A stretch of DNA of 64,000 bases from Actinomycetes bacterium (GTDB lineage: Bacteria > Actinomycetota > Acidimicrobiia > Acidimicrobiales > Microtrichaceae), in contig JAAEPF010000017.1 in the NCBI GenBank assembly GCA_024222295.1, positions 372,001-436,000 on the forward strand. The letters are read 5' to 3'. Positions within the stretch are counted from its first letter, which is position 1. Each line of letters starts with the position of its first letter. A program made the translations under genes and the position numbers. Below are positions 1 through 64,000 of this stretch, piece after piece. Below the pieces are notes generated by a model. It searched no databases and was not told where the DNA came from. It saw only the letters and a list, made by a program, of their open reading frames with translations.

Positions 1-5
1 TTGCC

Positions 6-1019
6 ATGAGTGACGACCCACATTCCAGCGGCCTCGGGGGTTGGTCGACCGAGGCATCCACAGCGGTCCTTGCGGCCATGTGTGACGTGGCCGCACAGGA
101 CTCCCACGAGACCGACACGGCCGAGCGCCTCGTGGCGTCTGCCGCCGAGCACCTGTTCGGCGTCGACTTCGACCCGTCGGCGCATCCCGCCGGTTCGCCA
201 GCGCAGCTCGCCGCGGTCCTTGCTTATGACGACCACCGCTTCTTCGCCGCCCAGATGCTCGTGCTGATGCCATACGCCGACACATCGGTGAGCGACGCGG
301 AATCGGCGAGGGTGGCGGAGTACGCGGAGGCGATGGGTGTGCACCCGGACACGCTGGCGGACCTGCAGAAGGTGCGCGAGGGGCACATCAAGCGTTTGCT
401 GATCGACTACTTCCGCCGCGCCGCGGCCGACGTGAAGATGCCGGGCGACACCCGCGGGATCGTGCGGCGCACCCTCGACGAGATCCACCAGTACGTCGGC
501 GACCCCAAGATGACAGCCAAGTTCCTGCCGCTCGAGCAGTACCCGCAGGGCACTCTCGGGCGGACCTTCTTCGACTTCTACCGCGCCCGGGGCTTCTCGT
601 TGCCGGGCGAGAAGCACAGCCTCGGCGACGAAGTGGTCACCCACGACTGCTGTCACATCCTCGGCGGGTTCAACACCGACGGTGCCGGAGAGATCAACGT
701 GGCCGGCTTCGAGGCCGGCATGAAGCGCGACCAATTCGGCTGGGAGCTGATGATGGAGGTCATCGTGGACTTCCAGCTCGGAATCGACTTCGGCGTCGGG
801 CTGGTGGGGTACGTCCCGAAGACCGGTGAGCTCGACCCGGACCTGGTGATGATCGGAGTCCGCCGCGGCCTCGAGTGCAACGTCGACATCATGGGTCCCG
901 GATGGGAATTCTGGGACAACGCGGGGCGTCAGGTAACAGAGCTGCGCCACCAGTACGGCATAACCGGGGTCGACACGGTGCTGATGGACCCGCCCGACCA
1001 TCCGGCCACCGCCGACTGA
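6..1019 (+). CDS. TerB-like/Coq4-like fusion protein
   Basis: Predicted cytoplasmic protein of 337 residues joining two blocks. Residues about 70-135 are helical and resemble a TerB fold (acidic stretch ADTSVSDAES followed by amphipathic helix). Residues about 150-335 resemble Coq4: H213-D-C-C-H217 followed by E229 fits the HDxxH-x11-E metal-ligand motif of that family, which acts in ubiquinone assembly in mitochondria. Coq4 proteins usually have about 220-270 residues and no TerB part. The ATG at 6 is the first in frame, but its upstream DNA lies outside the window. The role in an actinobacterium, which would normally use menaquinone, is unknown. Family calls rest on motif reading only. Confidence 0.75.
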   Translation: MSDDPHSSGLGGWSTEASTAVLAAMCDVAAQDSHETDTAERLVASAAEHLFGVDFDPSAHPAGSPAQLAAVLAYDDHRFFAAQMLVLMPYADTSVSDAESARVAEYAEAMGVHPDTLADLQKVREGHIKRLLIDYFRRAAADVKMPGDTRGIVRRTLDEIHQYVGDPKMTAKFLPLEQYPQGTLGRTFFDFYRARGFSLPGEKHSLGDEVVTHDCCHILGGFNTDGAGEINVAGFEAGMKRDQFGWELMMEVIVDFQLGIDFGVGLVGYVPKTGELDPDLVMIGVRRGLECNVDIMGPGWEFWDNAGRQVTELRHQYGITGVDTVLMDPPDHPATAD

Positions 1020-1031
1020 GCCGCCCCCAAC

Positions 1032-1037
1032 TACGGT
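1032..1037 (+). promoter_or_regulatory. Leaderless-type -10 box of the PhyH gene
   Basis: TACGGT ends 7 bases before the ATG at 1045. There is no Shine-Dalgarno sequence, so transcription probably starts at or next to the start codon. Confidence 0.5.
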
Positions 1038-1044
1038 ACGCCCG

Positions 1045-1863
1045 ATGGAACGTGCCGCACCGCCGCTGCTGGATGGCAACCATCCGGTTCGCGACGCGGT
1101 GGTCGAGGAGTTCCGACGAGATGGCCATTGCATGGTGCCCGGGCTCGCCTCCGAGGCGGAGGTCGAGCAGTGGCGGCCCCTGATCGAACGCGTCGCCATG
1201 GAGGCTGCGTGGGACAAGCGGCCGCTCGAGGAACGTGACACCTACGGAAAGGCCTTCCTCCAGTCGCTCAACCTCTGGAAGGTCAACAGTGCCATCGCGC
1301 AGTTCAGCCTGGCGCCACGGTTCGCCTCGGTCGCCGCACAACTGTTGGGTGTGGATGCGGTTCGCATATACCACGACCAGGCCTTGCTGAAGGAGCCAGG
1401 TGGCGGACCCACGCCGTGGCACCAGGACCAGTACTACTGGCCGCTCGACACCGACCGATCGGTGACGATGTGGATGCCGCTGGTCGACCTGCCCTCCGAG
1501 GTCGGCTCGATGACGTTCGTATCGGGAAGTCACCTGGCGGGAGACCTGCGGGGTCGGGCCATCAGCGACGAGTCCGACGCCGAGTTCGCCGAGCTGGTCG
1601 ACTCCCGTGGGCTGCCCACCGCCACCCATGGCGCGCTGGGGGCGGGTGACGCGACATTCCACGCCGGCTGGACGATCCACTCGGCCGGTGCGAACCCGAG
1701 CGAAGTGATGCGCACCGTGATGACCGTCATCTACGTCGCAGACGGAGCACGAGTGGCGACGGACCTGTCCGAAGCGCGCGAGTTGGATCGCATGCTGTGG
1801 CTCGGTGGCGCCGAGCCCGGCGAGCTCATCCAGAGCGAACTGAACCCGGTGGTGTGGCCGTGA
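1045..1863 (+). CDS. Phytanoyl-CoA dioxygenase (PhyH) family protein
   Basis: Probable Fe(II)/2-oxoglutarate-dependent oxygenase of 272 residues. The iron facial triad is visible as H126-Q-D128 and H212 (motif WTIHSAGANPS), and R223 is a candidate for the 2-oxoglutarate carboxylate contact. Length is normal for bacterial PhyH proteins. The stop codon overlaps the GTG of the Gfo/Idh/MocA gene by four bases (GTGA), so the two are probably translationally coupled and act on related substrates. The substrate cannot be read from the sequence. A second PhyH protein, not close in sequence, lies at 19236-20096. Confidence 0.88.
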   Translation: MERAAPPLLDGNHPVRDAVVEEFRRDGHCMVPGLASEAEVEQWRPLIERVAMEAAWDKRPLEERDTYGKAFLQSLNLWKVNSAIAQFSLAPRFASVAAQLLGVDAVRIYHDQALLKEPGGGPTPWHQDQYYWPLDTDRSVTMWMPLVDLPSEVGSMTFVSGSHLAGDLRGRAISDESDAEFAELVDSRGLPTATHGALGAGDATFHAGWTIHSAGANPSEVMRTVMTVIYVADGARVATDLSEARELDRMLWLGGAEPGELIQSELNPVVWP

Positions 1864-2840
1864 CGGTGCGGTGGGGAATCTGCGGCACGGGCCGCATCGC
1901 AACGAAGATGGTCGGTCAGCTCGCGCAGATCGGTGACGCCGAAGTCGTGGCGGTGGCCTCCCGTACGTCCGGACGTGCGCAGCACTTCGCTGATCGGCAC
2001 GGCATCGACCGGGCACATGGCTCGTACGCAGCGTTGGCCGGCGACAACGAGATCGACGTCGTCTACGTGGCCACCACCCAGGAAGGGCACCACGACACGG
2101 TGGTCTGCCTGCTTCGCGCCGGGCACAACGTGCTCTGTGAGAAGCCCCTCGCTATGACCGAGGCGCAGGTCGTATCCATGACCGACGTCGCCCGCCTGGA
2201 GGGGCGCTTCCTGATGGAGGCGATGTGGGCCCGGTTCTCCGACGCTTGGGTGTTGGCGCGCGAGCTCGTGAGGCAGGGCCGCATCGGCGATGCGGTGCAG
2301 CTGCGCGCCGATCTGAGCGTCAACATCGCTGCGGAGGCCCGCGCCACACACCGGCTGTGGGACCCCGCCCGCGGTGGTGGTGCACTGATGGATGTGGGCA
2401 TCTATCCCATCAACCTGTCGGCCTTCCTGTTCGGGGAACCCGACCGGGTCGACGCGGCGGGCGTGCTGGCCGAGCCCGGGCTCGACCGGCGCGTGACGGC
2501 ACTGCTGGACCACCCCGGCGGTGAGGTGTCGGTGCTGACTGCGGCACTTGACCTCGACGGTGGCGCCGATGCGCGGATCTCAGGCACCGAGGGCAGCATC
2601 ACACTGCAGGCGCGGATGCACGCCTCACCGGGCCTGGTGGTCGAGTCAGGCGGGGAGGTCCGAGCAATCGATCTCGACCTGCCCGGTCTGGGAATCCAGA
2701 TTCCCGAAGTCCATCGCTGCCTCGCCGAGGGACTCCTCGAGTCGCCCGTGATGAGTTGGGACGAGAGCGCGGCGGTGCATCGCACCGCGGATCGGATCCG
2801 CGACCGAATCGGCTTGCGGTTCCCCGCGGATGAGTCATAG
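1860..2840 (+). CDS. Gfo/Idh/MocA family NAD(P)-dependent oxidoreductase
   Basis: Predicted sugar or cyclitol dehydrogenase-type oxidoreductase of 326 residues. The Rossmann motif GICGTGRIATKM is at the N-terminus and CEKPLAM, with the conserved active-site lysine of the family, lies near residue 95. A start further upstream is possible in frame, but GTG at 1860 puts the nucleotide-binding motif at residue 6 as usual and gives a GTGA overlap with the PhyH stop. The pairing with a PhyH oxygenase suggests a two-step oxidation route, which is inference. Confidence 0.88.
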   Translation: MTVRWGICGTGRIATKMVGQLAQIGDAEVVAVASRTSGRAQHFADRHGIDRAHGSYAALAGDNEIDVVYVATTQEGHHDTVVCLLRAGHNVLCEKPLAMTEAQVVSMTDVARLEGRFLMEAMWARFSDAWVLARELVRQGRIGDAVQLRADLSVNIAAEARATHRLWDPARGGGALMDVGIYPINLSAFLFGEPDRVDAAGVLAEPGLDRRVTALLDHPGGEVSVLTAALDLDGGADARISGTEGSITLQARMHASPGLVVESGGEVRAIDLDLPGLGIQIPEVHRCLAEGLLESPVMSWDESAAVHRTADRIRDRIGLRFPADES

Positions 2841-2860
2841 CCGGCAAGCCCGGCTGGTCG

Positions 2861-2866
2861 TAGCGT
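2861..2866 (+). promoter_or_regulatory. Leaderless-type -10 box of the HAD gene
   Basis: TAGCGT ends 7 bases before the GTG at 2874. There is no ribosome binding site between them. Confidence 0.5.
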
Positions 2867-2873
2867 TGGTGGG

Positions 2874-3653
2874 GTGAAGTGCCGAGGCTTGCTGGTGGAC
2901 ATCGACGGCGTAGTCGTGACGTCGTGGGAGCCCATAGAGGGGTCCGTCGCGGCCCTGGCCCGTCTGCGCGCCGCCGGCATGCCGCTGCGTTTCGTCACCA
3001 ACACCACCTCGCTCGGCGCAGCCGAGATCGTGGAGATGCTGCGTGGCATCGGTGTGGATCTCGAAGCCGGTGACCTGATCACCGCTGGTGTGGCCACCGC
3101 GAACCTGGTCAGGCGTGACCATCCGGGGGCGCGATGCCTCGTGCTCAACGACGGATCCATGGCGGATCTGACCGGGATCTCGACCGTTGACCCGGACGAC
3201 TGGAGGCTCGCCGACGTTGTCGTGATCGGGTCGGGCGGGCACTCGTTCACCTGGGAGCACCTGAATGCGGCCCTTCGCGCACTGCAGAACGGGGCAGCGC
3301 TCGTGGCGATGCATGGCTCCGTGATCTGGAGCACGGCTTCCGGAGTCTGCCTGGACGCAGGTGCATACGCCGAGATGCTCGGCTTCGCGGCCGGCAACCA
3401 GGCAGTCGTGGTCGGCAAGCCGGCTCCGGAACTGTTCGTGAGCGCGTGCGAGTCGATGGGGGTGGTACCCGCCGAGGCGGTGATGGTCGGAGACGACCTG
3501 CACAGCGACGTACTGGCAGCCCAGCAGGTCGGGATCACCGGCGTGCTCGTGCACACCGGCAAGTTCCGGCCGGCCCAGCTCGCCGGTGCTCCGCCACCGG
3601 ACCACCTGGTCGAATCCCTGGCCGGCGTCCCCGACCTGCTCGGAGTTGCCTGA
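2874..3653 (+). CDS. HAD-superfamily hydrolase, subfamily IIA (NagD/HDHD2-like)
   Basis: Predicted cytoplasmic phosphatase of 259 residues. Motif I is DIDGVVV near residue 9 (nucleophile and general-acid Asp), motif II is VTNTTS near residue 41, motif III has the lysine in GKPAPELF, and motif IV is GDDLHSD. The cap lies between motifs II and III, as in class IIA enzymes such as NagD and HDHD2. Substrates in this family range from nucleotides to sugar phosphates, so no specific reaction is assigned. The GTG start is chosen because motif I then sits at the very N-terminus and a TANNNT box precedes it. Confidence 0.88.
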   Translation: MKCRGLLVDIDGVVVTSWEPIEGSVAALARLRAAGMPLRFVTNTTSLGAAEIVEMLRGIGVDLEAGDLITAGVATANLVRRDHPGARCLVLNDGSMADLTGISTVDPDDWRLADVVVIGSGGHSFTWEHLNAALRALQNGAALVAMHGSVIWSTASGVCLDAGAYAEMLGFAAGNQAVVVGKPAPELFVSACESMGVVPAEAVMVGDDLHSDVLAAQQVGITGVLVHTGKFRPAQLAGAPPPDHLVESLAGVPDLLGVA

Positions 3654-3683
3654 CGGGTCGCGTTGGTACGACAGCCGTATCGG

Positions 3684-3689
3684 TAGCCT
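3684..3689 (+). promoter_or_regulatory. Leaderless-type -10 box of the esterase gene
   Basis: TAGCCT ends 6 bases before the ATG at 3696. Confidence 0.5.
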
Positions 3690-3695
3690 GACCGC

Positions 3696-4757
3696 ATGGT
3701 CATGGCTGATCGCCCGGATGTGGAAACTGTTGGTCCCGTGGAGACGGTGGGGTTGCTCGCCAACCTCGGGGTGCGTGTCGGAGTGGCGGCGGTCACCGCG
3801 CCGGCCACCTATCCGTGGATGCGTACCGGCACACCGGTGCGGTCCCTGCTGGGCGGCTTCGAGCGGCGCAGCCTCAAGGAGCTGCTCACCTATACAGAGA
3901 CCCTTGAGCCTCCGCAGCTCCGTTCAGTGGAGAAGGTGATCGACACCGCTGCGGCAGCGGTGCTGCCGGTGCCCTGGCGCCGCGGTTCGGTGGAGATCGA
4001 ATCGGACTCCCTGGGCGGTGTGCCCGGGGAGTGGGTCCGCCCCACCGATCCCGATGCCAACCCCGCCGGGGGCACCCTGCTGTACCTGCACGGCGGCGGC
4101 TACCTGGCTGCGGGCCCGCACATGTTCCGGGGGTTCGTCACTCGCCTGGTGGAGGGCACCGGGCTCTCGGCGTTCGTGGCCGACTACCGGCTTGCTCCCG
4201 AGTTCCCGTATCCCGCGGCTCTCTACGACGCGTTGGCCGTGTACGACGCGATCCTCGCTGACCACGACCGCGACCGGCTGATCGTGGCGGGCGACAGCGC
4301 GGGCGGCGGGCTGACCGCCGCGCTGCTGGCCGAGCTGGGCACCCGGGAGCGTCCGCATCCGGCCGGCGCACTGATGTTCTCCCCCGAGGTCGACCTGACG
4401 CTGTCCAAGGAGTCCGTGGAGGACAACGCTGCGACCGACATCCTGCCTGACCAACCCGACGTCGAGTCATATCTGCACGGCGTCGACCCCACCGCGGCGT
4501 TTGCCTCGCCCCTGTATGCCGACATGGGCGGCTACCCGCCGATCCTGTTGGTGGCTGGCGGCGCCGAGATGTTCCGTGACCAGATTGAGGGGTTCCACGC
4601 CAGGGCCGACGAGGCCGGCGTGGATGTCGAGTTCATCGAGGAACCGGGGATGGAGCACGTGTTCGAGGTCGTCTCGCCGTGGGCGCACGCGACCCTCGAG
4701 GTCATGGAACACGCCGATGCGTTCTGCGCGCGCGTGCTGCCACCTGTGGCCGATTGA
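3696..4757 (+). CDS. Alpha/beta hydrolase, hormone-sensitive-lipase family
   Basis: Esterase-like hydrolase of 353 residues. The oxyanion-hole motif LHGGGYLAAG lies near residue 130 and the nucleophile elbow GDSAGGG near residue 200; both are hallmarks of the HSL/BD-FAE group. The catalytic His is probably in EPGMEHVFE near residue 315. Residues 1-100 carry an N-terminal extension usual for acetyl-hydrolase-like members. It converges on the DUF427 gene, with four bases between the two stop codons. Substrate unknown. Confidence 0.87.
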   Translation: MVMADRPDVETVGPVETVGLLANLGVRVGVAAVTAPATYPWMRTGTPVRSLLGGFERRSLKELLTYTETLEPPQLRSVEKVIDTAAAAVLPVPWRRGSVEIESDSLGGVPGEWVRPTDPDANPAGGTLLYLHGGGYLAAGPHMFRGFVTRLVEGTGLSAFVADYRLAPEFPYPAALYDALAVYDAILADHDRDRLIVAGDSAGGGLTAALLAELGTRERPHPAGALMFSPEVDLTLSKESVEDNAATDILPDQPDVESYLHGVDPTAAFASPLYADMGGYPPILLVAGGAEMFRDQIEGFHARADEAGVDVEFIEEPGMEHVFEVVSPWAHATLEVMEHADAFCARVLPPVAD

Positions 4758-4761
4758 CGCC

Positions 4762-5049
4762 TCAGGAGTCGGTCACCGACACATCGCGCCAGAACGCGAT
4801 GCGGCCCCTGATGGCCGCAGCCGCCTCGGATGGGTCCGCGTACTCGAAGGCAGCTTCGGCGGCGACGTTGGCGTCGCTCACCACGTCGAAGTAGGTGGCG
4901 GTGCCCTTCCAGCCGCACACGCTCGTGTGTTGCGACGGCCGCAGGATGTCGCTGCGGACGGCCTCGCGGGGGAAGTAGGTCATGCCGTCGACGACGACGG
5001 TGTCGTCTGACTCCGCGATCACGGTGCCCTGAAGGGTTGCCTTTGCCAT
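4762..5049 (-). CDS. DUF427 domain-containing protein
   Basis: Small protein of 95 residues that is a single DUF427 domain, with the typical core CGWKGTATYFDV near residue 47. The biochemical function of the family is not settled. The ATG at 5049 is preferred over in-frame upstream starts because an AGGAGG ribosome binding site lies just upstream (complement of 5056-5061) and the upstream extension would be low-complexity sequence inside the intergenic region and ccdA. It follows ccdA by 25 bases and may be the last gene of that transcript. Confidence 0.85.
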   Translation of the reverse strand: MAKATLQGTVIAESDDTVVVDGMTYFPREAVRSDILRPSQHTSVCGWKGTATYFDVVSDANVAAEAAFEYADPSEAAAAIRGRIAFWRDVSVTDS

Positions 5050-5074
5050 GTCATGTCCTCCTGAAGTCGGACTG

Positions 5075-6064
5075 TTACCTGTTCGATGCTGCGCGCACGG
5101 CGGTTTCTTCGCGTACGGCGGTTTCTTCGCGTTCGGTGGTTTCCTCGTCTGTGTGGTGGGAGTCGGCCGCTGCATCGTCGGTCCTGGCGCCGCGGCGTCT
5201 TGACAGGACGTATGTCGCGGCCGCGACTGCCAGGACTGTGCCGGCAAGCACCGCGGCGAAGCGCACCGGCTGCTCTGGTGAGAGCAGTTGCTGGAGCCAC
5301 ACCTGCGCGTCGAGGGCGGCGTTCACGACCGGGTCGGCGGTTGTCGAGCCGTTGAGGGTGCGGATCTCGAACCAGCCGTACCAGGCCACGTACGCGCCCG
5401 CGGCCACGAGCAGAGCGCCGGACACCTTGGTGATGTAGGGCGTCGCCTTGCGAAGCTTCGCGGCGAGGCCCTGCTTGGCGAGCGCAGCGGCAACCGTGAG
5501 GGCCGTGACAATGAGGCCCATGCCGAGCGCGTATGCAACGAAGACGCCCACCCCCGACCCGATGCTCTCCGATCGAAGGGTCGTCGAGGTGACGGCCAGG
5601 AACGGCCCGATGGTGCACGAGAGCGATGCCACGGCGTAGGAGATGCCGAACAGGAACATCTGCATGAGTCCGCCGTCGCGCCCGCCCTTGCCCAGTTTCG
5701 GGATGGAGAGGGTCACCTGCTTGCCCCTCCAGAACGCGATGCCGAGGCCCACCAGCCCGAGCCCGATCACCACGGTCACCCACGGAAGGAACCGTTCCAC
5801 CTGGACCGCGAGCGGCGAGATGACCAGCCCGAACAGTCCGAAGACCACCACGAACCCGGCCGTGAGGGTGGCCGACACCAGCACTGCCCGTCCGATGGCT
5901 GCGCTCGCGGATTGCCCGTCTGCTCCCGCACCGTCCGGCTCACCGTGTGGTCGGTCCTCGCCGACGAACATCGCCAGGTACGCGGGGAGCAGAGCGAACC
6001 CGCAGGGGTTCACGGTTGCCGCCATGCCGGCGGCGAGGGCGAGTGCGAACGGCCCGCTCAGCAC
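5075..6064 (-). CDS. ccdA: CcdA/DsbD-family transmembrane thiol-disulfide transporter
   Basis: Polytopic membrane protein of 329 residues. It starts with a hydrophobic segment containing the family motif ATVNPCGFALLPAYLA, whose Cys is one of the two redox cysteines; the second is in VASLSCTIGPFLA. CcdA proteins move electrons from cytoplasmic thioredoxin to extracytoplasmic thiol proteins. The likely acceptors are the TlpA-like lipoproteins encoded just upstream. The GTG start lies three bases after the tlpA stop. The C-terminal 60 residues are charged and repetitive (REETAVREETAVR) and probably cytoplasmic. No cytochrome c synthesis genes are in view, so the target need not be cytochrome c. 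Confidence 0.9.
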   Translation of the reverse strand: MLSGPFALALAAGMAATVNPCGFALLPAYLAMFVGEDRPHGEPDGAGADGQSASAAIGRAVLVSATLTAGFVVVFGLFGLVISPLAVQVERFLPWVTVVIGLGLVGLGIAFWRGKQVTLSIPKLGKGGRDGGLMQMFLFGISYAVASLSCTIGPFLAVTSTTLRSESIGSGVGVFVAYALGMGLIVTALTVAAALAKQGLAAKLRKATPYITKVSGALLVAAGAYVAWYGWFEIRTLNGSTTADPVVNAALDAQVWLQQLLSPEQPVRFAAVLAGTVLAVAAATYVLSRRRGARTDDAAADSHHTDEETTEREETAVREETAVRAASNR

Positions 6065-6067
6065 GGC

Positions 6068-6607
6068 TCAGCTCTCCGACAGGGCTGTCATGCGTTCGGC
6101 CAGGGCGTCGCCGCCGAGACCGCCCACGAACACCTCGGTCGACCCGTCGTCGTTGACGAAGGCAAAGGCCGGCTGGCCGATCACGCCGAAGTCGGTCCAG
6201 ATCGTGCCATCGGGGTCCATGACGTGACGCAGTCCCGAGGTGCCGGTGTCGGAAACGAAGGCCTCCATCGCCGCTACTTCGCCGCGCCCCGCAACTCCGA
6301 TGACCTCGACGGAGCCGTCGAAATCGGCCGCGGCTTGCACCACGGCGGGTGCCTCGAGTCGGCACGAAGTGCACCAGGGCGCCCAGAACCACAGCACCGT
6401 GTCCTTGCCCTCGAGGGAGGTGCCGGAGAAGTCGTCGCCTGACAGCTGCGTAGCGGTGAAGTCGAGGTCCGCGGTCGGGCCGGTTCCGACTGGCGCTGTG
6501 TCGGCGTTTGCTTGCTGTGCCGCTGTCCCGTCGCCGCCGGAGCAGGCCGACAGCAGGATTGCTGCGGCCAGGCCCGCGGCGACGAGGGGAAGTCGTGTGA
6601 GTTGCAT
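6068..6607 (-). CDS. TlpA/ResA-like thioredoxin-fold lipoprotein
   Basis: Predicted lipid-anchored thiol-disulfide reductase of 179 residues. A signal peptide ends in the lipobox LLSAC near residue 21. The thioredoxin-fold motif WAPWCTSCRLEAP, with a CxxC pair, lies near residue 72. The fold faces outside the membrane and should be kept reduced by CcdA, encoded three bases downstream. Its ATG overlaps the stop of the DUF3179 gene (TGATG), which indicates translational coupling. It is one of two TlpA-like proteins in the same transcription direction (see 8071-8667); the other has a CSAC active site. Confidence 0.9.
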   Translation of the reverse strand: MQLTRLPLVAAGLAAAILLSACSGGDGTAAQQANADTAPVGTGPTADLDFTATQLSGDDFSGTSLEGKDTVLWFWAPWCTSCRLEAPAVVQAAADFDGSVEVIGVAGRGEVAAMEAFVSDTGTSGLRHVMDPDGTIWTDFGVIGQPAFAFVNDDGSTEVFVGGLGGDALAERMTALSES

Positions 6608-7815
6608 CAGGGAACCTCGGTGATCAGTCGGGTGTCGGGCGCGAAGGCCGCCCAGGCGAACCAGAACGTGTCGACGTGCTCGACAGCGGTCAGCTTGCTG
6701 CCCACGAGTGGGCCGGCTGTCGCTTCACCGAGGACGTTCCACTCGGAGCCGGTCTCGTTGTCGGTGAACCCCGTCTCGGTTCTCGTGAAGGTGAGCTGGC
6801 GGCCGTCCAGCTCGGTTTCGAACACACCCGTGGCCCCGACATCACGTCCGTCGGAAACCTCGAAGGCCTCGAGCGCCGATGCGGTGCCGGGCAGTGCCCA
6901 TGCGACGACCTGGCGGCCATCGAGATCGAATGCGATCGTGCCGGTATCCAGCAGGGCGTCGGCAACCACTGCGGTCGGATCGGTGTTGACGCCCGCCCCG
7001 AGCACGCGTTGCTTGGCTTCGAGCCTCTCATCGGTGTCCCCGCGGAACGCGAACGGGTCCTCGGCGATGTCGTCGTAGCCCGGGTAGGGGTTCTGCCCGT
7101 ATGGTCGGGTCTCGCCGGTGTCGCGGCTGAGCACCAGGCCCTCCGGGTTGGCGGCGAGCCAGTCCCCCCAGGAGACAGTTGCCACCGGAAGGCGTTCCAG
7201 GATCTCGCCGGTCAGGACGCCCGCGAATGCCTCACCGGTGAAATGGCTCCACAGTGATTCGGTCTGGCGGTCATACATCACCAGTGCGGACTGGTAGAGC
7301 TTCCCGGACGTGCCGAAGTCGAGCACCCGGTCTCCCAGCCGGCGGTCGAAGGCGACACCGGTGTTGCACAGGGGGCAGTAGGTGACTGTCACCGGTGTGT
7401 CGCCGTAGGTGTCATTGACGATCTCGTGCCAGATCATCACCTGGATCGGGTACGCGCGGGTTTCGCCCTCGACCTCGAGGCTGAGCACGGGTTCGTTGGC
7501 TTCGAGGAAGCCAACCTCGGTTGCCGGCAGGAACTTCGGGTTGTCGATAGGCGGGATGCCGTCTGGCGGCGGACCACCTGACATGACCTCGGCAGGGTCG
7601 ACAAGGGGTTCGGGCAGTCCCTCTGCGGTCATGTTCACAAGGGCTGATCCCGTGGCCTCGCGCTGGCCGGCCTCGATCTGCTCGACGGACTCGGCCTCCG
7701 AGCTCGCTGACTCCGCGCCCGACGAGCAGGCGGCAGCAACCAGCGCGACGGCGACCGCCACTGCGGCCATCCGGGCGGGGGAGCGCCAGTCATCCAGCAC
7801 TGAGTGCTCCAGCAT
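6607..7815 (-). CDS. DUF3179 domain-containing lipoprotein
   Basis: Secreted protein of 402 residues. A hydrophobic segment with the lipobox VAAAC comes first, then a DUF3179 domain with the motif TYCPLCNTGVAFDR and conserved stretches DFGTSGKLYQSALV and ESLWSHFTG. The CPLC pair could be redox-active or bind metal; the family has no proven function. The start is uncertain: ATG at 7815 overlaps the end of the small membrane gene upstream, and ATG at 7770 also leaves a complete signal peptide. Its place between TlpA- and CcdA-type genes suggests it is a client or partner of the thiol pathway, which is inference. Confidence 0.85.
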   Translation of the reverse strand: MLEHSVLDDWRSPARMAAVAVAVALVAAACSSGAESASSEAESVEQIEAGQREATGSALVNMTAEGLPEPLVDPAEVMSGGPPPDGIPPIDNPKFLPATEVGFLEANEPVLSLEVEGETRAYPIQVMIWHEIVNDTYGDTPVTVTYCPLCNTGVAFDRRLGDRVLDFGTSGKLYQSALVMYDRQTESLWSHFTGEAFAGVLTGEILERLPVATVSWGDWLAANPEGLVLSRDTGETRPYGQNPYPGYDDIAEDPFAFRGDTDERLEAKQRVLGAGVNTDPTAVVADALLDTGTIAFDLDGRQVVAWALPGTASALEAFEVSDGRDVGATGVFETELDGRQLTFTRTETGFTDNETGSEWNVLGEATAGPLVGSKLTAVEHVDTFWFAWAAFAPDTRLITEVP

Positions 7816-7981
7816 GGGTGGGTACTCCGGTTCCGTCGGCGCTGAAGAACACCACCGCCAGCACGAGCCCTGCAACCAGCACGGCGGCGATCAGCCACCA
7901 CTGGAGCGCCGCCATGCGGTTGGCGCGTTGCTGGGCCGCGGCCTTGGCCGTGCGGCTGGTCGTCGGAGTCCCCTTGGTCAT
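7790..7981 (-). CDS. Small single-pass membrane protein
   Basis: Open frame of 63 residues with a basic N-terminus (about 25 residues rich in K, R and T) and one strong transmembrane helix near residues 27-46 (WWLIAAVLVAGLVLAVVFF), followed by a short tail outside. It sits in the gap between the upstream TlpA-like gene and the DUF3179 gene, with overlaps typical of operon members. I do not recognise a family. No clear ribosome binding site is visible, so it is supported by context, membrane helix and position only. Confidence 0.6.
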   Translation of the reverse strand: MTKGTPTTSRTAKAAAQQRANRMAALQWWLIAAVLVAGLVLAVVFFSADGTGVPTHAGALSAG

Positions 7982-8070
7982 GGTTCAAGAAGGCCGCAAG
8001 ACAGCTCTTCATTCCCGTCGGGCCACCTCGGAACGGGTCGGAAACTGTGTGCCTGCACAGCCGCGCCGTC

Positions 8071-8667
8071 TCAGGCAGCCAGTGAGAGCACTTCGTCCTC
8101 CGGCATGCCCCCGAGCCAGCCGCCGAGCGGTTGGCCATCAGGGGACAGCAGCACGGTTGCGGGCTGCGCCGAGATCCCGAACGCCTGCCAGGTCTCGAAA
8201 CTCTCGTCCCACAGCATCGTGAAGGGGATGTCGTGGCGTTCGACGAAGGTGGCAGCCATGCCTGCGTCGTCCTGGGTGCCAAGCCCGACGATCTCGATCT
8301 CATCGCCGTGCTCCTCGGCGAAAGCCACCATGTCCGGTGCTTCCGCTGCGCATGCCGAGCAATGAGGTGCCCAGAACCAGACCAGCAGCGGCTTCTCCGA
8401 AGGCAGGTAGTCGGCGAACTGGACCCAGTCGGACTCGCCGACATCCCACACCGTGACTTGTGGCAACGGTGACGAAGCAGCGTCGACGCTCGGGGCGATG
8501 TCGGGCCTCGCTCCGGTCTCGACCGACTGTTGTTCGCTCCCACATGCAGCGGCCAGCAGGCTGAGCGCGACGACTGTCACCGCGACCGCCAGCGGCCTGT
8601 GTGCTCGAGTTCGCGAGTTCGGTCGTCGGGCAGGTCGGGTCGTCGGGGCGCGGTCATAGAGCATCAT
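8071..8667 (-). CDS. TlpA-like thioredoxin-fold lipoprotein (first gene of redox operon)
   Basis: Predicted lipoprotein of 198 residues with basic N-terminus, hydrophobic stretch and lipobox LLAAAC near residue 42, then a thioredoxin fold with WFWAPHCSACAAEAPDM (CxxC near residues 99-102). The cis-proline segment is likely ISAQPATVLL. ATG at 8667 is chosen because the -10 GTT of a sigma-R type promoter ends eight bases upstream, so the mRNA should begin at or next to this codon. The expected role is thiol-disulfide exchange outside the membrane under thiol stress, with CcdA at the other end of the same gene string. Confidence 0.88.
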   Translation of the reverse strand: MMLYDRAPTTRPARRPNSRTRAHRPLAVAVTVVALSLLAAACGSEQQSVETGARPDIAPSVDAASSPLPQVTVWDVGESDWVQFADYLPSEKPLLVWFWAPHCSACAAEAPDMVAFAEEHGDEIEIVGLGTQDDAGMAATFVERHDIPFTMLWDESFETWQAFGISAQPATVLLSPDGQPLGGWLGGMPEDEVLSLAA

Positions 8668-8675
8668 GTTGCGCA

Positions 8676-8701
8676 AACCCGTCCTGGCTGAAGACCATTC
8701 C
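8676..8701 (-). promoter_or_regulatory. Sigma-R/SigH-type promoter of the tlpA-ccdA operon
   Basis: On the minus strand GGGAAT is followed, 18 bases after its GGAAT core, by GTT (10436-type architecture repeated here): -35 core at 8697-8701 and -10 at 8676-8678. The Streptomyces sigma-R consensus is GGAAT-N18-GTT. The ATG at 8667 starts eight bases past the GTT, so the transcript is probably leaderless. The outer edge of its -35 is five bases from that of the divergent promoter at 8707-8732. Confidence 0.7.
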
Positions 8702-8706
8702 CGCCC

Positions 8707-8732
8707 GGAATGACCTGGGCGGATTCCGAGTT
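8707..8732 (+). promoter_or_regulatory. Sigma-R/SigH-type promoter of the orphan zinc-finger gene
   Basis: GGAAT at 8707-8711, exactly 18 bases, then GTT at 8730-8732. The ATG at 8742 follows nine bases later, again a leaderless arrangement. It is divergent from and almost abutting the tlpA promoter. Confidence 0.7.
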
Positions 8733-8741
8733 ACCGGGGCG

Positions 8742-8957
8742 ATGACTCCGTGGCGCCACCGACTGCTGAGAGGCGAGGTGCAGCAGCTGTTCGACGGCGT
8801 GCTGGCAGCCGATCGCATCGAGGCGGTGCTGGCTCACGTGGCGGGGTGCAGGGACTGCAGGTCCGACCTCAGGGCGTGGGAAGGGTTGCGTCACAGTCTC
8901 CGTCGGCCCGCGACGTGGGAAGTGGCCCCGGTCGCCTCCTCAGAGCGAGCTGACTGA
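8742..8957 (+). CDS. Small anti-sigma-like zinc-finger (ZAS-type) protein
   Basis: Protein of 71 residues containing H-V-A-G-C-R-D-C, the HxxxCxxC motif of zinc-binding anti-sigma domains, in a helical context (RHRLLRGEVQQLF, then SDLRAWEGLRHSLRR). It has no membrane helix and no sigma gene in its own direction. ATG at 8742 is supported by the sigma-R type promoter immediately upstream. The last 18 bases overlap the 3' end of the convergent peroxiredoxin-like gene. It may be a second anti-sigma factor or a redox switch acting on the nearby sigma factor; this is inference from motif and promoter. Confidence 0.65.
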   Translation: MTPWRHRLLRGEVQQLFDGVLAADRIEAVLAHVAGCRDCRSDLRAWEGLRHSLRRPATWEVAPVASSERAD

Positions 8958-9512
8958 CTGCACGACCTGTCCCGCCGGGGGGTAGTCGCCGAGCGTTGCC
9001 CCGCGATGCACCAGCGTGAGCCTGAGCTCGGGGTCGAGAGCGATCACTCCTGGCGCCTGTAGCGGATGGTTGGTGATCCTGCCCTGGCGGGACCTGCGGA
9101 CCGCACGCAGGTAGTTGCGCATGGTCGTGGGCGCGAGCATCTTCCACCATGGGAAGTGCCCCAACCCGAGGGCGCGGTACAGGTTCTCGTCCGGGTCGAC
9201 GAGCAGCTCGTAGCCCACGCCGGCCTCGTTCATCAGCCATTCGGCCTGGTAGTCGGCTGCCTTGCCCACACCGATGAAAGAGATGCCCCTGGACTCGGCG
9301 AGCGCACGCTGCTCTTCGAGGGCGAGGAGGAAGTCACGGCACGGCATGCAGCCGTAGTAGCGCACGATGGGCACGATGGTGGGGCCGTCGACGAGCTCGC
9401 CGAGGCTGACCTCCGAACCGTCGTGTCGGCGCAGGCAGACGTCATCCAGTCGGTCGCCGACGCCCGGCAGCGCAGCGGCGCGCACCGATTCCGGTCCCGC
9501 TCGGCCGGTCAT
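8940..9512 (-). CDS. Peroxiredoxin-like (AhpC/TSA superfamily) protein
   Basis: Thioredoxin-fold protein of 190 residues. After a short N-terminus come the redoxin-type start LPGVGDRLDDVCLRRHDG and the motif RYYGCMPCRDF near residues 55-65, with a CxxC pair where peroxiredoxins of the PRX-like group carry their active Cys. The rest matches the AhpC/TSA-like fold (SFIGVGKAADY, VDPDENLYRALGLG). ATG at 9512 overlaps the anti-sigma stop (TGATG), so it is the third gene of the sigma operon. Likely role: thiol-dependent reduction of peroxide or disulfides in the cytoplasm; no signal peptide is present. Confidence 0.85.
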   Translation of the reverse strand: MTGRAGPESVRAAALPGVGDRLDDVCLRRHDGSEVSLGELVDGPTIVPIVRYYGCMPCRDFLLALEEQRALAESRGISFIGVGKAADYQAEWLMNEAGVGYELLVDPDENLYRALGLGHFPWWKMLAPTTMRNYLRAVRRSRQGRITNHPLQAPGVIALDPELRLTLVHRGATLGDYPPAGQVVQSVSSL

Positions 9513-9814
9513 CAAGTCGTTCCGTTGCCGGATTCGGCTTCGACCTCGCCGCGAACGAGCTTGTGGCCGAAGTCGCGGAGCCTGTGCACCGACTGCTCCG
9601 ATGGCTCGGACCGGTGAGCGATGGCAGCCTTGAGGTCGCGATAGACCGACGCCTCGAGTCCGCACTGGCGGCACATGTCCAGGTGCGCGCTCACCAGTCG
9701 GGCTGTGTCGTCGTCGAGTTCCGAGTCCAGGTACGTCTGCAAGACCCTGGCGACCTCTTCGCAGCTCAGGGCGGGCATGTCGCCTCGTCGGCGGCGGAAG
9801 AACTTGCGGATCAT
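9512..9814 (-). CDS. Zinc-binding anti-sigma factor (RsrA-like)
   Basis: Protein of 100 residues with the ZAS-type motif H-L-D-M-C-R-Q-C (HxxxCxxC) near residues 47-54 and an upstream Cys in the segment LSCEEVARVLQTYLD, the layout of RsrA/RshA-type soluble anti-sigma factors. In those proteins thiol oxidation releases zinc and the sigma factor. No membrane segment is seen. Its ATG overlaps the sigma stop by four bases (ATGA), and the peroxiredoxin-like gene follows directly. It is predicted to hold the sigma factor encoded upstream inactive under reducing conditions. Confidence 0.88.
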   Translation of the reverse strand: MIRKFFRRRRGDMPALSCEEVARVLQTYLDSELDDDTARLVSAHLDMCRQCGLEASVYRDLKAAIAHRSEPSEQSVHRLRDFGHKLVRGEVEAESGNGTT

Positions 9815-10380
9815 GGCTTCTCGTTCCTCTCGGAGTATCCGGGCTCGCCGAGCTGCTCGCGCATCTTGCGGCGGGCCCGGTGCAGGCGGCTCATGACGGT
9901 TCCTTCGGGGATGCCGGCGACTTCTGCTGCCTCGGCGTAGGACAGTCCTCCAAGGTCGACGAGTTCGATGATCTGGCGGAAGTCTTCCGAGAGCCTGCCG
10001 AAAGCGGTTTCCACTGCGGCATCGAAGGTGCCGGCGAGCGCCGCCTCCTCGGCGGTGGCTCCGTCGTCCGCGGCTGGATCGGGCAGTTCGCTCTGGGCCT
10101 CGGTCAGCAGAGTCGGGCGCCTCCGTCGGTGGCGGTTGATCTCCGCGTTGCGCAGGATCGTGAGCAGCCAGGCCCGCGGGTGGCGGCCGTCGAAGCGGTC
10201 GATCGAGCGGTACGCCCGAATCATGGTCTCCTGGGCCAGATCTTCCGCGTCGTGGGCATTGCGCGTGATCGATCGGGCCACGCGCAGCATCACCGCGACC
10301 TCGGGGATCACGTACGCCTCGAACCGTTGCGCGGCATCGCCATCAGTGTCGGGCTCGGGCGATTCAGTCAAGACGTTCAT
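9811..10380 (-). CDS. ECF RNA polymerase sigma factor (SigR/SigH-like)
   Basis: ECF sigma factor of 189 residues. Region 2 shows DAEDLAQETMIRAYRSIDRF near residue 45 and region 4 shows LSYAEAAEVAGIPEGTVMSRLHRARRK near residue 150. Start ATG 10380 is preferred to in-frame upstream starts because the extension is low-complexity and would cover the promoter. The promoter at 10436-10461 has the form recognised by sigma-R/SigH factors, which predicts autoregulation. Three other copies of that promoter lie in this locus. It forms one operon with the anti-sigma factor and peroxiredoxin-like gene, the usual arrangement for thiol-stress sigma factors. Confidence 0.9.
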   Translation of the reverse strand: MNVLTESPEPDTDGDAAQRFEAYVIPEVAVMLRVARSITRNAHDAEDLAQETMIRAYRSIDRFDGRHPRAWLLTILRNAEINRHRRRRPTLLTEAQSELPDPAADDGATAEEAALAGTFDAAVETAFGRLSEDFRQIIELVDLGGLSYAEAAEVAGIPEGTVMSRLHRARRKMREQLGEPGYSERNEKP

Positions 10381-10435
10381 GGTGTCACAGGCGGTCCCGG
10401 CATCGGTTGGCGAGGCTGTGCGGGATCGGGTGGGC

Positions 10436-10461
10436 AACCCGTCCCGCGTCGGGAGCATTCC
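10436..10461 (-). promoter_or_regulatory. Sigma-R/SigH-type promoter of the sigma factor operon
   Basis: Minus-strand GGAAT (10457-10461), 18-base spacer, GTT (10436-10438). It predicts a leader of about 45-50 bases before ATG 10380, unlike the other three promoters of this type here, which appear leaderless. Confidence 0.7.
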
Positions 10462-10471
10462 ACCTGACGGT

Positions 10472-10497
10472 GGAAGGCCCGGCGCGTCGAACGGGTT
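10472..10497 (+). promoter_or_regulatory. Sigma-R/SigH-type promoter (variant) of the frameshifted acyltransferase
   Basis: GGAAG (10472-10476), 18 bases, GTT (10495-10497), then eight bases to ATG 10506. One mismatch from the consensus -35 but the same spacing. It is back-to-back with the sigma operon promoter, with ten bases between the two -35 elements. Confidence 0.55.
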
Positions 10498-10505
10498 TGG
10501 CAGCC

Positions 10506-11620
10506 ATGCCCACATCGCCCGATTCCGAGGACACCGGCAGGTTTCGTCGGCGCATCACGACAGTGCCAACCGTGCTCGCCGTCGCCGCGCTGGGATTGCT
10601 GAGCGCCCCGTTCGCGGTGCACCTCATCGCGCTCGCGGACCTGGCGAGGGGTCGCTTGCAGCTGCCCGGACTGCGGGTGTGGGCCATGGCCATGCAGTAC
10701 CTGTTCAACGAGACGGTCGAGGTCCTTGCCGCACCGCTGTTGTGGATCGCCGCAGGGCTTGGCACGAGGCTCGACTCACCGAGTTCGAGACGCAGGCACA
10801 CACGCCTGGCGTTGTGGTCGGCACGCTCGCTGGCGCGCCGCGCCGAGCAACTGCTCGGTGTGCACCTGGTCGTGCACGAGGACCGGCAACGGTTGCCGGT
10901 GAATGCGTCGACGCTGGTTCTGGCGCGCCATGCCAGCGTGCTGGATGCGGCGCTTCCGGCCGTGGTCCTGTTCGACAGCAACCGGGTACAGGACCACACG
11001 CTCACAGGAGTGCTGATGTCGGAGCTGCTGTCGGACCCGGGCTTCGACCTGATCTACCACCGGCTCGGCTGTGTGTTCGTCGACCGCGCCGACGGCCCCG
11101 ACGCGAGGCGCCGCATCCGGCGATGGCCGAGTCCCTGGGCGATGCTTCTGTGGCCGTGGTGTTTCCAGAAGGGCGGCTGTTCTCCCGGGCCTCCCTGGAC
11201 CGGCGGATGCAGACGCTCTCCGAGCGCGACCCGGAGCGGGCCCGGCGCCTGGAGTCCCTCGACTCGGTCCTGCCGTCACATCCCGGTGGTGTGCTCGAGG
11301 CCCTCGACGGGACCGACGGCGCACATGTCGCGGTGGTGGCGCATCGGGGCCTCGAGAGCGTCGCGTCGCTGAGGGAGTTGTGCCGCACGGCGCCTGTGCG
11401 ACACCCGGTCGAGGTGCGGGTCACCTGGTGGGAGCCGGAGGCCATCCCGGCCTCGAGGGCCGACAGGGTGGAGTGGCTCGACGAGGTCTACCTGGACATG
11501 GACCGATGGGTCCGCCGCTGTGACGATGGGGGCGCCCTAGCGGGCCCTGAACCAGTCGGGGCCGTTGACGGTGCGGTCGACGGCGTCGAGAGCGGCGTCG
11601 TGGCAGGGCGGCCGCTGTAG
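10506..11620 (+). pseudogene. PlsC-like acyltransferase with a frameshift
   Basis: The first part (10506 to about 11120) encodes a hydrophobic N-terminus and the acyltransferase motif ARHASVLDAAL (H-x4-D), reaching HRLGCVFVDRADGPDARRRIRR. The continuation, MAESLGDASVAVVFPEG and onward with the FPEG motif, is in another frame starting at 11123. The intact paralogue at 13995-15008 has the two halves joined (DRGAADS, then MAEGMG and VIFPEGTRS). One missing base near 11121-11122 explains it. It may be a true null allele or a sequence error. Function if intact: 1-acylglycerol-phosphate acyltransferase-like lipid acylation at the membrane. The 3' end overlaps the convergent lipoprotein gene. Confidence 0.75.
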
Positions 11621-13180
11621 GTCTGAGGCGGTCCACGGGTCTCTGTCGCAGTTGGTGAACGCATGCCAGAAGGTGCCCTGGAACCAACCCGATGGCAACG
11701 GAGCATTGGCGCCGTAGCGGTCGATGGCCCAGCTGCGCGCTGTTTCCCAGAGCAGCGATGTGTCGAACGTGGCGAGGGAGCTGGCGTCGACGATCTCGAA
11801 GTCGCGCAGGGTGAGGGTGGCGAGCTCGTCCTTGGCCTCCTTGCGCCACTTCGAGTCGCCGCTTCCCGTGCCGGACCGTTCCGTGGAGATCTTGAAATGC
11901 ATGGAGGAGTCTGTGATGACCACGCCGTGTTCGCACATCGCCCGAACGATCACCGACGCCTGCGGTTCCTGCCAGTCACGCGCGCATGCCTCTTGTGAAA
12001 GGCGGATCCGGGAACCCATGGGCAGGTGGAAGTCGGAGCCCATCGACTTGTCGGGGCACTCCTTGTTGGCGCACCCGTCGGTCTTCGTTGCCGGCCATAC
12101 GAATGGAGCGACGGTTGCTCCGTCGATGGTCGAGGGCATCGAGGAGATGTTGGCCATCGGGATCGTGGCGGCGATCGCATGGTCGATGCGCGCGTCTGCC
12201 GCTACCTCCTCGGAGTTCCCGGCCGGGCTGGCGAAGACCTCGTCGATACGGACCATGCCGGCGCTCGTGGGCAGCCCGCTGCCACCCGACGCCGTGCTGC
12301 CACTGCGCGGCAGGTGGGTGTCGTAGCCATCCAGGCCGATTGTCCAGGGGTGGTGCCACGTGTAGGGACTGTCGATCACACGGCCCGGACCGTTGTGTGT
12401 CGGCGTCAGCCATCCCGGCCGTACGCTCAGGCGCCGTTCGTTGGTGCCAAGGTCGTTGACGGTGGAGTTCTGCGCCAGGTTGCCACCGCTGCGATCCCAC
12501 CGGATGTGCTCATAGAGGGTGCAGCTGTCGGTGTCGACGAACAGCGCGTGGTCGTCGGTGCTCGAGAGCTCCAGGAGCACCTCGTCCGGCACCCGCTGGC
12601 GGAGCATGCCCCGCCAAGCCTGCGTGACCGGTCCGACCTGGATGATCTCGACGTCGGTGTACTCCGATGACTTGGTCCACGACCCCTCGGACCGGACCCA
12701 TTCCCACGGGTCGTCAGCCGAGGTCCACGTGATCGTCTTGGAGTTGCCGGACCCGAGACCAGAGACGAGACGGAACGGGTCCCACCCGTCGGGCACCGGG
12801 TAGTCGGAGAGGCCGGAGCCGTTCGTCGAGATCGGGTCCTTGGTGGGGAGGTGTCGGACGTCCGCATGCCAGTAGTTGTCGGTGGGGAACATGGCGCAGT
12901 TCGTCTGCTGCCAGGCGTTCGCGTTGGCCACCTTGATCGTTCGCGGCTGCGCCAGTGGGGGCAGGGTCGTGGTGGTCGTCGTGGCCACCGGCGCGCCGAA
13001 CCTGACGGCTCCGCCGGGAGCTTCGGCCAGCGGACCGTTGCCGTCGGGTCGCGCCACCGGTGGGGCGCACGCGACCACGACCAGCACTGCGAGCGCGAGC
13101 AGGCCGAGCAGGGTGTGGCGTGTGGTTCTGGCTGCGCTCCGGCGCCGCCACCCGGGAATCCTGCGCGGAGGGAGGCTCAC
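11537..13180 (-). CDS. Secreted lipoprotein of unknown function
   Basis: Protein of 547 residues with a basic N-terminus, a hydrophobic stretch and lipobox VVVAC near residue 38, then a Thr-rich linker (TTTTTTLPP) near residues 67-75. The folded part begins with NCAMFPTDNYWHADVRHLP and is rich in W, D and T, with several cysteines (for example DTDSCTLYEHIRW, DGCANKECPDKS, FTNCDRDPW) that could form disulfides outside the cell. I do not recognise an enzyme family. The start is GTG at 13180. It ends convergently over the 3' end of the broken acyltransferase gene. Confidence 0.75.
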   Translation of the reverse strand: MSLPPRRIPGWRRRSAARTTRHTLLGLLALAVLVVVACAPPVARPDGNGPLAEAPGGAVRFGAPVATTTTTTLPPLAQPRTIKVANANAWQQTNCAMFPTDNYWHADVRHLPTKDPISTNGSGLSDYPVPDGWDPFRLVSGLGSGNSKTITWTSADDPWEWVRSEGSWTKSSEYTDVEIIQVGPVTQAWRGMLRQRVPDEVLLELSSTDDHALFVDTDSCTLYEHIRWDRSGGNLAQNSTVNDLGTNERRLSVRPGWLTPTHNGPGRVIDSPYTWHHPWTIGLDGYDTHLPRSGSTASGGSGLPTSAGMVRIDEVFASPAGNSEEVAADARIDHAIAATIPMANISSMPSTIDGATVAPFVWPATKTDGCANKECPDKSMGSDFHLPMGSRIRLSQEACARDWQEPQASVIVRAMCEHGVVITDSSMHFKISTERSGTGSGDSKWRKEAKDELATLTLRDFEIVDASSLATFDTSLLWETARSWAIDRYGANAPLPSGWFQGTFWHAFTNCDRDPWTASDLQRPPCHDAALDAVDRTVNGPDWFRAR

Positions 13181-13269
13181 CCGCGTTGTGTCGGTATCCG
13201 GGCACGATTCCTGTAGCCCTTACGATGACGTCGGCCGGATGTCACGGCCACGCACCACCAGGAGAACCC

Positions 13270-14010
13270 ATGACCGGATCACCGACATTCGACTTCGCCG
13301 GGGCCCGGGTCCTGGTGACTGGTGGCAGCCGAGGGATCGGCCGTGCCGTGGCGCAGGCGTTCCACGATGCCGGCGCCTCGGTGGCGGTCACGGGTACCCG
13401 TCCAACAGCGTCGGACTACGACACCGGACTCGACGGTTTCGACTACAACTGTGTCGACTCCACCGATGCCGAGGCCGTCGACGACTTCGCCGCCTCGCTC
13501 GATCGGCTCGACGTGCTGGTCAACAACGCCGGCGCCAACGGCATGGACGAGGCCTCACCCGACGGCTTCGCGGAGTCCGTCCAACTCAACCTGCTCGCAG
13601 CACACCGGCTCATGGCGCGCACCGAGGCGTTGCTGGCGGCCAGCGAGCTCGACGGGGGAGCGAGCGTCGTCAACGTGGCGAGCATGGCGGCGTTCAGGCC
13701 GGCGGCGTTCGTGCCGGGCTACGGCGCCGCGAAGGCCGGCATCGTGCAGATGACGAAGCAGTACGCGTTGCTCTGGGCGCCCTCGGGTGTCCGGGTGAAC
13801 GCTGTCGCTCCGGGGCTCATCGGCACCGACATGACGGCGCCCATGCGCGCATTCGACGAGATCACCGAAGCCGAGCTGGCCAAGGTGCCGATGAGGCGCT
13901 GGGGCACTCCCGCTGACCTCGTGGGCGCGTTCCTGTTCCTCGCCAGTCCCGCGGCGCGATTCATCACGGGCCAGACCCTGTGTATCGACGGCGGCTACTC
14001 GGTCACCTGA
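13270..14010 (+). CDS. SDR-family oxidoreductase
   Basis: Classical short-chain dehydrogenase/reductase of 246 residues. It has the nucleotide-binding motif TGGSRGIG near residue 18, NNAG near residue 85, and YGAAK as the catalytic Tyr-Lys pair near residue 155, preceded by the serine segment VNVASMAAF. ATG at 13270 is chosen because it has an AGGAGAA ribosome binding site just upstream and places the glycine motif at the usual distance. Its 3' end overlaps the convergent acyltransferase gene by 16 bases. Substrate unknown. Confidence 0.9.
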   Translation: MTGSPTFDFAGARVLVTGGSRGIGRAVAQAFHDAGASVAVTGTRPTASDYDTGLDGFDYNCVDSTDAEAVDDFAASLDRLDVLVNNAGANGMDEASPDGFAESVQLNLLAAHRLMARTEALLAASELDGGASVVNVASMAAFRPAAFVPGYGAAKAGIVQMTKQYALLWAPSGVRVNAVAPGLIGTDMTAPMRAFDEITEAELAKVPMRRWGTPADLVGAFLFLASPAARFITGQTLCIDGGYSVT

Positions 14011-15008
14011 GGTCCACGGTCGGCGGCCCTGCGTGCCTCGGTGACCTTGTGGTCGAGCAGGAGCCATTCCCCGTCGAGCCAATCGCGGAACCGGTCGCCG
14101 CGGCCCACTGCTGACCGCGGGACCCGGCAGAACTCCATTCGTACCTGGCGGTCGGGGCGGCCGAGCGCGTCGAGAATCCCCCCGAAGGTGTCGAGTCCCT
14201 CGAAACCGACGTGGCCTGCGATCACGATGTCTGCATCCGGCACGGCCTCGATGAGTGCACGGGCTCCGGCGGCCCGTGGAGGCAGCAGGTTCTCGAGGGC
14301 TTCCAGACGCTCGGCGCGCTCGGGGTCGGTCTGCGCGATCCGATCGAGCGCCTTGCGGCGCTTCGCGGCGTTGGAACGCGTGCCTTCGGGGAAGATCACA
14401 GCGGCGTCGTCGGTGCCCATGCCCTCGGCCATGGCAGCGATCGCCTCCAGCTCCGGGGCCGAGTCGGCAGCACCGCGGTCCACGAAGCAGTTGGGTATCC
14501 GGTTGCCCACGATGTCGAGGCACGGATCCACGAGAAGCTCCTTCTTCATCACGACCCGCGGCGCCATCCCGGCGCCGGAGATGATCGACCAGGCCGTGAG
14601 TAGGGAATCGGCCAGGCTGGCGTGGCGAACCAGCACCACCACCGGCCCCGGACGGAGTTGCTCGACCCCCTCCACCGTGGGCTGCAATCCGCATGTGGCT
14701 GCGAGCGCGCCCATCAGCCGTTTCGCCCACCAGGCCTGAAGGGCCAGGTTGGCGCCGGTGTTCGAGGCCTGTCCGCCCAGCCAGAGCACCGCAGCGGCGC
14801 CCACTCCCGCCAACTCCAGCCACGACCAGCAGGCGCCGAACGTGAGCAAGCGGGCGACCGGCAGCCGCCACTTGCCGCGAACCAGATCGAAGGCGACCGC
14901 CAGTGGCAACCAGATCCACACGAGCAGCGTGAGTGCGAGGGCCACCACGGTGACCGCGCAGACCCCGATCGCCCTGCGCCGGATGACCTTCCGTCGGGCC
15001 GGCCTCAC
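13995..15008 (-). CDS. PlsC-like 1-acylglycerol-phosphate acyltransferase family protein
   Basis: Membrane-associated acyltransferase of 337 residues. Two hydrophobic segments (residues about 12-35 and 50-70) precede the catalytic motif VRHASLADSLL (H-x4-D) near residue 127 and FPEGTRS near residue 205, the acceptor-binding motif. It is a paralogue of the frameshifted gene at 10506-11620 and gives the reference for that gene's reading frame. It overlaps the DUF1295 gene upstream by four bases, so lipid modification and the DUF1295 product are probably expressed together. Confidence 0.85.
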   Translation of the reverse strand: MRPARRKVIRRRAIGVCAVTVVALALTLLVWIWLPLAVAFDLVRGKWRLPVARLLTFGACWSWLELAGVGAAAVLWLGGQASNTGANLALQAWWAKRLMGALAATCGLQPTVEGVEQLRPGPVVVLVRHASLADSLLTAWSIISGAGMAPRVVMKKELLVDPCLDIVGNRIPNCFVDRGAADSAPELEAIAAMAEGMGTDDAAVIFPEGTRSNAAKRRKALDRIAQTDPERAERLEALENLLPPRAAGARALIEAVPDADIVIAGHVGFEGLDTFGGILDALGRPDRQVRMEFCRVPRSAVGRGDRFRDWLDGEWLLLDHKVTEARRAADRGPQVTE

Positions 15009-15889
15009 CGCTGTGGCGCCTTGTGCGGAGGGCGGGGGAACAGTGAAGGTGTGTCAGCCACGTACCGTCGGTATTCGGGGTCTTCTCCCCAGCGCTTCTG
15101 GCCGCTGCGTTCCAGCAGGGGCACGCCGCTGATGCGCGTGAGCAGCACGTAGACGAACAGTGGCGACACCAGGGTCAGGTGCGCCCAGCCTCCCAGCGCG
15201 CCGACGGAGATGACGGCGATGCCTGTCCAGAGCAGGATCTCGCCGAAGTAATTGGGGTGGCGTGACCACGCCCAGAGGCCGGTGCGTATGAAGCGCCCGT
15301 CGTTGGCCGGGTCCGACCGGAACTCCTGCTTCTGGCGGTCGGCCACCACCTCGAGGCTGAAGCCGACAGCCCAGATTGCTGCCCCCACCGGCACCCCCCA
15401 GTCGAATGCGGCCTCCCGGTCCGCAGTTATCGCTGCGAGAGCTGCCGCCATGGTGAGCAGTACCCAGAGGCCCTGGAGGGTCCAGGTGCTGAGCAGCCGC
15501 AAGGGGTCGGTCTTGATCGAGTCGAACCGCGAGTCGGACCCCGCAGCGATGATCCGGCGTGCCAGGAAGGTCCCCAGTCGTATCGACCAGATCGACACGA
15601 GAGCGGCGAGCAGCACCGAACGGCCGTCGTAACGCGCCACGGTGACCAACGCGACTGCGAGCACGGTGATGTAGGTGATGGTTCCGGTGAGGTCGAAGAA
15701 GCGCTCGGTGCGCATCAGCATCGAGGGCACGTACGCGATCCAGTTCACGCCGTAGGCGGCCACCGCGCACCAGACCATCACGGGCAGGCCGGCAGCGGTG
15801 GCCCCACCGTCGCTGCCTGCCAGTGCCACGAGCGCACCGACCGCAACGGCGGCGATCACCGATGCGAGCGCGCCAGCTGAACCCTTCAT
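15005..15889 (-). CDS. DUF1295 family membrane protein (steroid 5-alpha-reductase-like)
   Basis: Polytopic membrane protein of 294 residues with about seven hydrophobic helices. The C-terminal motif TGLWAWSRHPNYFGEILLW is typical of DUF1295 and related steroid-reductase and isoprenylcysteine methyltransferase folds. ATG at 15889 is chosen because it starts just before the first membrane helix and has AAGGA about twelve bases upstream; an in-frame extension to 16048 would run through the divergent promoter region. The substrate is unknown; family members reduce or methylate lipids. Confidence 0.85.
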   Translation of the reverse strand: MKGSAGALASVIAAVAVGALVALAGSDGGATAAGLPVMVWCAVAAYGVNWIAYVPSMLMRTERFFDLTGTITYITVLAVALVTVARYDGRSVLLAALVSIWSIRLGTFLARRIIAAGSDSRFDSIKTDPLRLLSTWTLQGLWVLLTMAAALAAITADREAAFDWGVPVGAAIWAVGFSLEVVADRQKQEFRSDPANDGRFIRTGLWAWSRHPNYFGEILLWTGIAVISVGALGGWAHLTLVSPLFVYVLLTRISGVPLLERSGQKRWGEDPEYRRYVADTPSLFPRPPHKAPQR

Positions 15890-16000
15890 GCCACCATCAT
15901 CCTTTCGTGGATTGGTTCGCAGCGGGCCGCGCCCCCGGATGCAGCGCCACACCACCGATGGTCCCCTGCGCGGACGCCGGCTTTGATGATAAGCACCAAG

Positions 16001-16016
16001 GGGCCAGAATTGGCCC
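16001..16016 (+). repeat. Short inverted repeat abutting a start codon
   Basis: GGGCCA-GAAT-TGGCCC forms a perfect 6-base stem ending on the base before ATG 16017. It replaces any Shine-Dalgarno sequence and may be a regulator site or an mRNA hairpin. The CAGAAT inside it lies six bases before the ATG and could also serve as a weak -10 element. Confidence 0.35.
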
Positions 16017-17267
16017 ATGGGTTGGGCATACCTGGTCGTATCCGTCAACGGCGCCGCTTACACGCTTAACGCCTACAAGCCCGCGCGCAACAAGGCGATG
16101 TTCGGCTGGAGCTTCTTCGCGTCGTGGATGACGATCGAGCTAGCGCCCCTGCACCTGGTCTGGCAGATCGTGGCCACCGCGCTGTTCGCGAAGAAGGGCG
16201 CACTGCGCACCGCCCCCGGCAAGGTGGGTCTGGCCGTCACCCTGGCGTCATGGGTGGGCCTGGCCGCCACGATCCGCCAGAGCTACGCAGCACGCAACGA
16301 GATCCGCGAGTCGATGCGTGAACTGGCACAGCACCAGCGGCGCACTCCCGACCACCGCGTCGAGCTGCGGCGCCATGTCAGCTTCGCACGTGCGGGCGGC
16401 AAGGAGCTGCGCATGGACATCCTCTCGCCCTGCGATGCACCCGAACCCGGCACGCGCAGGCCGTGTCTCGTGCAGGTTCACGGAGGCGGATGGGTACTCG
16501 GCTTCAAGGACCGCCAGGGTCAGCTCCTCATGAAGGAGATGGCGAAGGCGGGTTGGGTCTGCTGCAACGTCGACTACCGCCTGAGTCCGAGCGCCACCTT
16601 CCCAGACCACCTCGTGGACGTGAAGCGGGCCATCGCATGGATCCGCGAGAATGCCCACGAGCTGGGTGTCGACCCCGACTTCATAGCGGTCACCGGTGGG
16701 TCGGCGGGCGGCCACCTGACGGCCCTCGCGGCGCTCACCGACGATCCGGCCCTCCAGCCCGGATTCGAGTCGGCTGACACCTCGGTCCAGGCGGCGGTGC
16801 CCTTCTACGGCGTGTTCGACTTCAAGAACCGCACTGGGGCCTGGCCCGAGGGGACCATCGAGCAGTTCCTGTCCCCGATGGTCATGAAGACCGACCCCGC
16901 GGAGGACCCCGAGGGGTGGTCGCTCGCTTCGCCGATCGACCAGGTCCGCGCCGATGCGCCACCGTTCATGGTGATCCACGGCGATCGTGACGTACTGGCC
17001 CCCGTGCAGGACGCACGGGTGTTCGTGGAGGACCTGCGGGCGGTGTCCGAGGCGCCGGTGTACTACGTCGAACTGCACGGTGCCCAGCATGCGTTCGAGA
17101 CCTTCGCCTCGATCCGGGCCAACGCGGTCATCGAGGCCACGGCGCACTTCCTCGACGCGGTGCACAGCGCCTACGAGCACGTGCCCGGCGAGCGACCCAC
17201 CGGAGCGGAGGTCTCCGCAGAGCTCGAGGCCGAGCTCGGCGCCGAGGTCAGCCAGAAGCTGAGCTGA
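16017..17267 (+). CDS. Membrane-anchored alpha/beta hydrolase (esterase)
   Basis: Protein of 416 residues. The N-terminal 110 residues hold two or more hydrophobic segments. The catalytic domain begins near residue 115 with LRMDILSP, then the oxyanion motif VHGGGWVLG near residue 155, nucleophile GGSAGGH near residue 223, a likely acid in HGDRDVLAP near residue 325 and the His in HGAQHAFE near residue 360. This is the layout of BD-FAE/esterase-lipase proteins fused to a membrane anchor. The C-terminus is acidic and Ala-rich. Divergent from the DUF1295 gene. Substrate unknown. Confidence 0.85.
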   Translation: MGWAYLVVSVNGAAYTLNAYKPARNKAMFGWSFFASWMTIELAPLHLVWQIVATALFAKKGALRTAPGKVGLAVTLASWVGLAATIRQSYAARNEIRESMRELAQHQRRTPDHRVELRRHVSFARAGGKELRMDILSPCDAPEPGTRRPCLVQVHGGGWVLGFKDRQGQLLMKEMAKAGWVCCNVDYRLSPSATFPDHLVDVKRAIAWIRENAHELGVDPDFIAVTGGSAGGHLTALAALTDDPALQPGFESADTSVQAAVPFYGVFDFKNRTGAWPEGTIEQFLSPMVMKTDPAEDPEGWSLASPIDQVRADAPPFMVIHGDRDVLAPVQDARVFVEDLRAVSEAPVYYVELHGAQHAFETFASIRANAVIEATAHFLDAVHSAYEHVPGERPTGAEVSAELEAELGAEVSQKLS

Positions 17268-17318
17268 CGGTCCGGGGCTTCGCCGCGCCCGGGACGGGGT
17301 TCATGGGGGATCGAGTTC

Positions 17319-17486
17319 GTGCGGCACCAAGCCGACGTGGTCCGTCGCATCATCGAGTACAGCCAGATCGTCGTGCCGGTACGCGCCCCTGCCGAGGCCC
17401 GGGACTCAGGCGCCCCGGCCCCTCCCGAGCCGCTGCGCACACCCGCTCCGGCGGTGCCTTTGTCGACCGCGGAGCAAGCTGGTTGA
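17319..17486 (+). CDS. Possible small protein or detached C-terminal segment
   Basis: A 55-codon open frame (GTG start) that begins with protein-like sequence VRHQADVVRRIIEYSQ and ends in a Pro/Ala-rich tail. It is in the same reading frame as the esterase upstream, separated by one TGA at 17265-17267 and no other stop. It may be a small gene, a remnant, or chance in GC-rich DNA. No ribosome binding site is evident. Confidence 0.25.
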   Translation: MRHQADVVRRIIEYSQIVVPVRAPAEARDSGAPAPPEPLRTPAPAVPLSTAEQAG

Positions 17487-17494
17487 CTCGGTTG

Positions 17495-18433
17495 ATGACC
17501 GAATCCGGAACCCGGCCGGGCCGGCAGCTCCCGGCCCACGAATCGTCACCGGCCTGGTTCCGCCGGGCGCTTCAGGTGCCATTCGAGGACGGGTTCACCG
17601 CGGTCGGTGGCGTGCAGGTGCACTTCTGTGCGTGGGGTGAGCCGGGCAGGCGCGGCCTCGTGTTCGTTCACGGCGGCGGTGCGCACGCGCATTGGTGGAC
17701 CCATGTTGCAGCGTCGTTCGCCCGTGACTTCAGGGTGTTGGCCGTCGACCTGTCGGGCCACGGCGACAGCGGGCATCGCCAGGAGTATTCACTCGAGCAG
17801 TGGACCGACGAGGTGATGGCGGTCGCTGACGCAGGGGGGATCCTGGGCCCACCGGTCGTGGTGGGCCACTCGATGGGTGGGTTCGTCACGATCGGAACCG
17901 CCGCCATGCATGGAGACCGGCTGGCGGGAGTGATCGTGTGCGACTCGCCTGTGACCGAACCCGACCCGGAGACCCGCAGCTACATGCTCAAACAGGCGTT
18001 CGGCCGGCCCCGGGTGTACCCGGAGCGGGACCAGGCGATCTCACGGTTCCGCACCGTGCCCCCACAGGAGCACTACCTCGGCTACGTGCTCGACCACGTG
18101 GCCCGCCGCTCCCTCAAGCAGGTCGAAGGCGGCTGGCAGTGGAAGTTCGACCGCACGATCTTCGAACAGTTCGCGGGCGGCATGCGGGGCATAGCGCTGC
18201 CCTACCTCGCGGCGATCCGCTGCCGGCTGGCATTGCTGCGCTCGGAGAACGGGCTGGTCACAGAAGACATCGGCGCTTCCATGTACGAGGCCATGGGCAA
18301 GGTGACGCCGATCATCGAGATTCCCGAGGCGGGTCACCACGCCATGCTGGATGAGCCGCTGATCCTGCTCACTGCGATTCGATCCCTCCTGGCCGACTGG
18401 GACCATTCGGAGCCCTCGTTCATCCACCGCTGA
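17495..18433 (+). CDS. Alpha/beta hydrolase
   Basis: Hydrolase of 312 residues of the classic alpha/beta fold. The oxyanion region is FVHGGGAHAHWW near residue 53, the nucleophile elbow is GHSMGG near residue 124 and the catalytic His is in EAGHHAMLDEP near residue 283. No signal peptide. The start at ATG 17495 is chosen because the preceding in-frame sequence is low-complexity; no strong ribosome binding site is visible. The reaction cannot be named (esterases, epoxide hydrolases and dehalogenases share this pattern). Confidence 0.85.
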   Translation: MTESGTRPGRQLPAHESSPAWFRRALQVPFEDGFTAVGGVQVHFCAWGEPGRRGLVFVHGGGAHAHWWTHVAASFARDFRVLAVDLSGHGDSGHRQEYSLEQWTDEVMAVADAGGILGPPVVVGHSMGGFVTIGTAAMHGDRLAGVIVCDSPVTEPDPETRSYMLKQAFGRPRVYPERDQAISRFRTVPPQEHYLGYVLDHVARRSLKQVEGGWQWKFDRTIFEQFAGGMRGIALPYLAAIRCRLALLRSENGLVTEDIGASMYEAMGKVTPIIEIPEAGHHAMLDEPLILLTAIRSLLADWDHSEPSFIHR

Positions 18434-18487
18434 GCCGGTTCACCCCAGGTCCACCTCCGAGCTCACGGCAGTGGCGACACTGGTGCG

Positions 18488-19225
18488 ATGGTCATGCCTG
18501 TCCGCCGCCCGGAAACGGTTGCGGTGCTTCTCGCTGCGGCTTCGGGATTCGTGGACGCGTTCGTGTACCTGCGGATTTTCCCGGTCTTCACCGCCAACCA
18601 GTCCGGCAACCTGATCTTCGCCGGGGTGGCGATCGGCAAGGGCCACTGGGTCGAGGCCTCGGCCTCGCTGATAGCGCTCGCCGCGTACATCGTCGGGGCC
18701 GGTGTGGGCACCGCTGCCTTTGACCACAAGCGCCAAGGGGGTCGCCCCAGGTTCCTGAGGGCGCTCGGCGCCGAGGTCGCGGTGCTGGTCACACTGATTG
18801 TTACAGCAGCGATCCTCGGTCGCGGCCAGCAGGTCAGCAGGCAGGTCGACCTCCCGGTGATCCTGATGATCGCAACCACGTCGCTCGCCATGGGTCTACA
18901 GGGCATGGCGCTTCGAAAGGTACGCGGCGTTTCGGTACTCACCACGGGCGGAACCGGCAACGTGACCTCCATCGGTGAGCGGCTCGGCAGACTCGGCACG
19001 CCACGGCGTGAGGATGGCGACGAAGCCGTGCTCGGGATCATCGGCGGCGTCGTCGTGCTCTACGTCGTGGGCGCGATCGCGGGAGCGATCGCAGCGGCCA
19101 TCGACCGGGTCGGGCCAGTGCTGCTGTTGATCCCGGTGGCCACGGTCGCGGTCGCGCTGGTACTCGAGTTGACCAGGGTCCGCTCCGGCGAACAACCACC
19201 GGGCGCGGGCGCCACACAGCGCTAA
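18488..19225 (+). CDS. YoaK/DUF1275 family membrane protein
   Basis: Integral membrane protein of 245 residues with about six helices. The N-terminal motif AAASGFVDAFVYLRIFPVF and the segment TANQSGNLIFAG are signatures of the YoaK/DUF1275 family. Family function is not settled; transport has been suggested. The stop codon TAA (19223-19225) is also the first part of the -10 box of the next gene. Confidence 0.87.
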   Translation: MVMPVRRPETVAVLLAAASGFVDAFVYLRIFPVFTANQSGNLIFAGVAIGKGHWVEASASLIALAAYIVGAGVGTAAFDHKRQGGRPRFLRALGAEVAVLVTLIVTAAILGRGQQVSRQVDLPVILMIATTSLAMGLQGMALRKVRGVSVLTTGGTGNVTSIGERLGRLGTPRREDGDEAVLGIIGGVVVLYVVGAIAGAIAAAIDRVGPVLLLIPVATVAVALVLELTRVRSGEQPPGAGATQR

Positions 19226-19228
19226 CTT
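19223..19228 (+). promoter_or_regulatory. Leaderless-type -10 box of the second PhyH gene
   Basis: TAACTT ends 7 bases before GTG 19236 and overlaps the stop codon of the upstream gene. It decides in favour of GTG 19236 over TTG 19227 as the start. Confidence 0.5.
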
Positions 19229-19235
19229 GCCGGGT

Positions 19236-20096
19236 GTGGAAGAGACCCGGGACACCGCAGCCTCCGATCCGATGTCGTGCGAGCGGCATCCGTGGAACTC
19301 CGACATGCAGTGGCGTCCTCCCCGCGAGCCCCGGACGATCACCGTGGAACAGGCCGAGGCATTCCAGCACGACGGGTTCTTCGTCATGGAGAATGTGTTC
19401 TCCGCCACAGAGCTGGCCGAGCTGGACGAGGCGCTCGAACCCGGCAACGAACGCGTGGCGGAGTTGTTGGCCCAGCTCCCCGACGGGCGGATCTCGGTCG
19501 CCGGTGTGGACACCCAACTCGTCACCCCGAACCAGGTGGGTGCCACGGGCGTGCTGATCGACACGTGCCGCCATCGCACGCTCGCCGGGGTCTGCGCTGA
19601 TTTGGTCGGCCCCGATGTGCGCCTCTACTGGGAGCAGGCGGTCTACAAGCAACCCCGGTCGGTGGCGCCCGTGCTCTGGCACCAGGACAACGGCTACACC
19701 TACGTGGAGCCACAGGCGTACCTGACCTGCTGGATCGCGATCACCGATGCGACCCGCGACAACGGCTGTGTCAGGGTGGCGCCGGGTGTGCACCGCGAAG
19801 GCACGCTCGTGCACCGCAGCACCGAGTTCGGCCAGGAGTGCTGGGGTGACGAAAGCGGTGCAGTGGAGGTCCCGGTCCCGGCGGGCGACGTTGTGGTGTT
19901 CTCCTCGCTCACGCCCCACACCACAGGTGTGAATCGAACCGACGATGTCCGCAAGTCCTACATCGTGCAGTACACACCCGACGGTGCCGAGGTGCTGGAG
20001 GGTGCACCGCCCGCTGCGCCCACCCGTCGGCGGCGCCTCGATGACCCGGTGCTCAACGCATGGGTGGTGCGCGATGGGGAGCCGGTCGACGGCTGA
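19236..20096 (+). CDS. Phytanoyl-CoA dioxygenase (PhyH) family protein
   Basis: Fe(II)/2-oxoglutarate-dependent oxygenase of 286 residues. The HxD pair is H149-Q-D151 in VLWHQDNGYTY and the distal His is H228 in SLTPHTTGVNRT, followed by R240-type basic residues for 2-oxoglutarate. TTG at 19227 would add three residues. It shares only fold-level similarity with the PhyH protein at 1045-1863. It converges on cydC with twelve bases between stops. Substrate unknown. Confidence 0.87.
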   Translation: MEETRDTAASDPMSCERHPWNSDMQWRPPREPRTITVEQAEAFQHDGFFVMENVFSATELAELDEALEPGNERVAELLAQLPDGRISVAGVDTQLVTPNQVGATGVLIDTCRHRTLAGVCADLVGPDVRLYWEQAVYKQPRSVAPVLWHQDNGYTYVEPQAYLTCWIAITDATRDNGCVRVAPGVHREGTLVHRSTEFGQECWGDESGAVEVPVPAGDVVVFSSLTPHTTGVNRTDDVRKSYIVQYTPDGAEVLEGAPPAAPTRRRRLDDPVLNAWVVRDGEPVDG

Positions 20097-20108
20097 CGCC
20101 CCACCCGC

Positions 20109-21758
20109 TCAGTCCAGCCGCACGACCACGTCGACACCGTCGGTCGCACGGTCGCTGTGCGACATGAGAACCACTGTGCGCCCGCCCTGCCACCGGTGCA
20201 CGCCCTCGAGTACCCGCGCCTCGGTGTCGGCATCGAGGTGGGCGGTGGCCTCGTCGAGTACCAGGATCGGGGCCTCGGCCAGCAGTGCACGGGCGATCAT
20301 CAGGCGTTGGCGCTCCCCACCGCTGAGTCGGCTGCCATCCTCTCCGACCCGTTCGTCGAGCCCGGCCGGCATCGCCTCCACGAACTCGAGCGCGTCCGCC
20401 GCGCCCAGCGCTTTGCGGACCCGGTCGTCGTCGGCGTCCTGGTCGGCCAGCAAGAGGTTGTCGCGCACCGACGTGTCGAACAGGTGGTCGTGCTGTTCCA
20501 CGGTGGCCACCAGCTTCCGGGCATTGTCGGCGCGGAGGTCCGCCAACTCGGTACCACCGATTGTGATCGACCCGCAGTGGTAGTCGCGGAAGCGCAGCAG
20601 CAGGCTCAACAGCGTGGACTTGCCTGTCCCGCTGGCGCCCACCACAGCAGCCCGCGCCCCTGCGGGAATCACAGCGTCCAGGCCGTCGATGACTGTTCCC
20701 GGGTCACCCGGGTAGCTGTAGGAGAGGCCCGAGATCGCGAGGGCGACCGGCCCCGTCGGTGCCGCGGCATCGCCCGCGTGGGGGTCGACCTCTGGCTCGG
20801 AGCACAGCAGGTCATCGAGTCGTCCGGCTGATCCGCGGGCCCGCCCCAGGCTGTCCATCGCGGCTGCGAGCGGTGCCACAGCCTCGAATGCGGCCAGCGC
20901 CACCAGTGGCATGACAGCGAGTTCGACGCCGGCGAGTCGCCCGTCGTCCAGCATCGGCAGCGCCACGGCGAACAACGTCATCGCGGACATGCCCACGAGC
21001 ACGGCCACCAACGCTCCCGCCGCCCCGTGAAGATGCCCGAGTCGCCGGTCGAGTTGGCAGCGGCGATCGTGGAGCCTCCCCAACGTCTCGGTGAGGCGAT
21101 CCTCGCGGCCGAACGCCACCAGCTCCGGCGCCGCCGCTACCGACTCCACGGCCTCTGCCTCCATGTCGGCCTCCACCTGGGCGACCGCTTCGGAGGCGGA
21201 TCGCCCGATGAAGCGGGCGCCTGCCGGAACCACCAGTCCGACCAGCAGGAGGTAACCGGCCACGATGGCTCCGAGTACCCAGCTGAACGAACCGAGCACG
21301 ACTGCTGCAACCACCGATGTCAGTGCGGCGGCGATCATCGGCACGGCCACCCGCAGCGGGAAGTCCCCGACCGAGTCGATGTCACCGATGATGCGGGCCA
21401 GCAGGTCGCCGGTGCGGCGTTGGGCCAGCCTGGCCGGTGCCAGCGGTTCGACCGCCGCGAAGAACTGCGCCCGCAGCGCAGTGAGAGTCCGGAAGGTGGC
21501 CAGGTGGCCGACGTATCGCTCGAGGTATCGGAACGCAGCCCGCGTGACGGCGAAGAACCTGACGCCGGTGATGGCAAGGGCCAGGGCCGCGGTCGAGTCG
21601 ACCAATGCAGCTTTGGAGATCAGCCACGCCGCCAACGCGACCAACCCGATGCCCGAGCACAGGGTGACGGTGCCGAGCACGGCGGTGGCGAGTGTCCACC
21701 AGCGCTGTGACGCGGTCAGCTCCGCCAGCCGCCGAACAGAAACCGCCGGCGCGGTCAC
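20109..21758 (-). CDS. cydC: Heterodimeric ABC exporter subunit CydC
   Basis: Fused membrane and ATPase ABC protein of 549 residues. Six helices occupy residues about 20-300; the ATPase has Walker A VGASGTGKSTL near residue 375, signature LSGGERQRLMIARALL and Walker B ILVLDEATAHLD. With CydD it exports glutathione or cysteine-like thiols needed for bd oxidase assembly in known systems; actinobacteria use other thiols, so the cargo here is open. Its GTG start overlaps the cydD stop (GTGA). It is the last gene of cydABDC. Confidence 0.92.
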   Translation of the reverse strand: MTAPAVSVRRLAELTASQRWWTLATAVLGTVTLCSGIGLVALAAWLISKAALVDSTAALALAITGVRFFAVTRAAFRYLERYVGHLATFRTLTALRAQFFAAVEPLAPARLAQRRTGDLLARIIGDIDSVGDFPLRVAVPMIAAALTSVVAAVVLGSFSWVLGAIVAGYLLLVGLVVPAGARFIGRSASEAVAQVEADMEAEAVESVAAAPELVAFGREDRLTETLGRLHDRRCQLDRRLGHLHGAAGALVAVLVGMSAMTLFAVALPMLDDGRLAGVELAVMPLVALAAFEAVAPLAAAMDSLGRARGSAGRLDDLLCSEPEVDPHAGDAAAPTGPVALAISGLSYSYPGDPGTVIDGLDAVIPAGARAAVVGASGTGKSTLLSLLLRFRDYHCGSITIGGTELADLRADNARKLVATVEQHDHLFDTSVRDNLLLADQDADDDRVRKALGAADALEFVEAMPAGLDERVGEDGSRLSGGERQRLMIARALLAEAPILVLDEATAHLDADTEARVLEGVHRWQGGRTVVLMSHSDRATDGVDVVVRLD

Positions 21759-23482
21759 GGCCCGCCTCCGGCGCGGCCAGCCGACACGGCACCCTTGCGC
21801 AAGGTCACTACCCGGTCGGCGGCCGCGATCGTGGCTTCGCGGTGTGCAATCACTATGACGGTGCGGCCCCGCCAGAGCTTCCGCGCCGCATCGAGCACCG
21901 CAGCCTCGGTCTCGCTGTCGAGGTGCGCCGTGAACTCATCGAAGACGATCAGCGGTGCGTCCACGATGGTCGCCCGGGCGATGGCGATCCGCTGGCGCTG
22001 CCCACCGCTCAGGCGCAGCCCACGTTCCCCGAGCACCGTGTCGTAGCCATCCGGAAGCGCCGCGATGAACTCGTCGGCTCCAGCAGCTTGGGCCGCTCGC
22101 TCGATCTGCGCGCGGTCGGCCCCCGGTGCGCCCAGTGCGATGTTGTCGGCGACCGTGCCTGCGAGCATCGTTGGCGCCTGGGGCACCCAGGCGAGTCGTC
22201 GGCGCCATTGCGTCGCATCGATGCCCGAGAGTGGTTGTCCGTCGACCAGCGCCTCGCCCGAGGTCGGCTCGACGAAGCGCAACAGCACCGATGCCAGTGT
22301 CGACTTGCCCGCCCCGCTGGGGCCGACCACGGCCACGACCTCACCTGGCTCGAGCGACAGGTCGACCCCGTCCAAGGCGTCCTTCTCGGCTCCCGGGTAC
22401 CGGTAGTGCAGGGAACGCACCTCTATGCGCGGTGGTCCGGCGTGGTCGGCCGACGACACCGGCGCTGCCGTGCGCGGCCCGGTCAGGTCGACCTGGGCCT
22501 CGCCGAGGAGCTCGGAGATCTCCTCGGCTGCGGCATCGCCGGTACGGCCCACGTGGTACTCGGTGGACAGGCGGCGGAAGGGCGTGAAGAACTCCGGGGT
22601 CACCACGAGCACCGCCAGCGCGGTACCGAAGGTGATGTCACCCCTGATCAGCCGGAAACTCACCTCGACCGCCACGAGCGCCGTGGCGGCGGTCGAAGCC
22701 CATTCCATGACCAGCGAGGTCTGGAACGCGGTTCGGAGTACCTCCATCGTGGTGTCCCCGAATCGACGGCTCGTCTGCTCGATCATCTCGGCGCCATCGC
22801 TGCTGCGGCCGAAGGCCTTGAGGGTGCCAAGGCCGCGCAGCATGTCGAGGTAGAAGCCCCGCAGCCATCCGAGCTCGTCGAAACGCCGCCGCGTCAGCTC
22901 CGCGGTGCGGCGGCCGATGACCGCCAGCAGCAGCACCAGCATCGGTCCCGTGAAGGCGAGGATCAGCGTGCTCGGCCAGTCGAGCAGCAACACGGCGACG
23001 AACGCCATGGCCGGCACGACCACAGTCATGGCCATGGCCGGCAGGTAGCCCGACACCCAGTCCCCGACCGCCTCCACCCCCTCGGTCAGCGCACCGCTGA
23101 CCCGTCCTGTGCGGGCTCCGCCAAGCCGCCTCGGGTCACCGGTGATGACCGATGCGGTGAGCCGGCTGCGCAGCAGGGTACGCGAGGCCGCCGATGACTT
23201 CGCGGCGAGCACCGTGCCGGCCCAGCCGGCCGCTGCACGCACGATCAGCAGCGCGGCCATGGCGACGAGCGGACCCCTCAGGTCGCCGAGACGGTCGCCA
23301 TCCACAAAGGCGCGGTCCACCACTTCGGCGAGGAGCACCAGCCATGCCAGCAGCGCGGCCCCGGCGAGCCCGGCAGCCGCGAGGCCGGCCACGGACAACA
23401 GGGCGGCGCGTGGCTGGCTCGCCAGCAGTCGACCGGCGGCGTTGCGCTGTGTGGCTCCCGGGCCTTCGGTCCCCCCGCTCAA
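21755..23482 (-). CDS. cydD: Heterodimeric ABC exporter subunit CydD
   Basis: ABC exporter half of 575 residues with an N-terminal membrane domain and an ATPase with Walker A VGPSGAGKSTL near residue 360, signature LSGGQRQRIAIARA and Walker B LIVFDEFTAHLD. No ATG lies near the expected start: TTG at 23482 or CTG at 23491 just after the cydB stop at 23493 are the candidates, and longer frames run back inside cydB. The D-loop region has DEFTAHLD rather than the usual DEATSALD. It works with CydC in bd oxidase assembly. Confidence 0.9.
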   Translation of the reverse strand: MSGGTEGPGATQRNAAGRLLASQPRAALLSVAGLAAAGLAGAALLAWLVLLAEVVDRAFVDGDRLGDLRGPLVAMAALLIVRAAAGWAGTVLAAKSSAASRTLLRSRLTASVITGDPRRLGGARTGRVSGALTEGVEAVGDWVSGYLPAMAMTVVVPAMAFVAVLLLDWPSTLILAFTGPMLVLLLAVIGRRTAELTRRRFDELGWLRGFYLDMLRGLGTLKAFGRSSDGAEMIEQTSRRFGDTTMEVLRTAFQTSLVMEWASTAATALVAVEVSFRLIRGDITFGTALAVLVVTPEFFTPFRRLSTEYHVGRTGDAAAEEISELLGEAQVDLTGPRTAAPVSSADHAGPPRIEVRSLHYRYPGAEKDALDGVDLSLEPGEVVAVVGPSGAGKSTLASVLLRFVEPTSGEALVDGQPLSGIDATQWRRRLAWVPQAPTMLAGTVADNIALGAPGADRAQIERAAQAAGADEFIAALPDGYDTVLGERGLRLSGGQRQRIAIARATIVDAPLIVFDEFTAHLDSETEAAVLDAARKLWRGRTVIVIAHREATIAAADRVVTLRKGAVSAGRAGGGP

Positions 23483-23492
23483 CGCAATCAGC

Positions 23493-24512
23493 TCAGTAGC
23501 TCTCTTCGTCGAGGACGACCTTGCCGCGGAAGAAGTAGTAGATCCCGACTGTGTAGAGCAGCACGAATGGCATGCCGATGATCGCCATGACGAACATGAC
23601 CGTGAGCGTGTTCTGGGCGGCCGCTGCGTTGTGGATCGTGAGGTCATTGGCTGCACTGATCGACGAAGGCAGCATCACCGGGTATAGGCCTGCTGCGACC
23701 GACGCCATGAGCATCGCGATCGTCACCGCCGAGGCGACGAAGCCGCTCAGGTAGGCGCGGTTCTCCACCAGTCGCCATGCCGCGAGCGTGGCGCCCAGCG
23801 CCAGCACGGGGAACGCCACGGTCCACGGGCGGTCACGGAAGTTGTCGACGATCCGGGATTCCAGGTTGAACGTCCAGATGACCAGGGTCGTTCCGAGTAC
23901 GAAGAAGCTGGCCCCGAGGCGGGGGATCTGCCGCCTCACACGCTCCAGCAGGTCGCCCTCGACCTTCTGTGTGAGGAAGAACGCGCCGTGGAGGCTGAGC
24001 ATCACAACGCCGGTGATGCCCACCAGGAGCGAGTAGGGGTTGAGCAGGTCGATCAGGTCGACCGCGATGTTGCCGTCACTGTCGAGCTTCACGCCGCGGA
24101 TCACGTTGCCAAGCGCCACGCCGAGCAACAGCGCGATGCCGAGCGACGAACCGAAGAAGAACCAGTCCCAGGTGGTGCGCCAACGGCTGCTCTCGCGCTT
24201 GGATCGGAACTCGATCGCCACGGTCCGCAGGATCAGCACCAGCAGAACGAGCATCATCGCCGTGTAGAAGCCCGAGAACAGCGATGCGTAAACGAACGGG
24301 AATGCTGCGAACAGGGCTCCGCCTCCGAGTACGAGCCACACCTCGTTGCCATCCCAGATGGGACCGATGCTGTTGAGCACGATCCGGTGCTCGCGGTCGT
24401 CCTTGCACAGCCAGGGCGACAGGATGCCGACGCCCAGGTCGAATCCGTCGAGGATCACGTACCCGGTGATGATCACGACGTAGAGGACGAACCAGGTGGT
24501 GTTGAGCCACAT
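23493..24512 (-). CDS. cydB: Cytochrome bd ubiquinol/menaquinol oxidase subunit II
   Basis: Membrane protein of 339 residues with about eight to nine helices. The N-terminus NTTWFVLYVVIITGYVILDG and GFDLGVGILSPWL are typical of CydB. With CydA it forms the high-affinity terminal oxidase that reduces oxygen to water without pumping protons. Twelve bases separate it from cydA, and an upstream GAGG gives a ribosome binding site. The order cydA-cydB-cydD-cydC is that of other actinobacteria and bacilli. Confidence 0.93.
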   Translation of the reverse strand: MWLNTTWFVLYVVIITGYVILDGFDLGVGILSPWLCKDDREHRIVLNSIGPIWDGNEVWLVLGGGALFAAFPFVYASLFSGFYTAMMLVLLVLILRTVAIEFRSKRESSRWRTTWDWFFFGSSLGIALLLGVALGNVIRGVKLDSDGNIAVDLIDLLNPYSLLVGITGVVMLSLHGAFFLTQKVEGDLLERVRRQIPRLGASFFVLGTTLVIWTFNLESRIVDNFRDRPWTVAFPVLALGATLAAWRLVENRAYLSGFVASAVTIAMLMASVAAGLYPVMLPSSISAANDLTIHNAAAAQNTLTVMFVMAIIGMPFVLLYTVGIYYFFRGKVVLDEESY

Positions 24513-24524
24513 GCCGATACCTCC

Positions 24525-25931
24525 TCAGGATCCCGACGAAACGCGGGAACGGCGGCGGAACACTTCTGCGAAGGAATCGGGGAGCGACTCGACCTCGTCG
24601 TCGTCGGGTGGCTCCGGTGGCCCGGCCTTGATCTTGCGGTCCATGAGGTAAAGGAACAGCCCGAGCAGCAGCGCGTAGAGCACCACGAACATAGATATCG
24701 AGAACCAGACCTGTGCCGAGGAGACGAGCGGCGATTCCGCGCCCTCGGTGCGCAACACCTGCCAGACGACCCAGGGCTGGCGGCCGAACTCGGCGGTCCA
24801 CCAACCGGCCTGGGTCGCGAGCTGGGTGAGCAGGATGGTGGAGACCAGCACCCACAGCATCCAGCGTTTCTCGAACACCTTGCGCTTCCAGATCCACATG
24901 CCGACCGCGACCGCCGAGATGAGCAGGAACACCATCCCGAGGTCGATCATCAGGTGGTACACCTGGAACACGAGGTTGACGGGCGCCCAGTCGTCCTCCG
25001 GAAAGGCCTCGAGGCCCTGGACCTCGCCCTGGAAGTCCTGCGTCGCAAGGAAGCTGAGCATGCAGGGCATCGAGATCCCCTTCGTCTCCTCGCTGTGCTG
25101 GTCGGTCCATCCCACGATGAACATCGGGGCACAGTCCTCGGTCCGGTAGAGCCCCTCCATCGCAGCCAGCTTCTCGGGCTGGTTCTCGGTGACCGCCACC
25201 GCCTGGTTGGCCCCGAACACGAACACCTGTAGTACGGCCATGATGGCGAAGATCGGCAGTGCCACACGGATCATGGTCTTGGCGAGGTCCACGTGGATCT
25301 TCTTCAGCAGGTACCAGGCGCCGACGCTCATCACTAGCGCCGCCCCGACCATCCACGAAGCTGCCAGCACATGCAGGATCCGGGGGATGAACGTGGGCGT
25401 GAACACGACGTCGACGAAGTCGGTCATGAACGCCTGCGGTCCGTTGCCCTCGTCACGTACCTCGTAGCCCGCAGGGGACTGCATCCAGGAGTTGGCCATG
25501 ACTATCCACAACGCGGAGAAGGTTGCCCCGGCCACGACCATCGTGGTGGCGAACAACCACAGCCGGTTGCCGAGGCGCGCCCCACCGAAGAGCATCAGGC
25601 CTAGGAATCCGCCCTCGAGCATGAAGGCGAAGATGCCCTCGGCCGCGAGCAGGCTGCCGAACACGTTGCCCACGAACCTGGAGTATTCGGACCAGTTGGT
25701 GCCGAACTCGAACTCCTGCACGATGCCCGTCGCGATGCCCATGGCGAAGATGAGGCCGTAGATCTTCACCCAGAACAGCGAGAGCTGGCGCCACTTGGGG
25801 TTGTTCGTACGCACCGACTTCACGCCGAGGATGACGAGGATCAGCCCGAGTCCGAGTGACATCGGCGGGAACAGGAAGTGGAAGCTTATGGTGAGGGCGA
25901 ACTGGATCCGGTGCAGCAGTTCTGTCGACAC
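24525..25931 (-). CDS. cydA: Cytochrome bd oxidase subunit I
   Basis: Quinol-oxidising subunit of 468 residues with about nine helices. The N-terminal heme-ligand region is RIQFALTISFHFLF, the proton-channel acidic region is FAFMLEGGFLGLMLFG, and GRQPWVVWQVLRTE is the conserved motif near residue 400. GTG at 25931 is the start because a GGAGG ribosome binding site lies five bases upstream and CydA proteins begin at this point. It opens the cydABDC operon, whose products serve respiration at low oxygen and resist respiratory inhibitors. Confidence 0.94.
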   Translation of the reverse strand: MSTELLHRIQFALTISFHFLFPPMSLGLGLILVILGVKSVRTNNPKWRQLSLFWVKIYGLIFAMGIATGIVQEFEFGTNWSEYSRFVGNVFGSLLAAEGIFAFMLEGGFLGLMLFGGARLGNRLWLFATTMVVAGATFSALWIVMANSWMQSPAGYEVRDEGNGPQAFMTDFVDVVFTPTFIPRILHVLAASWMVGAALVMSVGAWYLLKKIHVDLAKTMIRVALPIFAIMAVLQVFVFGANQAVAVTENQPEKLAAMEGLYRTEDCAPMFIVGWTDQHSEETKGISMPCMLSFLATQDFQGEVQGLEAFPEDDWAPVNLVFQVYHLMIDLGMVFLLISAVAVGMWIWKRKVFEKRWMLWVLVSTILLTQLATQAGWWTAEFGRQPWVVWQVLRTEGAESPLVSSAQVWFSISMFVVLYALLLGLFLYLMDRKIKAGPPEPPDDDEVESLPDSFAEVFRRRSRVSSGS

Positions 25932-26062
25932 GGAGACCTCCGTCGTGACGTCGCGGCAAAGCCTAACGGCGCCCTTGCCCAATCGGTCGGACCGAGCCGT
26001 CGCTGTGGGCGGCGGACTCTGTACGGTGCGGGGCACGAGTGACGACCCCGGAGGCAGCGCCG

Positions 26063-26890
26063 ATGGCAGATCCACACCAGAGCTCCAGCAAGACCGACCC
26101 ATTGCCCGATGTCGACCGCAACCAGCCGCTCGCCGGCAAGGTAGCGGTTGTCACGGGCGGCAGCTCGGGCATCGGCAAGGCGGCAGTGCTCGCCTTGGCT
26201 GCCGAGGGTGCCAACGTGGTGATCGATTACCACTCGCATCCCGACGCGGCCGACCAGGTGGAGCGTGACGTGGCCGCACTGGGGGACAGGGCAGTGGACC
26301 TCCAGGCGGACGTGTCGAAGGTGGGCGACCTGCAGAAGCTTGCCGATGCAGCGGTCGAGTCTTTCGGCAGGCTCGATATATGGGTCAACAACGCAGGCAT
26401 CGAGACGCGGACCTCCGTGCTCGACACCACCGAGGACGCCTACGACAAGGTGATGGAGGTCAATCTCAAGAGTGCCTTCTTCGGCACCCAGGTGGCTGCG
26501 AAACAGATGATCGCCCAGGGCAACGGCGGGCGGGTCATCAACGTGTCCTCGGTGCACGAGGACTGGCCCATGACGGGCAACACGGCGTACTGCCTGTCCA
26601 AGGGCGGGATGCGCATGCTCACCCGCACCGCCGGAGTCGAGCTGGCGCAGCACGGCATCAACGTGGTCGGGGTCGGGCCGGGTGCGGTGGCCACTCCGAT
26701 CAACGCCGAGACCATGGCCGACCCCGACAAGCTCGCCGAGCTCGACGCTGCGATCCCGCTCGGACGCTTGGCGGACCCGTCGGAGATCGGTGACGTGGTC
26801 GCGTACCTCGCCGGCCCGCGCTCCACGTATCTGACGGCGATGACCGTGATGGCCGACGGCGGCCTGATCCAGTCGAGCCCTGGGTTGTAG
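26063..26890 (+). CDS. SDR-family oxidoreductase (glucose 1-dehydrogenase-like)
   Basis: Short-chain dehydrogenase of 275 residues with a 30-residue polar N-terminal extension, then TGGSSGIGKAA, NNAGIE and the active-site YCLSKGG. The extension and overall pattern resemble the glucose 1-dehydrogenase/YhdF-like group. ATG at 26063 has GGAGG about eight bases upstream and is preferred to GTG at 26039. It is divergent from cydA and is followed after four bases by the DUF4239-like gene. Cofactor choice and substrate are not certain. Confidence 0.9.
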   Translation: MADPHQSSSKTDPLPDVDRNQPLAGKVAVVTGGSSGIGKAAVLALAAEGANVVIDYHSHPDAADQVERDVAALGDRAVDLQADVSKVGDLQKLADAAVESFGRLDIWVNNAGIETRTSVLDTTEDAYDKVMEVNLKSAFFGTQVAAKQMIAQGNGGRVINVSSVHEDWPMTGNTAYCLSKGGMRMLTRTAGVELAQHGINVVGVGPGAVATPINAETMADPDKLAELDAAIPLGRLADPSEIGDVVAYLAGPRSTYLTAMTVMADGGLIQSSPGL

Positions 26891-26894
26891 CGAG

Positions 26895-27752
26895 GTGCAC
26901 ACGCGCGAGACCTGGTGGCTCTGGCGAGCCTTCGAACGGCGCCTCGATGCGATGGCCGGCGCCGGGTCGGCGCCGGTGTTTGCCGGGTTCCTGATCTGGT
27001 TCATCGGCTGGTCGGTGGCGGTGGGCATCCTGTTGCGGACACTCACGACCACCGAGGAGCAGGAGGATCTGGCGATCGTGGCCGGGCGCCTCATGCCGGC
27101 TATCGGCACCCTCTTCGCGTTGCTCACAGCCTTCGTGATCACCAACCAGTGGAACCGCAGCCGCGACGCTGAGCACATCATCGGCGCCGAAGCCGATGCG
27201 AGCGTGAGGCTTGCGCTCGCATCGGGGGCCCGGGGATTCCAGGGCGAGACCATCCGCGGTCGCCAGCTCGCCTACCTCGACTCGGTGTTGCGCCACGAGT
27301 GGTCGACCCTCGCGCACGACCACCGCGGCCATCCTCCGACGGTCGACAAACTCATGGACCTTCAGCGCGAGGTGCGTGACCTGGCGTGCCAGCCGGAGGT
27401 TTCCGAGGCAGTGTCGGCCGAGCTGGCCTCGGCGGCCACCGAAGTTGCCACCGGCCGGCGCGACCGGCTCAATCTCGCTGGTCACGGCCTGCCGGCGCCG
27501 TTGTTCCTGCTGTCGTTCGTGTCTGGCGTGGTGGTCTGCCTGGGTGCGGTCTCGCTCGCGGTCAACCTCGACAGCTGGGTGGCGGCCATTGTGGGGGGCC
27601 TCGTGGTGACGGTCGCCCTCGACCTCGCGCTGGTCGTGGCCATCAGTGACCCGTTCAGGGGCTCGATGCGCGTAGTGCCCCGCCCGCTCAGGGCAGCGCA
27701 CAGCTCGCTCGAGAACGGCCAGTTCGGCACTTGCGCGGAGGTCCCGCGTTGA
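26895..27752 (+). CDS. DUF4239/bestrophin-like membrane protein
   Basis: Protein of 285 residues with two hydrophobic helices near residues 28-52 and 65-90, a long soluble helical middle part (residues about 95-195) and two further helices near residues 198-255. This pattern resembles DUF4239 proteins, whose function is unknown. GTG start at 26895, four bases after the SDR stop. Its stop overlaps the TTG of the aldose epimerase gene (TTGA), so three genes from 26063 to 28804 form one transcription unit. Confidence 0.75.
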   Translation: MHTRETWWLWRAFERRLDAMAGAGSAPVFAGFLIWFIGWSVAVGILLRTLTTTEEQEDLAIVAGRLMPAIGTLFALLTAFVITNQWNRSRDAEHIIGAEADASVRLALASGARGFQGETIRGRQLAYLDSVLRHEWSTLAHDHRGHPPTVDKLMDLQREVRDLACQPEVSEAVSAELASAATEVATGRRDRLNLAGHGLPAPLFLLSFVSGVVVCLGAVSLAVNLDSWVAAIVGGLVVTVALDLALVVAISDPFRGSMRVVPRPLRAAHSSLENGQFGTCAEVPR

Positions 27753-28804
27753 TCCGCGTGACCGACGCCGGTCGGCTCCCCGCCGGCTCCCGTGATGAGG
27801 GAGCCGATGTGAAGTGGGTGTCGCTGAACAGCAACGAGTTGAGCGTGCGACTCCTCGGTCTCGGCGCCGCCATCGCATCGGTCGAGATGCGCGGCAGCAA
27901 ACGCACCTCTCACGCCGTGCACCTGGGCTTCGGCGATGTCGACTCGTATGCCGATCCCGCGCTCAACCCTCACCTGGGATCCAGCATCGGCCGGTATGCG
28001 AACCGGATCGCGGATGCCGCCTTCGAGCTCGACGGCACCGCGTGGAAGCTGGATGCCAACAACGGTCCCAATACGCTGCACGGGGGCAGGTACGGATGGG
28101 ACCGCCACGCCTGGGAGGTACTCGACGCCACCGGTGGCGACGATGGCGGCACGGCCACTTTCGGGTTCGCGAGTCCCGACGGTGACATGGGGTTCCCCGG
28201 CCGGGTGACCGCCACCGCCACCTTCACGCTCGACGGACCGCTGTTGCGCATCGAGTATGCCGCCACGACCGATGCCCCCACCGTGGTGGCCATGACCAAC
28301 CACGGGTACTGGAACCTCGCCGGTGGTGGCACCTGCCACGACCACGTGGTGACCCTGGCAGCAGACGAGGTCCTGCCCGTCGACGACCAGGGGATTCCCA
28401 CCGGGGGCCTGGTGCCCGTCGAGGGCACTCCCTTCGACCTCCGCAGCCCGACCACGCTCGGACCTGTGATGCAGGAGCTCGGAGCGGACCAGTCCGGAGG
28501 TGGATTCGACCACTGCTTCGCCGTGAGGGGTGAGACCTGTGAGCTGCGCCCCACAGCGGTGTTGGAGGCTCCCGGGAGCGGGCGCTGGATGAAGGTCGAC
28601 ACCGACCAGCGCGGCGTCCAGCTCTACACCGGAAACAACCTGGGCCCGCCGTTTTCCGTCCACGGGGCGGTGTCGCTGGAAACCCAGGCGTTCCCCGACT
28701 CGCCCAACCGGCCCCAACTCGGCTCGGTCCGCCTCGATCCCGACGAGGAGTACCGGGCGGTCACGGAGTTCACCTTCGGCACCGGCCCGGCTCCGGACCT
28801 GTAG
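27749..28804 (+). CDS. galM: Aldose 1-epimerase (mutarotase) family protein
   Basis: Protein of 351 residues that should interconvert alpha and beta anomers of aldoses. Recognisable are HLGFGDVDSY, SSIGRYANRIADA, TLHGGRYGWDRHAWE, the catalytic-type TNHGYWNLAGG (His) and FDHCFAVRG; the C-terminal acid is in SLETQAFPDSPN. The start TTG at 27749 has GGAGG seven bases upstream (27737-27741) and overlaps the previous stop. Galactose genes are absent from the window, so general hexose use is more likely than a dedicated Leloir pathway. Confidence 0.88.
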   Translation: MIRVTDAGRLPAGSRDEGADVKWVSLNSNELSVRLLGLGAAIASVEMRGSKRTSHAVHLGFGDVDSYADPALNPHLGSSIGRYANRIADAAFELDGTAWKLDANNGPNTLHGGRYGWDRHAWEVLDATGGDDGGTATFGFASPDGDMGFPGRVTATATFTLDGPLLRIEYAATTDAPTVVAMTNHGYWNLAGGGTCHDHVVTLAADEVLPVDDQGIPTGGLVPVEGTPFDLRSPTTLGPVMQELGADQSGGGFDHCFAVRGETCELRPTAVLEAPGSGRWMKVDTDQRGVQLYTGNNLGPPFSVHGAVSLETQAFPDSPNRPQLGSVRLDPDEEYRAVTEFTFGTGPAPDL

Positions 28805-28847
28805 GTCACTCCTTGCGTCGAGCGGGGAGCGCGGGCAGGCTTCGGGC

Positions 28848-29699
28848 ATGACGCGCCTGTCGGGTTCGAACGTCCTCATCACGGGTGCCGGCGCCGGCAT
28901 CGGCCGCCTGCTCGCCCACGAGGTGGCGCGGCGCGGCGGCAGGCCCGTCCTGTGGGACATATCTGCGGAGGCTCTCGAGCGGGTTGCCGCAGAGTTGGCC
29001 ACGATCGGGGTCGACCCGCTCACATCGGTTGTCGACGTCGGCGAGTCCGCAGCCGTCACCGCAGCCGCAGACCAGGTGCTGGCCCAGGTCGGATCGGTGG
29101 ACGTACTGGTGAACAACGCCGGCATCGTCAGCGGCAAGTCGATCGAAGACCTCTCCAGCGCCGAGATCGAGCGCACGTTCCGGGTCAACACGCTGTCCAA
29201 CTTCTGGACCACCAAGGCATTCCTGCCGGCGATGATCCGGCGCAACCGAGGCCACGTGGTCACCGTTGCTTCAGCGTCCGGGCTGATCGGGGTGTCGCAG
29301 CTGACCGACTACGCATCGTCGAAGCACGCGGCCGTGGGCTTCGACGAGTCGCTACGTGTCGAACTGTCCCACCGGGCCCCGGGGATCCGAACCACTGTCG
29401 TGTGTCCGTACTACATCGACACCGGCATGTTCGACGGAGTGCGCTCCCGGTTCCCCCTGCTGTTGCCCATCCTGCCCGAGGAAAAGGTGGTGGCGAAGAT
29501 GGTGCGGGCCATCGAACGTGACCGCGCCCGGCTCCACATCCCCCCGATCCTCTACGCCCTGGGCGTGTTCCGGCTGCTGCCCGCGAGGGCCTTCGACGCG
29601 TTCATGGACCTTCTCGGGGTCAACGTGTCCATGGATGAATTCCGGGGTCACGGCAAGGCGACTTCTGACCAGAGCGACTCGCCCAGTCACTCTGGCTAG
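28848..29699 (+). CDS. SDR-family oxidoreductase (retinol-dehydrogenase-like)
   Basis: Short-chain dehydrogenase of 283 residues. TGAGAGIGRL is near residue 11, NNAGIVSGK near residue 89, and YASSKHA is the catalytic pair near residue 155. The C-terminal 90 residues (IPPILYALGVFRLLPARAF) are longer and more hydrophobic than in most SDRs, as in the SDR16C/17-beta-hydroxysteroid group. It converges with the GH15 gene, overlapping by four bases. Substrate is probably a lipid or steroid-like alcohol, by analogy only. Confidence 0.87.
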   Translation: MTRLSGSNVLITGAGAGIGRLLAHEVARRGGRPVLWDISAEALERVAAELATIGVDPLTSVVDVGESAAVTAAADQVLAQVGSVDVLVNNAGIVSGKSIEDLSSAEIERTFRVNTLSNFWTTKAFLPAMIRRNRGHVVTVASASGLIGVSQLTDYASSKHAAVGFDESLRVELSHRAPGIRTTVVCPYYIDTGMFDGVRSRFPLLLPILPEEKVVAKMVRAIERDRARLHIPPILYALGVFRLLPARAFDAFMDLLGVNVSMDEFRGHGKATSDQSDSPSHSG

Positions 29700-31510
29700 T
29701 CGCCCTGGCCGCTACCCGCGGAGCGGTCCTCACACGGGGATGCGCCCTCGGGGGAGAGGTTCGCCGCGGTGTGGATGAGGCCGATGTGTGAGAAGGCCTG
29801 GGGGAAGTTGCCGAGCATCCGGCCCTCGGTCGGGTCGTACTCCTCTGACAGCAGCCCCACGTCGTTGCGCAGCCCGCGCAGGCGCTCGAACACCTCGGTC
29901 GCCTCGTCGGTGCGGCCCATGAGGGCGAGGTTGTCGGCGAGCCAGAAGGTGGTGAGAAGGAACGCGCCTTCGGCCCCCGGCAGCCCGTCCGCATTGTCAG
30001 CACCGGTCTGGTACCGCTTCACGAAACCCTCGACCATCAGGTCTCGCTGGATGGCCTCCACCGTGGAGACGATGCGCGGGTCATCCGCCGGCAGGAACCC
30101 CACGATGGCCATCATCAACAGGCTCGCGTCGAGGGTGGTGGACCCGTAGTACTGGGTGAAGGCGCCGACGTCGTCGTTCCAGCCCTTCTCGCACACCTGC
30201 TGGTGAACCGTGTCGCGCAGTTCCTTCCAGCGCAGCACGTCGCCGCCGCGCAGGCCACCCTTGTCGTGCAGCTTCACCGCACGGTCGAACGCCACCCACG
30301 CCATGACCTTCGAGTGGGTGAAGTGCCGCCGCGGCCCGCGCACCTCCCAGATGCCGTCGTCGGGGTCGTCCCAGACCTTCTCCAGTGCGGCGAGCAGGGC
30401 GAGTCCGACGTCAGCTGCGCTGGAGTCGCCGGGTGAGAGTCCACCCATGCTCCCCATGAGGGCGGCGTCCATCACCTCGCCGAACACGTCCAGCTGGAAC
30501 TGGGTGGAGGCCTCGTTGCCGATCCGCACGGGAGCCGACCCCTCGTATCCCGGAAGCCAGTCGAGCTCCAGCTCGGTCAGGCGCCGCCTGCCGCGTACGC
30601 CGTACATGATCTGGAAGTCCCCCGGGCTTCCGGCCACCGCACGGCGCAGCCACTGGGCCCACGCGGACGCCTCGGTGTGATAGCCGGAGACCAGGAAGGC
30701 CTGCAGGGTGAGGGTTGCGTCGCGTAGCCAGGAGTATCGGTAGTCCCAGTTGCGAACCCCGCCGATCTCCTCTGGCAGCGAGGTCGTGGCGGCGGCGCAC
30801 ACGGCGCCGCTCGGTGCGTAGGTGAGGGCCTTGAGCGTAATGAGCGAGCGCACGACCTCGTCGCGCCATCCGCCTTCGTATGTGCACCGCGACACCCAGT
30901 CGTGCCACCACGCCTTCGCCCCCTCCAGCGCACCGAGGCTGTCGAGTGGGTAGGGCTCCTGGCCCGCCGAGTCGTACCAGGTGAGAGAGAAGCTGCGGCG
31001 ACTGCCCTCCGACAGTTCGAACTCGGCGATCGTGGTGGGACCGCGGCCTTCCAGTGGCACCGGGGAGTGGAAGCGCAGGGCGTCCGGTCCGGCCACCATG
31101 CGCAGGCCGTCGCCTGTCGACTCCACCCACGGCACGATGGAGCCGTAGTCGAAGCGCACGATGAGCTCCATCTGGACCTTCACCGTTCCCTCGAGGCACT
31201 CCACGATGCGGTGGATGGACGGCCGTTCGTGTTCGGGAGGCATGAAGTCGATCACGCTGAACCTGCCGGTCGGCGTCTCGTGCAGTGTCTCCAGCACGAG
31301 GCTGTCACCCAGGTAGCGACGGGTCACCACGGCGTCGTCAGCCGCTGCGATGTACCAGCGTCCGTGCCTGGCCTCTCCCAACAGCGCGGCGAAGGCTGCC
31401 GGGGAGTCGATCCTCGGCGCGCAGAACCAGTCGATCGACCCTTCCTTGCACACGAGCGCCACCGTGCGGGTGTCGCCGATGAGGGCGTAGTCCTCGATCC
31501 TTGCGGCCAT
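29696..31510 (-). CDS. Glycoside hydrolase family 15 protein (glucoamylase/trehalase-like)
   Basis: Protein of 604 residues. An N-terminal beta domain begins with IEDYALIGDTRTVALVCKEG and SIDWFCAPRIDSPAAFAALLG; the C-terminal alpha/alpha barrel shows IGGVRNWDYRYSWLRDATLT near residue 290 and FLLTTFWLADNLALMGR near residue 545. This layout fits bacterial GH15 enzymes, several of which act on trehalose or dextrins. No signal peptide, so it is intracellular. ATG at 31510 has AGGAG upstream. It follows the NDH-2 gene by 14 bases. Confidence 0.9.
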   Translation of the reverse strand: MAARIEDYALIGDTRTVALVCKEGSIDWFCAPRIDSPAAFAALLGEARHGRWYIAAADDAVVTRRYLGDSLVLETLHETPTGRFSVIDFMPPEHERPSIHRIVECLEGTVKVQMELIVRFDYGSIVPWVESTGDGLRMVAGPDALRFHSPVPLEGRGPTTIAEFELSEGSRRSFSLTWYDSAGQEPYPLDSLGALEGAKAWWHDWVSRCTYEGGWRDEVVRSLITLKALTYAPSGAVCAAATTSLPEEIGGVRNWDYRYSWLRDATLTLQAFLVSGYHTEASAWAQWLRRAVAGSPGDFQIMYGVRGRRRLTELELDWLPGYEGSAPVRIGNEASTQFQLDVFGEVMDAALMGSMGGLSPGDSSAADVGLALLAALEKVWDDPDDGIWEVRGPRRHFTHSKVMAWVAFDRAVKLHDKGGLRGGDVLRWKELRDTVHQQVCEKGWNDDVGAFTQYYGSTTLDASLLMMAIVGFLPADDPRIVSTVEAIQRDLMVEGFVKRYQTGADNADGLPGAEGAFLLTTFWLADNLALMGRTDEATEVFERLRGLRNDVGLLSEEYDPTEGRMLGNFPQAFSHIGLIHTAANLSPEGASPCEDRSAGSGQGD

Positions 31511-31524
31511 GGCGCTCCTGTGGC

Positions 31525-32805
31525 TCAGTCTTCTTCGTCGGGGTGTATCAACACCCGCGACGGGCGGTCGTGGCGCATCCAGGTCCAGAACCAGTTGGTG
31601 AGTGCCGAGGACTTGCTGTCGGCACCGTTGAGGAGCGCGAGGTGCACCGCGCCCCACGCGAGGAAGGCAGGCTTGCCCGTGAGATGCATGTCAGGAGGCA
31701 CCACCGCCACTGCGGCGCCGCGGCCGATGGTGGCCATGGTGCCCTTGTCGATGTAGTGAAACGGCTCGGGGTCCTTGTGCTTGCGCAACTGGCGGTCGAT
31801 GGTCTTGCCGATGTGCTCGCCGGCCTGCAATGCCACGGAGCCAAGCTGGGGCAGAACCTCGCCGGTCTTGGCATCGGTGATCCACGCGAGGTCGCCCGCC
31901 ACGAACACCTCCGGGTGGTCGGCGAGGTTGAGCAGCGGTCCCACGGGCACCCGGCCGTGCTGCAGGTCGTCGGTCAGCTGTGATGAGAGTGGGCTGGCCT
32001 TGAGGCCCGCACCCCACACGGTGGTGTTGGCAGGGATCACCTCGCCGGAGCCGAGGGTGACTGCATCGGTGCCGATCGACTTGACCGCCTCGCCGAGCCG
32101 GATCGTCACCCCGCGCTCCTCGAGGGCATCCCTTGTGTAGGCGCTCATGCCCTCGTCGAACATCTTGAGCAGGCGGTCGCCGTGCTCCACGAGCGTGATC
32201 TTCGCGTTGCCGATCGGGAACCGGGGGGCGTCGCGGGCGAACGTCGTGTACAGCAGGTCCGCCATCGCTCCTGCGGTCTCCACCCCGGTCGGCCCGCCAC
32301 CCACGATCACCATGTCGAGGTGCGACGCCGCCTGGGTCGGATCCATCTTCACGGCTTGCTCGAACAGGTTCAGCACATGGTTCTTGAGTCGTAGCGAGTC
32401 GCTGAGCGTGTAGAGGGGGAATGCGTGTTCGGCGGCTCCCTCGGTGCCGAAGAAGTTCGCCTGGGCGCCGAGCCCGACCACGAGCAGGTCGTATGCCTGG
32501 TCTTCCCAGTCGCTGAAGGTGACGATTCTGGAGCTGGTGTCGATGGTCTCGACCGAGGCCGTGACGAACCGCAGGTTGGGCTGGTGGTCGACGTACTCGC
32601 GCACGGGGTGGCCGACCGTCTCGGGGTCGAGGACGTCGGTTGCCACCTGGTAGAGCAGTGGCTGGAAGGTGTGGTAGTCGTGCCGGTCCACCAGCACCAC
32701 GTCAACCGGTGCCTTGTGTAGCTTCCGGGCTGCGCCGAGGCCGGCGAAACCGGCTCCGAGGATGAGCACCTTGGGCCGCGCAGTGGTGGGGGGCTCGCTT
32801 GCCAT
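31525..32805 (-). CDS. ndh: Type II NADH dehydrogenase (NDH-2)
   Basis: Single-subunit FAD-dependent NADH:quinone oxidoreductase of 426 residues. FAD site LILGAGFAGLGAARKL is at residue 14, the second Rossmann motif VIVGGGPTGVETAGAM near residue 168, and the FAD-binding aspartate region VFVAGDLAW near residue 305. The C-terminal part (KPAFLAWGAVHLALL) is the amphipathic membrane-attachment helix region. It feeds electrons from NADH to menaquinone without proton pumping and may supply the bd oxidase encoded at 20.1-25.9 kb. Confidence 0.92.
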   Translation of the reverse strand: MASEPPTTARPKVLILGAGFAGLGAARKLHKAPVDVVLVDRHDYHTFQPLLYQVATDVLDPETVGHPVREYVDHQPNLRFVTASVETIDTSSRIVTFSDWEDQAYDLLVVGLGAQANFFGTEGAAEHAFPLYTLSDSLRLKNHVLNLFEQAVKMDPTQAASHLDMVIVGGGPTGVETAGAMADLLYTTFARDAPRFPIGNAKITLVEHGDRLLKMFDEGMSAYTRDALEERGVTIRLGEAVKSIGTDAVTLGSGEVIPANTTVWGAGLKASPLSSQLTDDLQHGRVPVGPLLNLADHPEVFVAGDLAWITDAKTGEVLPQLGSVALQAGEHIGKTIDRQLRKHKDPEPFHYIDKGTMATIGRGAAVAVVPPDMHLTGKPAFLAWGAVHLALLNGADSKSSALTNWFWTWMRHDRPSRVLIHPDEED

Positions 32806-32811
32806 GCAGCC

Positions 32812-32817
32812 AAGCTA
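32812..32817 (-). promoter_or_regulatory. Leaderless-type -10 box of ndh
   Basis: Minus-strand TAGCTT, 6 bases before ATG 32805, with no ribosome binding site. Confidence 0.5.
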
Positions 32818-32872
32818 CCGGCGGCACGGGCGATCCGAGCGCGCTTCTGCGGGTTTGGTGGCTACGTTGGAC

Positions 32873-32916
32873 GACTGGAGCGCCTTCACCCCCAGACTGG
32901 AGCGCCTTCACCCCCA
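32873..32916 (+). repeat. 22-bp perfect tandem repeat (two copies) upstream of the HAD gene
   Basis: Copies at 32873-32894 and 32895-32916 are identical and begin GACTGGAGCG. They lie in the short divergent region between ndh and the HAD gene, directly before its AGAGGAG ribosome binding site, and add about 22 bases of leader. The unit is not a multiple of three, so it is not coding. Confidence 0.8.
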
Positions 32917-32926
32917 GAGGAGCCCG

Positions 32927-33739
32927 ATGGGTGCCGACCCCGAGATCCGTTTCCTGCTGTCCGACGTCGACGGCACGCTCGTGCGCAGCGACAAGTCGTT
33001 GAGCGACGCCACCGTGGCCGCGATCGGTCGACTCCGCGACGCGGGAATCCACTTTGCCGTCACGAGTGGCAGGCCCCCCAAGGGCATGGAGATGCTCGTC
33101 GAACCCCTTGCCCTGGTCACGCCGATGGCTGCGTTCAACGGCGGCGAGTTCGTGACCCCACAGCTGGAGCCGATCGAGACACGCGTGATCGAGGACGCCT
33201 TCGTGCCGGGCATCATCGAGCTCATCGACTCCTTCGGGCTCGATGCGTGGGTGTACTCCGGCGCCGACTGGTTCGTACTCGACTCGGACGGGTACCACGT
33301 CGACGTCGAGGCCTCGACGGTGCAGTTCCAACCCACACAGGTCGCGTCGTTCAGCGGGATCGACTCGGTGGCCAAGGTCGTGGGTGTCGGAGAGGACCAC
33401 GATGCCGTTGCCCGGGCCGAAGCGGCCGCCCGCGAGAAGTTCGGCTCGGAGGTGTCGGCGGCTCGGTCGCAGCCGTACTACCTCGACGTCACCCATCCGG
33501 ATGCCAACAAGGGGGGTGCCCTGCAATACCTGGCCGACCGCTATGACATCGCTCCGGAGTCGTTCGCGACGATCGGCGACATGCCCAACGACGTGCTGAT
33601 GTTCGCCAGGGGCGGACTGGGAATCGCCATGGGCAACGCCGGCCGCGATGTCCAGCGTGCAGCGCGCCATGTGACCCTGTCCAACGATGACGACGGCGTC
33701 GCCCATGCGATCGACCGTTTCATCCTCGGGGCTTCCTAG
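32927..33739 (+). CDS. Cof-type HAD-IIB family sugar phosphatase
   Basis: Hydrolase of 270 residues with DVDGTLVRSD (motif I) near residue 13, FAVTSGRPP (motif II) near residue 50, the lysine of HPDANKGGALQYL (motif III) near residue 190 and GDMPNDVLMF (motif IV) near residue 218; a C2B cap lies between motifs II and III. Such enzymes dephosphorylate sugar phosphates and related metabolites. ATG 32927 has AGAGGAG six bases upstream. It is first in a string of sugar-phosphate genes running to 40606. Confidence 0.9.
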   Translation: MGADPEIRFLLSDVDGTLVRSDKSLSDATVAAIGRLRDAGIHFAVTSGRPPKGMEMLVEPLALVTPMAAFNGGEFVTPQLEPIETRVIEDAFVPGIIELIDSFGLDAWVYSGADWFVLDSDGYHVDVEASTVQFQPTQVASFSGIDSVAKVVGVGEDHDAVARAEAAAREKFGSEVSAARSQPYYLDVTHPDANKGGALQYLADRYDIAPESFATIGDMPNDVLMFARGGLGIAMGNAGRDVQRAARHVTLSNDDDGVAHAIDRFILGAS

Positions 33740-33742
33740 GCT
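33737..33742 (+). promoter_or_regulatory. Leaderless-type -10 box of ppgK
   Basis: TAGGCT overlaps the HAD stop codon and ends 7 bases before GTG 33750, which supports this start over ATG 33825. Confidence 0.45.
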
Positions 33743-33749
33743 GGTTCAG

Positions 33750-34583
33750 GTGATTGATCCGCCCACCAAGAGTCCGCTGACTGACGGGCCTCCGGCATGG
33801 CATCCGCCGCCAGATGGCCGTCGGATGGTCGGGGTGGACATCGGTGGCACCGGCTGCAAGGCGGCACTGGTCGACCTCCTCAACGGTGAGCTCGCGTCGG
33901 AGCGGCAGCGGATCGACACGCCGCACCCGGCGACCCCCGATGCAGTCGCACAGACCGTGGTGCGGTTGCTCGATGTCCTCGGTGGCGCAGACGTGATCGG
34001 GCTCACCGTGCCAGCGGTCGTCCGCGGGGGCGTGGTCCGAAGCGCCGCCAACATCGACCCGGAGTGGATCGGCACCGACGCCGTCTCGCTGTTCTCCGAA
34101 GCCCTGTCAACCAGTTGCACGGTGCTGAACGACGCCGACGCGGCCGGGATCGCCGAAATGCGCTTCGGAGCGGGTTCGGGGCGCAACGGCGTGGTGGTCG
34201 TCGTCACACTTGGCACCGGGATCGGCACCGCCGTGTTCACCGACGGTGTGCTGGTGCCCAACACCGAGCTGGGCCACATCGAGCTGAAGGGCATGGACGC
34301 CGAGCAGTACGCGGCGAGCTCGGTGCGTGACCGCGAGGACCTGTCATGGAAGCGGTGGGGTCACCGGGTGGGTCGCTACATGGCACTGCTCGAGAAGCTG
34401 CTGTCACCAGAGCTGATCATCGTGGGCGGCGGCGTGTCCAAGAAGTTCGACCGCTACAGCGACCACATGCTCGAGAAGACCTCTGGCGAGACCGAGATCG
34501 TCCCGGCCCAGTCCCTCAACCAGGCGGGGATAGTCGGTGCGGCCATTGCGGCCAGCCGCATCCCTTCGACTGCCACCAGCTGA
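33750..34583 (+). CDS. ppgK: Polyphosphate glucokinase (ROK family)
   Basis: Kinase of 277 residues that phosphorylates glucose from polyphosphate or ATP. MVGVDIGGTGCKAALVD is the phosphate-binding N-terminus, LGTGIGTAVFTDG the ATP/polyphosphate region, and PNTELGHIELKG with AEQYAASSVRDRE the pattern specific to PpgK rather than other ROK kinases. The late LIIVGGGVSKKFDRY is also typical. Start GTG 33750 gives a 25-residue Pro-rich lead before the fold; ATG 33825 is the alternative. It delivers glucose-6-phosphate to pgi and zwf in the same cluster. Confidence 0.93.
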   Translation: MIDPPTKSPLTDGPPAWHPPPDGRRMVGVDIGGTGCKAALVDLLNGELASERQRIDTPHPATPDAVAQTVVRLLDVLGGADVIGLTVPAVVRGGVVRSAANIDPEWIGTDAVSLFSEALSTSCTVLNDADAAGIAEMRFGAGSGRNGVVVVVTLGTGIGTAVFTDGVLVPNTELGHIELKGMDAEQYAASSVRDREDLSWKRWGHRVGRYMALLEKLLSPELIIVGGGVSKKFDRYSDHMLEKTSGETEIVPAQSLNQAGIVGAAIAASRIPSTATS

Positions 34584-34618
34584 CCGGCTGGCTGCACAAC
34601 CCCAACAGGAGACAACCG

Positions 34619-35695
34619 ATGCCAGCTCCCACAGCAGAGCTCCACGAGATGGGCCAGAGCCTCTGGCTGGACAACATCACGCGCAAGCTGCTCGACGACG
34701 GCGTGATCCAGCGCTACATCGACGAGTACTCGGTCACGGGCCTCACTTCGAACCCGTCGATCTTCGACAAGGCGATCGGGGGCGGGTGGTACGACGACGC
34801 GATCCGCGAGAAGTCAGCGGCCGGCGTCGAGGGCGAGGACCTGTTCTTCGAGTTGGCGATCGAAGACCTGCGACGGGCCGCCGACGCGTTCGCTCCCGTG
34901 CACTCCGCCACCGACGGTGTGGACGGCTTCGTGTCGCTCGAGGTGTCACCGGAGCTCGCATACGACACGGCGTCCACCGTCGCGGCCGCGCGGGACCTGC
35001 ATGCCCGCGCCCAGCGCGACAACCTCTTCATCAAGATTCCCGGCACACCCGAAGGGCTGCCGGCGATCACCGACACGATCGCCGCCGGGGTTCCGGTCAA
35101 CGTGACGCTGCTGTTCGACGCCGCGCAGTACCGTGCCGCGGCGGAGGCCTACATGGCCGGCATCGAGCGCCGAATCGAGGCCGGCGAGTCACCGTTCGTT
35201 GCAAGCGTGGCGTCGGTGTTCATGTCGCGTTGGGACAAGGCGGTGGCCGACAAGGTGCCCGCCGAGCTGAAGGACCGCCTCGCGCTGGCAGTCGGTGGCC
35301 TCACCTACCGCACATACCACGAGGTGCTCTCTTCTGATCGCTGGCAGCGCCTCGAGGGCGAAGGCGCCCGCCCCCAGCGGCTCCTGTGGGCGTCGACCAG
35401 CACCAAGGACCCCGATGCCTCCGACACGCTGTACGTGACCGGCCTCGCAGCACCCAACACCGTCAACACGATGCCGGACGTGACTCTCGAGGCTTTCCAT
35501 GACCACGGCAGCCTCGAAGGTCCCATGGACCCCGGCGGAGGCGGCTGCGACGATGAGCTCGCCGCGTTCGAGGCGGCGGGCGTCGACGTACTGGCGTTGG
35601 CAGCGCAACTCCAGAGCGACGGGGCCAAGGCATTCGTCGATTCGTGGCATGACCTCATGGGCCGCATCGAAGAGCAGAGCAAGGCAGTTGCCTGA
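34619..35695 (+). CDS. tal: Transaldolase
   Basis: Enzyme of 358 residues of the long actinobacterial type that transfers dihydroxyacetone units between sugar phosphates in the non-oxidative pentose phosphate pathway. [12 protein letters not shown] lies near residue 42 and the Schiff-base lysine is in [16 protein letters not shown] near residue 138. ATG 34619 has AGGAGA eight bases upstream. One base separates its stop from the pgi ATG. No transketolase gene lies in the window. Confidence 0.95.
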
Positions 35696-35696
35696 G

Positions 35697-37346
35697 ATGG
35701 CTGCCGACCAGCCTGCGAGGCTCACGGACCGGCCGGCCTGGGGTGCACTGGCCTCCGAGCACCAGTCGTTGTCCCAGCGGCACCTGAGGGAACTGTTCGC
35801 GGAGGACCCCACCCGCGGCGAGACGATGGTTGCCGAAGCGGTCGGCCTCTACCTCGACTACTCGAAGAACAGGGTGACCGCGGACACGATGACGCACCTG
35901 GTCGCACTCGCCGAGCAGTCCGGGCTGCGGGGCCACATCGACGCCATGTTCCGCGGTGAGCGCATCAACGTGAGTGAGGACCGCTCGGTGCTGCACACGG
36001 CACTGCGCCTGCCACGCGACGCCGAGCTGACCGTGGATGGCACGGACGTGGTCGCCGAAGTGCACGAAGTGCTCGACCGCATGGGCGCGTTCGCCACGAG
36101 TGTCCGGTCGGGTGAGTGGAAGGGGCATACCGGAAGGCCCATCCGCAACGTGGTCAATGTCGGCATCGGCGGTTCGGACCTCGGCCCCGTGATGGCCTAT
36201 GAGGCGCTGCGCCACTACAGCCAGCGCGACCTCACGGTCCGCTTCGTCTCCAATGTCGACTCCACGGACTTCGCGGAGGCGACCCACGACCTGGATCCGT
36301 CCGAGACGCTGTTCATCATCGCCTCCAAGACCTTCTCGACCCTCGAGACGATGACCAACGCCCACTCGGCGCGGGCCTGGGTTCTCGACGCGCTCGGCGG
36401 GGGTGACACACCCGACTCCGGCGTGGTCGCGAAGCACTTCGTGGCTGTGTCCACCAGCGCCGAGCGCGTCTCGGAGTTCGGCATCGACACCGACAACATG
36501 TTCGGTTTCTGGGACTGGGTGGGTGGCCGCTACTCGATGGACTCCGCCATCGGGCTGTCCACCATGGTCGCCATCGGCCCCGACGCCTTCGCGGAGTTGC
36601 TGGCCGGCTTCCACGCGATGGACGAGCACTTCCGCACCGAGCCGTTCGAGTCGAACCTGCCGGTGCTCATGGGAATGCTGGCTGTCTGGTACCGCAACTT
36701 CTTCGGCTCCCAGACGGTCGGCGTGATGCCATATGACCAGTACCTGAAGCGGTTCCCGGCCTACCTGCAGCAGCTCACGATGGAGTCCAACGGCAAGCAC
36801 GTGACCCTCGCCGGCGAGCACGTGGAGGCCGACACCGGGGCCGTGTACTGGGGTGAGCCAGGTACCAACGGCCAGCACAGCTTCTACCAGCTCATCCACC
36901 AGGGCACGACCATGATCCCGGTCGACCTGATCGGGTTCGGCAAGACCCTCAACCCACTCGGCGAGCACCACGACCTGCTCAGTTCGAACGTGTTCGCACA
37001 GGCCCAGGCCCTCGCCTTCGGCAAGACGCCCGAGGAGGTGCGCGCCGAGGGAACGCCCGAGAGCGTCGTGCCGCACCGCGTGATGGAGGGCAACCGGCCG
37101 ACCAACGTGATCCTGGCGGAGGTCCTGACGCCGTACCGGCTCGGCACCCTCGTTGCCCTCTACGAGCATTCCGTGTTCACCCAGGGCACCGTGTGGGGCA
37201 TCGACTCCTTCGACCAGTGGGGAGTGGAGCTCGGCAAGGCGCTCGCCAACCAGATCGCTCCCGAGTTGATCTCGGCCGACGAACCCGATCTCGACCACGA
37301 CTCGTCGACAAATGCCCTCATCCGCAAGTACCGCTCGCTCAAGTAG
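35697..37346 (+). CDS. pgi: Glucose-6-phosphate isomerase
   Basis: Enzyme of 549 residues, full length for the family, that interconverts glucose-6-phosphate and fructose-6-phosphate. Signatures seen are [18 protein letters not shown] near residue 155, [16 protein letters not shown] near residue 275 and [17 protein letters not shown] near residue 500; the catalytic His lies in [13 protein letters not shown]. Coupled to tal (stop and ATG one base apart). It links the polyphosphate glucokinase product to glycolysis and returns fructose-6-phosphate to the oxidative branch. Confidence 0.96.
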
Positions 37347-37391
37347 CCAGATATCCCAGCCAGACATGCGACCCCACACGGAGAACCCCCA

Positions 37392-38429
37392 ATGACAACC
37401 GACAACCCCCAGCAGCTCGGAATGATCGGCCTCGGCCGGATGGGCGCCAACCTCGTTCGCCGCCTGATGCGCGACGGCCACCGCTGCGTGGTCTACGACG
37501 TCAACGCGGACGCCGTCGCCGAACTCGAGAAGGAGGGTGCGGTCGGCGCCACCACGCTCGAGGACTTCGTCGCAGCGCTGGAAGTGCCGCGGGCGATGTG
37601 GATCATGGTGCCTGCCGGCTACGTGCAGGGAACCGTGGACAAGCTGGCACAGCTTCTCGACGCCGACGATGTGGTGATCGACGGTGGCAACTCCTACTAC
37701 CGCGACGACCTGGCCCGGGCGGCCCAGCTGAAGCCGAAGGGTATCCACTATGTGGACTGCGGCACATCAGGTGGGGTGTGGGGTCTCGAGCGCGGCTACT
37801 GCCTGATGATCGGCGGTGAGGACACCGCTGTGGAGCGCCTCGACTCGATCTGGGCGACGATAGCGCCGGGTGAGGGCGACGCGGATCCGACACCCGGGCG
37901 CAAGGAGGGCGGCACCGCCCAGAAGGGCTATCTGCACTGCGGGCCCAACGGAGCAGGCCATTTCGTGAAGATGGTCCACAACGGCGTGGAGTACGGGATG
38001 ATGGCCGCGATCGCCGAGGGCCTGAGCATCATCAAGCACGCGGATGCCGGACTGCACACCCAGGAGGTCGACGCCGAGACCACGCCGCTGCGCGATCCGG
38101 AGTTCTACCAGTACGAGGTCGACGTGGGTGAGGTGGCCGAGGTGTGGCGCCGGGGCTCGGTCATCGGTTCCTGGCTGGTCGATCTGACTGCCGCGGCGCT
38201 GGCGGAGTCGCCTGAGCTCTCCGACTACGCAGGGCGGGTGTCCGATTCCGGGGAGGGACGCTGGACCGTCATCGCCGGCATCGAGGAGGGCGTGCCCGCC
38301 AGTGTGATCTCCGCTGCGCTCAACGAGCGGTTCGAGTCGCGGGATCTCGGTACGTTCACCGGCAAGGTGCTCTCCGCCATGCGCGGGCAGTTCGGCGGCC
38401 ACGCCGAGAAGCCCGACAAGGGGAGCTGA
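37392..38429 (+). CDS. gnd: 6-phosphogluconate dehydrogenase (decarboxylating), short form
   Basis: Enzyme of 345 residues converting 6-phosphogluconate to ribulose-5-phosphate and CO2. GLGRMGANLVRRLMRDGH is the nucleotide motif, followed by YVDCGTSGGVWGLERGY and the active-site KMVHNGVEYGMM. Length is that of the short (GndA/YqeC-like) type, which in known cases prefers NAD over NADP; the usual type has about 470 residues. Residues after the second Gly-rich strand read VYDVNADAV, with Asp rather than Arg/Asn-Arg, consistent with NAD. It lies between pgi and pgl. Confidence 0.93.
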   Translation: MTTDNPQQLGMIGLGRMGANLVRRLMRDGHRCVVYDVNADAVAELEKEGAVGATTLEDFVAALEVPRAMWIMVPAGYVQGTVDKLAQLLDADDVVIDGGNSYYRDDLARAAQLKPKGIHYVDCGTSGGVWGLERGYCLMIGGEDTAVERLDSIWATIAPGEGDADPTPGRKEGGTAQKGYLHCGPNGAGHFVKMVHNGVEYGMMAAIAEGLSIIKHADAGLHTQEVDAETTPLRDPEFYQYEVDVGEVAEVWRRGSVIGSWLVDLTAAALAESPELSDYAGRVSDSGEGRWTVIAGIEEGVPASVISAALNERFESRDLGTFTGKVLSAMRGQFGGHAEKPDKGS

Positions 38430-38489
38430 GCCGGTGCGGCGGGCAGTGACCCCAGGGGCAGTGAAGCAGCGCGCCACGAAACGGTGCTC

Positions 38490-39158
38490 ATGAGACACAG
38501 CCTCGATGTGCACGACGACGCGACCGCCGTGGCGACCGCGGCCGCAGAGCACGTGGTCGCCCGGGCAGCCCGGGCGGTGGCCGATCACGGCAGTTTCCAT
38601 TTCGCAGTCAGCGGCGGCCACACGCCTTGGGCGATGTTCGCGGTTCTCGCAGAGCGGGACATGCCATGGGAGCAGTCGGTGATCTACCAGGTTGACGAGC
38701 GCATGGCTCCGGCCGATGATCCCGACCGCAACCTCGCCCACCTCCACGAGGCGCTCGCGGGAGCGCCGGCCGCAGTCGTGGCCATGCCCGTCGAAGCTCC
38801 CGACCCCGATGCCGCGGCCGCGAGCTACGCAGCGGAGCTGCCGGATCGATTCGATCTGGTGCACCTCGGTCTGGGGCCCGACGGTCACACGGCCTCGCTC
38901 GTGCCCGGCGACGCGGTGCTGGACGTGACGGACCGTCTGGTCGCACCCACGGCGGGTGAGTACCAGGGGCGGCGACGCATGACCCTCACATACCCCGGGC
39001 TTGCCCGTGCCGAGAGGCTGCTCTGGCTGGTCACGGGGGACACGAAGGTCGACCCGCTGCGTGCCCTGCTGTCGGGCGACACGTCCATCCCGGCGGGGCG
39101 TGTCGAGGCGGGGGAGTCCTTGATCATGGCCGACCGTGCAGCAGCTCCAGCCACCTGA
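38490..39158 (+). CDS. pgl: 6-phosphogluconolactonase
   Basis: Protein of 222 residues that hydrolyses 6-phosphogluconolactone, the product of Zwf. Recognised by HFAVSGGHTPWAMF near residue 40, YQVDERMAPADDPDRN near residue 66 and LGLGPDGHTASLVPGD near residue 130, which form the active site in the NagB-like fold. GTG 38484 would add two residues. It is followed after 23 bases by zwf. Confidence 0.94.
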   Translation: MRHSLDVHDDATAVATAAAEHVVARAARAVADHGSFHFAVSGGHTPWAMFAVLAERDMPWEQSVIYQVDERMAPADDPDRNLAHLHEALAGAPAAVVAMPVEAPDPDAAAASYAAELPDRFDLVHLGLGPDGHTASLVPGDAVLDVTDRLVAPTAGEYQGRRRMTLTYPGLARAERLLWLVTGDTKVDPLRALLSGDTSIPAGRVEAGESLIMADRAAAPAT

Positions 39159-39181
39159 GACCACCAGAGAGGCGGATTCCG

Positions 39182-40606
39182 ATGAGTCCCGATACGACAG
39201 AACCAACTCCGGCCAATCACGTGATCGTGTTGTTCGGAGCGGCCGGTGACCTTGCGGCGCGCAAGCTGCTGCCTGGCTTCTACCACCTCAGCCAGGTGGG
39301 CCTCATGCCGGAGGACTTCCGGATCGTGGGCACATCGCGGCGCTCGATGCCCGACGAGGACTTCCGTTCCCACGCGCACGATGCGGTGCTCAAGTACGGG
39401 CGGAGCAAGCCGGACGGTGATTCGTGGGACCGCTTCGTGCAGCGGCTGAGCTACGTGTCGTCCTCGGCAGAGGACATGGGCGGGTTGTCGACCGCGGTAA
39501 ACGGGGCGAAGGGTGAACTCGGTTCCGGGGCACGGGTGCTGCACTACCTGTCGATACCCCCGCTCGCGATGTCGGGCATCGTGACCGGGCTCGGGTCCGC
39601 CGGCCTGGCGGGCGACGAATCGAAGGTGATCCTCGAAAAGCCGTTCGGCACCGACCTCGAATCGGCAAGGGAACTCGACGCCCTGCTGCACTCGGTGTTC
39701 TCCGAGGACCAGATCTTCCGCATCGACCACTTCCTGGGCAAGGAAGACGTGCAGAACATTCTGGCGGTGCGCTTCTCGAACAGGCTCTTCGAGCCGGTGT
39801 GGTGCAACCAGCACGTACGCAACATCCAGATCGATGTGCCCGAGACCCTCGGCGTGGAGAACCGGGCGAAGTTCTACGACGCCACAGGTGCGTTTCGCGA
39901 CATGGTGGTCACTCACCTGTTCCAGGCACTCGGCTTCGTCGCGATGGAACCGCCCACCGCGTTCACAGCTGAGGCGCTGCACGTCGAGAAGCAGAAGGTG
40001 TTCGACGCGCTTATGCCGCTCGATCCCGGCCGTGTCGTGCGTGGCCAGTACGACGGCTACCTCGATGCCGATGGCGTGGCGGAAGGATCAGACACCGAGA
40101 CCCTCGTCGCGGTGGAGGCACACATCGACAACAAGCGCTGGGAGGGTGTGCCGATCTACCTCCGCACCGGCAAGCGGATGCCGGTGGGCAAGCGAGTGAT
40201 CACCGTGAAGCTGAAGCATCCGCCGATGGGCATGTTCAGCGACGGGGATACCCACGGCAACGAGCTGGTGTTCGAGATCGGGGAGCCCGGCTCCATAAGG
40301 GTCAACTTCACTACGAAGGAGCCCGGCGCCACGATGTCGCTCGGAAACGCGCACATGGACTACGACTACAAGCAGAACTTCGATCCCCGTTGCGAGCTCG
40401 AGGCCTACGAGCGTCTCCTTCACGACGCGATGCTCGATGAGCACATGCTGTTCAACCGGGCCGCGGGGATCGAGCGCCTCTGGGAGGTGAGCGCCCCGGT
40501 GCTCGCCGACCCCCCGAAGTCGCGTCCCTACGCGCAGGGCACCTGGGGCCCGGATGGCATCGCGGAGCTGATGGCGCCTCATCACTGGCACCTGCCACAA
40601 CTCTGA
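39182..40606 (+). CDS. zwf: Glucose-6-phosphate 1-dehydrogenase
   Basis: Enzyme of 474 residues, first step of the oxidative pentose phosphate pathway. The coenzyme motif LFGAAGDLAARKLLPG is near residue 20 and the active-site signature RIDHFLGKEDVQN near residue 180. An AGAGAGGCGG stretch lies before the ATG. It closes the ppgK-tal-pgi-gnd-pgl-zwf cluster. No opcA gene, the partner often found beside zwf in other actinobacteria, is present here. Confidence 0.96.
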   Translation: MSPDTTEPTPANHVIVLFGAAGDLAARKLLPGFYHLSQVGLMPEDFRIVGTSRRSMPDEDFRSHAHDAVLKYGRSKPDGDSWDRFVQRLSYVSSSAEDMGGLSTAVNGAKGELGSGARVLHYLSIPPLAMSGIVTGLGSAGLAGDESKVILEKPFGTDLESARELDALLHSVFSEDQIFRIDHFLGKEDVQNILAVRFSNRLFEPVWCNQHVRNIQIDVPETLGVENRAKFYDATGAFRDMVVTHLFQALGFVAMEPPTAFTAEALHVEKQKVFDALMPLDPGRVVRGQYDGYLDADGVAEGSDTETLVAVEAHIDNKRWEGVPIYLRTGKRMPVGKRVITVKLKHPPMGMFSDGDTHGNELVFEIGEPGSIRVNFTTKEPGATMSLGNAHMDYDYKQNFDPRCELEAYERLLHDAMLDEHMLFNRAAGIERLWEVSAPVLADPPKSRPYAQGTWGPDGIAELMAPHHWHLPQL

Positions 40607-40648
40607 GCCCCGCCCGGCGGAGCACGTCGGTGCACGGTGCCGCCCGGC

Positions 40649-40676
40649 TTGACGCGGCGGGTCTTACTTGTAATCT
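40649..40676 (+). promoter_or_regulatory. Sigma-70-type promoter of the 40717 gene
   Basis: TTGACG (40649-40654), 16-base spacer, TAATCT (40671-40676). It is one of the best housekeeping-type matches in the window. Transcription would start near 40683-40685 and leave a leader of about 33 bases. Confidence 0.65.
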
Positions 40677-40693
40677 TGATTACAAGTAAGACC
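40660..40693 (+). promoter_or_regulatory. Perfect 16-bp inverted repeat, probable operator
   Basis: Left arm GGTCTTACTTGTAATC (40660-40675), centre TT, right arm GATTACAAGTAAGACC (40678-40693), with no mismatch. It covers the -10 element and the probable start of transcription, so a bound dimer would block the promoter. Its AT-rich core stands out in very GC-rich DNA. The regulator is not known; the 40717 product itself is one candidate. Confidence 0.75.
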
Positions 40694-40716
40694 GAAATGC
40701 CGAAAGCAGGCACGAT

Positions 40717-41322
40717 ATGAGAATGAACACACAGATGAGGGCGGCCGGCCGTTCCGGTCCCGTTGGGCAGCGACGTCGTGGGCCGGGGCGCAGCCGCAAG
40801 GGCGCCCACGAGCCGGTGCCCACCACCAATTCCGAACTGGCCGCCTGGTTCGCCGGCAGCGTGCCGGATGAGTGGTTCAGCGAGGCGCCGCAAGTCCGCT
40901 TCGACCGCGACGAGATACAGGTCACCGGCACGCTCGCGACCCCCGAAGTCGACGGCGAGGCCCCAGCCGGCGTGGCCGAGGCGGCACGCATAGAGGCATT
41001 CCGCGAAAACACCCGTGACGACCGCGTCGCTGTTGCCTTGCGCGCCGAGGAGCGCTTCGAGCGCAAGGTGAGCTGGCGCGCGCGTTGCGGCGACACCGAG
41101 GCGGACTTCACCACTGCCGGTGTGCCGGCGATGACTCGGCTCGGATTCGACCAGCGCCATGTGCTGGACACGCTCGTGGAGGCCGGAGTCGCCCGCAGCC
41201 GCAGCGAGGCTCTCGCATGGTGTGTGGACCTGGTGGCCGAGCACGAGGCCGACTGGATCGAGCAACTTCGCGATGCCCTGCAGGCCGTGCAGGATGCCCG
41301 CGCCGGTGGTCCGAACGGCTGA
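40717..41322 (+). CDS. Conserved actinobacterial-type protein of unknown function
   Basis: Protein of 201 residues with a very basic, Gly/Arg-rich N-terminus (residues 1-28), then an acidic beta-rich part (ELAAWFAGSVPDEWF, DRDEIQVTGTL) and a helical C-terminus (RLGFDQRHVLDTLVEAG, ARSRSEALAWCVDLV). The C-terminal segment resembles a ribbon-helix-helix or similar short DNA-associated helix pair, but I cannot name a family. ATG codons at 40723 and 40735 are possible alternative starts; no strong ribosome binding site is visible. It is a monocistron behind a strong promoter with a perfect palindrome, which suggests tight regulation. Confidence 0.75.
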   Translation: MRMNTQMRAAGRSGPVGQRRRGPGRSRKGAHEPVPTTNSELAAWFAGSVPDEWFSEAPQVRFDRDEIQVTGTLATPEVDGEAPAGVAEAARIEAFRENTRDDRVAVALRAEERFERKVSWRARCGDTEADFTTAGVPAMTRLGFDQRHVLDTLVEAGVARSRSEALAWCVDLVAEHEADWIEQLRDALQAVQDARAGGPNG

Positions 41323-41431
41323 GTACCCGCCACAGCAGGTGCGCATGTCGATCCCACTGGCGCATTCTTCTTCCTGGGCGCGTTTCCGGTCTCCTGAGCC
41401 TGGTGATCCTGCGTCGCGGCTGGCCCTCAAC

Positions 41432-41437
41432 TACCGT
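41432..41437 (+). promoter_or_regulatory. Leaderless-type -10 box of the SRPBCC gene
   Basis: TACCGT ends 7 bases before ATG 41445. The 122-base gap before it (41323-41444) shows no other feature. Confidence 0.45.
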
Positions 41438-41444
41438 CCGCGTC

Positions 41445-41966
41445 ATGAGGATCCAGTGTGAAAAGGTCGGCCCGGAGTTCTTCGAGGACAAGCAGCATTG
41501 CTCGTCGGTACACGAGATCGTCCAGGCGACGCCGGAGCGGGTCTTCGAGATATTCCAGGACGCCGAGTCATGGACCAAGTGGGCGCTTCCGATCACCGAC
41601 GTGGAGTGGACGTCGCCCTTCCCGCTGGATGAGGGTGCCACACGCACCGTGTCGATGATGGGCGATCTCGTCGGATACGAGGAGTTCATAGTGTGGGACC
41701 CGCCTCGCCGCATGGCCTTCCGCTTCAACGAGGTCAACAAGGCGATGGTGAAGGCCTTCGCGGAGGACTACCGGGTCCACGACCTGGGTGACGGCCGCAG
41801 CCTCGTGGAGTGGACGATGGGGATCATCCCCGACGGCCCCTCGGCCAAGCTCCACCGGTTCACCAAACCTTCCACCGCCGCGGGGCTCGCCTACATGCTG
41901 AAGCGATTCCGCAAGTACGTGGACTCCGATCCCGTTCTGGCGAACGACGGGGCCGCAGGGAAGTGA
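41445..41966 (+). CDS. SRPBCC/polyketide-cyclase-like lipid-binding protein
   Basis: Protein of 173 residues with the START-like fold pattern: HEIVQATPERVFEIFQDAESWTKW at residues about 20-45, then beta strands (PLDEGATRTVSMMG, RMAFRFNEVN, LVEWTMGIIP) and a C-terminal helix (TAAGLAYMLKRFRKYV). Such proteins hold hydrophobic ligands. Its stop overlaps the P450 GTG by four bases (GTGA), so it may bind or deliver the P450 substrate or product. Confidence 0.82.
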   Translation: MRIQCEKVGPEFFEDKQHCSSVHEIVQATPERVFEIFQDAESWTKWALPITDVEWTSPFPLDEGATRTVSMMGDLVGYEEFIVWDPPRRMAFRFNEVNKAMVKAFAEDYRVHDLGDGRSLVEWTMGIIPDGPSAKLHRFTKPSTAAGLAYMLKRFRKYVDSDPVLANDGAAGK

Positions 41967-43165
41967 CCGCTGCAGCCAAGCCCGCCCACGAGCGGCAGAT
42001 CGACCTTCTCGAAGGTGACTTCTATGTGAATGACCCCTATCCCACGTACGCCTGGATGCGCGACAACGCGCCCGCATACTGGGACGCGGCGAACGAGCTG
42101 TGGGGCATCTCGCGCTACGACGACGTGGTCGAGATCGAAAAGGCGAAGGCGCAGTTCATCAACGGTGGCCAGGACAAGGGTGGGTACCGGCCCAACATCC
42201 CCGCAGACCCGGCCATCATTGGCCTCGACGACCCACACCACTCGGCCCGCCGCAAGCTCGTGTCGCGCCGCTTCACGCCACGGGCGGTGATGAGCTTCGA
42301 GGACCACATCCGGGGTGTGGTCAAGGCTCTCTTCGACGCCGCCATGGGCCACGATGGCCCTGTCGAGGTAGTGGGAGAACTTGCGGCGCCGCTGCCCGCC
42401 GAGATGATCGGCATGCTGCTGGGGTTCCCCGAGGAGATGACCCCGAAGCTGCAGGACTGGTCGGAGCGCACCATCGCCCTTGGTGGCGGCCCCGGCTACT
42501 TCAACGAGGACGGCATCGCCGCGGCGATGGAGTTCGCTGCCGCGTCCGCTGATCTCTACGAGGAGAAGAAGGGCTGCCCGGCTGAGGACGTGATGTCGGC
42601 CTGGACCACCGCCGAGGTGCCGGGCCACGACTTCGGTGTCGACGAAGTGATCTCGGACTGCCTGCTGCTGCTCGACGGCGGGGCCGAGACCACGCGTACG
42701 GTCATCGCCCGCACGATGCTCGAGCTTGCCGCACGACCCGAGCAGTGGGAGCTTCTCAAGGGCGGTGCCGACCTCGAAGTCGCCACCGAGGAGTTCATCC
42801 GCTGGGTCACTCCGATCCACAACATGTGTCGCACAGCGGTCGATGACTTCGAGGTGGCCGGCGAGCGGGTGCTGGCAGGCGAGCAGCTCGTGCTCATGTA
42901 CCCCGCAGCCAACCGCGATCCGGCACACTTCGAGCGGCCCGAGACGTTCGACGTGACCCGCGACCCCAACCACCACCTGGCGTTCGGGTTCGGCACCCAC
43001 TTCTGCCTGGGGTCATCGCTTGCCCGCCTCGAGATACGCATCTTCTTCGAGGAGCTGCTGTCGCGTGTCGATGAGCTGGCGGTCGTTGACGGCTCGGTCG
43101 AGGAGATGCCCAACGCGTTCGTATATGGCCTGCGCTCGGCAAGCATGGAGCTGGGGCGCGCCTGA
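41963..43165 (+). CDS. Cytochrome P450
   Basis: Heme monooxygenase of 400 residues. The I-helix oxygen motif is LDGGAETTRT near residue 233, the K-helix ExxR is in EEFIRW near residue 275, and the heme loop is FGFGTHFCLGSSLARLE with the axial Cys near residue 348. Soluble bacterial type with no membrane anchor. GTG start at 41963 overlaps the SRPBCC stop. No ferredoxin or ferredoxin reductase gene is adjacent, so electron partners are encoded elsewhere. Substrate unknown; many actinobacterial relatives hydroxylate steroids or terpenes. Confidence 0.94.
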   Translation: MTAAAKPAHERQIDLLEGDFYVNDPYPTYAWMRDNAPAYWDAANELWGISRYDDVVEIEKAKAQFINGGQDKGGYRPNIPADPAIIGLDDPHHSARRKLVSRRFTPRAVMSFEDHIRGVVKALFDAAMGHDGPVEVVGELAAPLPAEMIGMLLGFPEEMTPKLQDWSERTIALGGGPGYFNEDGIAAAMEFAAASADLYEEKKGCPAEDVMSAWTTAEVPGHDFGVDEVISDCLLLLDGGAETTRTVIARTMLELAARPEQWELLKGGADLEVATEEFIRWVTPIHNMCRTAVDDFEVAGERVLAGEQLVLMYPAANRDPAHFERPETFDVTRDPNHHLAFGFGTHFCLGSSLARLEIRIFFEELLSRVDELAVVDGSVEEMPNAFVYGLRSASMELGRA

Positions 43166-43214
43166 TCCCGGCGTTTCGTCGAACTCGCAGCCGCCGGTCG
43201 GGGAGAATCGCGCA

Positions 43215-44165
43215 ATGACGCAAGCACTGACGATCGACGACATCAACGCGGCCGCGGATCGCATCCAGCCCTGGGTGCACGTCACACCCGTCATGCAGAG
43301 CGGGTCCGTGGATGAGGCCACGGGCGCTCAGGTACACCTGAAGTGCGAGCACCTCCAGCGCTCCGGGTCGTTCAAGGCCCGCGGTGCCTACAACAAGATG
43401 CTGTCACTCACCGACGAACAGCGTGGCGCCGGAGTGGTGGCTGTCTCGTCGGGCAATCATGGCGCAGCGGTGGCGCTCGCCGCACGCAGTCTCGGTGTCG
43501 AGGCGACCGTGTTCATGCCACAGGACGCGCCCGAGCTCAAGCGGCGAGCCACCGAGGCCTACGGCGCCGGCGTGGTGACCTTCGACCGCTCGACCCCGGA
43601 CCGCGATGCGCTCGCCATCCGGCATTCCAGGGAACACGGCTCCACGATCATGGAGCCCTACGACGACCACATCGTCATGGCGGGTGCCGGGACCGCAGCC
43701 CTGGAGCTCTCGGGTCAGGCCGGCTTCGATGTGGTGGTCGTTCCCGTCAGCGGTGGCGGGCTGATGGCGGGTTCCGCCACCGCCCTGCGGGCGACCTTGC
43801 CCGGCGTGCACATCGTGGGTGTGGAACCAGCGACCGCCAACGACACCGAGCGCTCGCTTGAGGCCGGCGAGCCGATCGAGGTCCCGGACCCACAGACCGT
43901 GGCCGACGGCCTCGCCATCCCGAAGCCGGGGCGGCTGACGTTTCCGATAGTTGCGGAGCTGGTCGACGAGATCGTGACGGTCGAGGATGCCGACACGCTC
44001 ATGGCCATGCGGTTCCTCTTCGAGCGGACCAAGCAGGTCGTGGAGCCATCCGGTGCCATCACGCTCGCAGCTGCGATGACCGGCCGCTATCGCGGTCAGT
44101 CCGTGGCGCTCATGGCGTCGGGTGGCAACATCGGCGCCGCGCAGTTCGCTGCGCTGTGTGGCTGA
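43215..44165 (+). CDS. Threonine/serine dehydratase family PLP enzyme
   Basis: Fold-type II PLP enzyme of 316 residues. The Schiff-base lysine is K54 in SGSFKARGA; the phosphate-binding loop is PVSGGGLMAGS near residue 180, and SSGNHGAAVALAA near residue 77 binds the substrate carboxylate. There is no C-terminal ACT domain, so it matches the catabolic threonine ammonia-lyase/serine racemase group rather than biosynthetic IlvA. Start ATG 43215 is six bases after GAGAAT, a possible leaderless promoter. Serine racemase activity cannot be told from dehydratase activity here. Confidence 0.88.
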   Translation: MTQALTIDDINAAADRIQPWVHVTPVMQSGSVDEATGAQVHLKCEHLQRSGSFKARGAYNKMLSLTDEQRGAGVVAVSSGNHGAAVALAARSLGVEATVFMPQDAPELKRRATEAYGAGVVTFDRSTPDRDALAIRHSREHGSTIMEPYDDHIVMAGAGTAALELSGQAGFDVVVVPVSGGGLMAGSATALRATLPGVHIVGVEPATANDTERSLEAGEPIEVPDPQTVADGLAIPKPGRLTFPIVAELVDEIVTVEDADTLMAMRFLFERTKQVVEPSGAITLAAAMTGRYRGQSVALMASGGNIGAAQFAALCG

Positions 44166-44175
44166 ACCCGGACTG

Positions 44176-44943
44176 CTAGACCTCGAGGCAGTCGGGCTGC
44201 TCCGCGATGATCCAGTCGAACAGCGGTTGCGCACTGAACCACCCGGCCAGGTGCGTGCCGACGTTCTCGTAGACCGACTGGGCCACGTCGTGTGGGATCG
44301 GCACTGGGTTACCGGCAGCTTCGGCGAGCAGTTGGGCCTGGCATGTCCGTTCCATGGTGGTGAACCAGAAGGTGGCCTCATCCACGCTCTGGCCGACCGT
44401 GATCAAGCCGTGGTTGGCCAGGATCGCCGCCTTGTTGTCGCCAAGGGCGGACGCGATCCGCTTGCCCTCCGCAGCATCGTTGGCAACTCCGCCGTATTCG
44501 GTGTCGACAGCATGGTCGTTGAAGAAGATGCACGAGTCCTGGGTGAGCGGGAGCAGCGGCCGGTGAAGGGTGGAGAACGCCTTGCCGTGCAGCGAGTGGG
44601 AGTGCGCCGCGGCAACCACGTCCGGTCGCGCCGCGTGCACCGCCGCGTGGATGGCGAAGGCGGCGGCGTTGACAGGCCAGGTCCCCTCCAGCACTTCGCC
44701 GGCATGGTTGACCAGCAGCAGGTCCGCCGCGCGGATCTGCTTGAAGCTCATCCCGAACGGGTTCACCCAGAAACAATCCGCTTGTTCGGGGTCGCGGGCG
44801 GTGATGTGCCCGGCGACTCCCTCGTCGAATCCGAGGCGACCGAATATCCGGAACGCCGCTGCAAGGCGCTGCTTTCGATGGGTGCGCTCCTCGGACACAC
44901 TGCGGTCGAGCACCGGGATGTGTGGTGTGCGTGGTTCGGTCAT
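44176..44943 (-). CDS. Class II aldolase/adducin family protein
   Basis: Protein of 255 residues with the zinc-site residues of class II aldolases: AAHSHSLHGKAF (two His) near residue 110 and LANHGLITVGQ (third His) near residue 172. EGVAGHITARDPEQ lies near residue 40. Members cleave or epimerise sugar phosphates such as fuculose-1-phosphate or act as decarboxylases; the specific substrate is not evident. It converges on the dehydratase gene. Confidence 0.87.
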   Translation of the reverse strand: MTEPRTPHIPVLDRSVSEERTHRKQRLAAAFRIFGRLGFDEGVAGHITARDPEQADCFWVNPFGMSFKQIRAADLLLVNHAGEVLEGTWPVNAAAFAIHAAVHAARPDVVAAAHSHSLHGKAFSTLHRPLLPLTQDSCIFFNDHAVDTEYGGVANDAAEGKRIASALGDNKAAILANHGLITVGQSVDEATFWFTTMERTCQAQLLAEAAGNPVPIPHDVAQSVYENVGTHLAGWFSAQPLFDWIIAEQPDCLEV

Positions 44944-44949
44944 GGGCCA

Positions 44950-44955
44950 ACGCTA
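44950..44955 (-). promoter_or_regulatory. Leaderless-type -10 box of the class II aldolase gene
   Basis: Minus-strand TAGCGT, 6 bases before ATG 44943. Confidence 0.5.
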
Positions 44956-44984
44956 GGCCAGGCGCTGACCGGACAGTGCACGGA

Positions 44985-45818
44985 CTACCGGCGTGCGCGT
45001 TGGCCTCCGCGGGCAAGAAGGGGCTGGTAGAGCCCGGGCGGCAGCTTTCCGAGCAGAGCGAAGAGCCGTGCATCGGGTCCGATGAGTACGCGGCGCCTGT
45101 CCTTTTCGACCCCGGTGAGAATGACACGCGCGGCCCTTGCAGGGCTCGTCATGAACGCCTTCTCGAAGTCCTGTCCGGCCTCTTCGGGATCGATTCCGAT
45201 GGCGGAGAGGCTCGGTGACATCCGCGCGTTGCGGGCGATGTTGGTCTTGATGCCGCCCGGGTGCACGGTCGTGGCCGACACCCCCTGGTCGGCCATGTCG
45301 AGCTCGACCCGGAGCGCTTCGGTGAAGCCGCGGACAGCGAACTTCGCCGCGTTGTACGCCGACTGCGACGGAATGCCGATGAAGCCGAACACACTCGAGA
45401 TGTTGACCACATGACCTTCGCCCGAGTCCCTGAGGTGCGGCAGGAATGCCTTGGTCCCGTGCACCACCCCGCTGAAGTTGACGCCCATCAGCCAGTCGAG
45501 GTCGTCGTAGTGCATCCCCTCGACCGGAGCGCCCAATGCCACGCCGGCGTTGTTGAATATCATGTTGATCTTGCCGTGCTCGGCGCGGACCTTGTCGGCC
45601 CAGTCGTGCACGGCCGCCCGGTCAGAGACATCCAGCTGCTGGCTCGAGACCTCGACACCGCTGCGCTGTGCAGTGGCAGCGGTGCGTTCGAGGCCGTCCG
45701 CGTCGACGTCGCTCAGTGCCACGTGGCAACCCCGTTTCGCCAGGTCAAGTGCAAGCGCAGCGCCGATTCCGCTGGCCGCGCCGGTGATGGCGGCGACCCT
45801 CCCCCCATAGCCACGCAT
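44985..45818 (-). CDS. SDR-family oxidoreductase
   Basis: Short-chain dehydrogenase of 277 residues. AAITGAASGIGAAL is at residue 9, NNAGVALG near residue 89 and YNAAKFAV is the catalytic pair near residue 155. Its ATG shares a base with the stop of the acyl-CoA synthetase (TGATG). The pair points to a fatty-acyl or sterol-side-chain route where a CoA ester or its precursor alcohol is oxidised; this is inference. Confidence 0.9.
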   Translation of the reverse strand: MRGYGGRVAAITGAASGIGAALALDLAKRGCHVALSDVDADGLERTAATAQRSGVEVSSQQLDVSDRAAVHDWADKVRAEHGKINMIFNNAGVALGAPVEGMHYDDLDWLMGVNFSGVVHGTKAFLPHLRDSGEGHVVNISSVFGFIGIPSQSAYNAAKFAVRGFTEALRVELDMADQGVSATTVHPGGIKTNIARNARMSPSLSAIGIDPEEAGQDFEKAFMTSPARAARVILTGVEKDRRRVLIGPDARLFALLGKLPPGLYQPLLARGGQRARR

Positions 45819-47461
45819 CAGCTCGCCTCGTCCTCGTGCGCCTCGAGCGCCGTCGCCTTGGCCCAGCGGTAGTCAGCCTTGCCGGAGGGCGAGCGCACCA
45901 TCTCGTCGACCAGGCAGATCTCCTTTGGGGTCTTGTAGGCGGCGATCTGCTCCTTCGCGAAGTCGGCCAGGGCCTCGGCGGTCGGGCTGGAGCCCTCGCG
46001 GGGCACGACGACGGCGGCGACCCGTTCACCCCATCGCTCATCGGGAACCCCGACCACGACGGCGTCGAATACATCGGGGTGGCCCTTGATGACCAGTTCC
46101 ACCTCTTCGGGGTAGATCTTCTCGCCGCCGGAGTTGATCGACACGGAGCCACGGCCGAGCAGCGTGATCGTCCCGTCCTCCTCCGTCACGGCCATGTCCC
46201 CGGGGATCACCCAGCGCTCGCCGTTGATGGTGGGGAAGGTCTCCGCGGTCTTCTTGTCGTCCTTGTAGTAACCGAGTGGGATGTGGCCGCGGCGCGCGAG
46301 TCGGCCGACGACTCCGTCGCCCGGAGTGGTGGGGTTGCCTGCGTCGTCGATCACGATCGTGTGATCACCGAACACGAACTTGGGTCGGCCCTGCTCGTCG
46401 GCGCCGGCATGGGTGCCCTGGAAGCCGGTCTCGGACGCGCCGAGTGCGTCGTAGATGATCACGTTGGGGAGCACCTCGGCGTAGCGCTGCTTGACCGCCG
46501 GAGAGAGGATTGCCCCGCCCGAGCTGACGAGGAACAGCGCCGAGAGGTCGTAGCGATCGGGGTCCTTGGCGAGCTCCTCGATGAGGGGACGAGCCTGGGC
46601 GTCGCCCACGAGGTTCATGACCATCGCCTTTTCGTCCGCGGCGATCCTCCACACCTCGGCCGGGTCCATCTTGCGGGCCGTGCTCATCACCATGAGCGTG
46701 CCGGCGAGCGAGTTGCCCGTGGCGGTCCACTGAGCCGCACCATGCATCAGTGGTGCCACCGGGAAGCCGACACCGGGGTCGTTCTCGGCGGCCCGTTCGG
46801 CCACCTGGGCCGGGTCGGTGAACGGTTCGGCGAGGGCTGCCACGATCGGGCCGATGGTGGCCTTGAAGAAGTCCTCGTGGGTCCACATCACGCCCTTGGG
46901 CATGCCGGTTGTGCCCCCGGTGTAGAGCACATAGAGGTCGTCGTTGCTGCGGGGCCCGAAGTCACGCTCTGGTGACGAGGCCGCGAGGACTTCCTCATAG
47001 TCCTCGGCATCGCAGGCCGAGATGTCGGCTCCCGAGCCGTCGTCGTACGCGAGGCAGGCCTTCAGCTGGGGCAGATCGCCGCGGATGTTGGCGAGGCGGG
47101 GAGCGAACTCGGCCCCGTGCACCGCAGCCACCGAGTCGGAGTTGTCGAGCAGGTACTGAAGCTCTCCCTCCACGTAGCGGTAGTTCACGTTGACGGGCAC
47201 GGCGCGGAGCTTCCACGCGGCCCACATGGCCTCGGGCCACTGGTTGCCGTTGTAGCCGTAGATGGCGACCTTGTCGCCGGGTTCGACACCCCGGGCGGCG
47301 AGCGCGTGGGCCAGCCGGTTGGCCCGGGCCTCGAGGTCGTCGAGCGTGTACTCGAGCCGACCTCCCGGCGCATTGGGGACCACGATGGCCTTGCGGTCAC
47401 CGACGGCGTCCACGACAGATTCGAAGATGTCAGCGAGGTTCCATGTGCTTGGCGAAGTCAT
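45818..47461 (-). CDS. Acyl-CoA synthetase (AMP-binding, FadD-like)
   Basis: ANL-superfamily enzyme of 547 residues that activates a carboxylic acid with ATP and CoA. LYTGGTTGMPKGVMWTHED near residue 182 is the phosphate-binding motif, DALGASETGFQG near residue 335 the adenine region, and SGGEKIYPEEVE with the late KADYRWAK lysine the C-terminal hinge and catalytic region. ATG 47461 is preferred to ATG 47473 because TATGGT lies 7 bases before it. It resembles the FadD proteins used for steroid or long-chain acids in actinobacteria. Confidence 0.92.
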   Translation of the reverse strand: MTSPSTWNLADIFESVVDAVGDRKAIVVPNAPGGRLEYTLDDLEARANRLAHALAARGVEPGDKVAIYGYNGNQWPEAMWAAWKLRAVPVNVNYRYVEGELQYLLDNSDSVAAVHGAEFAPRLANIRGDLPQLKACLAYDDGSGADISACDAEDYEEVLAASSPERDFGPRSNDDLYVLYTGGTTGMPKGVMWTHEDFFKATIGPIVAALAEPFTDPAQVAERAAENDPGVGFPVAPLMHGAAQWTATGNSLAGTLMVMSTARKMDPAEVWRIAADEKAMVMNLVGDAQARPLIEELAKDPDRYDLSALFLVSSGGAILSPAVKQRYAEVLPNVIIYDALGASETGFQGTHAGADEQGRPKFVFGDHTIVIDDAGNPTTPGDGVVGRLARRGHIPLGYYKDDKKTAETFPTINGERWVIPGDMAVTEEDGTITLLGRGSVSINSGGEKIYPEEVELVIKGHPDVFDAVVVGVPDERWGERVAAVVVPREGSSPTAEALADFAKEQIAAYKTPKEICLVDEMVRSPSGKADYRWAKATALEAHEDEAS

Positions 47462-47468
47462 GGCCGAA

Positions 47469-47474
47469 ACCATA
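47469..47474 (-). promoter_or_regulatory. Leaderless-type -10 box of the acyl-CoA synthetase gene
   Basis: Minus-strand TATGGT, 7 bases before ATG 47461. Confidence 0.45.
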
Positions 47475-47534
47475 CGCGCGACTCGCTGCGCGGGTTCAGC
47501 GGAGTAGCGTCGGGGCGCAACGCAGGAGGTGCAG

Positions 47535-47822
47535 ATGAGCAACATGCATGAGCGGATCGTCCAGGCAGAGGAAGGCATCGAGCAGATCCAGCGGTCGCTC
47601 GACCATGCCCAGACGGCGCTCCGCGTGGCCGAGCAGGTCGAGGTGGCGGCCACTCGCAGCCGCCGCTTGCTGAAGATGGTTCTCCTGGCCGGGATCGTCG
47701 GGATCGTGATCCTCGTCGTCATGAAGGTCGCCTCCCGCTCCACCCGGCCCGATCTCGTCCTTGTCGACGACGAGGGTGCAGACGAAGAGACCGACCCCGA
47801 CGGCGGTCCGTCGGCTTCCTGA
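47535..47822 (+). CDS. Small coiled-coil single-pass membrane protein
   Basis: Protein of 95 residues: an N-terminal helical segment with heptad-like Q, E and L residues (residues 5-38), a basic RSRRLLKM stretch, one transmembrane helix (LLAGIVGIVILVVMKVA) and an acidic tail. Ribosome binding site AGGAGGTGCAG precedes the ATG. The LLKM-(V/I)-(L/I)-L-x-GI-(V/I)-GIV core matches the small protein at 56489-56683, so both belong to one small family. Function unknown; a scaffold or partner of a membrane enzyme is possible. Confidence 0.75.
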   Translation: MSNMHERIVQAEEGIEQIQRSLDHAQTALRVAEQVEVAATRSRRLLKMVLLAGIVGIVILVVMKVASRSTRPDLVLVDDEGADEETDPDGGPSAS

Positions 47823-49469
47823 TCAGGCTTGCACCGCGCCCGGCTGGTCGGGGGTCAGCCTGAAGGTCGCGCCCGTCGTCACCGGGGCGCCCTCGACGAG
47901 GTTGTCATCGATGGCGCGGAACTCCGCCAGCCACTCGCTGTCGTTCACCGAGCACCGCGTCCAGCCGCGCCTCGCATCGAAGTACTTGATCCACGGAAGC
48001 AATCCGGTGACCAGTCCGGAGACGTCCTCGGGAATCGGTGCGAGCGACGAGATCGAGGTGCCTACGAGTTCCGTCGCCACCGTGCGCGTGCCGGCGTCGG
48101 ACTCAACCTGGAGGTCGCCGACGCCCGCCACGTGGATGTCGCCCGTGATCACGACTGTGTTGGTGAGTCCGGCCGCGTCGATGGCGTTGAGCAAGCTCTC
48201 CCGTGACGCCGGATAGCCGTCCCACTGGTCGTAGTTCAGCACGGCGTCGCCCACGACCAGCGGTGCCATGACGGTCTGGTTCCCGATCACGTTCCATGTG
48301 GCCGTCGACCCGGCCAGCCCGGATTCGAGGCGGGCCTGCTGCTCCGCGCCGAGAAAGGTCCGGTCCGGGTTTTGGAGTTCGTCGCAAGCGGGGGAGAGGT
48401 CCAGCGTGGCGTCACCGCACACCTGGTCGTCGCGGAACTGCCGGGAGTCGATCAGGAAGAACGACGCAAGCGACCCCCAGTCGATGCGCCGCTCGATCGG
48501 CAGGTCCGGACCGACCGGCGGCGGTAGCCGCACCGGCATGCTCTCCCACCAGGCCCGGTACGCGGCGGTGCGGCGCTCGGTGAACTCGTCGCTGCCCACA
48601 CCTTCCTTCTCGGAGTTGAGTCCGGCGTAGTTGTTGTCGACCTCATGGTCATCCCACACGACGAGCCACGGGCAGGCTGCATGTGCTGTGCGGAGGTGCT
48701 CGTCGCCGCGGTAGATCGCATAACGCCTCCTGTAGTCGGCCAGGGTCGTGCACTCTGGCTGGTCGTTGCCTGCCCCCAGCGGCCGAACGACGCCGTCTGA
48801 GGGGTCGACTGCCTGCGATCCGTTCTCGTATATGTAGTCGCCGAGGAACACCACCAGGTCGAGGTCGGTCTCGGCCACATCGCGCCAGGCGTTGTAGTAG
48901 CCGCTCTGGAAGCTCTGGCACGACGCGAATCCGAACTCCACGGCGCCGCCGGTTCCTGGCGCCGGGGCTGTCCGGGTGCGGCCGACCGGGCTTGCCCAGT
49001 CTCCGATGCGGAACCGGTAGTGGTACCAGGTCGCCGGCTCGAGGCCTTCGGCATCAACTCGCACCGCATGTGCGGAATCGACCGGCGCGGCGGCGATCCC
49101 GGCGGCCGCGAGCTCGCTGAACGAGTCGTCGGTCGCCACTTCCCACGACACCTCGGCATCGACTGCGGGCACGCCGCCGTCGCCGGCCTCGGGTCGGGGA
49201 GCCAGCCGCGTCCACAGCATGACTGCACCGGGCAGCGGGTCACCGGACGCGACTCCCAGGGTGAACGGGTCACCGCCGAGCCCCGGGTCGGGCGGCACCT
49301 CGGGTGCCTTCACGGCTCGGCCCGCGGCCGGGGTCGACGCTGTCGTGGTCGATGCCGTCGTCGACCCACCGGATCCAGCGCGGTCATCGCCGGTGCAGGC
49401 CGCCAGGGCGGCCCCACCCCCGCTGATCCCCAGGGCGGTCAGGAAGCGGCGTCTCGTCGTGGGATCCAC
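47823..49469 (-). CDS. phoD: PhoD-family alkaline phosphatase/phosphodiesterase
   Basis: Exported protein of 548 residues. GTG start with a twin-arginine signal TRRRFLTALG and a following Cys (ALAAC) that may be lipidated. An N-terminal beta domain is followed by the metallophosphatase core: FASCQSFQSGYY near residue 160, FLGDYIYENG, VVWDDHEVDNNY near residue 262 and FFLIDSRQFRD near residue 330. PhoD enzymes release phosphate from monoesters and diesters such as teichoic acids using Ca and Fe. No Pho-box-like repeat was recognised. Confidence 0.9.
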   Translation of the reverse strand: MDPTTRRRFLTALGISGGGAALAACTGDDRAGSGGSTTASTTTASTPAAGRAVKAPEVPPDPGLGGDPFTLGVASGDPLPGAVMLWTRLAPRPEAGDGGVPAVDAEVSWEVATDDSFSELAAAGIAAAPVDSAHAVRVDAEGLEPATWYHYRFRIGDWASPVGRTRTAPAPGTGGAVEFGFASCQSFQSGYYNAWRDVAETDLDLVVFLGDYIYENGSQAVDPSDGVVRPLGAGNDQPECTTLADYRRRYAIYRGDEHLRTAHAACPWLVVWDDHEVDNNYAGLNSEKEGVGSDEFTERRTAAYRAWWESMPVRLPPPVGPDLPIERRIDWGSLASFFLIDSRQFRDDQVCGDATLDLSPACDELQNPDRTFLGAEQQARLESGLAGSTATWNVIGNQTVMAPLVVGDAVLNYDQWDGYPASRESLLNAIDAAGLTNTVVITGDIHVAGVGDLQVESDAGTRTVATELVGTSISSLAPIPEDVSGLVTGLLPWIKYFDARRGWTRCSVNDSEWLAEFRAIDDNLVEGAPVTTGATFRLTPDQPGAVQA

Positions 49470-49508
49470 CGGGCAATCATCGCACCCGGCCGCGCCACCG
49501 GTCTGGGC

Positions 49509-49514
49509 TACGGT
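49509..49514 (+). promoter_or_regulatory. Leaderless-type -10 box of the SDR gene at 49523
   Basis: TACGGT ends 8 bases before ATG 49523. Confidence 0.45.
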
Positions 49515-49522
49515 CCGGCGCC

Positions 49523-50311
49523 ATGACTGATGACACTCCCAGCGCGCCCGGTGACCTCTTTGATGTGGAGGGTCGTACCGTGGTGGTGACCGGCGCCACG
49601 AGCGGGATCGGGCGGATGATCGCCGGCGGGTTCGTGGGCGCCGGCGCAGAGGTGATCGTGACCTCGCGAAAGGCTGACGCGGTGGAGGCGACTGTTGCGG
49701 AGCTGTCCTCTGTGGGGACCTGCTCGGGCACCACTTCCAACCTGTCCACCGAGGGCGGTTGCAGGGACTTCGCAAGCTGGGTGGCCGAGCGCCATGACGG
49801 CCTGGATGTGCTCGTCAACAACGCTGGCGCCACCTGGGGTGCACCGCTCGCGGAGCAGGACACCGCATCGTGGTCGCGGGTGCTCGACCTCAACCTGGCC
49901 GGCGTGTTCCATGTGACCAGGTTCCTGCTGCCGTTGCTCGAGGCCGCGGGCACTGCCGAGGATCCGGCACGGATCATCAACGTGGGGTCGACCAACGGCC
50001 TCAAGCCACCTCCGATGGAGACATACGCATACACGGCATCGAAGGCGGCGGTGCACCAGATGTCGCGACACCTCGCCGGCCACCTGGGCCCGGAGATCAC
50101 GGTCAACGCCCTGGCTCCCGGGCCGTTCCCCTCCAAGATGATGGCGGGCACCCTCGAGGCGTTCGGTGAGCAGATTGCAGGGTCGCTGCCGATGCAGCGG
50201 GTTGGTCGCGCCGACGACATCGCAGGCGCCGCGATCTTCCTTGCCTCGCGCGCCGGTGCGTTCGTGACCGGGGCGGTCATTCCGGTCGACGGTGGATCGG
50301 CCTGTGTCTGA
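49523..50311 (+). CDS. SDR-family oxidoreductase
   Basis: Short-chain dehydrogenase of 262 residues. VTGATSGIGRMIA is near residue 21, NNAGATWGAP near residue 94 and YTASKAAVHQM is the catalytic pair near residue 173. It resembles 3-oxoacyl reductase-like and rhamnolipid RhlG-like SDRs. Divergent from phoD and followed after 67 bases by the acyl-CoA-dehydrogenase-fold gene. Substrate not evident. Confidence 0.9.
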   Translation: MTDDTPSAPGDLFDVEGRTVVVTGATSGIGRMIAGGFVGAGAEVIVTSRKADAVEATVAELSSVGTCSGTTSNLSTEGGCRDFASWVAERHDGLDVLVNNAGATWGAPLAEQDTASWSRVLDLNLAGVFHVTRFLLPLLEAAGTAEDPARIINVGSTNGLKPPPMETYAYTASKAAVHQMSRHLAGHLGPEITVNALAPGPFPSKMMAGTLEAFGEQIAGSLPMQRVGRADDIAGAAIFLASRAGAFVTGAVIPVDGGSACV

Positions 50312-50378
50312 CGCCAACCGGGGCGGTGTGCCGGTGTCTGCTCGTGCTGCAAGGATGCACCCGGACAAGGAGGGTCAC

Positions 50379-51518
50379 ATGACCGCAGTAGCCGCCGCAC
50401 GGGATCTGTATGAAGAGCTGGACACGATCGCGCAGGCGACGCGCCCGGGGGAGTCGTTTGATCGCTCCGCCCTCGACGCGATCGCAACCGCCGGGCTCAA
50501 CGGCGTGGCCGTGCCCAAGGCACTGGGCGGTGCCGACCTGCCCCTGGTGGAAGCGGTCGACGTGTGGGCGGAGCTCTCGCGGGCCGACGGTTCGATCGGC
50601 TGGTGCTCCTTCGCCGCCGACTCGGCGCTGGCTTACTTCGGGGCGTACCTGGACGACGAGGGCATCGGCATCCTCATGGATGGACGACCGGAGGGCTCGC
50701 TGCCCGTGGTGGCAGGGCAGTTCGCACCCAACGGTGCGGCCACGGCGGACGGCGACGACTGGTTGCTGGACGGCGACTACCAGTTCGGTTCCGGAATCGT
50801 GCTGGCCGACTTCGCCGGAGCGGGCTTCTTCGCCACGCCCGCCGACGGTGGCGATGCCGCCTACCTGATGGGCTGCTTCCCCCAGGGCCTCATCGACCAG
50901 AAGGGCAACTGGGAAGTGCTGGGCCTGCGCGCCACGCAGTCCATCGACTACGGAGTGCACGGGGTGCGTGTGCCACGGGTCAGTGCTTTCGACTTCTTCA
51001 CCCCGACCGTGCACCGCGGCTCTGCCAAGCACTACCTGGGTGTGTTGCCCCTGACAGCGGCCGGTCACGCCGGATGGGCGCTCGGAGTGGCACGACGGAT
51101 GCTCGATGAGCTCACGGAGCTGGCCAGGACCAAGACCCGCATGGGTGCCACCGCCGGTCTGGCCGATTCGGAGTACTTCCTGATCAACCTGGCCCGTCTC
51201 GAGTCGCGGCACCGTGCGGCGAGGGCCTGGGTCGCGGAGGTCTGCGAGCAAGCTGAGGCCGAGTGCGAGGCCCGCGGCGATTTCGTGTCCGTGCCCACGG
51301 CGAACCTCGTCCGTCAGGCGTGCGTGCATGCCAACCGCGACTCCGTGGAACTGGCACGCGAGGCCTACACGCTCGCCGGCACCTCCGCGTTGCGCGAGGG
51401 ACCGCTGCAGAAGTGCTTCAGGGACCTGCACGCCGGGGGCCAGCACTACTTCGCGTCCGACGCTCCGAGCGTCGAGTACGGCCAGACCCTCGTTCAGGGG
51501 AAGGACAGTGCCCGGTAG
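50379..51518 (+). CDS. Acyl-CoA dehydrogenase-fold flavoprotein (HsaA-like)
   Basis: Flavoenzyme of 379 residues. The N-terminal helical domain contains GLNGVAVPKALGGADLPLVEA and RADGSIGWC, the middle beta domain GNWEVLGLRATQSIDYGV, and the C-terminal helical domain ends with SALREGPLQKCFRDLHAGGQH. The GIW/GSIGW and late DLHA patterns are those of the group that includes flavin-dependent monooxygenases such as HsaA as well as true dehydrogenases. The ribosome binding site AAGGAGGG precedes ATG 50379. Reduced-flavin supply, needed for a monooxygenase, is not encoded next to it. Confidence 0.85.
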   Translation: MTAVAAARDLYEELDTIAQATRPGESFDRSALDAIATAGLNGVAVPKALGGADLPLVEAVDVWAELSRADGSIGWCSFAADSALAYFGAYLDDEGIGILMDGRPEGSLPVVAGQFAPNGAATADGDDWLLDGDYQFGSGIVLADFAGAGFFATPADGGDAAYLMGCFPQGLIDQKGNWEVLGLRATQSIDYGVHGVRVPRVSAFDFFTPTVHRGSAKHYLGVLPLTAAGHAGWALGVARRMLDELTELARTKTRMGATAGLADSEYFLINLARLESRHRAARAWVAEVCEQAEAECEARGDFVSVPTANLVRQACVHANRDSVELAREAYTLAGTSALREGPLQKCFRDLHAGGQHYFASDAPSVEYGQTLVQGKDSAR

Positions 51519-51521
51519 GGT
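51516..51521 (+). promoter_or_regulatory. Leaderless-type -10 box of the broken sulfatase gene
   Basis: TAGGGT overlaps the upstream stop codon and ends 8 bases before ATG 51530. Confidence 0.4.
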
Positions 51522-51529
51522 GCGGCACC

Positions 51530-52793
51530 ATGACCGGTTCACGGCCGAACATCCTGTTGATCCTCACCGATGAGGAGCGTGCCCAGCCGGACTATGAAGT
51601 CGAAGCGCTGGCCGATTTCAGGAAGGAGCGATTGCCGGCTCGCAGCAGCCTCGAGCGGGAGGGGATGCAGTTCGGCCGTCACTACACGGCGGCGACCGCG
51701 TGTGTGCCGAGTCGGGCATCGATCTTCACCGGCCAGTATCCGAGCCTGCACCGGGTTCGCAACACTGATGGACTCGGCAAGTCTGCGACGGGCCCGTGGA
51801 TGAAGTGGCTCGGAGGTGTTCGACCAGCTCGGGCTCGAAGGCGACGGCGGCCAGCCGTGGATGGCCGTGGCGTCGTTCCTCAACCCGCACGACATCGTGT
51901 TCAGTGGCGAGCCGTGGAAGATGTTCGGTTTCCCACCCGTGCCGGATTGGGTCCCCGAGGTGCCAGAAGCGCCGTCGCAACAGGACTCGTTGGACGATCG
52001 TCCGGCCTGCCAGAAGGCACTCCGAGACGTGTGGCCGAAGATGGTCTTCCCCCAGCCGACCGACTCGGAGTTCCGTCGGCTCTACCACTTCCTGCAGGCG
52101 ATGGTCGACGAGTCGATCTCCCGGATCCTGGGGCCACTCGAACGCAACGGTCTCGCCGAGAACACGATCGTGATCCACACCGCTGACCACGGCGATCAAC
52201 TCGGTGCACACGGCGGGCTGATCGAGAAGTGGCACGTCGCCTACGAGGAGTCCATTCGCGTGCCGTTCGTGGCGCGTGGACCCGGAATCGCTCCCGGCCG
52301 AACCGAGGTGCCGACCAGCCACGTCGACCTGCTTCCGACACTTCTGGGCCTGGCCGGAACGAGCCCCGGCCAGCTCACCGACAAGCTTCCGGGTGAGTTC
52401 AGTCAGTTGCAGCCGCTGCCGGGGCGCGATCTGTCGAGCGTTCTGAGAGGGAACGGGGAACCATCCAGGGAGCCGATCTACTTCATGACCGAGGACGAGA
52501 TCAGCCGCGGCGACATCCACCGGGGACCGATATCGCACGAGGTGTTCGAGGCCGTCCCACCGCCGGGTTGCGTCGAATCGGTCATAAGCGAGTTCGAAGG
52601 CCACCTCTGGAAGCTCAACCGCTACTACGACGCCGACCAGCACACCGACGAAGAGGAGTGGGAGCTTCACGACCTCACGTCCGATGTCCATGAACGGGAC
52701 AACAGGTACGCCGACGCCCTCGACGCCCGCGAGGCCCTCGAAGACGTGCTCGAGGAACAACGCGCACAGAAACGCCTGACGCCCAGCGAATAG
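51530..52793 (+). pseudogene. Sulfatase family protein with internal deletion and frameshift
   Basis: The 5' part encodes NILLILTDEER and the formylglycine site ACVPSRASIFTGQYPSLH (CxPSR), up to GPWMKWLG near 51810. The 3' part, in another frame from about 51808, encodes VFDQLGLEGDGG, VASFLNPHDIVFSG, HTADHGDQLGAHGG (metal ligands) and the C-terminal subdomain. The intervening roughly 120-150 residues of the family, with the GKWH-type lysine and histidine, are missing. The loss is not a multiple of three. Together the pieces give about 420 codons against a usual 550 or so. Inactive unless the gap is an assembly artefact. Confidence 0.8.
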
Positions 52794-52946
52794 TCCTGGA
52801 GCGCCGATCCGAGCCCCGGGCGCGCCCACATCTACGCCAACCTCGGTCAGCTCAGCGCAGGACGGGCGAGTGCCATTGCCGACCTCGCAACGTCTCCGGG
52901 CGAGCCGGCTCCTCAGGTCCCCGGCTTCGAGGCGCCGGGCGAATAG
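52794..52946 (+). other. Possible protein-coding remnant after the sulfatase
   Basis: In the frame of the sulfatase 3' part, the DNA stays open beyond the TAG at 52791-52793 to a TAG at 52944-52946 and reads protein-like sequence (GRAHIYANLGQLSAGRA, then a Pro-rich end). It has no start codon or ribosome binding site of its own. It may be a decayed gene tail; chance is possible. Confidence 0.2.
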
Positions 52947-52987
52947 GCTGACGCCGAGTGGCGTCGGCGCCACGGAACGGAGTCATC

Positions 52988-53416
52988 ATGGCAACCGAAC
53001 GAGAGACACTGCAACCGGCGCAGCGGCCGTGGGAGGTCACGCTGCTGGTCGTGCTCGGCTACATAGGCGGGTTCTTCAATCTGCTGGGAGGCGTGCTGAT
53101 CATGCTCGACCGCCAGGACGACACGTTCCAGGGGCTCACATTCCACTCCGAGAACCAGCTCCTCGCCTTCGGCCTCATGGTGGCCGTGATCGGCATCGCG
53201 CAGATCTTCCTCGCCAACTTGCTCGGCAAGGGAAGCCAGATCGTGCGTGTGTTCTATGCCGTCATCGCCGTGTTCAACCTCGCCGCCGGTGTGTGGGCGA
53301 TGGTGGCACTGCAAAGTGAACAGCGGGCATCCGGCACAGTCGCCGCAGTGGTGTCGCTGATCGTGCTGTGGCTGCTGTTCAATCGGAAGTCCGAGGACTT
53401 CTTCGAGACCGCCTGA
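52988..53416 (+). CDS. Four-helix membrane protein
   Basis: Protein of 142 residues with four predicted helices near residues 17-40, 58-80, 86-108 and 115-135 (VTLLVVLGYIGGFFNLLGG, LLAFGLMVAVIGIAQIF, VFYAVIAVFNLAAGVWAMV, VAAVVSLIVLWLLF). I do not recognise a named family; small actinobacterial DUF-type membrane proteins share this layout. ATG 52988 has GGAG upstream. A strong terminator-like hairpin follows 30 bases after its stop. Confidence 0.8.
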   Translation: MATERETLQPAQRPWEVTLLVVLGYIGGFFNLLGGVLIMLDRQDDTFQGLTFHSENQLLAFGLMVAVIGIAQIFLANLLGKGSQIVRVFYAVIAVFNLAAGVWAMVALQSEQRASGTVAAVVSLIVLWLLFNRKSEDFFETA

Positions 53417-53445
53417 CGGCGCGATAACCCATCCCTGATCCCCCC

Positions 53446-53492
53446 CCACGGTGGGGCCCGTGCTGGAAAGTGCGGGCCCCACTGTGGTTTTC
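53446..53492 (+). terminator. Rho-independent-type terminator
   Basis: A 15-base stem (53446-53460 with 53473-53487, one G-U pair) encloses a 12-base loop and is followed by TTTT. It sits between the membrane protein gene and the aldehyde dehydrogenase gene and should separate their transcripts. Confidence 0.85.
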
Positions 53493-53543
53493 TGGTGGCC
53501 TCTGACCTGACACTCCGTCAGATCACCCGCAGGGGGAACCAAG

Positions 53544-55082
53544 ATGGCAATCGTCAAGCCCGCAGAGCCCACCGAGTCCGGTCGGCGACGCTACGACCTC
53601 GCATCACCCGCAACCGGCGACCCGATCGGCCAGCTCGAGTGCACCACGCCGGACGAAGTCCGCTCGCTCGTCGCACGCGCCCGTGAGGCCCAGCCCGCGT
53701 GGGAGGCACTGGGCCCCGCAGGCCGCGCCGAGTACCTGAAGCGCGCCCTGGCGGTGCTCGTGGACAGCCAGGATGAGCTCGTCGACGTGATCGTGCGTGA
53801 GTCGGGCAAGCCGCGCAGCGAGGCCCTGATGATCGACGTGTTCGCAGCGGCAGATTCGCTTGCATACCTCGCGAAGAACGCCGGCAAGTGGCTGCGCGCC
53901 GAATCGATGCCGACCCATGGCGTCCTGCGCCTCACCAAGAAGGTGCAGGTTCGGTACCAGCCGCTGGGCGTCGTGGGCGTCATCTCGCCGTGGAACGGTC
54001 CCCTGATCCTCTCGCTCAATCCGGCCATCCAGGCACTCATCGCCGGCAACACCGTGGTGGTGAAGCCGTCCGAGGTGACCCCCTACTCCGGCAAGCTGGC
54101 CGTCGACCTGTTCGAGCGTGCCGGTATACCCGAAGGCGTGATCCAGGTGGCCATGGGCGACGGCGAGACGGGCGCGGCCCTGGTCGAGGGCGGAGTCGAC
54201 AAGGTCCACTTCACGGGCAGCGTCGCCACGGGCCGCAAGATCGCGGAGGCGTGCGGTCGCCAACTGATCCCGCACACCCTCGAGCTGGGCGGCAATGACG
54301 CCATGATCGTGTGCTCCGACGCGGATCTCGACGCAGCGGCCGGTGGTGCCGTGGTCGGTTCGATGTTCAACACCGGCCAGTACTGCTGTGGCACCGAGCG
54401 GGTCTACGTCATGGAGGACGTGGTCGAGGAGTTCACACAACGGGTGGTTGACCGAGTGCGCAGCCTCCGCCAGGAGACCTCCGGCTCGTTCGATGTGGGC
54501 CCGATGTTCTGGGACCGCCAGCTCGACAAGGTCACCGAGCAGGTCGACTCGGCCATCGCCGACGGCGCGACAGCGCTGGTGGGTGGCAAGCGCAACGACA
54601 AGCTCCCCGGGCTCTACTTCGAGCCAACGGTGTTGACCGGCGTCAACCACGACATGGCAGTGATGCGCGACGAGACCTTCGGTCCCGTCCTGCCGATCGT
54701 GCCCGTCGCGAGCGTGGACGAGGCCATCAAGTACGCCAACGACACCAACTACGGCCTCGCGGGCAGCGTGTGGACCTCAGATGTGGATGCCGGCGTCGAG
54801 ATTGCCTCGCGGCTGCACACAGGCAGCGTGTCGGTCAACGACATGGCGCTCACCTATGGCATCCCCGAGGCCCCGTTCGGTGGCCGTCGCGAGAGCGGAG
54901 TCGGCCAGGCCAACGGCAAGGTCGGAGTACGCAGCTTCACCCATGCGCAGCCCATCGTCATCGACCGCTTCGGTGGCAAGCAGACCGCCGGTCAGTACCC
55001 CTACAAGCCGAGCACCGAGAAGATCATGCAGCGCATGATCCGCGTCACCTGGGGCAAGGGCATAGCGAAGCTGAAGAAGTAG
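53544..55082 (+). CDS. Aldehyde dehydrogenase family protein
   Basis: NAD(P)-dependent aldehyde dehydrogenase of 512 residues. VGVISPWNGPLILSLNPA near residue 140 is the cofactor region, VHFTGSVATGRKIAE near residue 220, the general base is in TLELGGNDAMIV near residue 250 and the catalytic Cys is in NTGQYCCGTERVYV near residue 285; the late APFGGRRESGVGQ is also typical. The 3' end carries a 19-bp tandem duplication that repeats the stop codon. A terminator upstream makes it a separate unit. Substrate unknown. Confidence 0.93.
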   Translation: MAIVKPAEPTESGRRRYDLASPATGDPIGQLECTTPDEVRSLVARAREAQPAWEALGPAGRAEYLKRALAVLVDSQDELVDVIVRESGKPRSEALMIDVFAAADSLAYLAKNAGKWLRAESMPTHGVLRLTKKVQVRYQPLGVVGVISPWNGPLILSLNPAIQALIAGNTVVVKPSEVTPYSGKLAVDLFERAGIPEGVIQVAMGDGETGAALVEGGVDKVHFTGSVATGRKIAEACGRQLIPHTLELGGNDAMIVCSDADLDAAAGGAVVGSMFNTGQYCCGTERVYVMEDVVEEFTQRVVDRVRSLRQETSGSFDVGPMFWDRQLDKVTEQVDSAIADGATALVGGKRNDKLPGLYFEPTVLTGVNHDMAVMRDETFGPVLPIVPVASVDEAIKYANDTNYGLAGSVWTSDVDAGVEIASRLHTGSVSVNDMALTYGIPEAPFGGRRESGVGQANGKVGVRSFTHAQPIVIDRFGGKQTAGQYPYKPSTEKIMQRMIRVTWGKGIAKLKK

Positions 55083-55101
55083 AGCGAAGCTGAAGAAGTA
55101 G
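55064..55101 (+). repeat. 19-bp perfect tandem duplication spanning a stop codon
   Basis: Copies at 55064-55082 and 55083-55101 both end in TAG and encode the final K-L-K-K of the aldehyde dehydrogenase. A few bases of a third copy follow. The first TAG ends the protein; the second copy is untranslated in that frame and reaches to six bases from the convergent gene's stop. Confidence 0.85.
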
Positions 55102-55106
55102 AGCGC

Positions 55107-56321
55107 TCAGTCCTGCATGTCGCCGACGACCGCTTCGGTGACCACGCGGGGGATGTCCTTGCGCTCAAACTTCTCGATGTCATCGTCGTAGGTGGCCGGC
55201 CCCATGCGCACCACGACGGTTTCTGTGCCGGGGTCGATGGCGATCATCTGTCCACCGAGGCCCATGGCGAAGAACATCTCCTCGGGCGCCCCTTCGATCA
55301 TCTGCTTCACCTGGGCCGCGGACTCGTCGCCGTCCTCGCCCGTCGCGTTGTCGCCGCCCATGATCCGACCCGGGCGGTTGAGCCACCACAGCCAGCCGTA
55401 GGCAGCATTCATCTCCTGGCTGGACTCGCCGGTGGAGGCTTCCATCCATTCCTCGGACACGACCTGTTCGCCGTCCCAGTTTCCGTCGCGCAGCGCCATG
55501 ATCCCGAACCGGGCCATGTCGCGGCAGGTGGACTGAACACCCATGAAGGTGAGCGGGTTGCCGGCCCGATCGCGGTCGATGGAGCTGTCCTGCATTCCGA
55601 GAGGCCCGAACAGCCGCTCGTCCGCGAAGTCGGCCATGTCCTGGCCGGTGGCTCCCTCGAAGACCTGCTCGAGGGTCTGGATGGCCGAGTTGTTGTAGAC
55701 CCACTCGGTGCCCGGGTCGTGTTCCTGCTCCAGGCCGATGGCGAAGGCGGTCTTGTCGGACGCCTTCGCGGCCATCTCGACGTAGTCGGTCTGGAAGTCA
55801 TAGAAGCGGCCCGAGGTGTTGTTGAGGAGCTGCTCGACGGTGATGTCCTCAGAAGGGGTGCCGACCCATTCGGGGATCCAGGTCGAAGCTTTGTCCTCGA
55901 CCGTCAGGTACCCCTCGTCGGCGGCCATTCCGACCAGGGTCGCCGTGAACGACTTGGATGCCGAGAAGGTCTCCTGTGTCGAGTTCTCGTCGGTGTCCTG
56001 CCAGTACCACTCGTCGACGATCCTTCCTCCACGGGTCACGAGGAAGCAGTTGGAGAGCCCGGCCTCCGCGTCGGCGGCGATGGCGTCGAGCGCCGCCCGG
56101 TCGATTCCGGCCGCCCCGGCATCGACGGTTTCCCATTCCTCGCCGGGGAAGTACGGCCCGGAGGCGGCATCATCACCCGGCTCTTCGCCCTCCAGCTCCG
56201 GTGCGTTCCCTGGAGGCGCCGGCGATGCATCAGCTTTGCCGGTGGTGCTGCACGCACCTGCGAGCAGTGCGAGCAGTGCGAGCAGTGTCACCAGGGGAGC
56301 CAGGGAGGAGCGGGTCGGCAT
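55107..56321 (-). CDS. Serine beta-lactamase-fold lipoprotein (class C-like hydrolase)
   Basis: Lipoprotein of 404 residues with signal peptide LLALLALLAGAC. Active-site motif S120-A-S-K123 (SxxK) in ETFSASKSFTATLVG, and the Tyr motif EWVYNNSAIQ near residue 205 (YxN). The third motif region lies near GGQMIAIDPGTETVVVRMG. This is the penicillin-binding/EstB-like fold; members are esterases, D-amino-peptidases or lactamases, and resistance should not be assumed. The signal peptide is encoded by a 9-bp tandem repeat. Confidence 0.88.
   Translation of the reverse strand: MPTRSSLAPLVTLLALLALLAGACSTTGKADASPAPPGNAPELEGEEPGDDAASGPYFPGEEWETVDAGAAGIDRAALDAIAADAEAGLSNCFLVTRGGRIVDEWYWQDTDENSTQETFSASKSFTATLVGMAADEGYLTVEDKASTWIPEWVGTPSEDITVEQLLNNTSGRFYDFQTDYVEMAAKASDKTAFAIGLEQEHDPGTEWVYNNSAIQTLEQVFEGATGQDMADFADERLFGPLGMQDSSIDRDRAGNPLTFMGVQSTCRDMARFGIMALRDGNWDGEQVVSEEWMEASTGESSQEMNAAYGWLWWLNRPGRIMGGDNATGEDGDESAAQVKQMIEGAPEEMFFAMGLGGQMIAIDPGTETVVVRMGPATYDDDIEKFERKDIPRVVTEAVVGDMQD
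56260..56286 (-). repeat. 9-bp tandem repeat (three copies) in a signal peptide
   Basis: GCGAGCAGT on the plus strand is repeated three times in register with codons and encodes the LLA-type hydrophobic core of the lipoprotein signal peptide. Copy-number change would lengthen or shorten the core by three residues. Confidence 0.8.
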
Positions 56322-56488
56322 GCAACAAGTGTGGTGGTCGGTCCCTGACCGCGGTAATCGGTTCTGAGTGACTGCTTCGAGCTCCGATGAAGTACCGCGT
56401 CGCAAGCCGTCGCTGAGGGGGTATGTTGGGCGCCGGTCCGACGGGGCCCAACAAGGGTCCATCAGGGCCAAGACCAACTGGAGAATCA

Positions 56489-56683
56489 ATGAGCACCCTC
56501 ACCAACGACGAGGTCGTCGACATCGTGGCGGACTCCCTGGATGACGCAGCCGACACGGCGGCCAAGTCGTCCCACAAGCTGCTGAAGATGATCATCCTCC
56601 TCGGAATCATCGGGATCGTCTTCGCGGTCATCAAGCAGATGACCGCCGATTCCGACCCGGAGCCGTACGACCCCGCGGGCTGA
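56489..56683 (+). CDS. Small single-pass membrane protein
   Basis: Protein of 64 residues: a short acidic helix (EVVDIVADSLDDAAD), then SSHKLLKM and one transmembrane helix (ILLGIIGIVFAVIKQ), and a short acidic tail. The helix and its preceding basic motif match the small protein at 47535-47822. It is immediately followed by the TauD-like reading frame, whose possible CTG start overlaps this stop (CTGA). Function unknown. Confidence 0.7.
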   Translation: MSTLTNDEVVDIVADSLDDAADTAAKSSHKLLKMIILLGIIGIVFAVIKQMTADSDPEPYDPAG

Positions 56684-56703
56684 TCCCGACGTACAGGTCC
56701 TAC

Positions 56704-57660
56704 CTGGACCAGACCCTCTCGTATTTCAACGATCGCCCGCACGTAGGGGTTCCCGACGCGCCCACGGGTGGGCCCGCGGCGTGGTCAGGCGCGGACCTGA
56801 CTGATCCCGCGCTGTGGCGCGTCGAGCTCGATGACCGCCAACGCGCACGGTTCGCTGCGGTCGGTCGGGAGCTGGTCGCCACGGGCGCCGACCTCGGCGA
56901 GCTCACCAGGTCGGACGTCGCGCTCGACGAGTTCTCGGCGCTGGTCGAGCTGAGTCGTGGCGAGCTCGCCGACGGCCGGGGATTCGTCGTGTGGCGCGGT
57001 CTTCCTGTCCAGGAGCTGGAGCCGGCCGAGTGCGAGGCCGCCTTCTGGGCGTTGGGCCTGCACCTCGGCCACCCCGGCGCACAGAACGGAGAGGGTGACC
57101 TGCTCGGTCACGTCACCGACTACCACGACCCCACCGACACGCCACTCGCACGGGAGTACCGGTCCACCGTCGACATCGCGTTTCACTGCGACGCGGCCGA
57201 CGTGGTCGGCCTGCTGTGTCTGTCGACCGCGGCCGAGGGTGGCGCGTCGCGCCTTGTGTCGTCGGTGACCGTGCTGGACGAGATGGTGGCCACAACACCT
57301 CTGCTGGCGGCCCGCTTGTGTGAGTTGGCGGAGCTGGACACCCGCAGTGACGGGGAGGGTTTCACCCATGTGCCGGTGCGCCCGGTCTGCTTCGACGGCG
57401 AGAGGCCCGCCACGTTCATGCATCTCGGTTACCTGCGCTCGGTTGCCCGCCACGACGACGTGGAGCTTGACGACGAGCTGGTCGAGGCCCTTGATGCCTG
57501 GGACGCGATCTCGGCACGGCCGGATGTGCACATAGTCATGGACCTGGAGCCGGGTGATCTCCAGCTCTGTTCCAACCACACGGTGGCCCACGCCCGAACC
57601 GGATACGTCGACGGTCCCGATGACCCGCGCCACCTGCTGCGCCTCTGGCTGACCCTCTGA
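56704..57660 (+). CDS. TauD/TfdA-like dioxygenase lacking an ordinary start codon
   Basis: Fe(II)/2-oxoglutarate-dependent oxygenase-type protein. Recognisable are GFVVWRGLPV, FHCDAADVVGLLCL (HxD iron ligands), GGASRLVSS and the late NHTVAHARTGY (distal His) with RLWLTL. Protein-like sequence in the same frame begins far upstream of the first GTG (56989), for example AWSGADLTDPALWRVEL, and the frame is open from 56545, but no ATG, GTG or TTG occurs before 56989. CTG at 56704 (AGG six bases upstream) or CTG at 56680 may be the start; a start at 56989 would drop about 95 residues of fold. Confidence 0.75.
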   Translation: MDQTLSYFNDRPHVGVPDAPTGGPAAWSGADLTDPALWRVELDDRQRARFAAVGRELVATGADLGELTRSDVALDEFSALVELSRGELADGRGFVVWRGLPVQELEPAECEAAFWALGLHLGHPGAQNGEGDLLGHVTDYHDPTDTPLAREYRSTVDIAFHCDAADVVGLLCLSTAAEGGASRLVSSVTVLDEMVATTPLLAARLCELAELDTRSDGEGFTHVPVRPVCFDGERPATFMHLGYLRSVARHDDVELDDELVEALDAWDAISARPDVHIVMDLEPGDLQLCSNHTVAHARTGYVDGPDDPRHLLRLWLTL

Positions 57661-57696
57661 TTGCCCGAGCTCACTGTGGGGGTTGCAGGACGCGGG

Positions 57697-57702
57697 TAGC
57701 TT
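57697..57702 (+). promoter_or_regulatory. Leaderless-type -10 box of the PPOX gene
   Basis: TAGCTT ends 6 bases before ATG 57709. Confidence 0.5.
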
Positions 57703-57708
57703 GCGGCG

Positions 57709-58218
57709 ATGGGCAAGAACGAGCGTTCAAGGGTCGCCATGAGCGACGATGAGATCGAGGACTACCTCCAGCGGAGTCGAACCGCCACCATCGCGACGGT
57801 CGGGGCCGACGGCACCCCGCACCTGGTGGCCATGTGGTACGCCGTGGTCGACGGGGCGATCTGGTTCGAGACCAAGAGCAAGTCCCAGAAGGCCGTCAAT
57901 CTGCGCCGAGACCCGCGAGTCACGGTGCTTATCGAGGACGGCGAGACCTACGACAGCCTGCGCGGTGTCTCCTTCGAGGGGACCGCGGAGATCACTGACG
58001 ATCCCGACCGACTCTGGGAGGTCGGTGTCAGTGTCTGGGAGCGCTACAACGGCCCGTACACCGAAGACATGAAGCCGTTCGTGGAGATCATGTTGCAGAA
58101 CCGAATAGCGGTGAAGGTCGACGTGGAACGGGTGCGTTCGTGGGATCACCACAAGCTCGGCATGGACGCGATGCCGATCGGTGGAACGACTGCCGAGCAC
58201 ATCCACGAGCGCGGGTGA
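57709..58218 (+). CDS. PPOX-fold (F420- or FMN-binding) family protein
   Basis: Split-barrel protein of 169 residues of the pyridoxamine-phosphate-oxidase-like superfamily. RTATIATVGADGTPHLVAMWY near residue 24, IWFETKSKSQKAVNLRRDPRV and LRGVSFEGTAEI follow the pattern of actinobacterial F420-dependent members. F420 rather than FMN is likely but not shown. Nine bases separate it from the AttH-like gene. Confidence 0.82.
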   Translation: MGKNERSRVAMSDDEIEDYLQRSRTATIATVGADGTPHLVAMWYAVVDGAIWFETKSKSQKAVNLRRDPRVTVLIEDGETYDSLRGVSFEGTAEITDDPDRLWEVGVSVWERYNGPYTEDMKPFVEIMLQNRIAVKVDVERVRSWDHHKLGMDAMPIGGTTAEHIHERG

Positions 58219-58227
58219 GGGGCCGCC

Positions 58228-59379
58228 GTGAACCCGATCGGCGAACTACTGGCGGCTGACGAGCAGCTCACCCACCAGACAACCGACACCTTCGCCACGG
58301 TCGGTACCTCGGACCCATCGTGGACCGAGAAGGTCTGCGCCATGGCCATGGCACGCGACGGCAGCATCCAGTTGGGCTTCGGACTGGGCAAGTACACGAA
58401 TCGCAACGTCATGGATGCCTACGCAGCGGTGGGCAGAGGCGCTTCGCAGCACACGGTGCGTGCCAGTCGGCGGCTCGCGCCCGAGCCCGAACTCACCTCC
58501 ATCGGCCCGGTTCGCTACGAGGTGGTGGAACCCCTGCACAAGGTGCGGTTCCACCTCGAGGCCAACGATTGCCAGCCAATCTCCTTTGACTGGACCTTCA
58601 CATCCGTGGTGCCTCCGGTGGTGGAGGAGCGCACCCACCTACGCGCCGGCTACCGAATCTCGGCCGACCTCGTGCGCTACCACCAGACCGGCATCGCCGA
58701 GGGCTGGGTCGAGGTGGACGGCGAGCGCACCGAGATCGACCCGGAGAGCTGGGTGTCGACGCGGGACCACTCCTGGGGTGTTCGCTACGACGTGGGTGTG
58801 CCACCGGTGGATGTCGAGGGCGCCGAGATCGAGATCCCGGCCGGGGTCGGCTTCATGATGATGTGGTGTCCGGCACTGCTGGAACGGCCCGACGGATCCC
58901 GGTACGCGAGCCACCTGCACTTCACCCGCTTCGCCATGCCGGGCCTCGACCAGCGCACGGTGACGGCCGGCGTCGAGCATCCGGACGGGTCGCGTGAGCC
59001 GATCGTGGCAATGGAGCCCGATCTGGCGTTCGACCCTGACAACCGTCGGTTCCTCGGCGGCACGATCGAGGCGGTGATGGACGACGGTTCCAGCAGGCCG
59101 TTTCACCTCGAGGCCCTGGGCGACACGGGCGTGCACCTCGGCCTCTACTTCGGCTACGACGGCCACCACCACGGCGAGTTCCGGGGCGAGCTGCAGGTCG
59201 AAGGCGAGTTCATCGAGGACTGCCGCGACCCCGCGACTGCGCGGCGGATCCACCAGATCCGCGACACCGCGGTGCGGGTGACCGACCCGATCGGTGGCGG
59301 GACCGGTTGGGGCAACTGCCAGACCGTCGCGGCGGGGCCATGGCCCGATGCGGGCCTGGCAGACGAGTCCTGGCTCTGA
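58228..59379 (+). CDS. AttH/CrtC-like calycin-type protein of unknown function
   Basis: Protein of 383 residues made of two beta-rich halves. The N-terminal half contains DGSIQLGFGLGKYTN and VRFHLEANDCQPISFDW; the link has WVSTRDHSWGVRYDVG, a motif seen in large actinobacterial families with the AttH/hydroxyneurosporene-synthase-like double-calycin fold. The C-terminal half ends with GYDGHHHGEFRGELQ and WGNCQTVAAGPW. It may bind or act on a lipid or isoprenoid, but this is not proven. It shares a transcription direction with the PPOX gene and the Rieske operon. Confidence 0.65.
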   Translation: MNPIGELLAADEQLTHQTTDTFATVGTSDPSWTEKVCAMAMARDGSIQLGFGLGKYTNRNVMDAYAAVGRGASQHTVRASRRLAPEPELTSIGPVRYEVVEPLHKVRFHLEANDCQPISFDWTFTSVVPPVVEERTHLRAGYRISADLVRYHQTGIAEGWVEVDGERTEIDPESWVSTRDHSWGVRYDVGVPPVDVEGAEIEIPAGVGFMMMWCPALLERPDGSRYASHLHFTRFAMPGLDQRTVTAGVEHPDGSREPIVAMEPDLAFDPDNRRFLGGTIEAVMDDGSSRPFHLEALGDTGVHLGLYFGYDGHHHGEFRGELQVEGEFIEDCRDPATARRIHQIRDTAVRVTDPIGGGTGWGNCQTVAAGPWPDAGLADESWL

Positions 59380-59406
59380 CGCGACCTGACCTCGCCGGTG
59401 CGCCGG

Positions 59407-59412
59407 TAGCGT
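59407..59412 (+). promoter_or_regulatory. Leaderless-type -10 box of the Rieske operon
   Basis: TAGCGT ends 7 bases before ATG 59420. It suggests that the two Rieske-fusion genes have their own promoter. Confidence 0.5.
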
Positions 59413-59419
59413 ACGAGCC

Positions 59420-61075
59420 ATGATCGAGCCGATAGTCGTGGCGAACCTTTCCGAGGTGGCCGACCGTGAGCCTTTCGGCGTGTCGTTGCACGGCATGGAG
59501 CTCGTGGTCGTGCGGATGGGCGACGACGTATCGGTGCTGGCCGGCCGATGCCTGCACCGGGGCGCGCGCCTCGCTGACGGCAAGGTGGTCGGCGACGACC
59601 TGATCTGCAGCCTCCATGGTTGGGACTACCGGGCGTGCTCGGGCGTCTCTGCCTACGACCCCAACCAGAAGCTGCACCGCTACGAGGTGGAGGTCCATGG
59701 CGACGAGGTGCGCGTGTGCGCCGCCGAGGTTCGCGAGCAGGCCACGGTGCGGCCCACGACCGATGTCACCGAGACACCGGTCGACGTGCCCGAGGCGCGC
59801 ACCAGCGCAGTCGCCGAGTACGAGTGGCACTACGAGAATCCGCATGGGGGCGCCGAGGAGGACCGTGTCGGCGACATCCACGAACTGGCGCTGTTCGGGC
59901 TGTCCCGCGTGGGGCACCACGGCCCGGTGTCGGCGATGGGTGTGCCCCGTTCGGACCTGCCGAGTTGGGACGACCTCCAGTTCCTCACAGCGCAGTTGGC
60001 ACGGTTCCCGCGCTTCGATCAGGACGTGGTCGGCACCGACGTGACGATCGGCCCCGCTGCCGCCAAGCCGTTGCGGCTGGGCATTCCGCTGTTCGTGTCA
60101 GACATGAGCTTCGGCGCACTCTCCGAAGAGGCGAAGGTGGCGCTGGCCCGTGGCGCCGAGCAGGCGGGCACAGGGATCTGCTCCGGCGAGGGCGGGATGT
60201 TGCCCGACGAGCAGGCTGAGAACAGCCGCTACTTCTATGAGTTGGCGTCGGGCCGTTTCGGCTGGGACTTCGCCCATCTCGACTCGGTGCAGGCTTTCCA
60301 CTTCAAGTTCGGCCAGGGTGCGAAGACCGGCACCGGTGGCCACCTGCCCGGACCCAAGGTCGTGGGCCGCATCGCCGAGGTGCGCAACCTCCCCGAGGGC
60401 ACCGCAGCGGTGTCACCCAGTCGTTTCCCCAACCTCGACAGCATCGGTGAGATCGCGGGTTTCGCGGCTGAGGTGAGGGAGCGAAGCGGTGGCATCCCCA
60501 TCGGGGCGAAGCTGTCGGCACAGCACATCGAGGCGGACATCGACGCCGCTCTCGAGATCGGTGTCGACTACATAATCCTCGACGGTCGCGGCGGTGGCAC
60601 AGGCGCAGCTCCGCTCATCTTCCGGGATCACATCTCGGTGCCCACCATGCCTGCGATCGCCCGGGCGCGCCGCCATCTCGACCGCAGCGATGCCGATGGC
60701 GTGACCCTGGTTGCCACCGGAGGCCTGCGCACGCCCGCCGACTTCGCCAAGGCGATGGCGCTGGGCGCGGATGCCGTTGCGGTCGCCAATTCTGCGTTGC
60801 AGGCAATCGGCTGTGTGGGCATGCGTGCGTGCCACACCGACCGTTGCCCGGTGGGCATTGCCACGCAGGACCCGGAGCTGCGCTCCCGCTTGCCTGTGGA
60901 CGAGGCGGCAGCGCGGCTGGCGCGGTTCCTGCAGGCTTCCGCTGACCTCATGGCCGTGCTCGCCCGCGCCTGCGGCCACGATCACCTCGCCGAGCTGGCG
61001 GTACAGGACCTGACGACGTTCAATCGCGAGGTGCACCACCTCACCGGCGTCACGTACGGAGGGGTACTGCCATGA
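59420..61075 (+). CDS. Rieske [2Fe-2S] domain fused to glutamate synthase FMN/Fe-S domain
   Basis: Protein of 551 residues. Residues 1-105 are a Rieske domain with C44-x-H46 and C63-x2-H66 (16 residues between), which bind a 2Fe-2S cluster. Residues about 180-545 match the central FMN domain of glutamate synthase: VSDMSFGALSEEAK, GAKTGTGGHLPGPKV, DGRGGGTGAAPL and ATGGLRTPADFAKAMALGAD. C465-x5-C471-x4-C476 has the spacing of the 3Fe-4S ligands of GltB. The glutamine amidotransferase domain and a GltD partner are absent. Its stop overlaps the next ATG (ATGA). It probably moves electrons between Rieske cluster, 3Fe-4S cluster and FMN; the reaction is unknown. Confidence 0.9.
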   Translation: MIEPIVVANLSEVADREPFGVSLHGMELVVVRMGDDVSVLAGRCLHRGARLADGKVVGDDLICSLHGWDYRACSGVSAYDPNQKLHRYEVEVHGDEVRVCAAEVREQATVRPTTDVTETPVDVPEARTSAVAEYEWHYENPHGGAEEDRVGDIHELALFGLSRVGHHGPVSAMGVPRSDLPSWDDLQFLTAQLARFPRFDQDVVGTDVTIGPAAAKPLRLGIPLFVSDMSFGALSEEAKVALARGAEQAGTGICSGEGGMLPDEQAENSRYFYELASGRFGWDFAHLDSVQAFHFKFGQGAKTGTGGHLPGPKVVGRIAEVRNLPEGTAAVSPSRFPNLDSIGEIAGFAAEVRERSGGIPIGAKLSAQHIEADIDAALEIGVDYIILDGRGGGTGAAPLIFRDHISVPTMPAIARARRHLDRSDADGVTLVATGGLRTPADFAKAMALGADAVAVANSALQAIGCVGMRACHTDRCPVGIATQDPELRSRLPVDEAAARLARFLQASADLMAVLARACGHDHLAELAVQDLTTFNREVHHLTGVTYGGVLP

Positions 61076-63042
61076 GCGGCGACGAGACAGCGATGAGCAG
61101 CGGTGGCGAGCCGGTGCGGCGGCACCGGCTCGACCCGGCGGACCTGCCCGATGAAGGCCGGGTGCGCACGGTCACCATCGACGGTCACAGCCTGGCGGTG
61201 ACGAACTGTGACGGAACAATCGGGGCGCTCGACAACCGGTGCCCGCACCAGGGTGGACCGCTCGGGGAGGGCACGATCGAACACGGGTGGTTGCGCTGCC
61301 CGTGGCACGGCTACGACTACGACCCCACCACTGGCAGGCCGCCTGAGGGCTTCACCGATGCCCCGACCTGTTTCACCGTCACGACCGACGGCGACGGCAC
61401 CTTCGTCGACCTCCCGGTGCGGCCCGAACATGAACGGACCGTGGGCGACGTGATGGTGGAGACGCTCGTCGCCTGGGGAGTCACCCATGTGTTCGGGATG
61501 GTCGGGCACTCCAATCTCGGCTTCGCCGATGCGATGCGCCGGGCGGAGGATCGCGGCGAGCTCACCTATGTGGGGATTCGCCACGAGGGGGCCGCGGCGT
61601 TTGCCGCTTCGGCGCACGGCAAGCTCACAGGTAGACCGGCGGCCTGCTTTGCGATCGCGGGGCCGGGATCGACCAACCTGCTCACCGGGCTCTACGACGC
61701 CAGGGTAGACGGAGCACCCGTGATTGCCATCTCTGGCCAGGTTCCGTCGAAGGTGTTGGGCAGGGGCGCGTTCCAGGACCTCAACCTCGAAGGAGCCTTC
61801 GCTGATGTGGCGGTGTGGAGCCACACCGTGCACGCGGGTTCGGACCACGCCGAACTGGCGACGCTGGCGGTGAAGCATGCGATCGACGAGGGCGGCGTCG
61901 CCCATCTGGTCCTGCCGGACGAGGTTCAGGAGCAGCGCAGCGAATCTCCGGCCGGCGCGCCGCAGGGACGGCTCGCCAGCCGGGCAACCGTCGCTGACCC
62001 TGCCGCTGTGGCGACGGCGACAGAGTTGATGGCGGCGGCCGAACGGCCGGTCGTGGTGGTTGGCCACGGTGCCCGCGATGCGGTCGATCCCGTGCTTCGC
62101 CTGGCCGAGCGGCTGGGTGCGCCGGTCTTCACCACGTTCAAGGCAAAGGGCTTGGTCGGCGATGACCATCCGCTCGGCGCGGGAGTGCTCGGTCGGTCTG
62201 GGACGCCTGTTGCGAGCTGGCTCATGAACGAGTCGGACCTCGTGATCGCCCTCGGTGTGTCGTTCTCGAACCACACCGGAGTGGCCGACTACAAGGACAT
62301 CGTGCAGGTCGACCATGACCCGGCGGCACTGGGACGGTTCCACCCGGTCACCTGTGGGCTGCTCGGCGATGTGGCTGCGACGGTCGGCCAGCTGTGTGAC
62401 TCACTCGGAGACGATCTCGCTGCTGTGGACCAGCGAGGCGACCTGGCTCACCGCTGGGGGCTGTGGCGAGCGGAGAAGCAGCGCCGACTCGGCGAAGAGC
62501 GTGGTCGGGGCGTCGCTTCGGTGGCCGTGTTCGACGCGCTGGGACGGCACTGTCCCGACGATGCCGTGATCTGTGTCGACGTGGGCAACAACACATACTC
62601 GTTCGGCCGCTACTTCGAGTCCTCCGGCGATCAGGCGGTGTTGATGTCGGGCTATCTGGGGTCGATCGGATTCGGCCTGCCCGCAGCGCTGGGGGCGTGG
62701 GCTGCGGATCCCGTTCGCCCACTTGTGTCGATCAGCGGCGACGGTGGGTTCGGCCAGTACATGGCCGAGCTGACGACGTTCGTGAAGTACGGGATCCCGG
62801 TGCGTCACGTGCTCATCGACAACTCCGAGCTCGGCAAGATCTCCAAGGAGCAGCGTGCTGCCCAACTCGATGTCTGGCAGACCAGCCTCGTGAACCCTGA
62901 CTTCGCCGCCTACGCGGAGCTGTGCGGCGCATCCGGGTTCACGGCGCGCACGTCCGGTGAGCTCGACGACGCGCTCGCCGGTGCATTCGCAGCAGACGGT
63001 CCCGCGCTCGTGCACGTGGTTGCCGACGGTGACCTCGTCTGA
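61072..63042 (+). CDS. Rieske [2Fe-2S] domain fused to TPP-dependent enzyme
   Basis: Protein of 656 residues. Residues about 15-118 are a Rieske domain with C57-x-H59 and C76-x2-H79. From residue 124 it is a full thiamine-diphosphate enzyme of the acetolactate synthase/pyruvate oxidase type: GDVMVETLVAWGVTHVFGMVG, the catalytic E172 in RHEGAAAFAA, a central domain (VVVGHGARDAVDPVLRLAERLG) and the TPP/Mg motif GDG at 556-558 with N584. The Rieske domain is not a known part of this family. Coupled (ATGA) to the Rieske-glutamate synthase gene, so the two products may form one redox complex. Confidence 0.9.
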   Translation: MSGDETAMSSGGEPVRRHRLDPADLPDEGRVRTVTIDGHSLAVTNCDGTIGALDNRCPHQGGPLGEGTIEHGWLRCPWHGYDYDPTTGRPPEGFTDAPTCFTVTTDGDGTFVDLPVRPEHERTVGDVMVETLVAWGVTHVFGMVGHSNLGFADAMRRAEDRGELTYVGIRHEGAAAFAASAHGKLTGRPAACFAIAGPGSTNLLTGLYDARVDGAPVIAISGQVPSKVLGRGAFQDLNLEGAFADVAVWSHTVHAGSDHAELATLAVKHAIDEGGVAHLVLPDEVQEQRSESPAGAPQGRLASRATVADPAAVATATELMAAAERPVVVVGHGARDAVDPVLRLAERLGAPVFTTFKAKGLVGDDHPLGAGVLGRSGTPVASWLMNESDLVIALGVSFSNHTGVADYKDIVQVDHDPAALGRFHPVTCGLLGDVAATVGQLCDSLGDDLAAVDQRGDLAHRWGLWRAEKQRRLGEERGRGVASVAVFDALGRHCPDDAVICVDVGNNTYSFGRYFESSGDQAVLMSGYLGSIGFGLPAALGAWAADPVRPLVSISGDGGFGQYMAELTTFVKYGIPVRHVLIDNSELGKISKEQRAAQLDVWQTSLVNPDFAAYAELCGASGFTARTSGELDDALAGAFAADGPALVHVVADGDLV

Positions 63043-63070
63043 CCTCTGACCAGCCGTCCGGCGTGTCCGT

Positions 63071-63763
63071 TCAGATGGCTGCGCGCAGGCCCTCGGTGAA
63101 GAAGCTGACCGCGTCGTCGACCGAGGAGATGCGGTCGTAGCTGTAGCTGGCACCGAAGGGCTCGGTCCAGAACTCGCCCTCACGGGGCTCCCACGGGCCC
63201 ACATACAGGTAGGGCTCGGCGATGCCGTCGTCGCCGGGGCTGGCGCCGAAGTTGACCTCGGCCATGCTGAACGCGAGGTCGAAGTGTTCGGGCCAGAGCT
63301 GCACGATGGCGGGGGAGCGCTCGGCATTGGCCCGTCTGACCGCCTCCAGCGCCTGCTGCACCAGTGCGTACCAGGCGGCGAGACGCGTAGCGGCGTGCGC
63401 GTCGATGCGCAGCTCGGCGTCCGCGTCGGCGGCAGTGCCGGGTGTGAATACCTGGGTGGGGGCGCCGAGTCGGACCGAGGCCGATTCGGCGGCGGCACCC
63501 AGCGTGGTGAGCGGGTGCCAAGTCTCGTGGTCGCCTTCGAGCACCACCAGCGATGTGCTGTCGACTCTGAGACGCCGGCGAACGCCGCCGACGGAGAACT
63601 CGGGCTGGCCGAACCCGCCAGGTGTGGCCCGCAGGCCGATCCTGCCGGTGTGGTGGTGCAGGTCGGCGGCGAGAACGTGCTCGGCCACCGACTGGAGTGC
63701 GAGTCGGGTGTCGGTGTGGGCTTCGAGGTCGGCGATCCCGAATGGGGAGGTCATGGTGTCCAT
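63071..63763 (-). CDS. Conserved protein of unknown function
   Basis: Protein of 230 residues, no signal peptide or membrane helix. Residues about 45-110 are beta-rich (GRIGLRATPGGFGQPEF, LRVDSTSLVVLEGD); a helical part follows (ARLAAWYALVQQALEAV) and the C-terminal part reads LWPEHFDLAFSMAEVNFG, DGIAEPYLYVGPWEP and FWTEPFGASYSY. I have no firm family name; similar actinobacterial proteins are unannotated. ATG at 63763 or 63754 are both possible starts. Confidence 0.7.
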   Translation of the reverse strand: MDTMTSPFGIADLEAHTDTRLALQSVAEHVLAADLHHHTGRIGLRATPGGFGQPEFSVGGVRRRLRVDSTSLVVLEGDHETWHPLTTLGAAAESASVRLGAPTQVFTPGTAADADAELRIDAHAATRLAAWYALVQQALEAVRRANAERSPAIVQLWPEHFDLAFSMAEVNFGASPGDDGIAEPYLYVGPWEPREGEFWTEPFGASYSYDRISSVDDAVSFFTEGLRAAI

Positions 63764-63811
63764 GGTGCACTGAACACACCGAGTTCGCGAAACATGCCGT
63801 TCGCTCGTGCC

Positions 63812-64000
63812 TCAGACGATGCGGTAGGTCTGCACTGCGTGGGCGATGACCTTGCCGTCCGCGTCGGTGGCGGTGATCTCGGTGAAGGTGAGTTCCTTGC
63901 CGCGCTTCACTGTGGTGGCGTGGCACAGCAGGTCCGACTTCTTCGCGGCCCCCACGTACTGCACGGTCATCGACACGGTCGAGGCCCGGGTGCCCTTGTC
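63812..64000 (-). CDS. Hotdog-fold thioesterase family protein (partial)
   Basis: The last 62 codons of a gene that runs off the end of the window. The visible part reads SMTVQYVGAAKKSDLLCHA, TVKRGKELTFTEITATD and GKVIAHAVQTYRIV, the beta-strand pattern of the PaaI/4HBT acyl-CoA thioesterase C-terminus. The catalytic N-terminal part is outside the window. Confidence 0.75.
   Translation of the reverse strand, partial: DKGTRASTVSMTVQYVGAAKKSDLLCHATTVKRGKELTFTEITATDADGKVIAHAVQTYRIV

Follow-up and report, generated by a model that had tools for sequence, protein, structure and literature searches.

Two enzymes that are unrelated to each other, each with a built-in Rieske domain, are encoded by overlapping genes in the window, by which we mean the whole stretch of 64,000 nt that was analysed (contig JAAEPF010000017.1 of GCA_024222295.1, positions 372,001-436,000, forward strand), and functional coupling between the two is well supported. 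The first, P0001 (59420..61075, + strand, 551 aa), joins a Rieske domain to the FMN/3Fe-4S core of glutamate synthase (the GltS core), and the second, P0002 (61072..63042, + strand, 656 aa), joins one to a pyruvate-oxidase-like ThDP enzyme, both assigned from the ORF list, Pfam, alignments and structure models. A sequence-only reading of this DNA had proposed such a pair with an ATGA overlap between the genes; both ORFs lie where it had placed them, with their domains matched by Pfam, and the overlap (61072..61075, + strand) can be read off the sequence, the ATG of P0002 being at 61072 and the TGA of P0001 at 61073-61075.

Domain structure of the two enzymes

P0001 begins with a Rieske domain at residues 5-84 (59432..59671, + strand; Pfam E 5.1e-15), whose ligands C44, H46, C63 and H66 are invariant in 26/26 rows of the alignment, and which is tethered to the core by a linker at residues 112-174 (59753..59941, + strand) with a pLDDT below 50 in the predicted structure. 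The Glu_synthase FMN barrel follows at residues 215-519 (60062..60976, + strand; Pfam E 1.3e-89), and the single-chain model, which is only moderate in quality (pTM 0.69), superimposes on PDB 1ea0 with Z 32.0 and an rmsd of 2.6 over 345 aligned residues. Alignment to glutamate synthases identifies the 3Fe-4S cysteines as C465, C471 and C476 (60812..60847, + strand), again invariant in 26/26 rows. The absence of an amidotransferase, also claimed from the sequence, holds: neither a class II amidotransferase nor the C-terminal GltB domain is among the Pfam matches of P0001, which scores 135.9 bits against the curated GltB model, below its cut-off of 1047. Likewise in line with the earlier claim, no GltD-like gene is present among the five ORFs scanned around the pair. 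P0001 keeps E257, K296, Q299, K302 and R322, which we take to correspond to five of the six residues of the 2-oxoglutarate site, and has H308 at the position of Q978 of glutamate synthase. The same genome also carries a long ordinary GltB frame, so that plain ammonium assimilation would not need P0001.

In P0002, the Rieske domain (residues 23-89; 61138..61338, + strand; Pfam E 1.5e-15), with ligands C57, H59, C76 and H79 invariant in 55/55 rows, precedes three ThDP domains. These are TPP_enzyme_N (residues 123-237; 61438..61782, + strand; Pfam E 5.3e-35) with H146 and the catalytic-type E172, TPP_enzyme_M (residues 313-441; 62008..62394, + strand; Pfam E 4.7e-35), whose counterpart in pyruvate oxidases binds FAD, and TPP_enzyme_C (residues 503-649; 62578..63018, + strand; Pfam E 1.1e-32) with a GDGG motif and K589. 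PDB 3eya (Z 43.3, rmsd 2.5, 517 aligned) and 9ev6 (Z 42.3, rmsd 2.6, 530 aligned) are among the best fold matches, and acetolactate synthases and other non-oxidative ThDP enzymes rank close under PoxB at Z 39-43. Against the pyruvate oxidase model NF006377 of NCBIfam, P0002 scores 399.7 bits with a cut-off of 742, and the remaining listed models are also below cut-off. The active-site set of L. plantarum POX comprises G35, E59, H89, F121, Q122, R264, W479 and E483; P0002 keeps the POX-like core residues E172, F234, Q235 and E593, with E59, F121, Q122 and E483 kept in 55/55 rows and R264 in 54/55. The full set is not present, as three of the eight positions are replaced, G35, H89 and W479 by H146, N202 and K589 (H, N and K in 55/55). 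Together with the exchange of Q978 for H308 in P0001, this means that both active sites differ. Alignment and fold comparison gave no counterpart in P0002 to the C-terminal membrane-binding tail of PoxB: the protein ends at PoxB residue ~531 of 572, leaving the last ~40 PoxB residues unmatched.

Both Rieske domains match PF00355 and have two Cys and two His ligands, and the C-x-H-x16-C-x2-H layout that had been claimed for the two is found as CLHRGARLADGKVVGDDLICSLH from C44 in P0001 and CPHQGGPLGEGTIEHGWLRCPWH from C57 in P0002. In the alignments, this layout is common among relatives, not universal: the spacing is x17 instead of x16 in 4/77 GltS rows with a readable motif and x21 in 5/111 such ThDP rows, some rows in each set being the same genome repeated. 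We rejected the idea that the Rieske domain was copied from gene to gene inside the operon, since the two domains are identical at 24/98 positions and fall into separate clades of the Rieske tree (103 columns, midpoint root), a separate descent that points to two captures and not to one duplication. In one further locus (L110), Rieske-ThDP is accompanied by a GltS whose own Rieske is divergent, with long branches that make its placement in the tree tentative.

Linkage and co-occurrence across genomes

A scan of genome contigs, made with two patterns inside the Rieske domain, so that all loci have a Rieske by construction, returned at least 80 loci (with duplicate genomes among them, L080 being G177 and L081 being G917). 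Among the matches listed, the GltS core adjoins Rieske-ThDP in 29 of these at least 80 loci, and in 34 of 80 there is no GltS neighbour though the stretch is long enough to show one. The adjacency spans many phyla, and is also found on three haloarchaeal plasmids.

Genome samples are free of the bias built into the contig scan, and in each of three the co-occurrence is strong, with p values that ignore ancestry. Rieske-ThDP is present in 33/43 genomes with Rieske-GltS vs 19/253 without in the sample of the window's class (counting as Rieske form G821 and G704, although the match starts at query residue 313 in the former and 52 in the latter, and with the GltS of G765 in two pieces), in 6/8 vs 5/388 in the Actinomycetota sample, and in 9/11 vs 7/236 in a second phylum sample, where excluding the cut GltS copy of G607 gives 8/10. 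The class and Actinomycetota samples have genomes in common, and we therefore pooled only the two phylum samples. The locus counts and the co-occurrence lead us to reject chance adjacency of two genes. Very long ThDP ORFs in L025, L026, L028 and L037, candidates for direct GltS-ThDP fusions, were set aside as read-through of the GltS region, which by its coordinates is read in another frame in L025. L026 comes from Pseudonocardia autotrophica, which has homologues of both P0001 and P0002.

The sequence-only reading had named, as one outcome that would speak against it, Rieske parts lacking cluster-binding geometry, which was examined through ligand conservation (26/26 and 55/55 rows), and as another, homologues in which each fusion occurs alone and unlinked. 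The latter is partly seen, as 19/52 Rieske-ThDP genomes of the class sample are without Rieske-GltS and 10/43 Rieske-GltS genomes are without the Rieske-ThDP gene, so that an electron chain between the two is not obligatory.

The GltS core is also found with an N-terminal CDGSH or rubredoxin module in place of Rieske, and P0001 belongs to this group of cores with a small N-terminal iron module, in which the three modules have an electron-carrier role in common and not a fold. Among these forms, it is the Rieske-bearing core that goes with Rieske-ThDP: in the two pooled phylum samples, Rieske-ThDP occurs in 15/19 genomes with Rieske-GltS vs 0/14 with CDGSH- or rubredoxin-GltS, and 10/10 rubredoxin-GltS genomes without a Rieske copy have no Rieske-ThDP gene. 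An exception outside these samples is the L067 genome, with Rieske-ThDP and CDGSH-GltS. The proposed functional link between the two fusions is thus supported by adjacency across phyla and on plasmids, by co-occurrence, and by an association tied to one form of the core; the joint occurrence across many bacteria and haloarchaea suggests that the two pass electrons to each other. We found no description of this pairing in the open-licence PMC literature, where such an absence is weak evidence.

A possible electron-transfer module

The most probable explanation, if somewhat below even probability, is that the pair constitutes a two-enzyme electron-transfer module leading from P0002 to P0001. P0002 would bind ThDP and probably FAD, would decarboxylate and oxidise a 2-oxo acid on ThDP, and would hand the electrons singly to its own Rieske [2Fe-2S] cluster, not to O2 or a membrane quinone. 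The Rieske cluster in P0001, in the role that ferredoxin or GltD has for ordinary glutamate synthases, might then receive them directly and pass them through the 3Fe-4S cluster to FMN. The substrate reduced there would be a 2-imino or 2-oxo acid, most likely one like 2-oxoglutarate together with free ammonium. The sequence-only reading had likewise envisaged a possible chain from a TPP-bound carbanion over Rieske clusters to FMN, coupled to amination or another reduction. The conserved adjacency, the co-occurrence, the exchange of iron modules on the core, the separate origins of the two Rieske domains, the FMN_red stand-in described below, the kept residues of the POX-like core and of the 2-oxoglutarate site, the 3Fe-4S cysteines and the lack of a PoxB-like tail argue for this module. 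The occurrence of each gene alone, the loci with no GltS neighbour, the L067 genome, the altered residues in both active sites, the ordinary GltB frame and the moderate quality of the P0001 model argue against it. A more tentative speculation is that the electrons of a ThDP intermediate run through two Rieske clusters, each on its own enzyme, to an FMN site of the glutamate-synthase type. Decarboxylating one 2-oxo acid would then pay for the reductive amination of a second, or for some other reduction, with no need of NAD(P)H, quinone or soluble ferredoxin, and the GltS core would act as a socket whose donor is set by the iron module that it carries, be it Rieske, CDGSH or rubredoxin. If true, this would be a self-contained redox couple of 2-oxo-acid oxidation and glutamate-synthase-type reduction. 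It would also allow electron-transfer specificity to be compared in a natural setting, on a single core that takes any of three iron modules and has a ThDP partner in its Rieske form. The ordinary sizes of the proteins (551 and 656 residues) make the idea open to testing in vitro.

Neighbouring genes and alternative explanations

An FMN_red flavoprotein adjoins the ThDP gene in 11/85 loci, never together with GltS, which is found in 32/85, and this GltS is present in 0/7 genomes with an FMN_red neighbour vs 22/33 remaining genomes. The seven are five actinobacteria and two cyanobacteria, so that few lineages lie behind the test, and the 22/40 genomes with GltS include the cut copies G404 and G424, the CDGSH form G420 and the locus L058 with adjacent GltS. 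The flavin partner seems to replace GltS. Such a stand-in suits the role of acceptor better than that of substrate supplier, which tells against a possible but unlikely arrangement of sequential enzymes, where the GltS core would be an amino- or hydroxy-acid dehydrogenase, P0002 would carry out the oxidative decarboxylation of the 2-oxo acid so formed, and both Rieske clusters would deliver to one common acceptor, which in some genomes would be a Rieske-bearing membrane ferric-reductase-like protein. In 9 genomes one of the two genes does have a Ferric_reduct protein with a C-terminal Rieske as neighbour; Rieske-GltS is present, at the locus or elsewhere in the genome, in 8/9, and CDGSH-GltS in the ninth. 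In the tree the Rieske of this membrane protein comes closest to that of the ThDP enzyme, and in the structure comparison 2-hydroxy-acid oxidases have the fold of the GltS core too. However, most loci do not show the membrane protein, and glutamate synthases with the same core reduce 2-iminoglutarate, according to PMC8097209.

We regard it as distinctly unlikely that both Rieske domains are inlets, with an NAD(P)H-dependent Rieske reductase elsewhere feeding P0001, P0002 being a non-oxidative enzyme that its cluster keeps active, and the link consisting in a shared donor or in regulation. Flavoprotein reductases are the usual electron source of Rieske ferredoxins, and the closeness of non-oxidative ThDP enzymes in the fold comparison would fit such a role, but no recurrent reductase gene appears among the 137 neighbour ORFs, which were picked from 436 by a codon-position GC rule in a survey that therefore misses genes, and the association is limited to one partner form of GltS. 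It is quite improbable that the Rieske domains are sensors (of oxygen, iron or redox state) or structural parts that switch two ordinary stress enzymes together. P0002 is predicted as one compact unit including its Rieske (single chain, pTM 0.90), ECF sigma factors and Na+/H+ antiporters are among the neighbours (14/85 loci), and mercuric reductase and DsrE-like genes accompany the pair on haloarchaeal plasmids, all of which would agree with a sensor; the GltS module is nevertheless exchanged for CDGSH or rubredoxin, that is, for the same electron-carrier role in other folds.

Recurring as a third neighbour is a DUF5996-like gene, which in the window encodes 230 aa (63071..63763, - strand), a protein matching no Pfam family at E 0.01, PF19459 included; the homology comes via its cluster, as hhalign of two neighbour clusters gave E 7.3e-21 and PF19459 is matched at 25.5 bits (cut-off 25) by a protein from the other cluster. 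The family is also matched by 3/137 neighbour ORFs (best E 7.9e-56), and in a single locus, L047, there is an in-frame fusion of such a protein with the Rieske-ThDP enzyme. The linkage gives this family a first context; no paper on DUF5996 was found in the open-licence PMC literature, again a weak absence. Upstream, an Rv3169-family gene (58228..59379, + strand; NF053593 361.6 bits, cut-off 150) ends 40 bases before P0001 and is possibly on the same transcript, and 9 bases before it lies a PPOX-class, F420-type flavin reductase-like gene (57709..58218, + strand; TIGR03618 above cut-off), which G294, a related genome, likewise carries upstream of its pair and which clusters with L104/L175. No substrate clue came from the DHFR-like genes that two haloarchaea and a Calditrichia genome have close to GltS, nor from the M20 peptidases near the pair in three haloarchaea.

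Comparison with known systems

P0002 has its three ThDP domains and fold in common with L. plantarum POX, E. coli PoxB and C. glutamicum PQO, and differs from pyruvate oxidase and PQO by its N-terminal Rieske, from L. plantarum POX by H, N and K at G35, H89 and W479, and from PoxB by the missing tail. With the NADPH- and ferredoxin-dependent forms of GltB, P0001 shares the FMN barrel, the 3Fe-4S cysteines and five of the six 2-oxoglutarate-site residues, whereas it is without the amidotransferase and C-terminal domain, has a fused Rieske, and carries His for Q978. Pyruvate:ferredoxin oxidoreductase follows a similar principle, in that a ThDP intermediate is oxidised via Fe-S clusters, but it belongs to another ThDP family, has 4Fe-4S clusters and involves CoA. 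The closest relatives of P0001 are fusions of the same core family that also have a small N-terminal iron module. CDGSH-Glu_synthase fusion proteins are known, as PMC5859297 describes; P0001 is 55% identical overall to the Vibrio copies and 66-68% identical to four Acidobacteriota cores, and these proteins have CDGSH for Rieske and, the L067 genome excepted, are not seen with Rieske-ThDP in our samples. The rubredoxin-Glu_synthase proteins, on which the open-licence PMC literature yielded no paper, have a core that is ~41-51% identical to that of P0001, with rubredoxin in the place of Rieske.

Architecture and occurrence of the gene pair

An ORF check of the window located both genes that the sequence-only reading had described as a coupled operon, and the ATGA overlap claimed between them is present in the sequence. 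In P0001 (59420-61075, +) Pfam places a Rieske domain (residues 5-84) ahead of the Glu_synthase FMN region (residues 215-519); in P0002 (61072-63042, +) a Rieske domain (residues 23-89) is followed by three ThDP-enzyme domains. A PPOX-class gene lies 5' of the pair on the same strand and is separated by 9 bases from an Rv3169-family gene, which ends 40 bases before P0001; the genome also encodes a long ordinary GltB frame plus another GltS-like gene. An aldehyde dehydrogenase (53544-55082, +) is found 4.3 kb 5' of the pair; its closest model is succinic semialdehyde dehydrogenase, below cut-off (480.5 vs 521 bits), and one could speculate that it is tied to 2-oxoglutarate chemistry. Three long ORFs elsewhere (50277-51542, -; 51726-52973, -; 9968-11620, +) have no Pfam hit at a threshold of E 1e-5 and may be spurious frames.

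Co-occurrence of the two architectures proved strong in three samples of genomes chosen without regard to linkage, as judged by p values that ignore ancestry. Among 396 Actinomycetota, Rieske-ThDP was found in 11, Rieske-GltS in 8 and both in 6 (Fisher p 2.5e-9, or 6.6e-8 when the genome of the window is left out), and the Rieske domain on GltS was confirmed in the actinomycetote genome G329. The corresponding counts were 52, 43 and 33 in the window's class (n=296; p 1.1e-21), and 16, 11 and 9 in Acidobacteriota (n=247; p 7e-11), the phylum of the Thermoanaerobaculia genome containing locus L060. The association is not strict, however: in the window's class 10 of 43 Rieske-GltS genomes lack Rieske-ThDP and 19 of 52 Rieske-ThDP genomes lack Rieske-GltS, which is evidence against obligate coupling.

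A scan of species genomes, using search patterns inside the Rieske domain, gave 571 Rieske-ThDP candidates. Among the best 80, which come from many phyla, a GltS core adjoins the ThDP gene in 29 loci (23 in the order GltS to ThDP, 4 divergent, 2 ThDP to GltS), 34 show no GltS with at least 1.7 kb readable on each side, and the remaining 17 have sequence too short to judge. A whole-genome search of 40 such genomes recovered GltS of the P0001 family in 22, including L058, where it is adjacent. The two genes lie <20 kb apart on Salinirubellus, Halorarius and Halorubrum plasmids; on a Haloferax larsenii and a Mycobacteroides abscessus plasmid the ThDP gene is present and GltS is absent from the stretches read. 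ThDP and GltS distances are correlated in both linked and unlinked pairs (Mantel r 0.70 for 35 and 0.51 for 18; 0/5000 permutations equally high), a correlation that shared species ancestry can also produce.

Exchange of the iron module

The GltS core family carries an N-terminal iron module of three kinds: Rieske, CDGSH motifs or rubredoxin. CDGSH joined to Glu_synthase is already published, in a passage of PMC5859297. We found CDGSH-GltS on three Vibrionaceae plasmids, in four Acidobacteriota genomes and in the genome of L067, and rubredoxin-GltS in Monoglobus, six Actinomycetota and five Acidobacteriota genomes; among the latter, G539 carries a Rieske copy as well. Rubredoxin precedes the same core at L115:1492-2997 and in L263, L265, L266, L267 and L268; no paper on an FMN-binding glutamate synthase with rubredoxin was found in the open-licence literature. 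On a Pseudoalteromonas plasmid (L014:7962-10100) the core has no N-terminal iron module and ~270 additional C-terminal residues.

When genomes of the two phylum samples were grouped by the type of their close GltS, Rieske-ThDP occurred in 15 of 19 with Rieske GltS and in 0 of 14 with CDGSH or rubredoxin GltS (p 3.7e-6); an exception, outside these samples, is L067's genome, which has Rieske-ThDP together with CDGSH-GltS. The CDGSH cores from the four Acidobacteriota genomes share 66-68% identity with the core of P0001, and most of the difference is therefore in the module. In a 41-core tree the rubredoxin, CDGSH and amidotransferase-linked types occupy one branch each, and the CDGSH branch falls among those of Rieske type (89/99 support at the fork; the root is uncertain). 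A divergent GltS adjoining Rieske-ThDP in G329 (L110:1495-3696; 46% identity), whose Rieske domain also matches Rieske_2, is possibly a second, independent Rieske capture.

Judged by sequence, GltS and the ThDP enzyme captured their Rieske domains separately. The domains of P0001 and P0002 share 24 identities over 98 positions, and a 52-domain tree separates the GltS group (18 rows, 99/91) from the ThDP group (22 rows, 97/92), placing the latter closest to the C-terminal Rieske of a ferric-reductase-like membrane protein. This protein adjoins the ThDP or GltS gene in nine genomes (L102:12755-13804, L097:14407-15510, L077:12613-13632 and six others); its gene is often followed by that of a conserved ~260-residue protein without a Pfam match (L067:2986-3774).

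Other recurrent neighbours

Of 85 loci surveyed, 11 have an FMN_red flavoprotein beside the ThDP gene (for example L007:9142-12000 and L072:12167-12922, where Rieske-ThDP lacks GltS); GltS is present in 32 of the 85 and in none of these 11. GltS of the P0001 family was found in 0/7 FMN_red genomes vs 22/33 others (p 0.0017). In several actinobacteria, genes for an ECF sigma factor and a Na+/H+ antiporter accompany FMN_red and Rieske-ThDP, and an antiporter lies near the ThDP gene in 14 of 85 loci.

The 230-residue ORF 3' of the window's pair on the opposite strand (63071-63763, -), without a match in the Pfam scan, encodes a DUF5996-like protein. A profile built from such neighbours finds it in 28 of 80 ThDP loci (best 80 of 571). 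A comparison by hhalign shows the short form of the protein to be homologous to the long one (E 7.3e-21), DUF5996 matches 3 of 137 scanned neighbours (best E 7.9e-56), and in one MAG it is fused in frame ahead of Rieske-ThDP (L047:8948-11920, 991 aa).

Comparison with pyruvate oxidases and glutamate synthase

The AlphaFold2 model of P0002 (pLDDT 92, pTM 0.90) has E. coli PoxB as top structural match (3eya; Z 43.3, rmsd 2.5, 517 aligned), with further ThDP enzymes only a few Z units below. Among the active-site residues of L. plantarum POX, E59, F121, Q122 and E483 are retained in 55/55 aligned Rieske-ThDP rows and R264 in 54/55, whereas G35, H89 and W479 are replaced in all 55 (H146, N202 and K589 of P0002). 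By this pattern P0002-type enzymes form a distinct, uniform subfamily, and by curated score P0002 is not a pyruvate oxidase (399.7 bits, below the 742 cut-off). The invariant pocket Lys and His would suit a substrate bearing extra negative charge.

The P0001 model is weaker (pLDDT 77, pTM 0.69; pLDDT <50 at residues 112-174, 300-312 and 391-405), and glutamate synthase is a structural match for its core (1ea0; Z 32.0, rmsd 2.6, 345 aligned). The 3Fe-4S cysteines are invariant in 26/26 rows, as are E257, K296, Q299, K302 and R322, which align with Synechocystis E903, K966, Q969, K972 and R992; Q978 is replaced by His (H308) in 26/26 rows. In glutamate synthase these six residues line the 2-oxoglutarate site.

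The oxidation of 2-oxo acids has a much lower potential than either the glutamate/2-oxoglutarate couple or the Rieske ferredoxins of bacteria, and electron flow from ThDP in P0002 to FMN in P0001 would therefore run downhill. Three observations fit this direction: the GltS module is swapped between carriers whose folds are unrelated (Rieske, CDGSH, rubredoxin), the Rieske form keeps company with a Rieske-ThDP enzyme, and a flavoprotein is found where GltS is missing. The pair may instead operate in a catabolic order, or both enzymes may share a third acceptor. In glutamate synthase, according to a passage in PMC8097209, reduced FMN reduces 2-iminoglutarate. On the simplest account, pyruvate oxidases' exit to O2 or quinone would be replaced in P0002 by its Rieske domain, and the Rieske domain of P0001 would take the place of ferredoxin or GltD.
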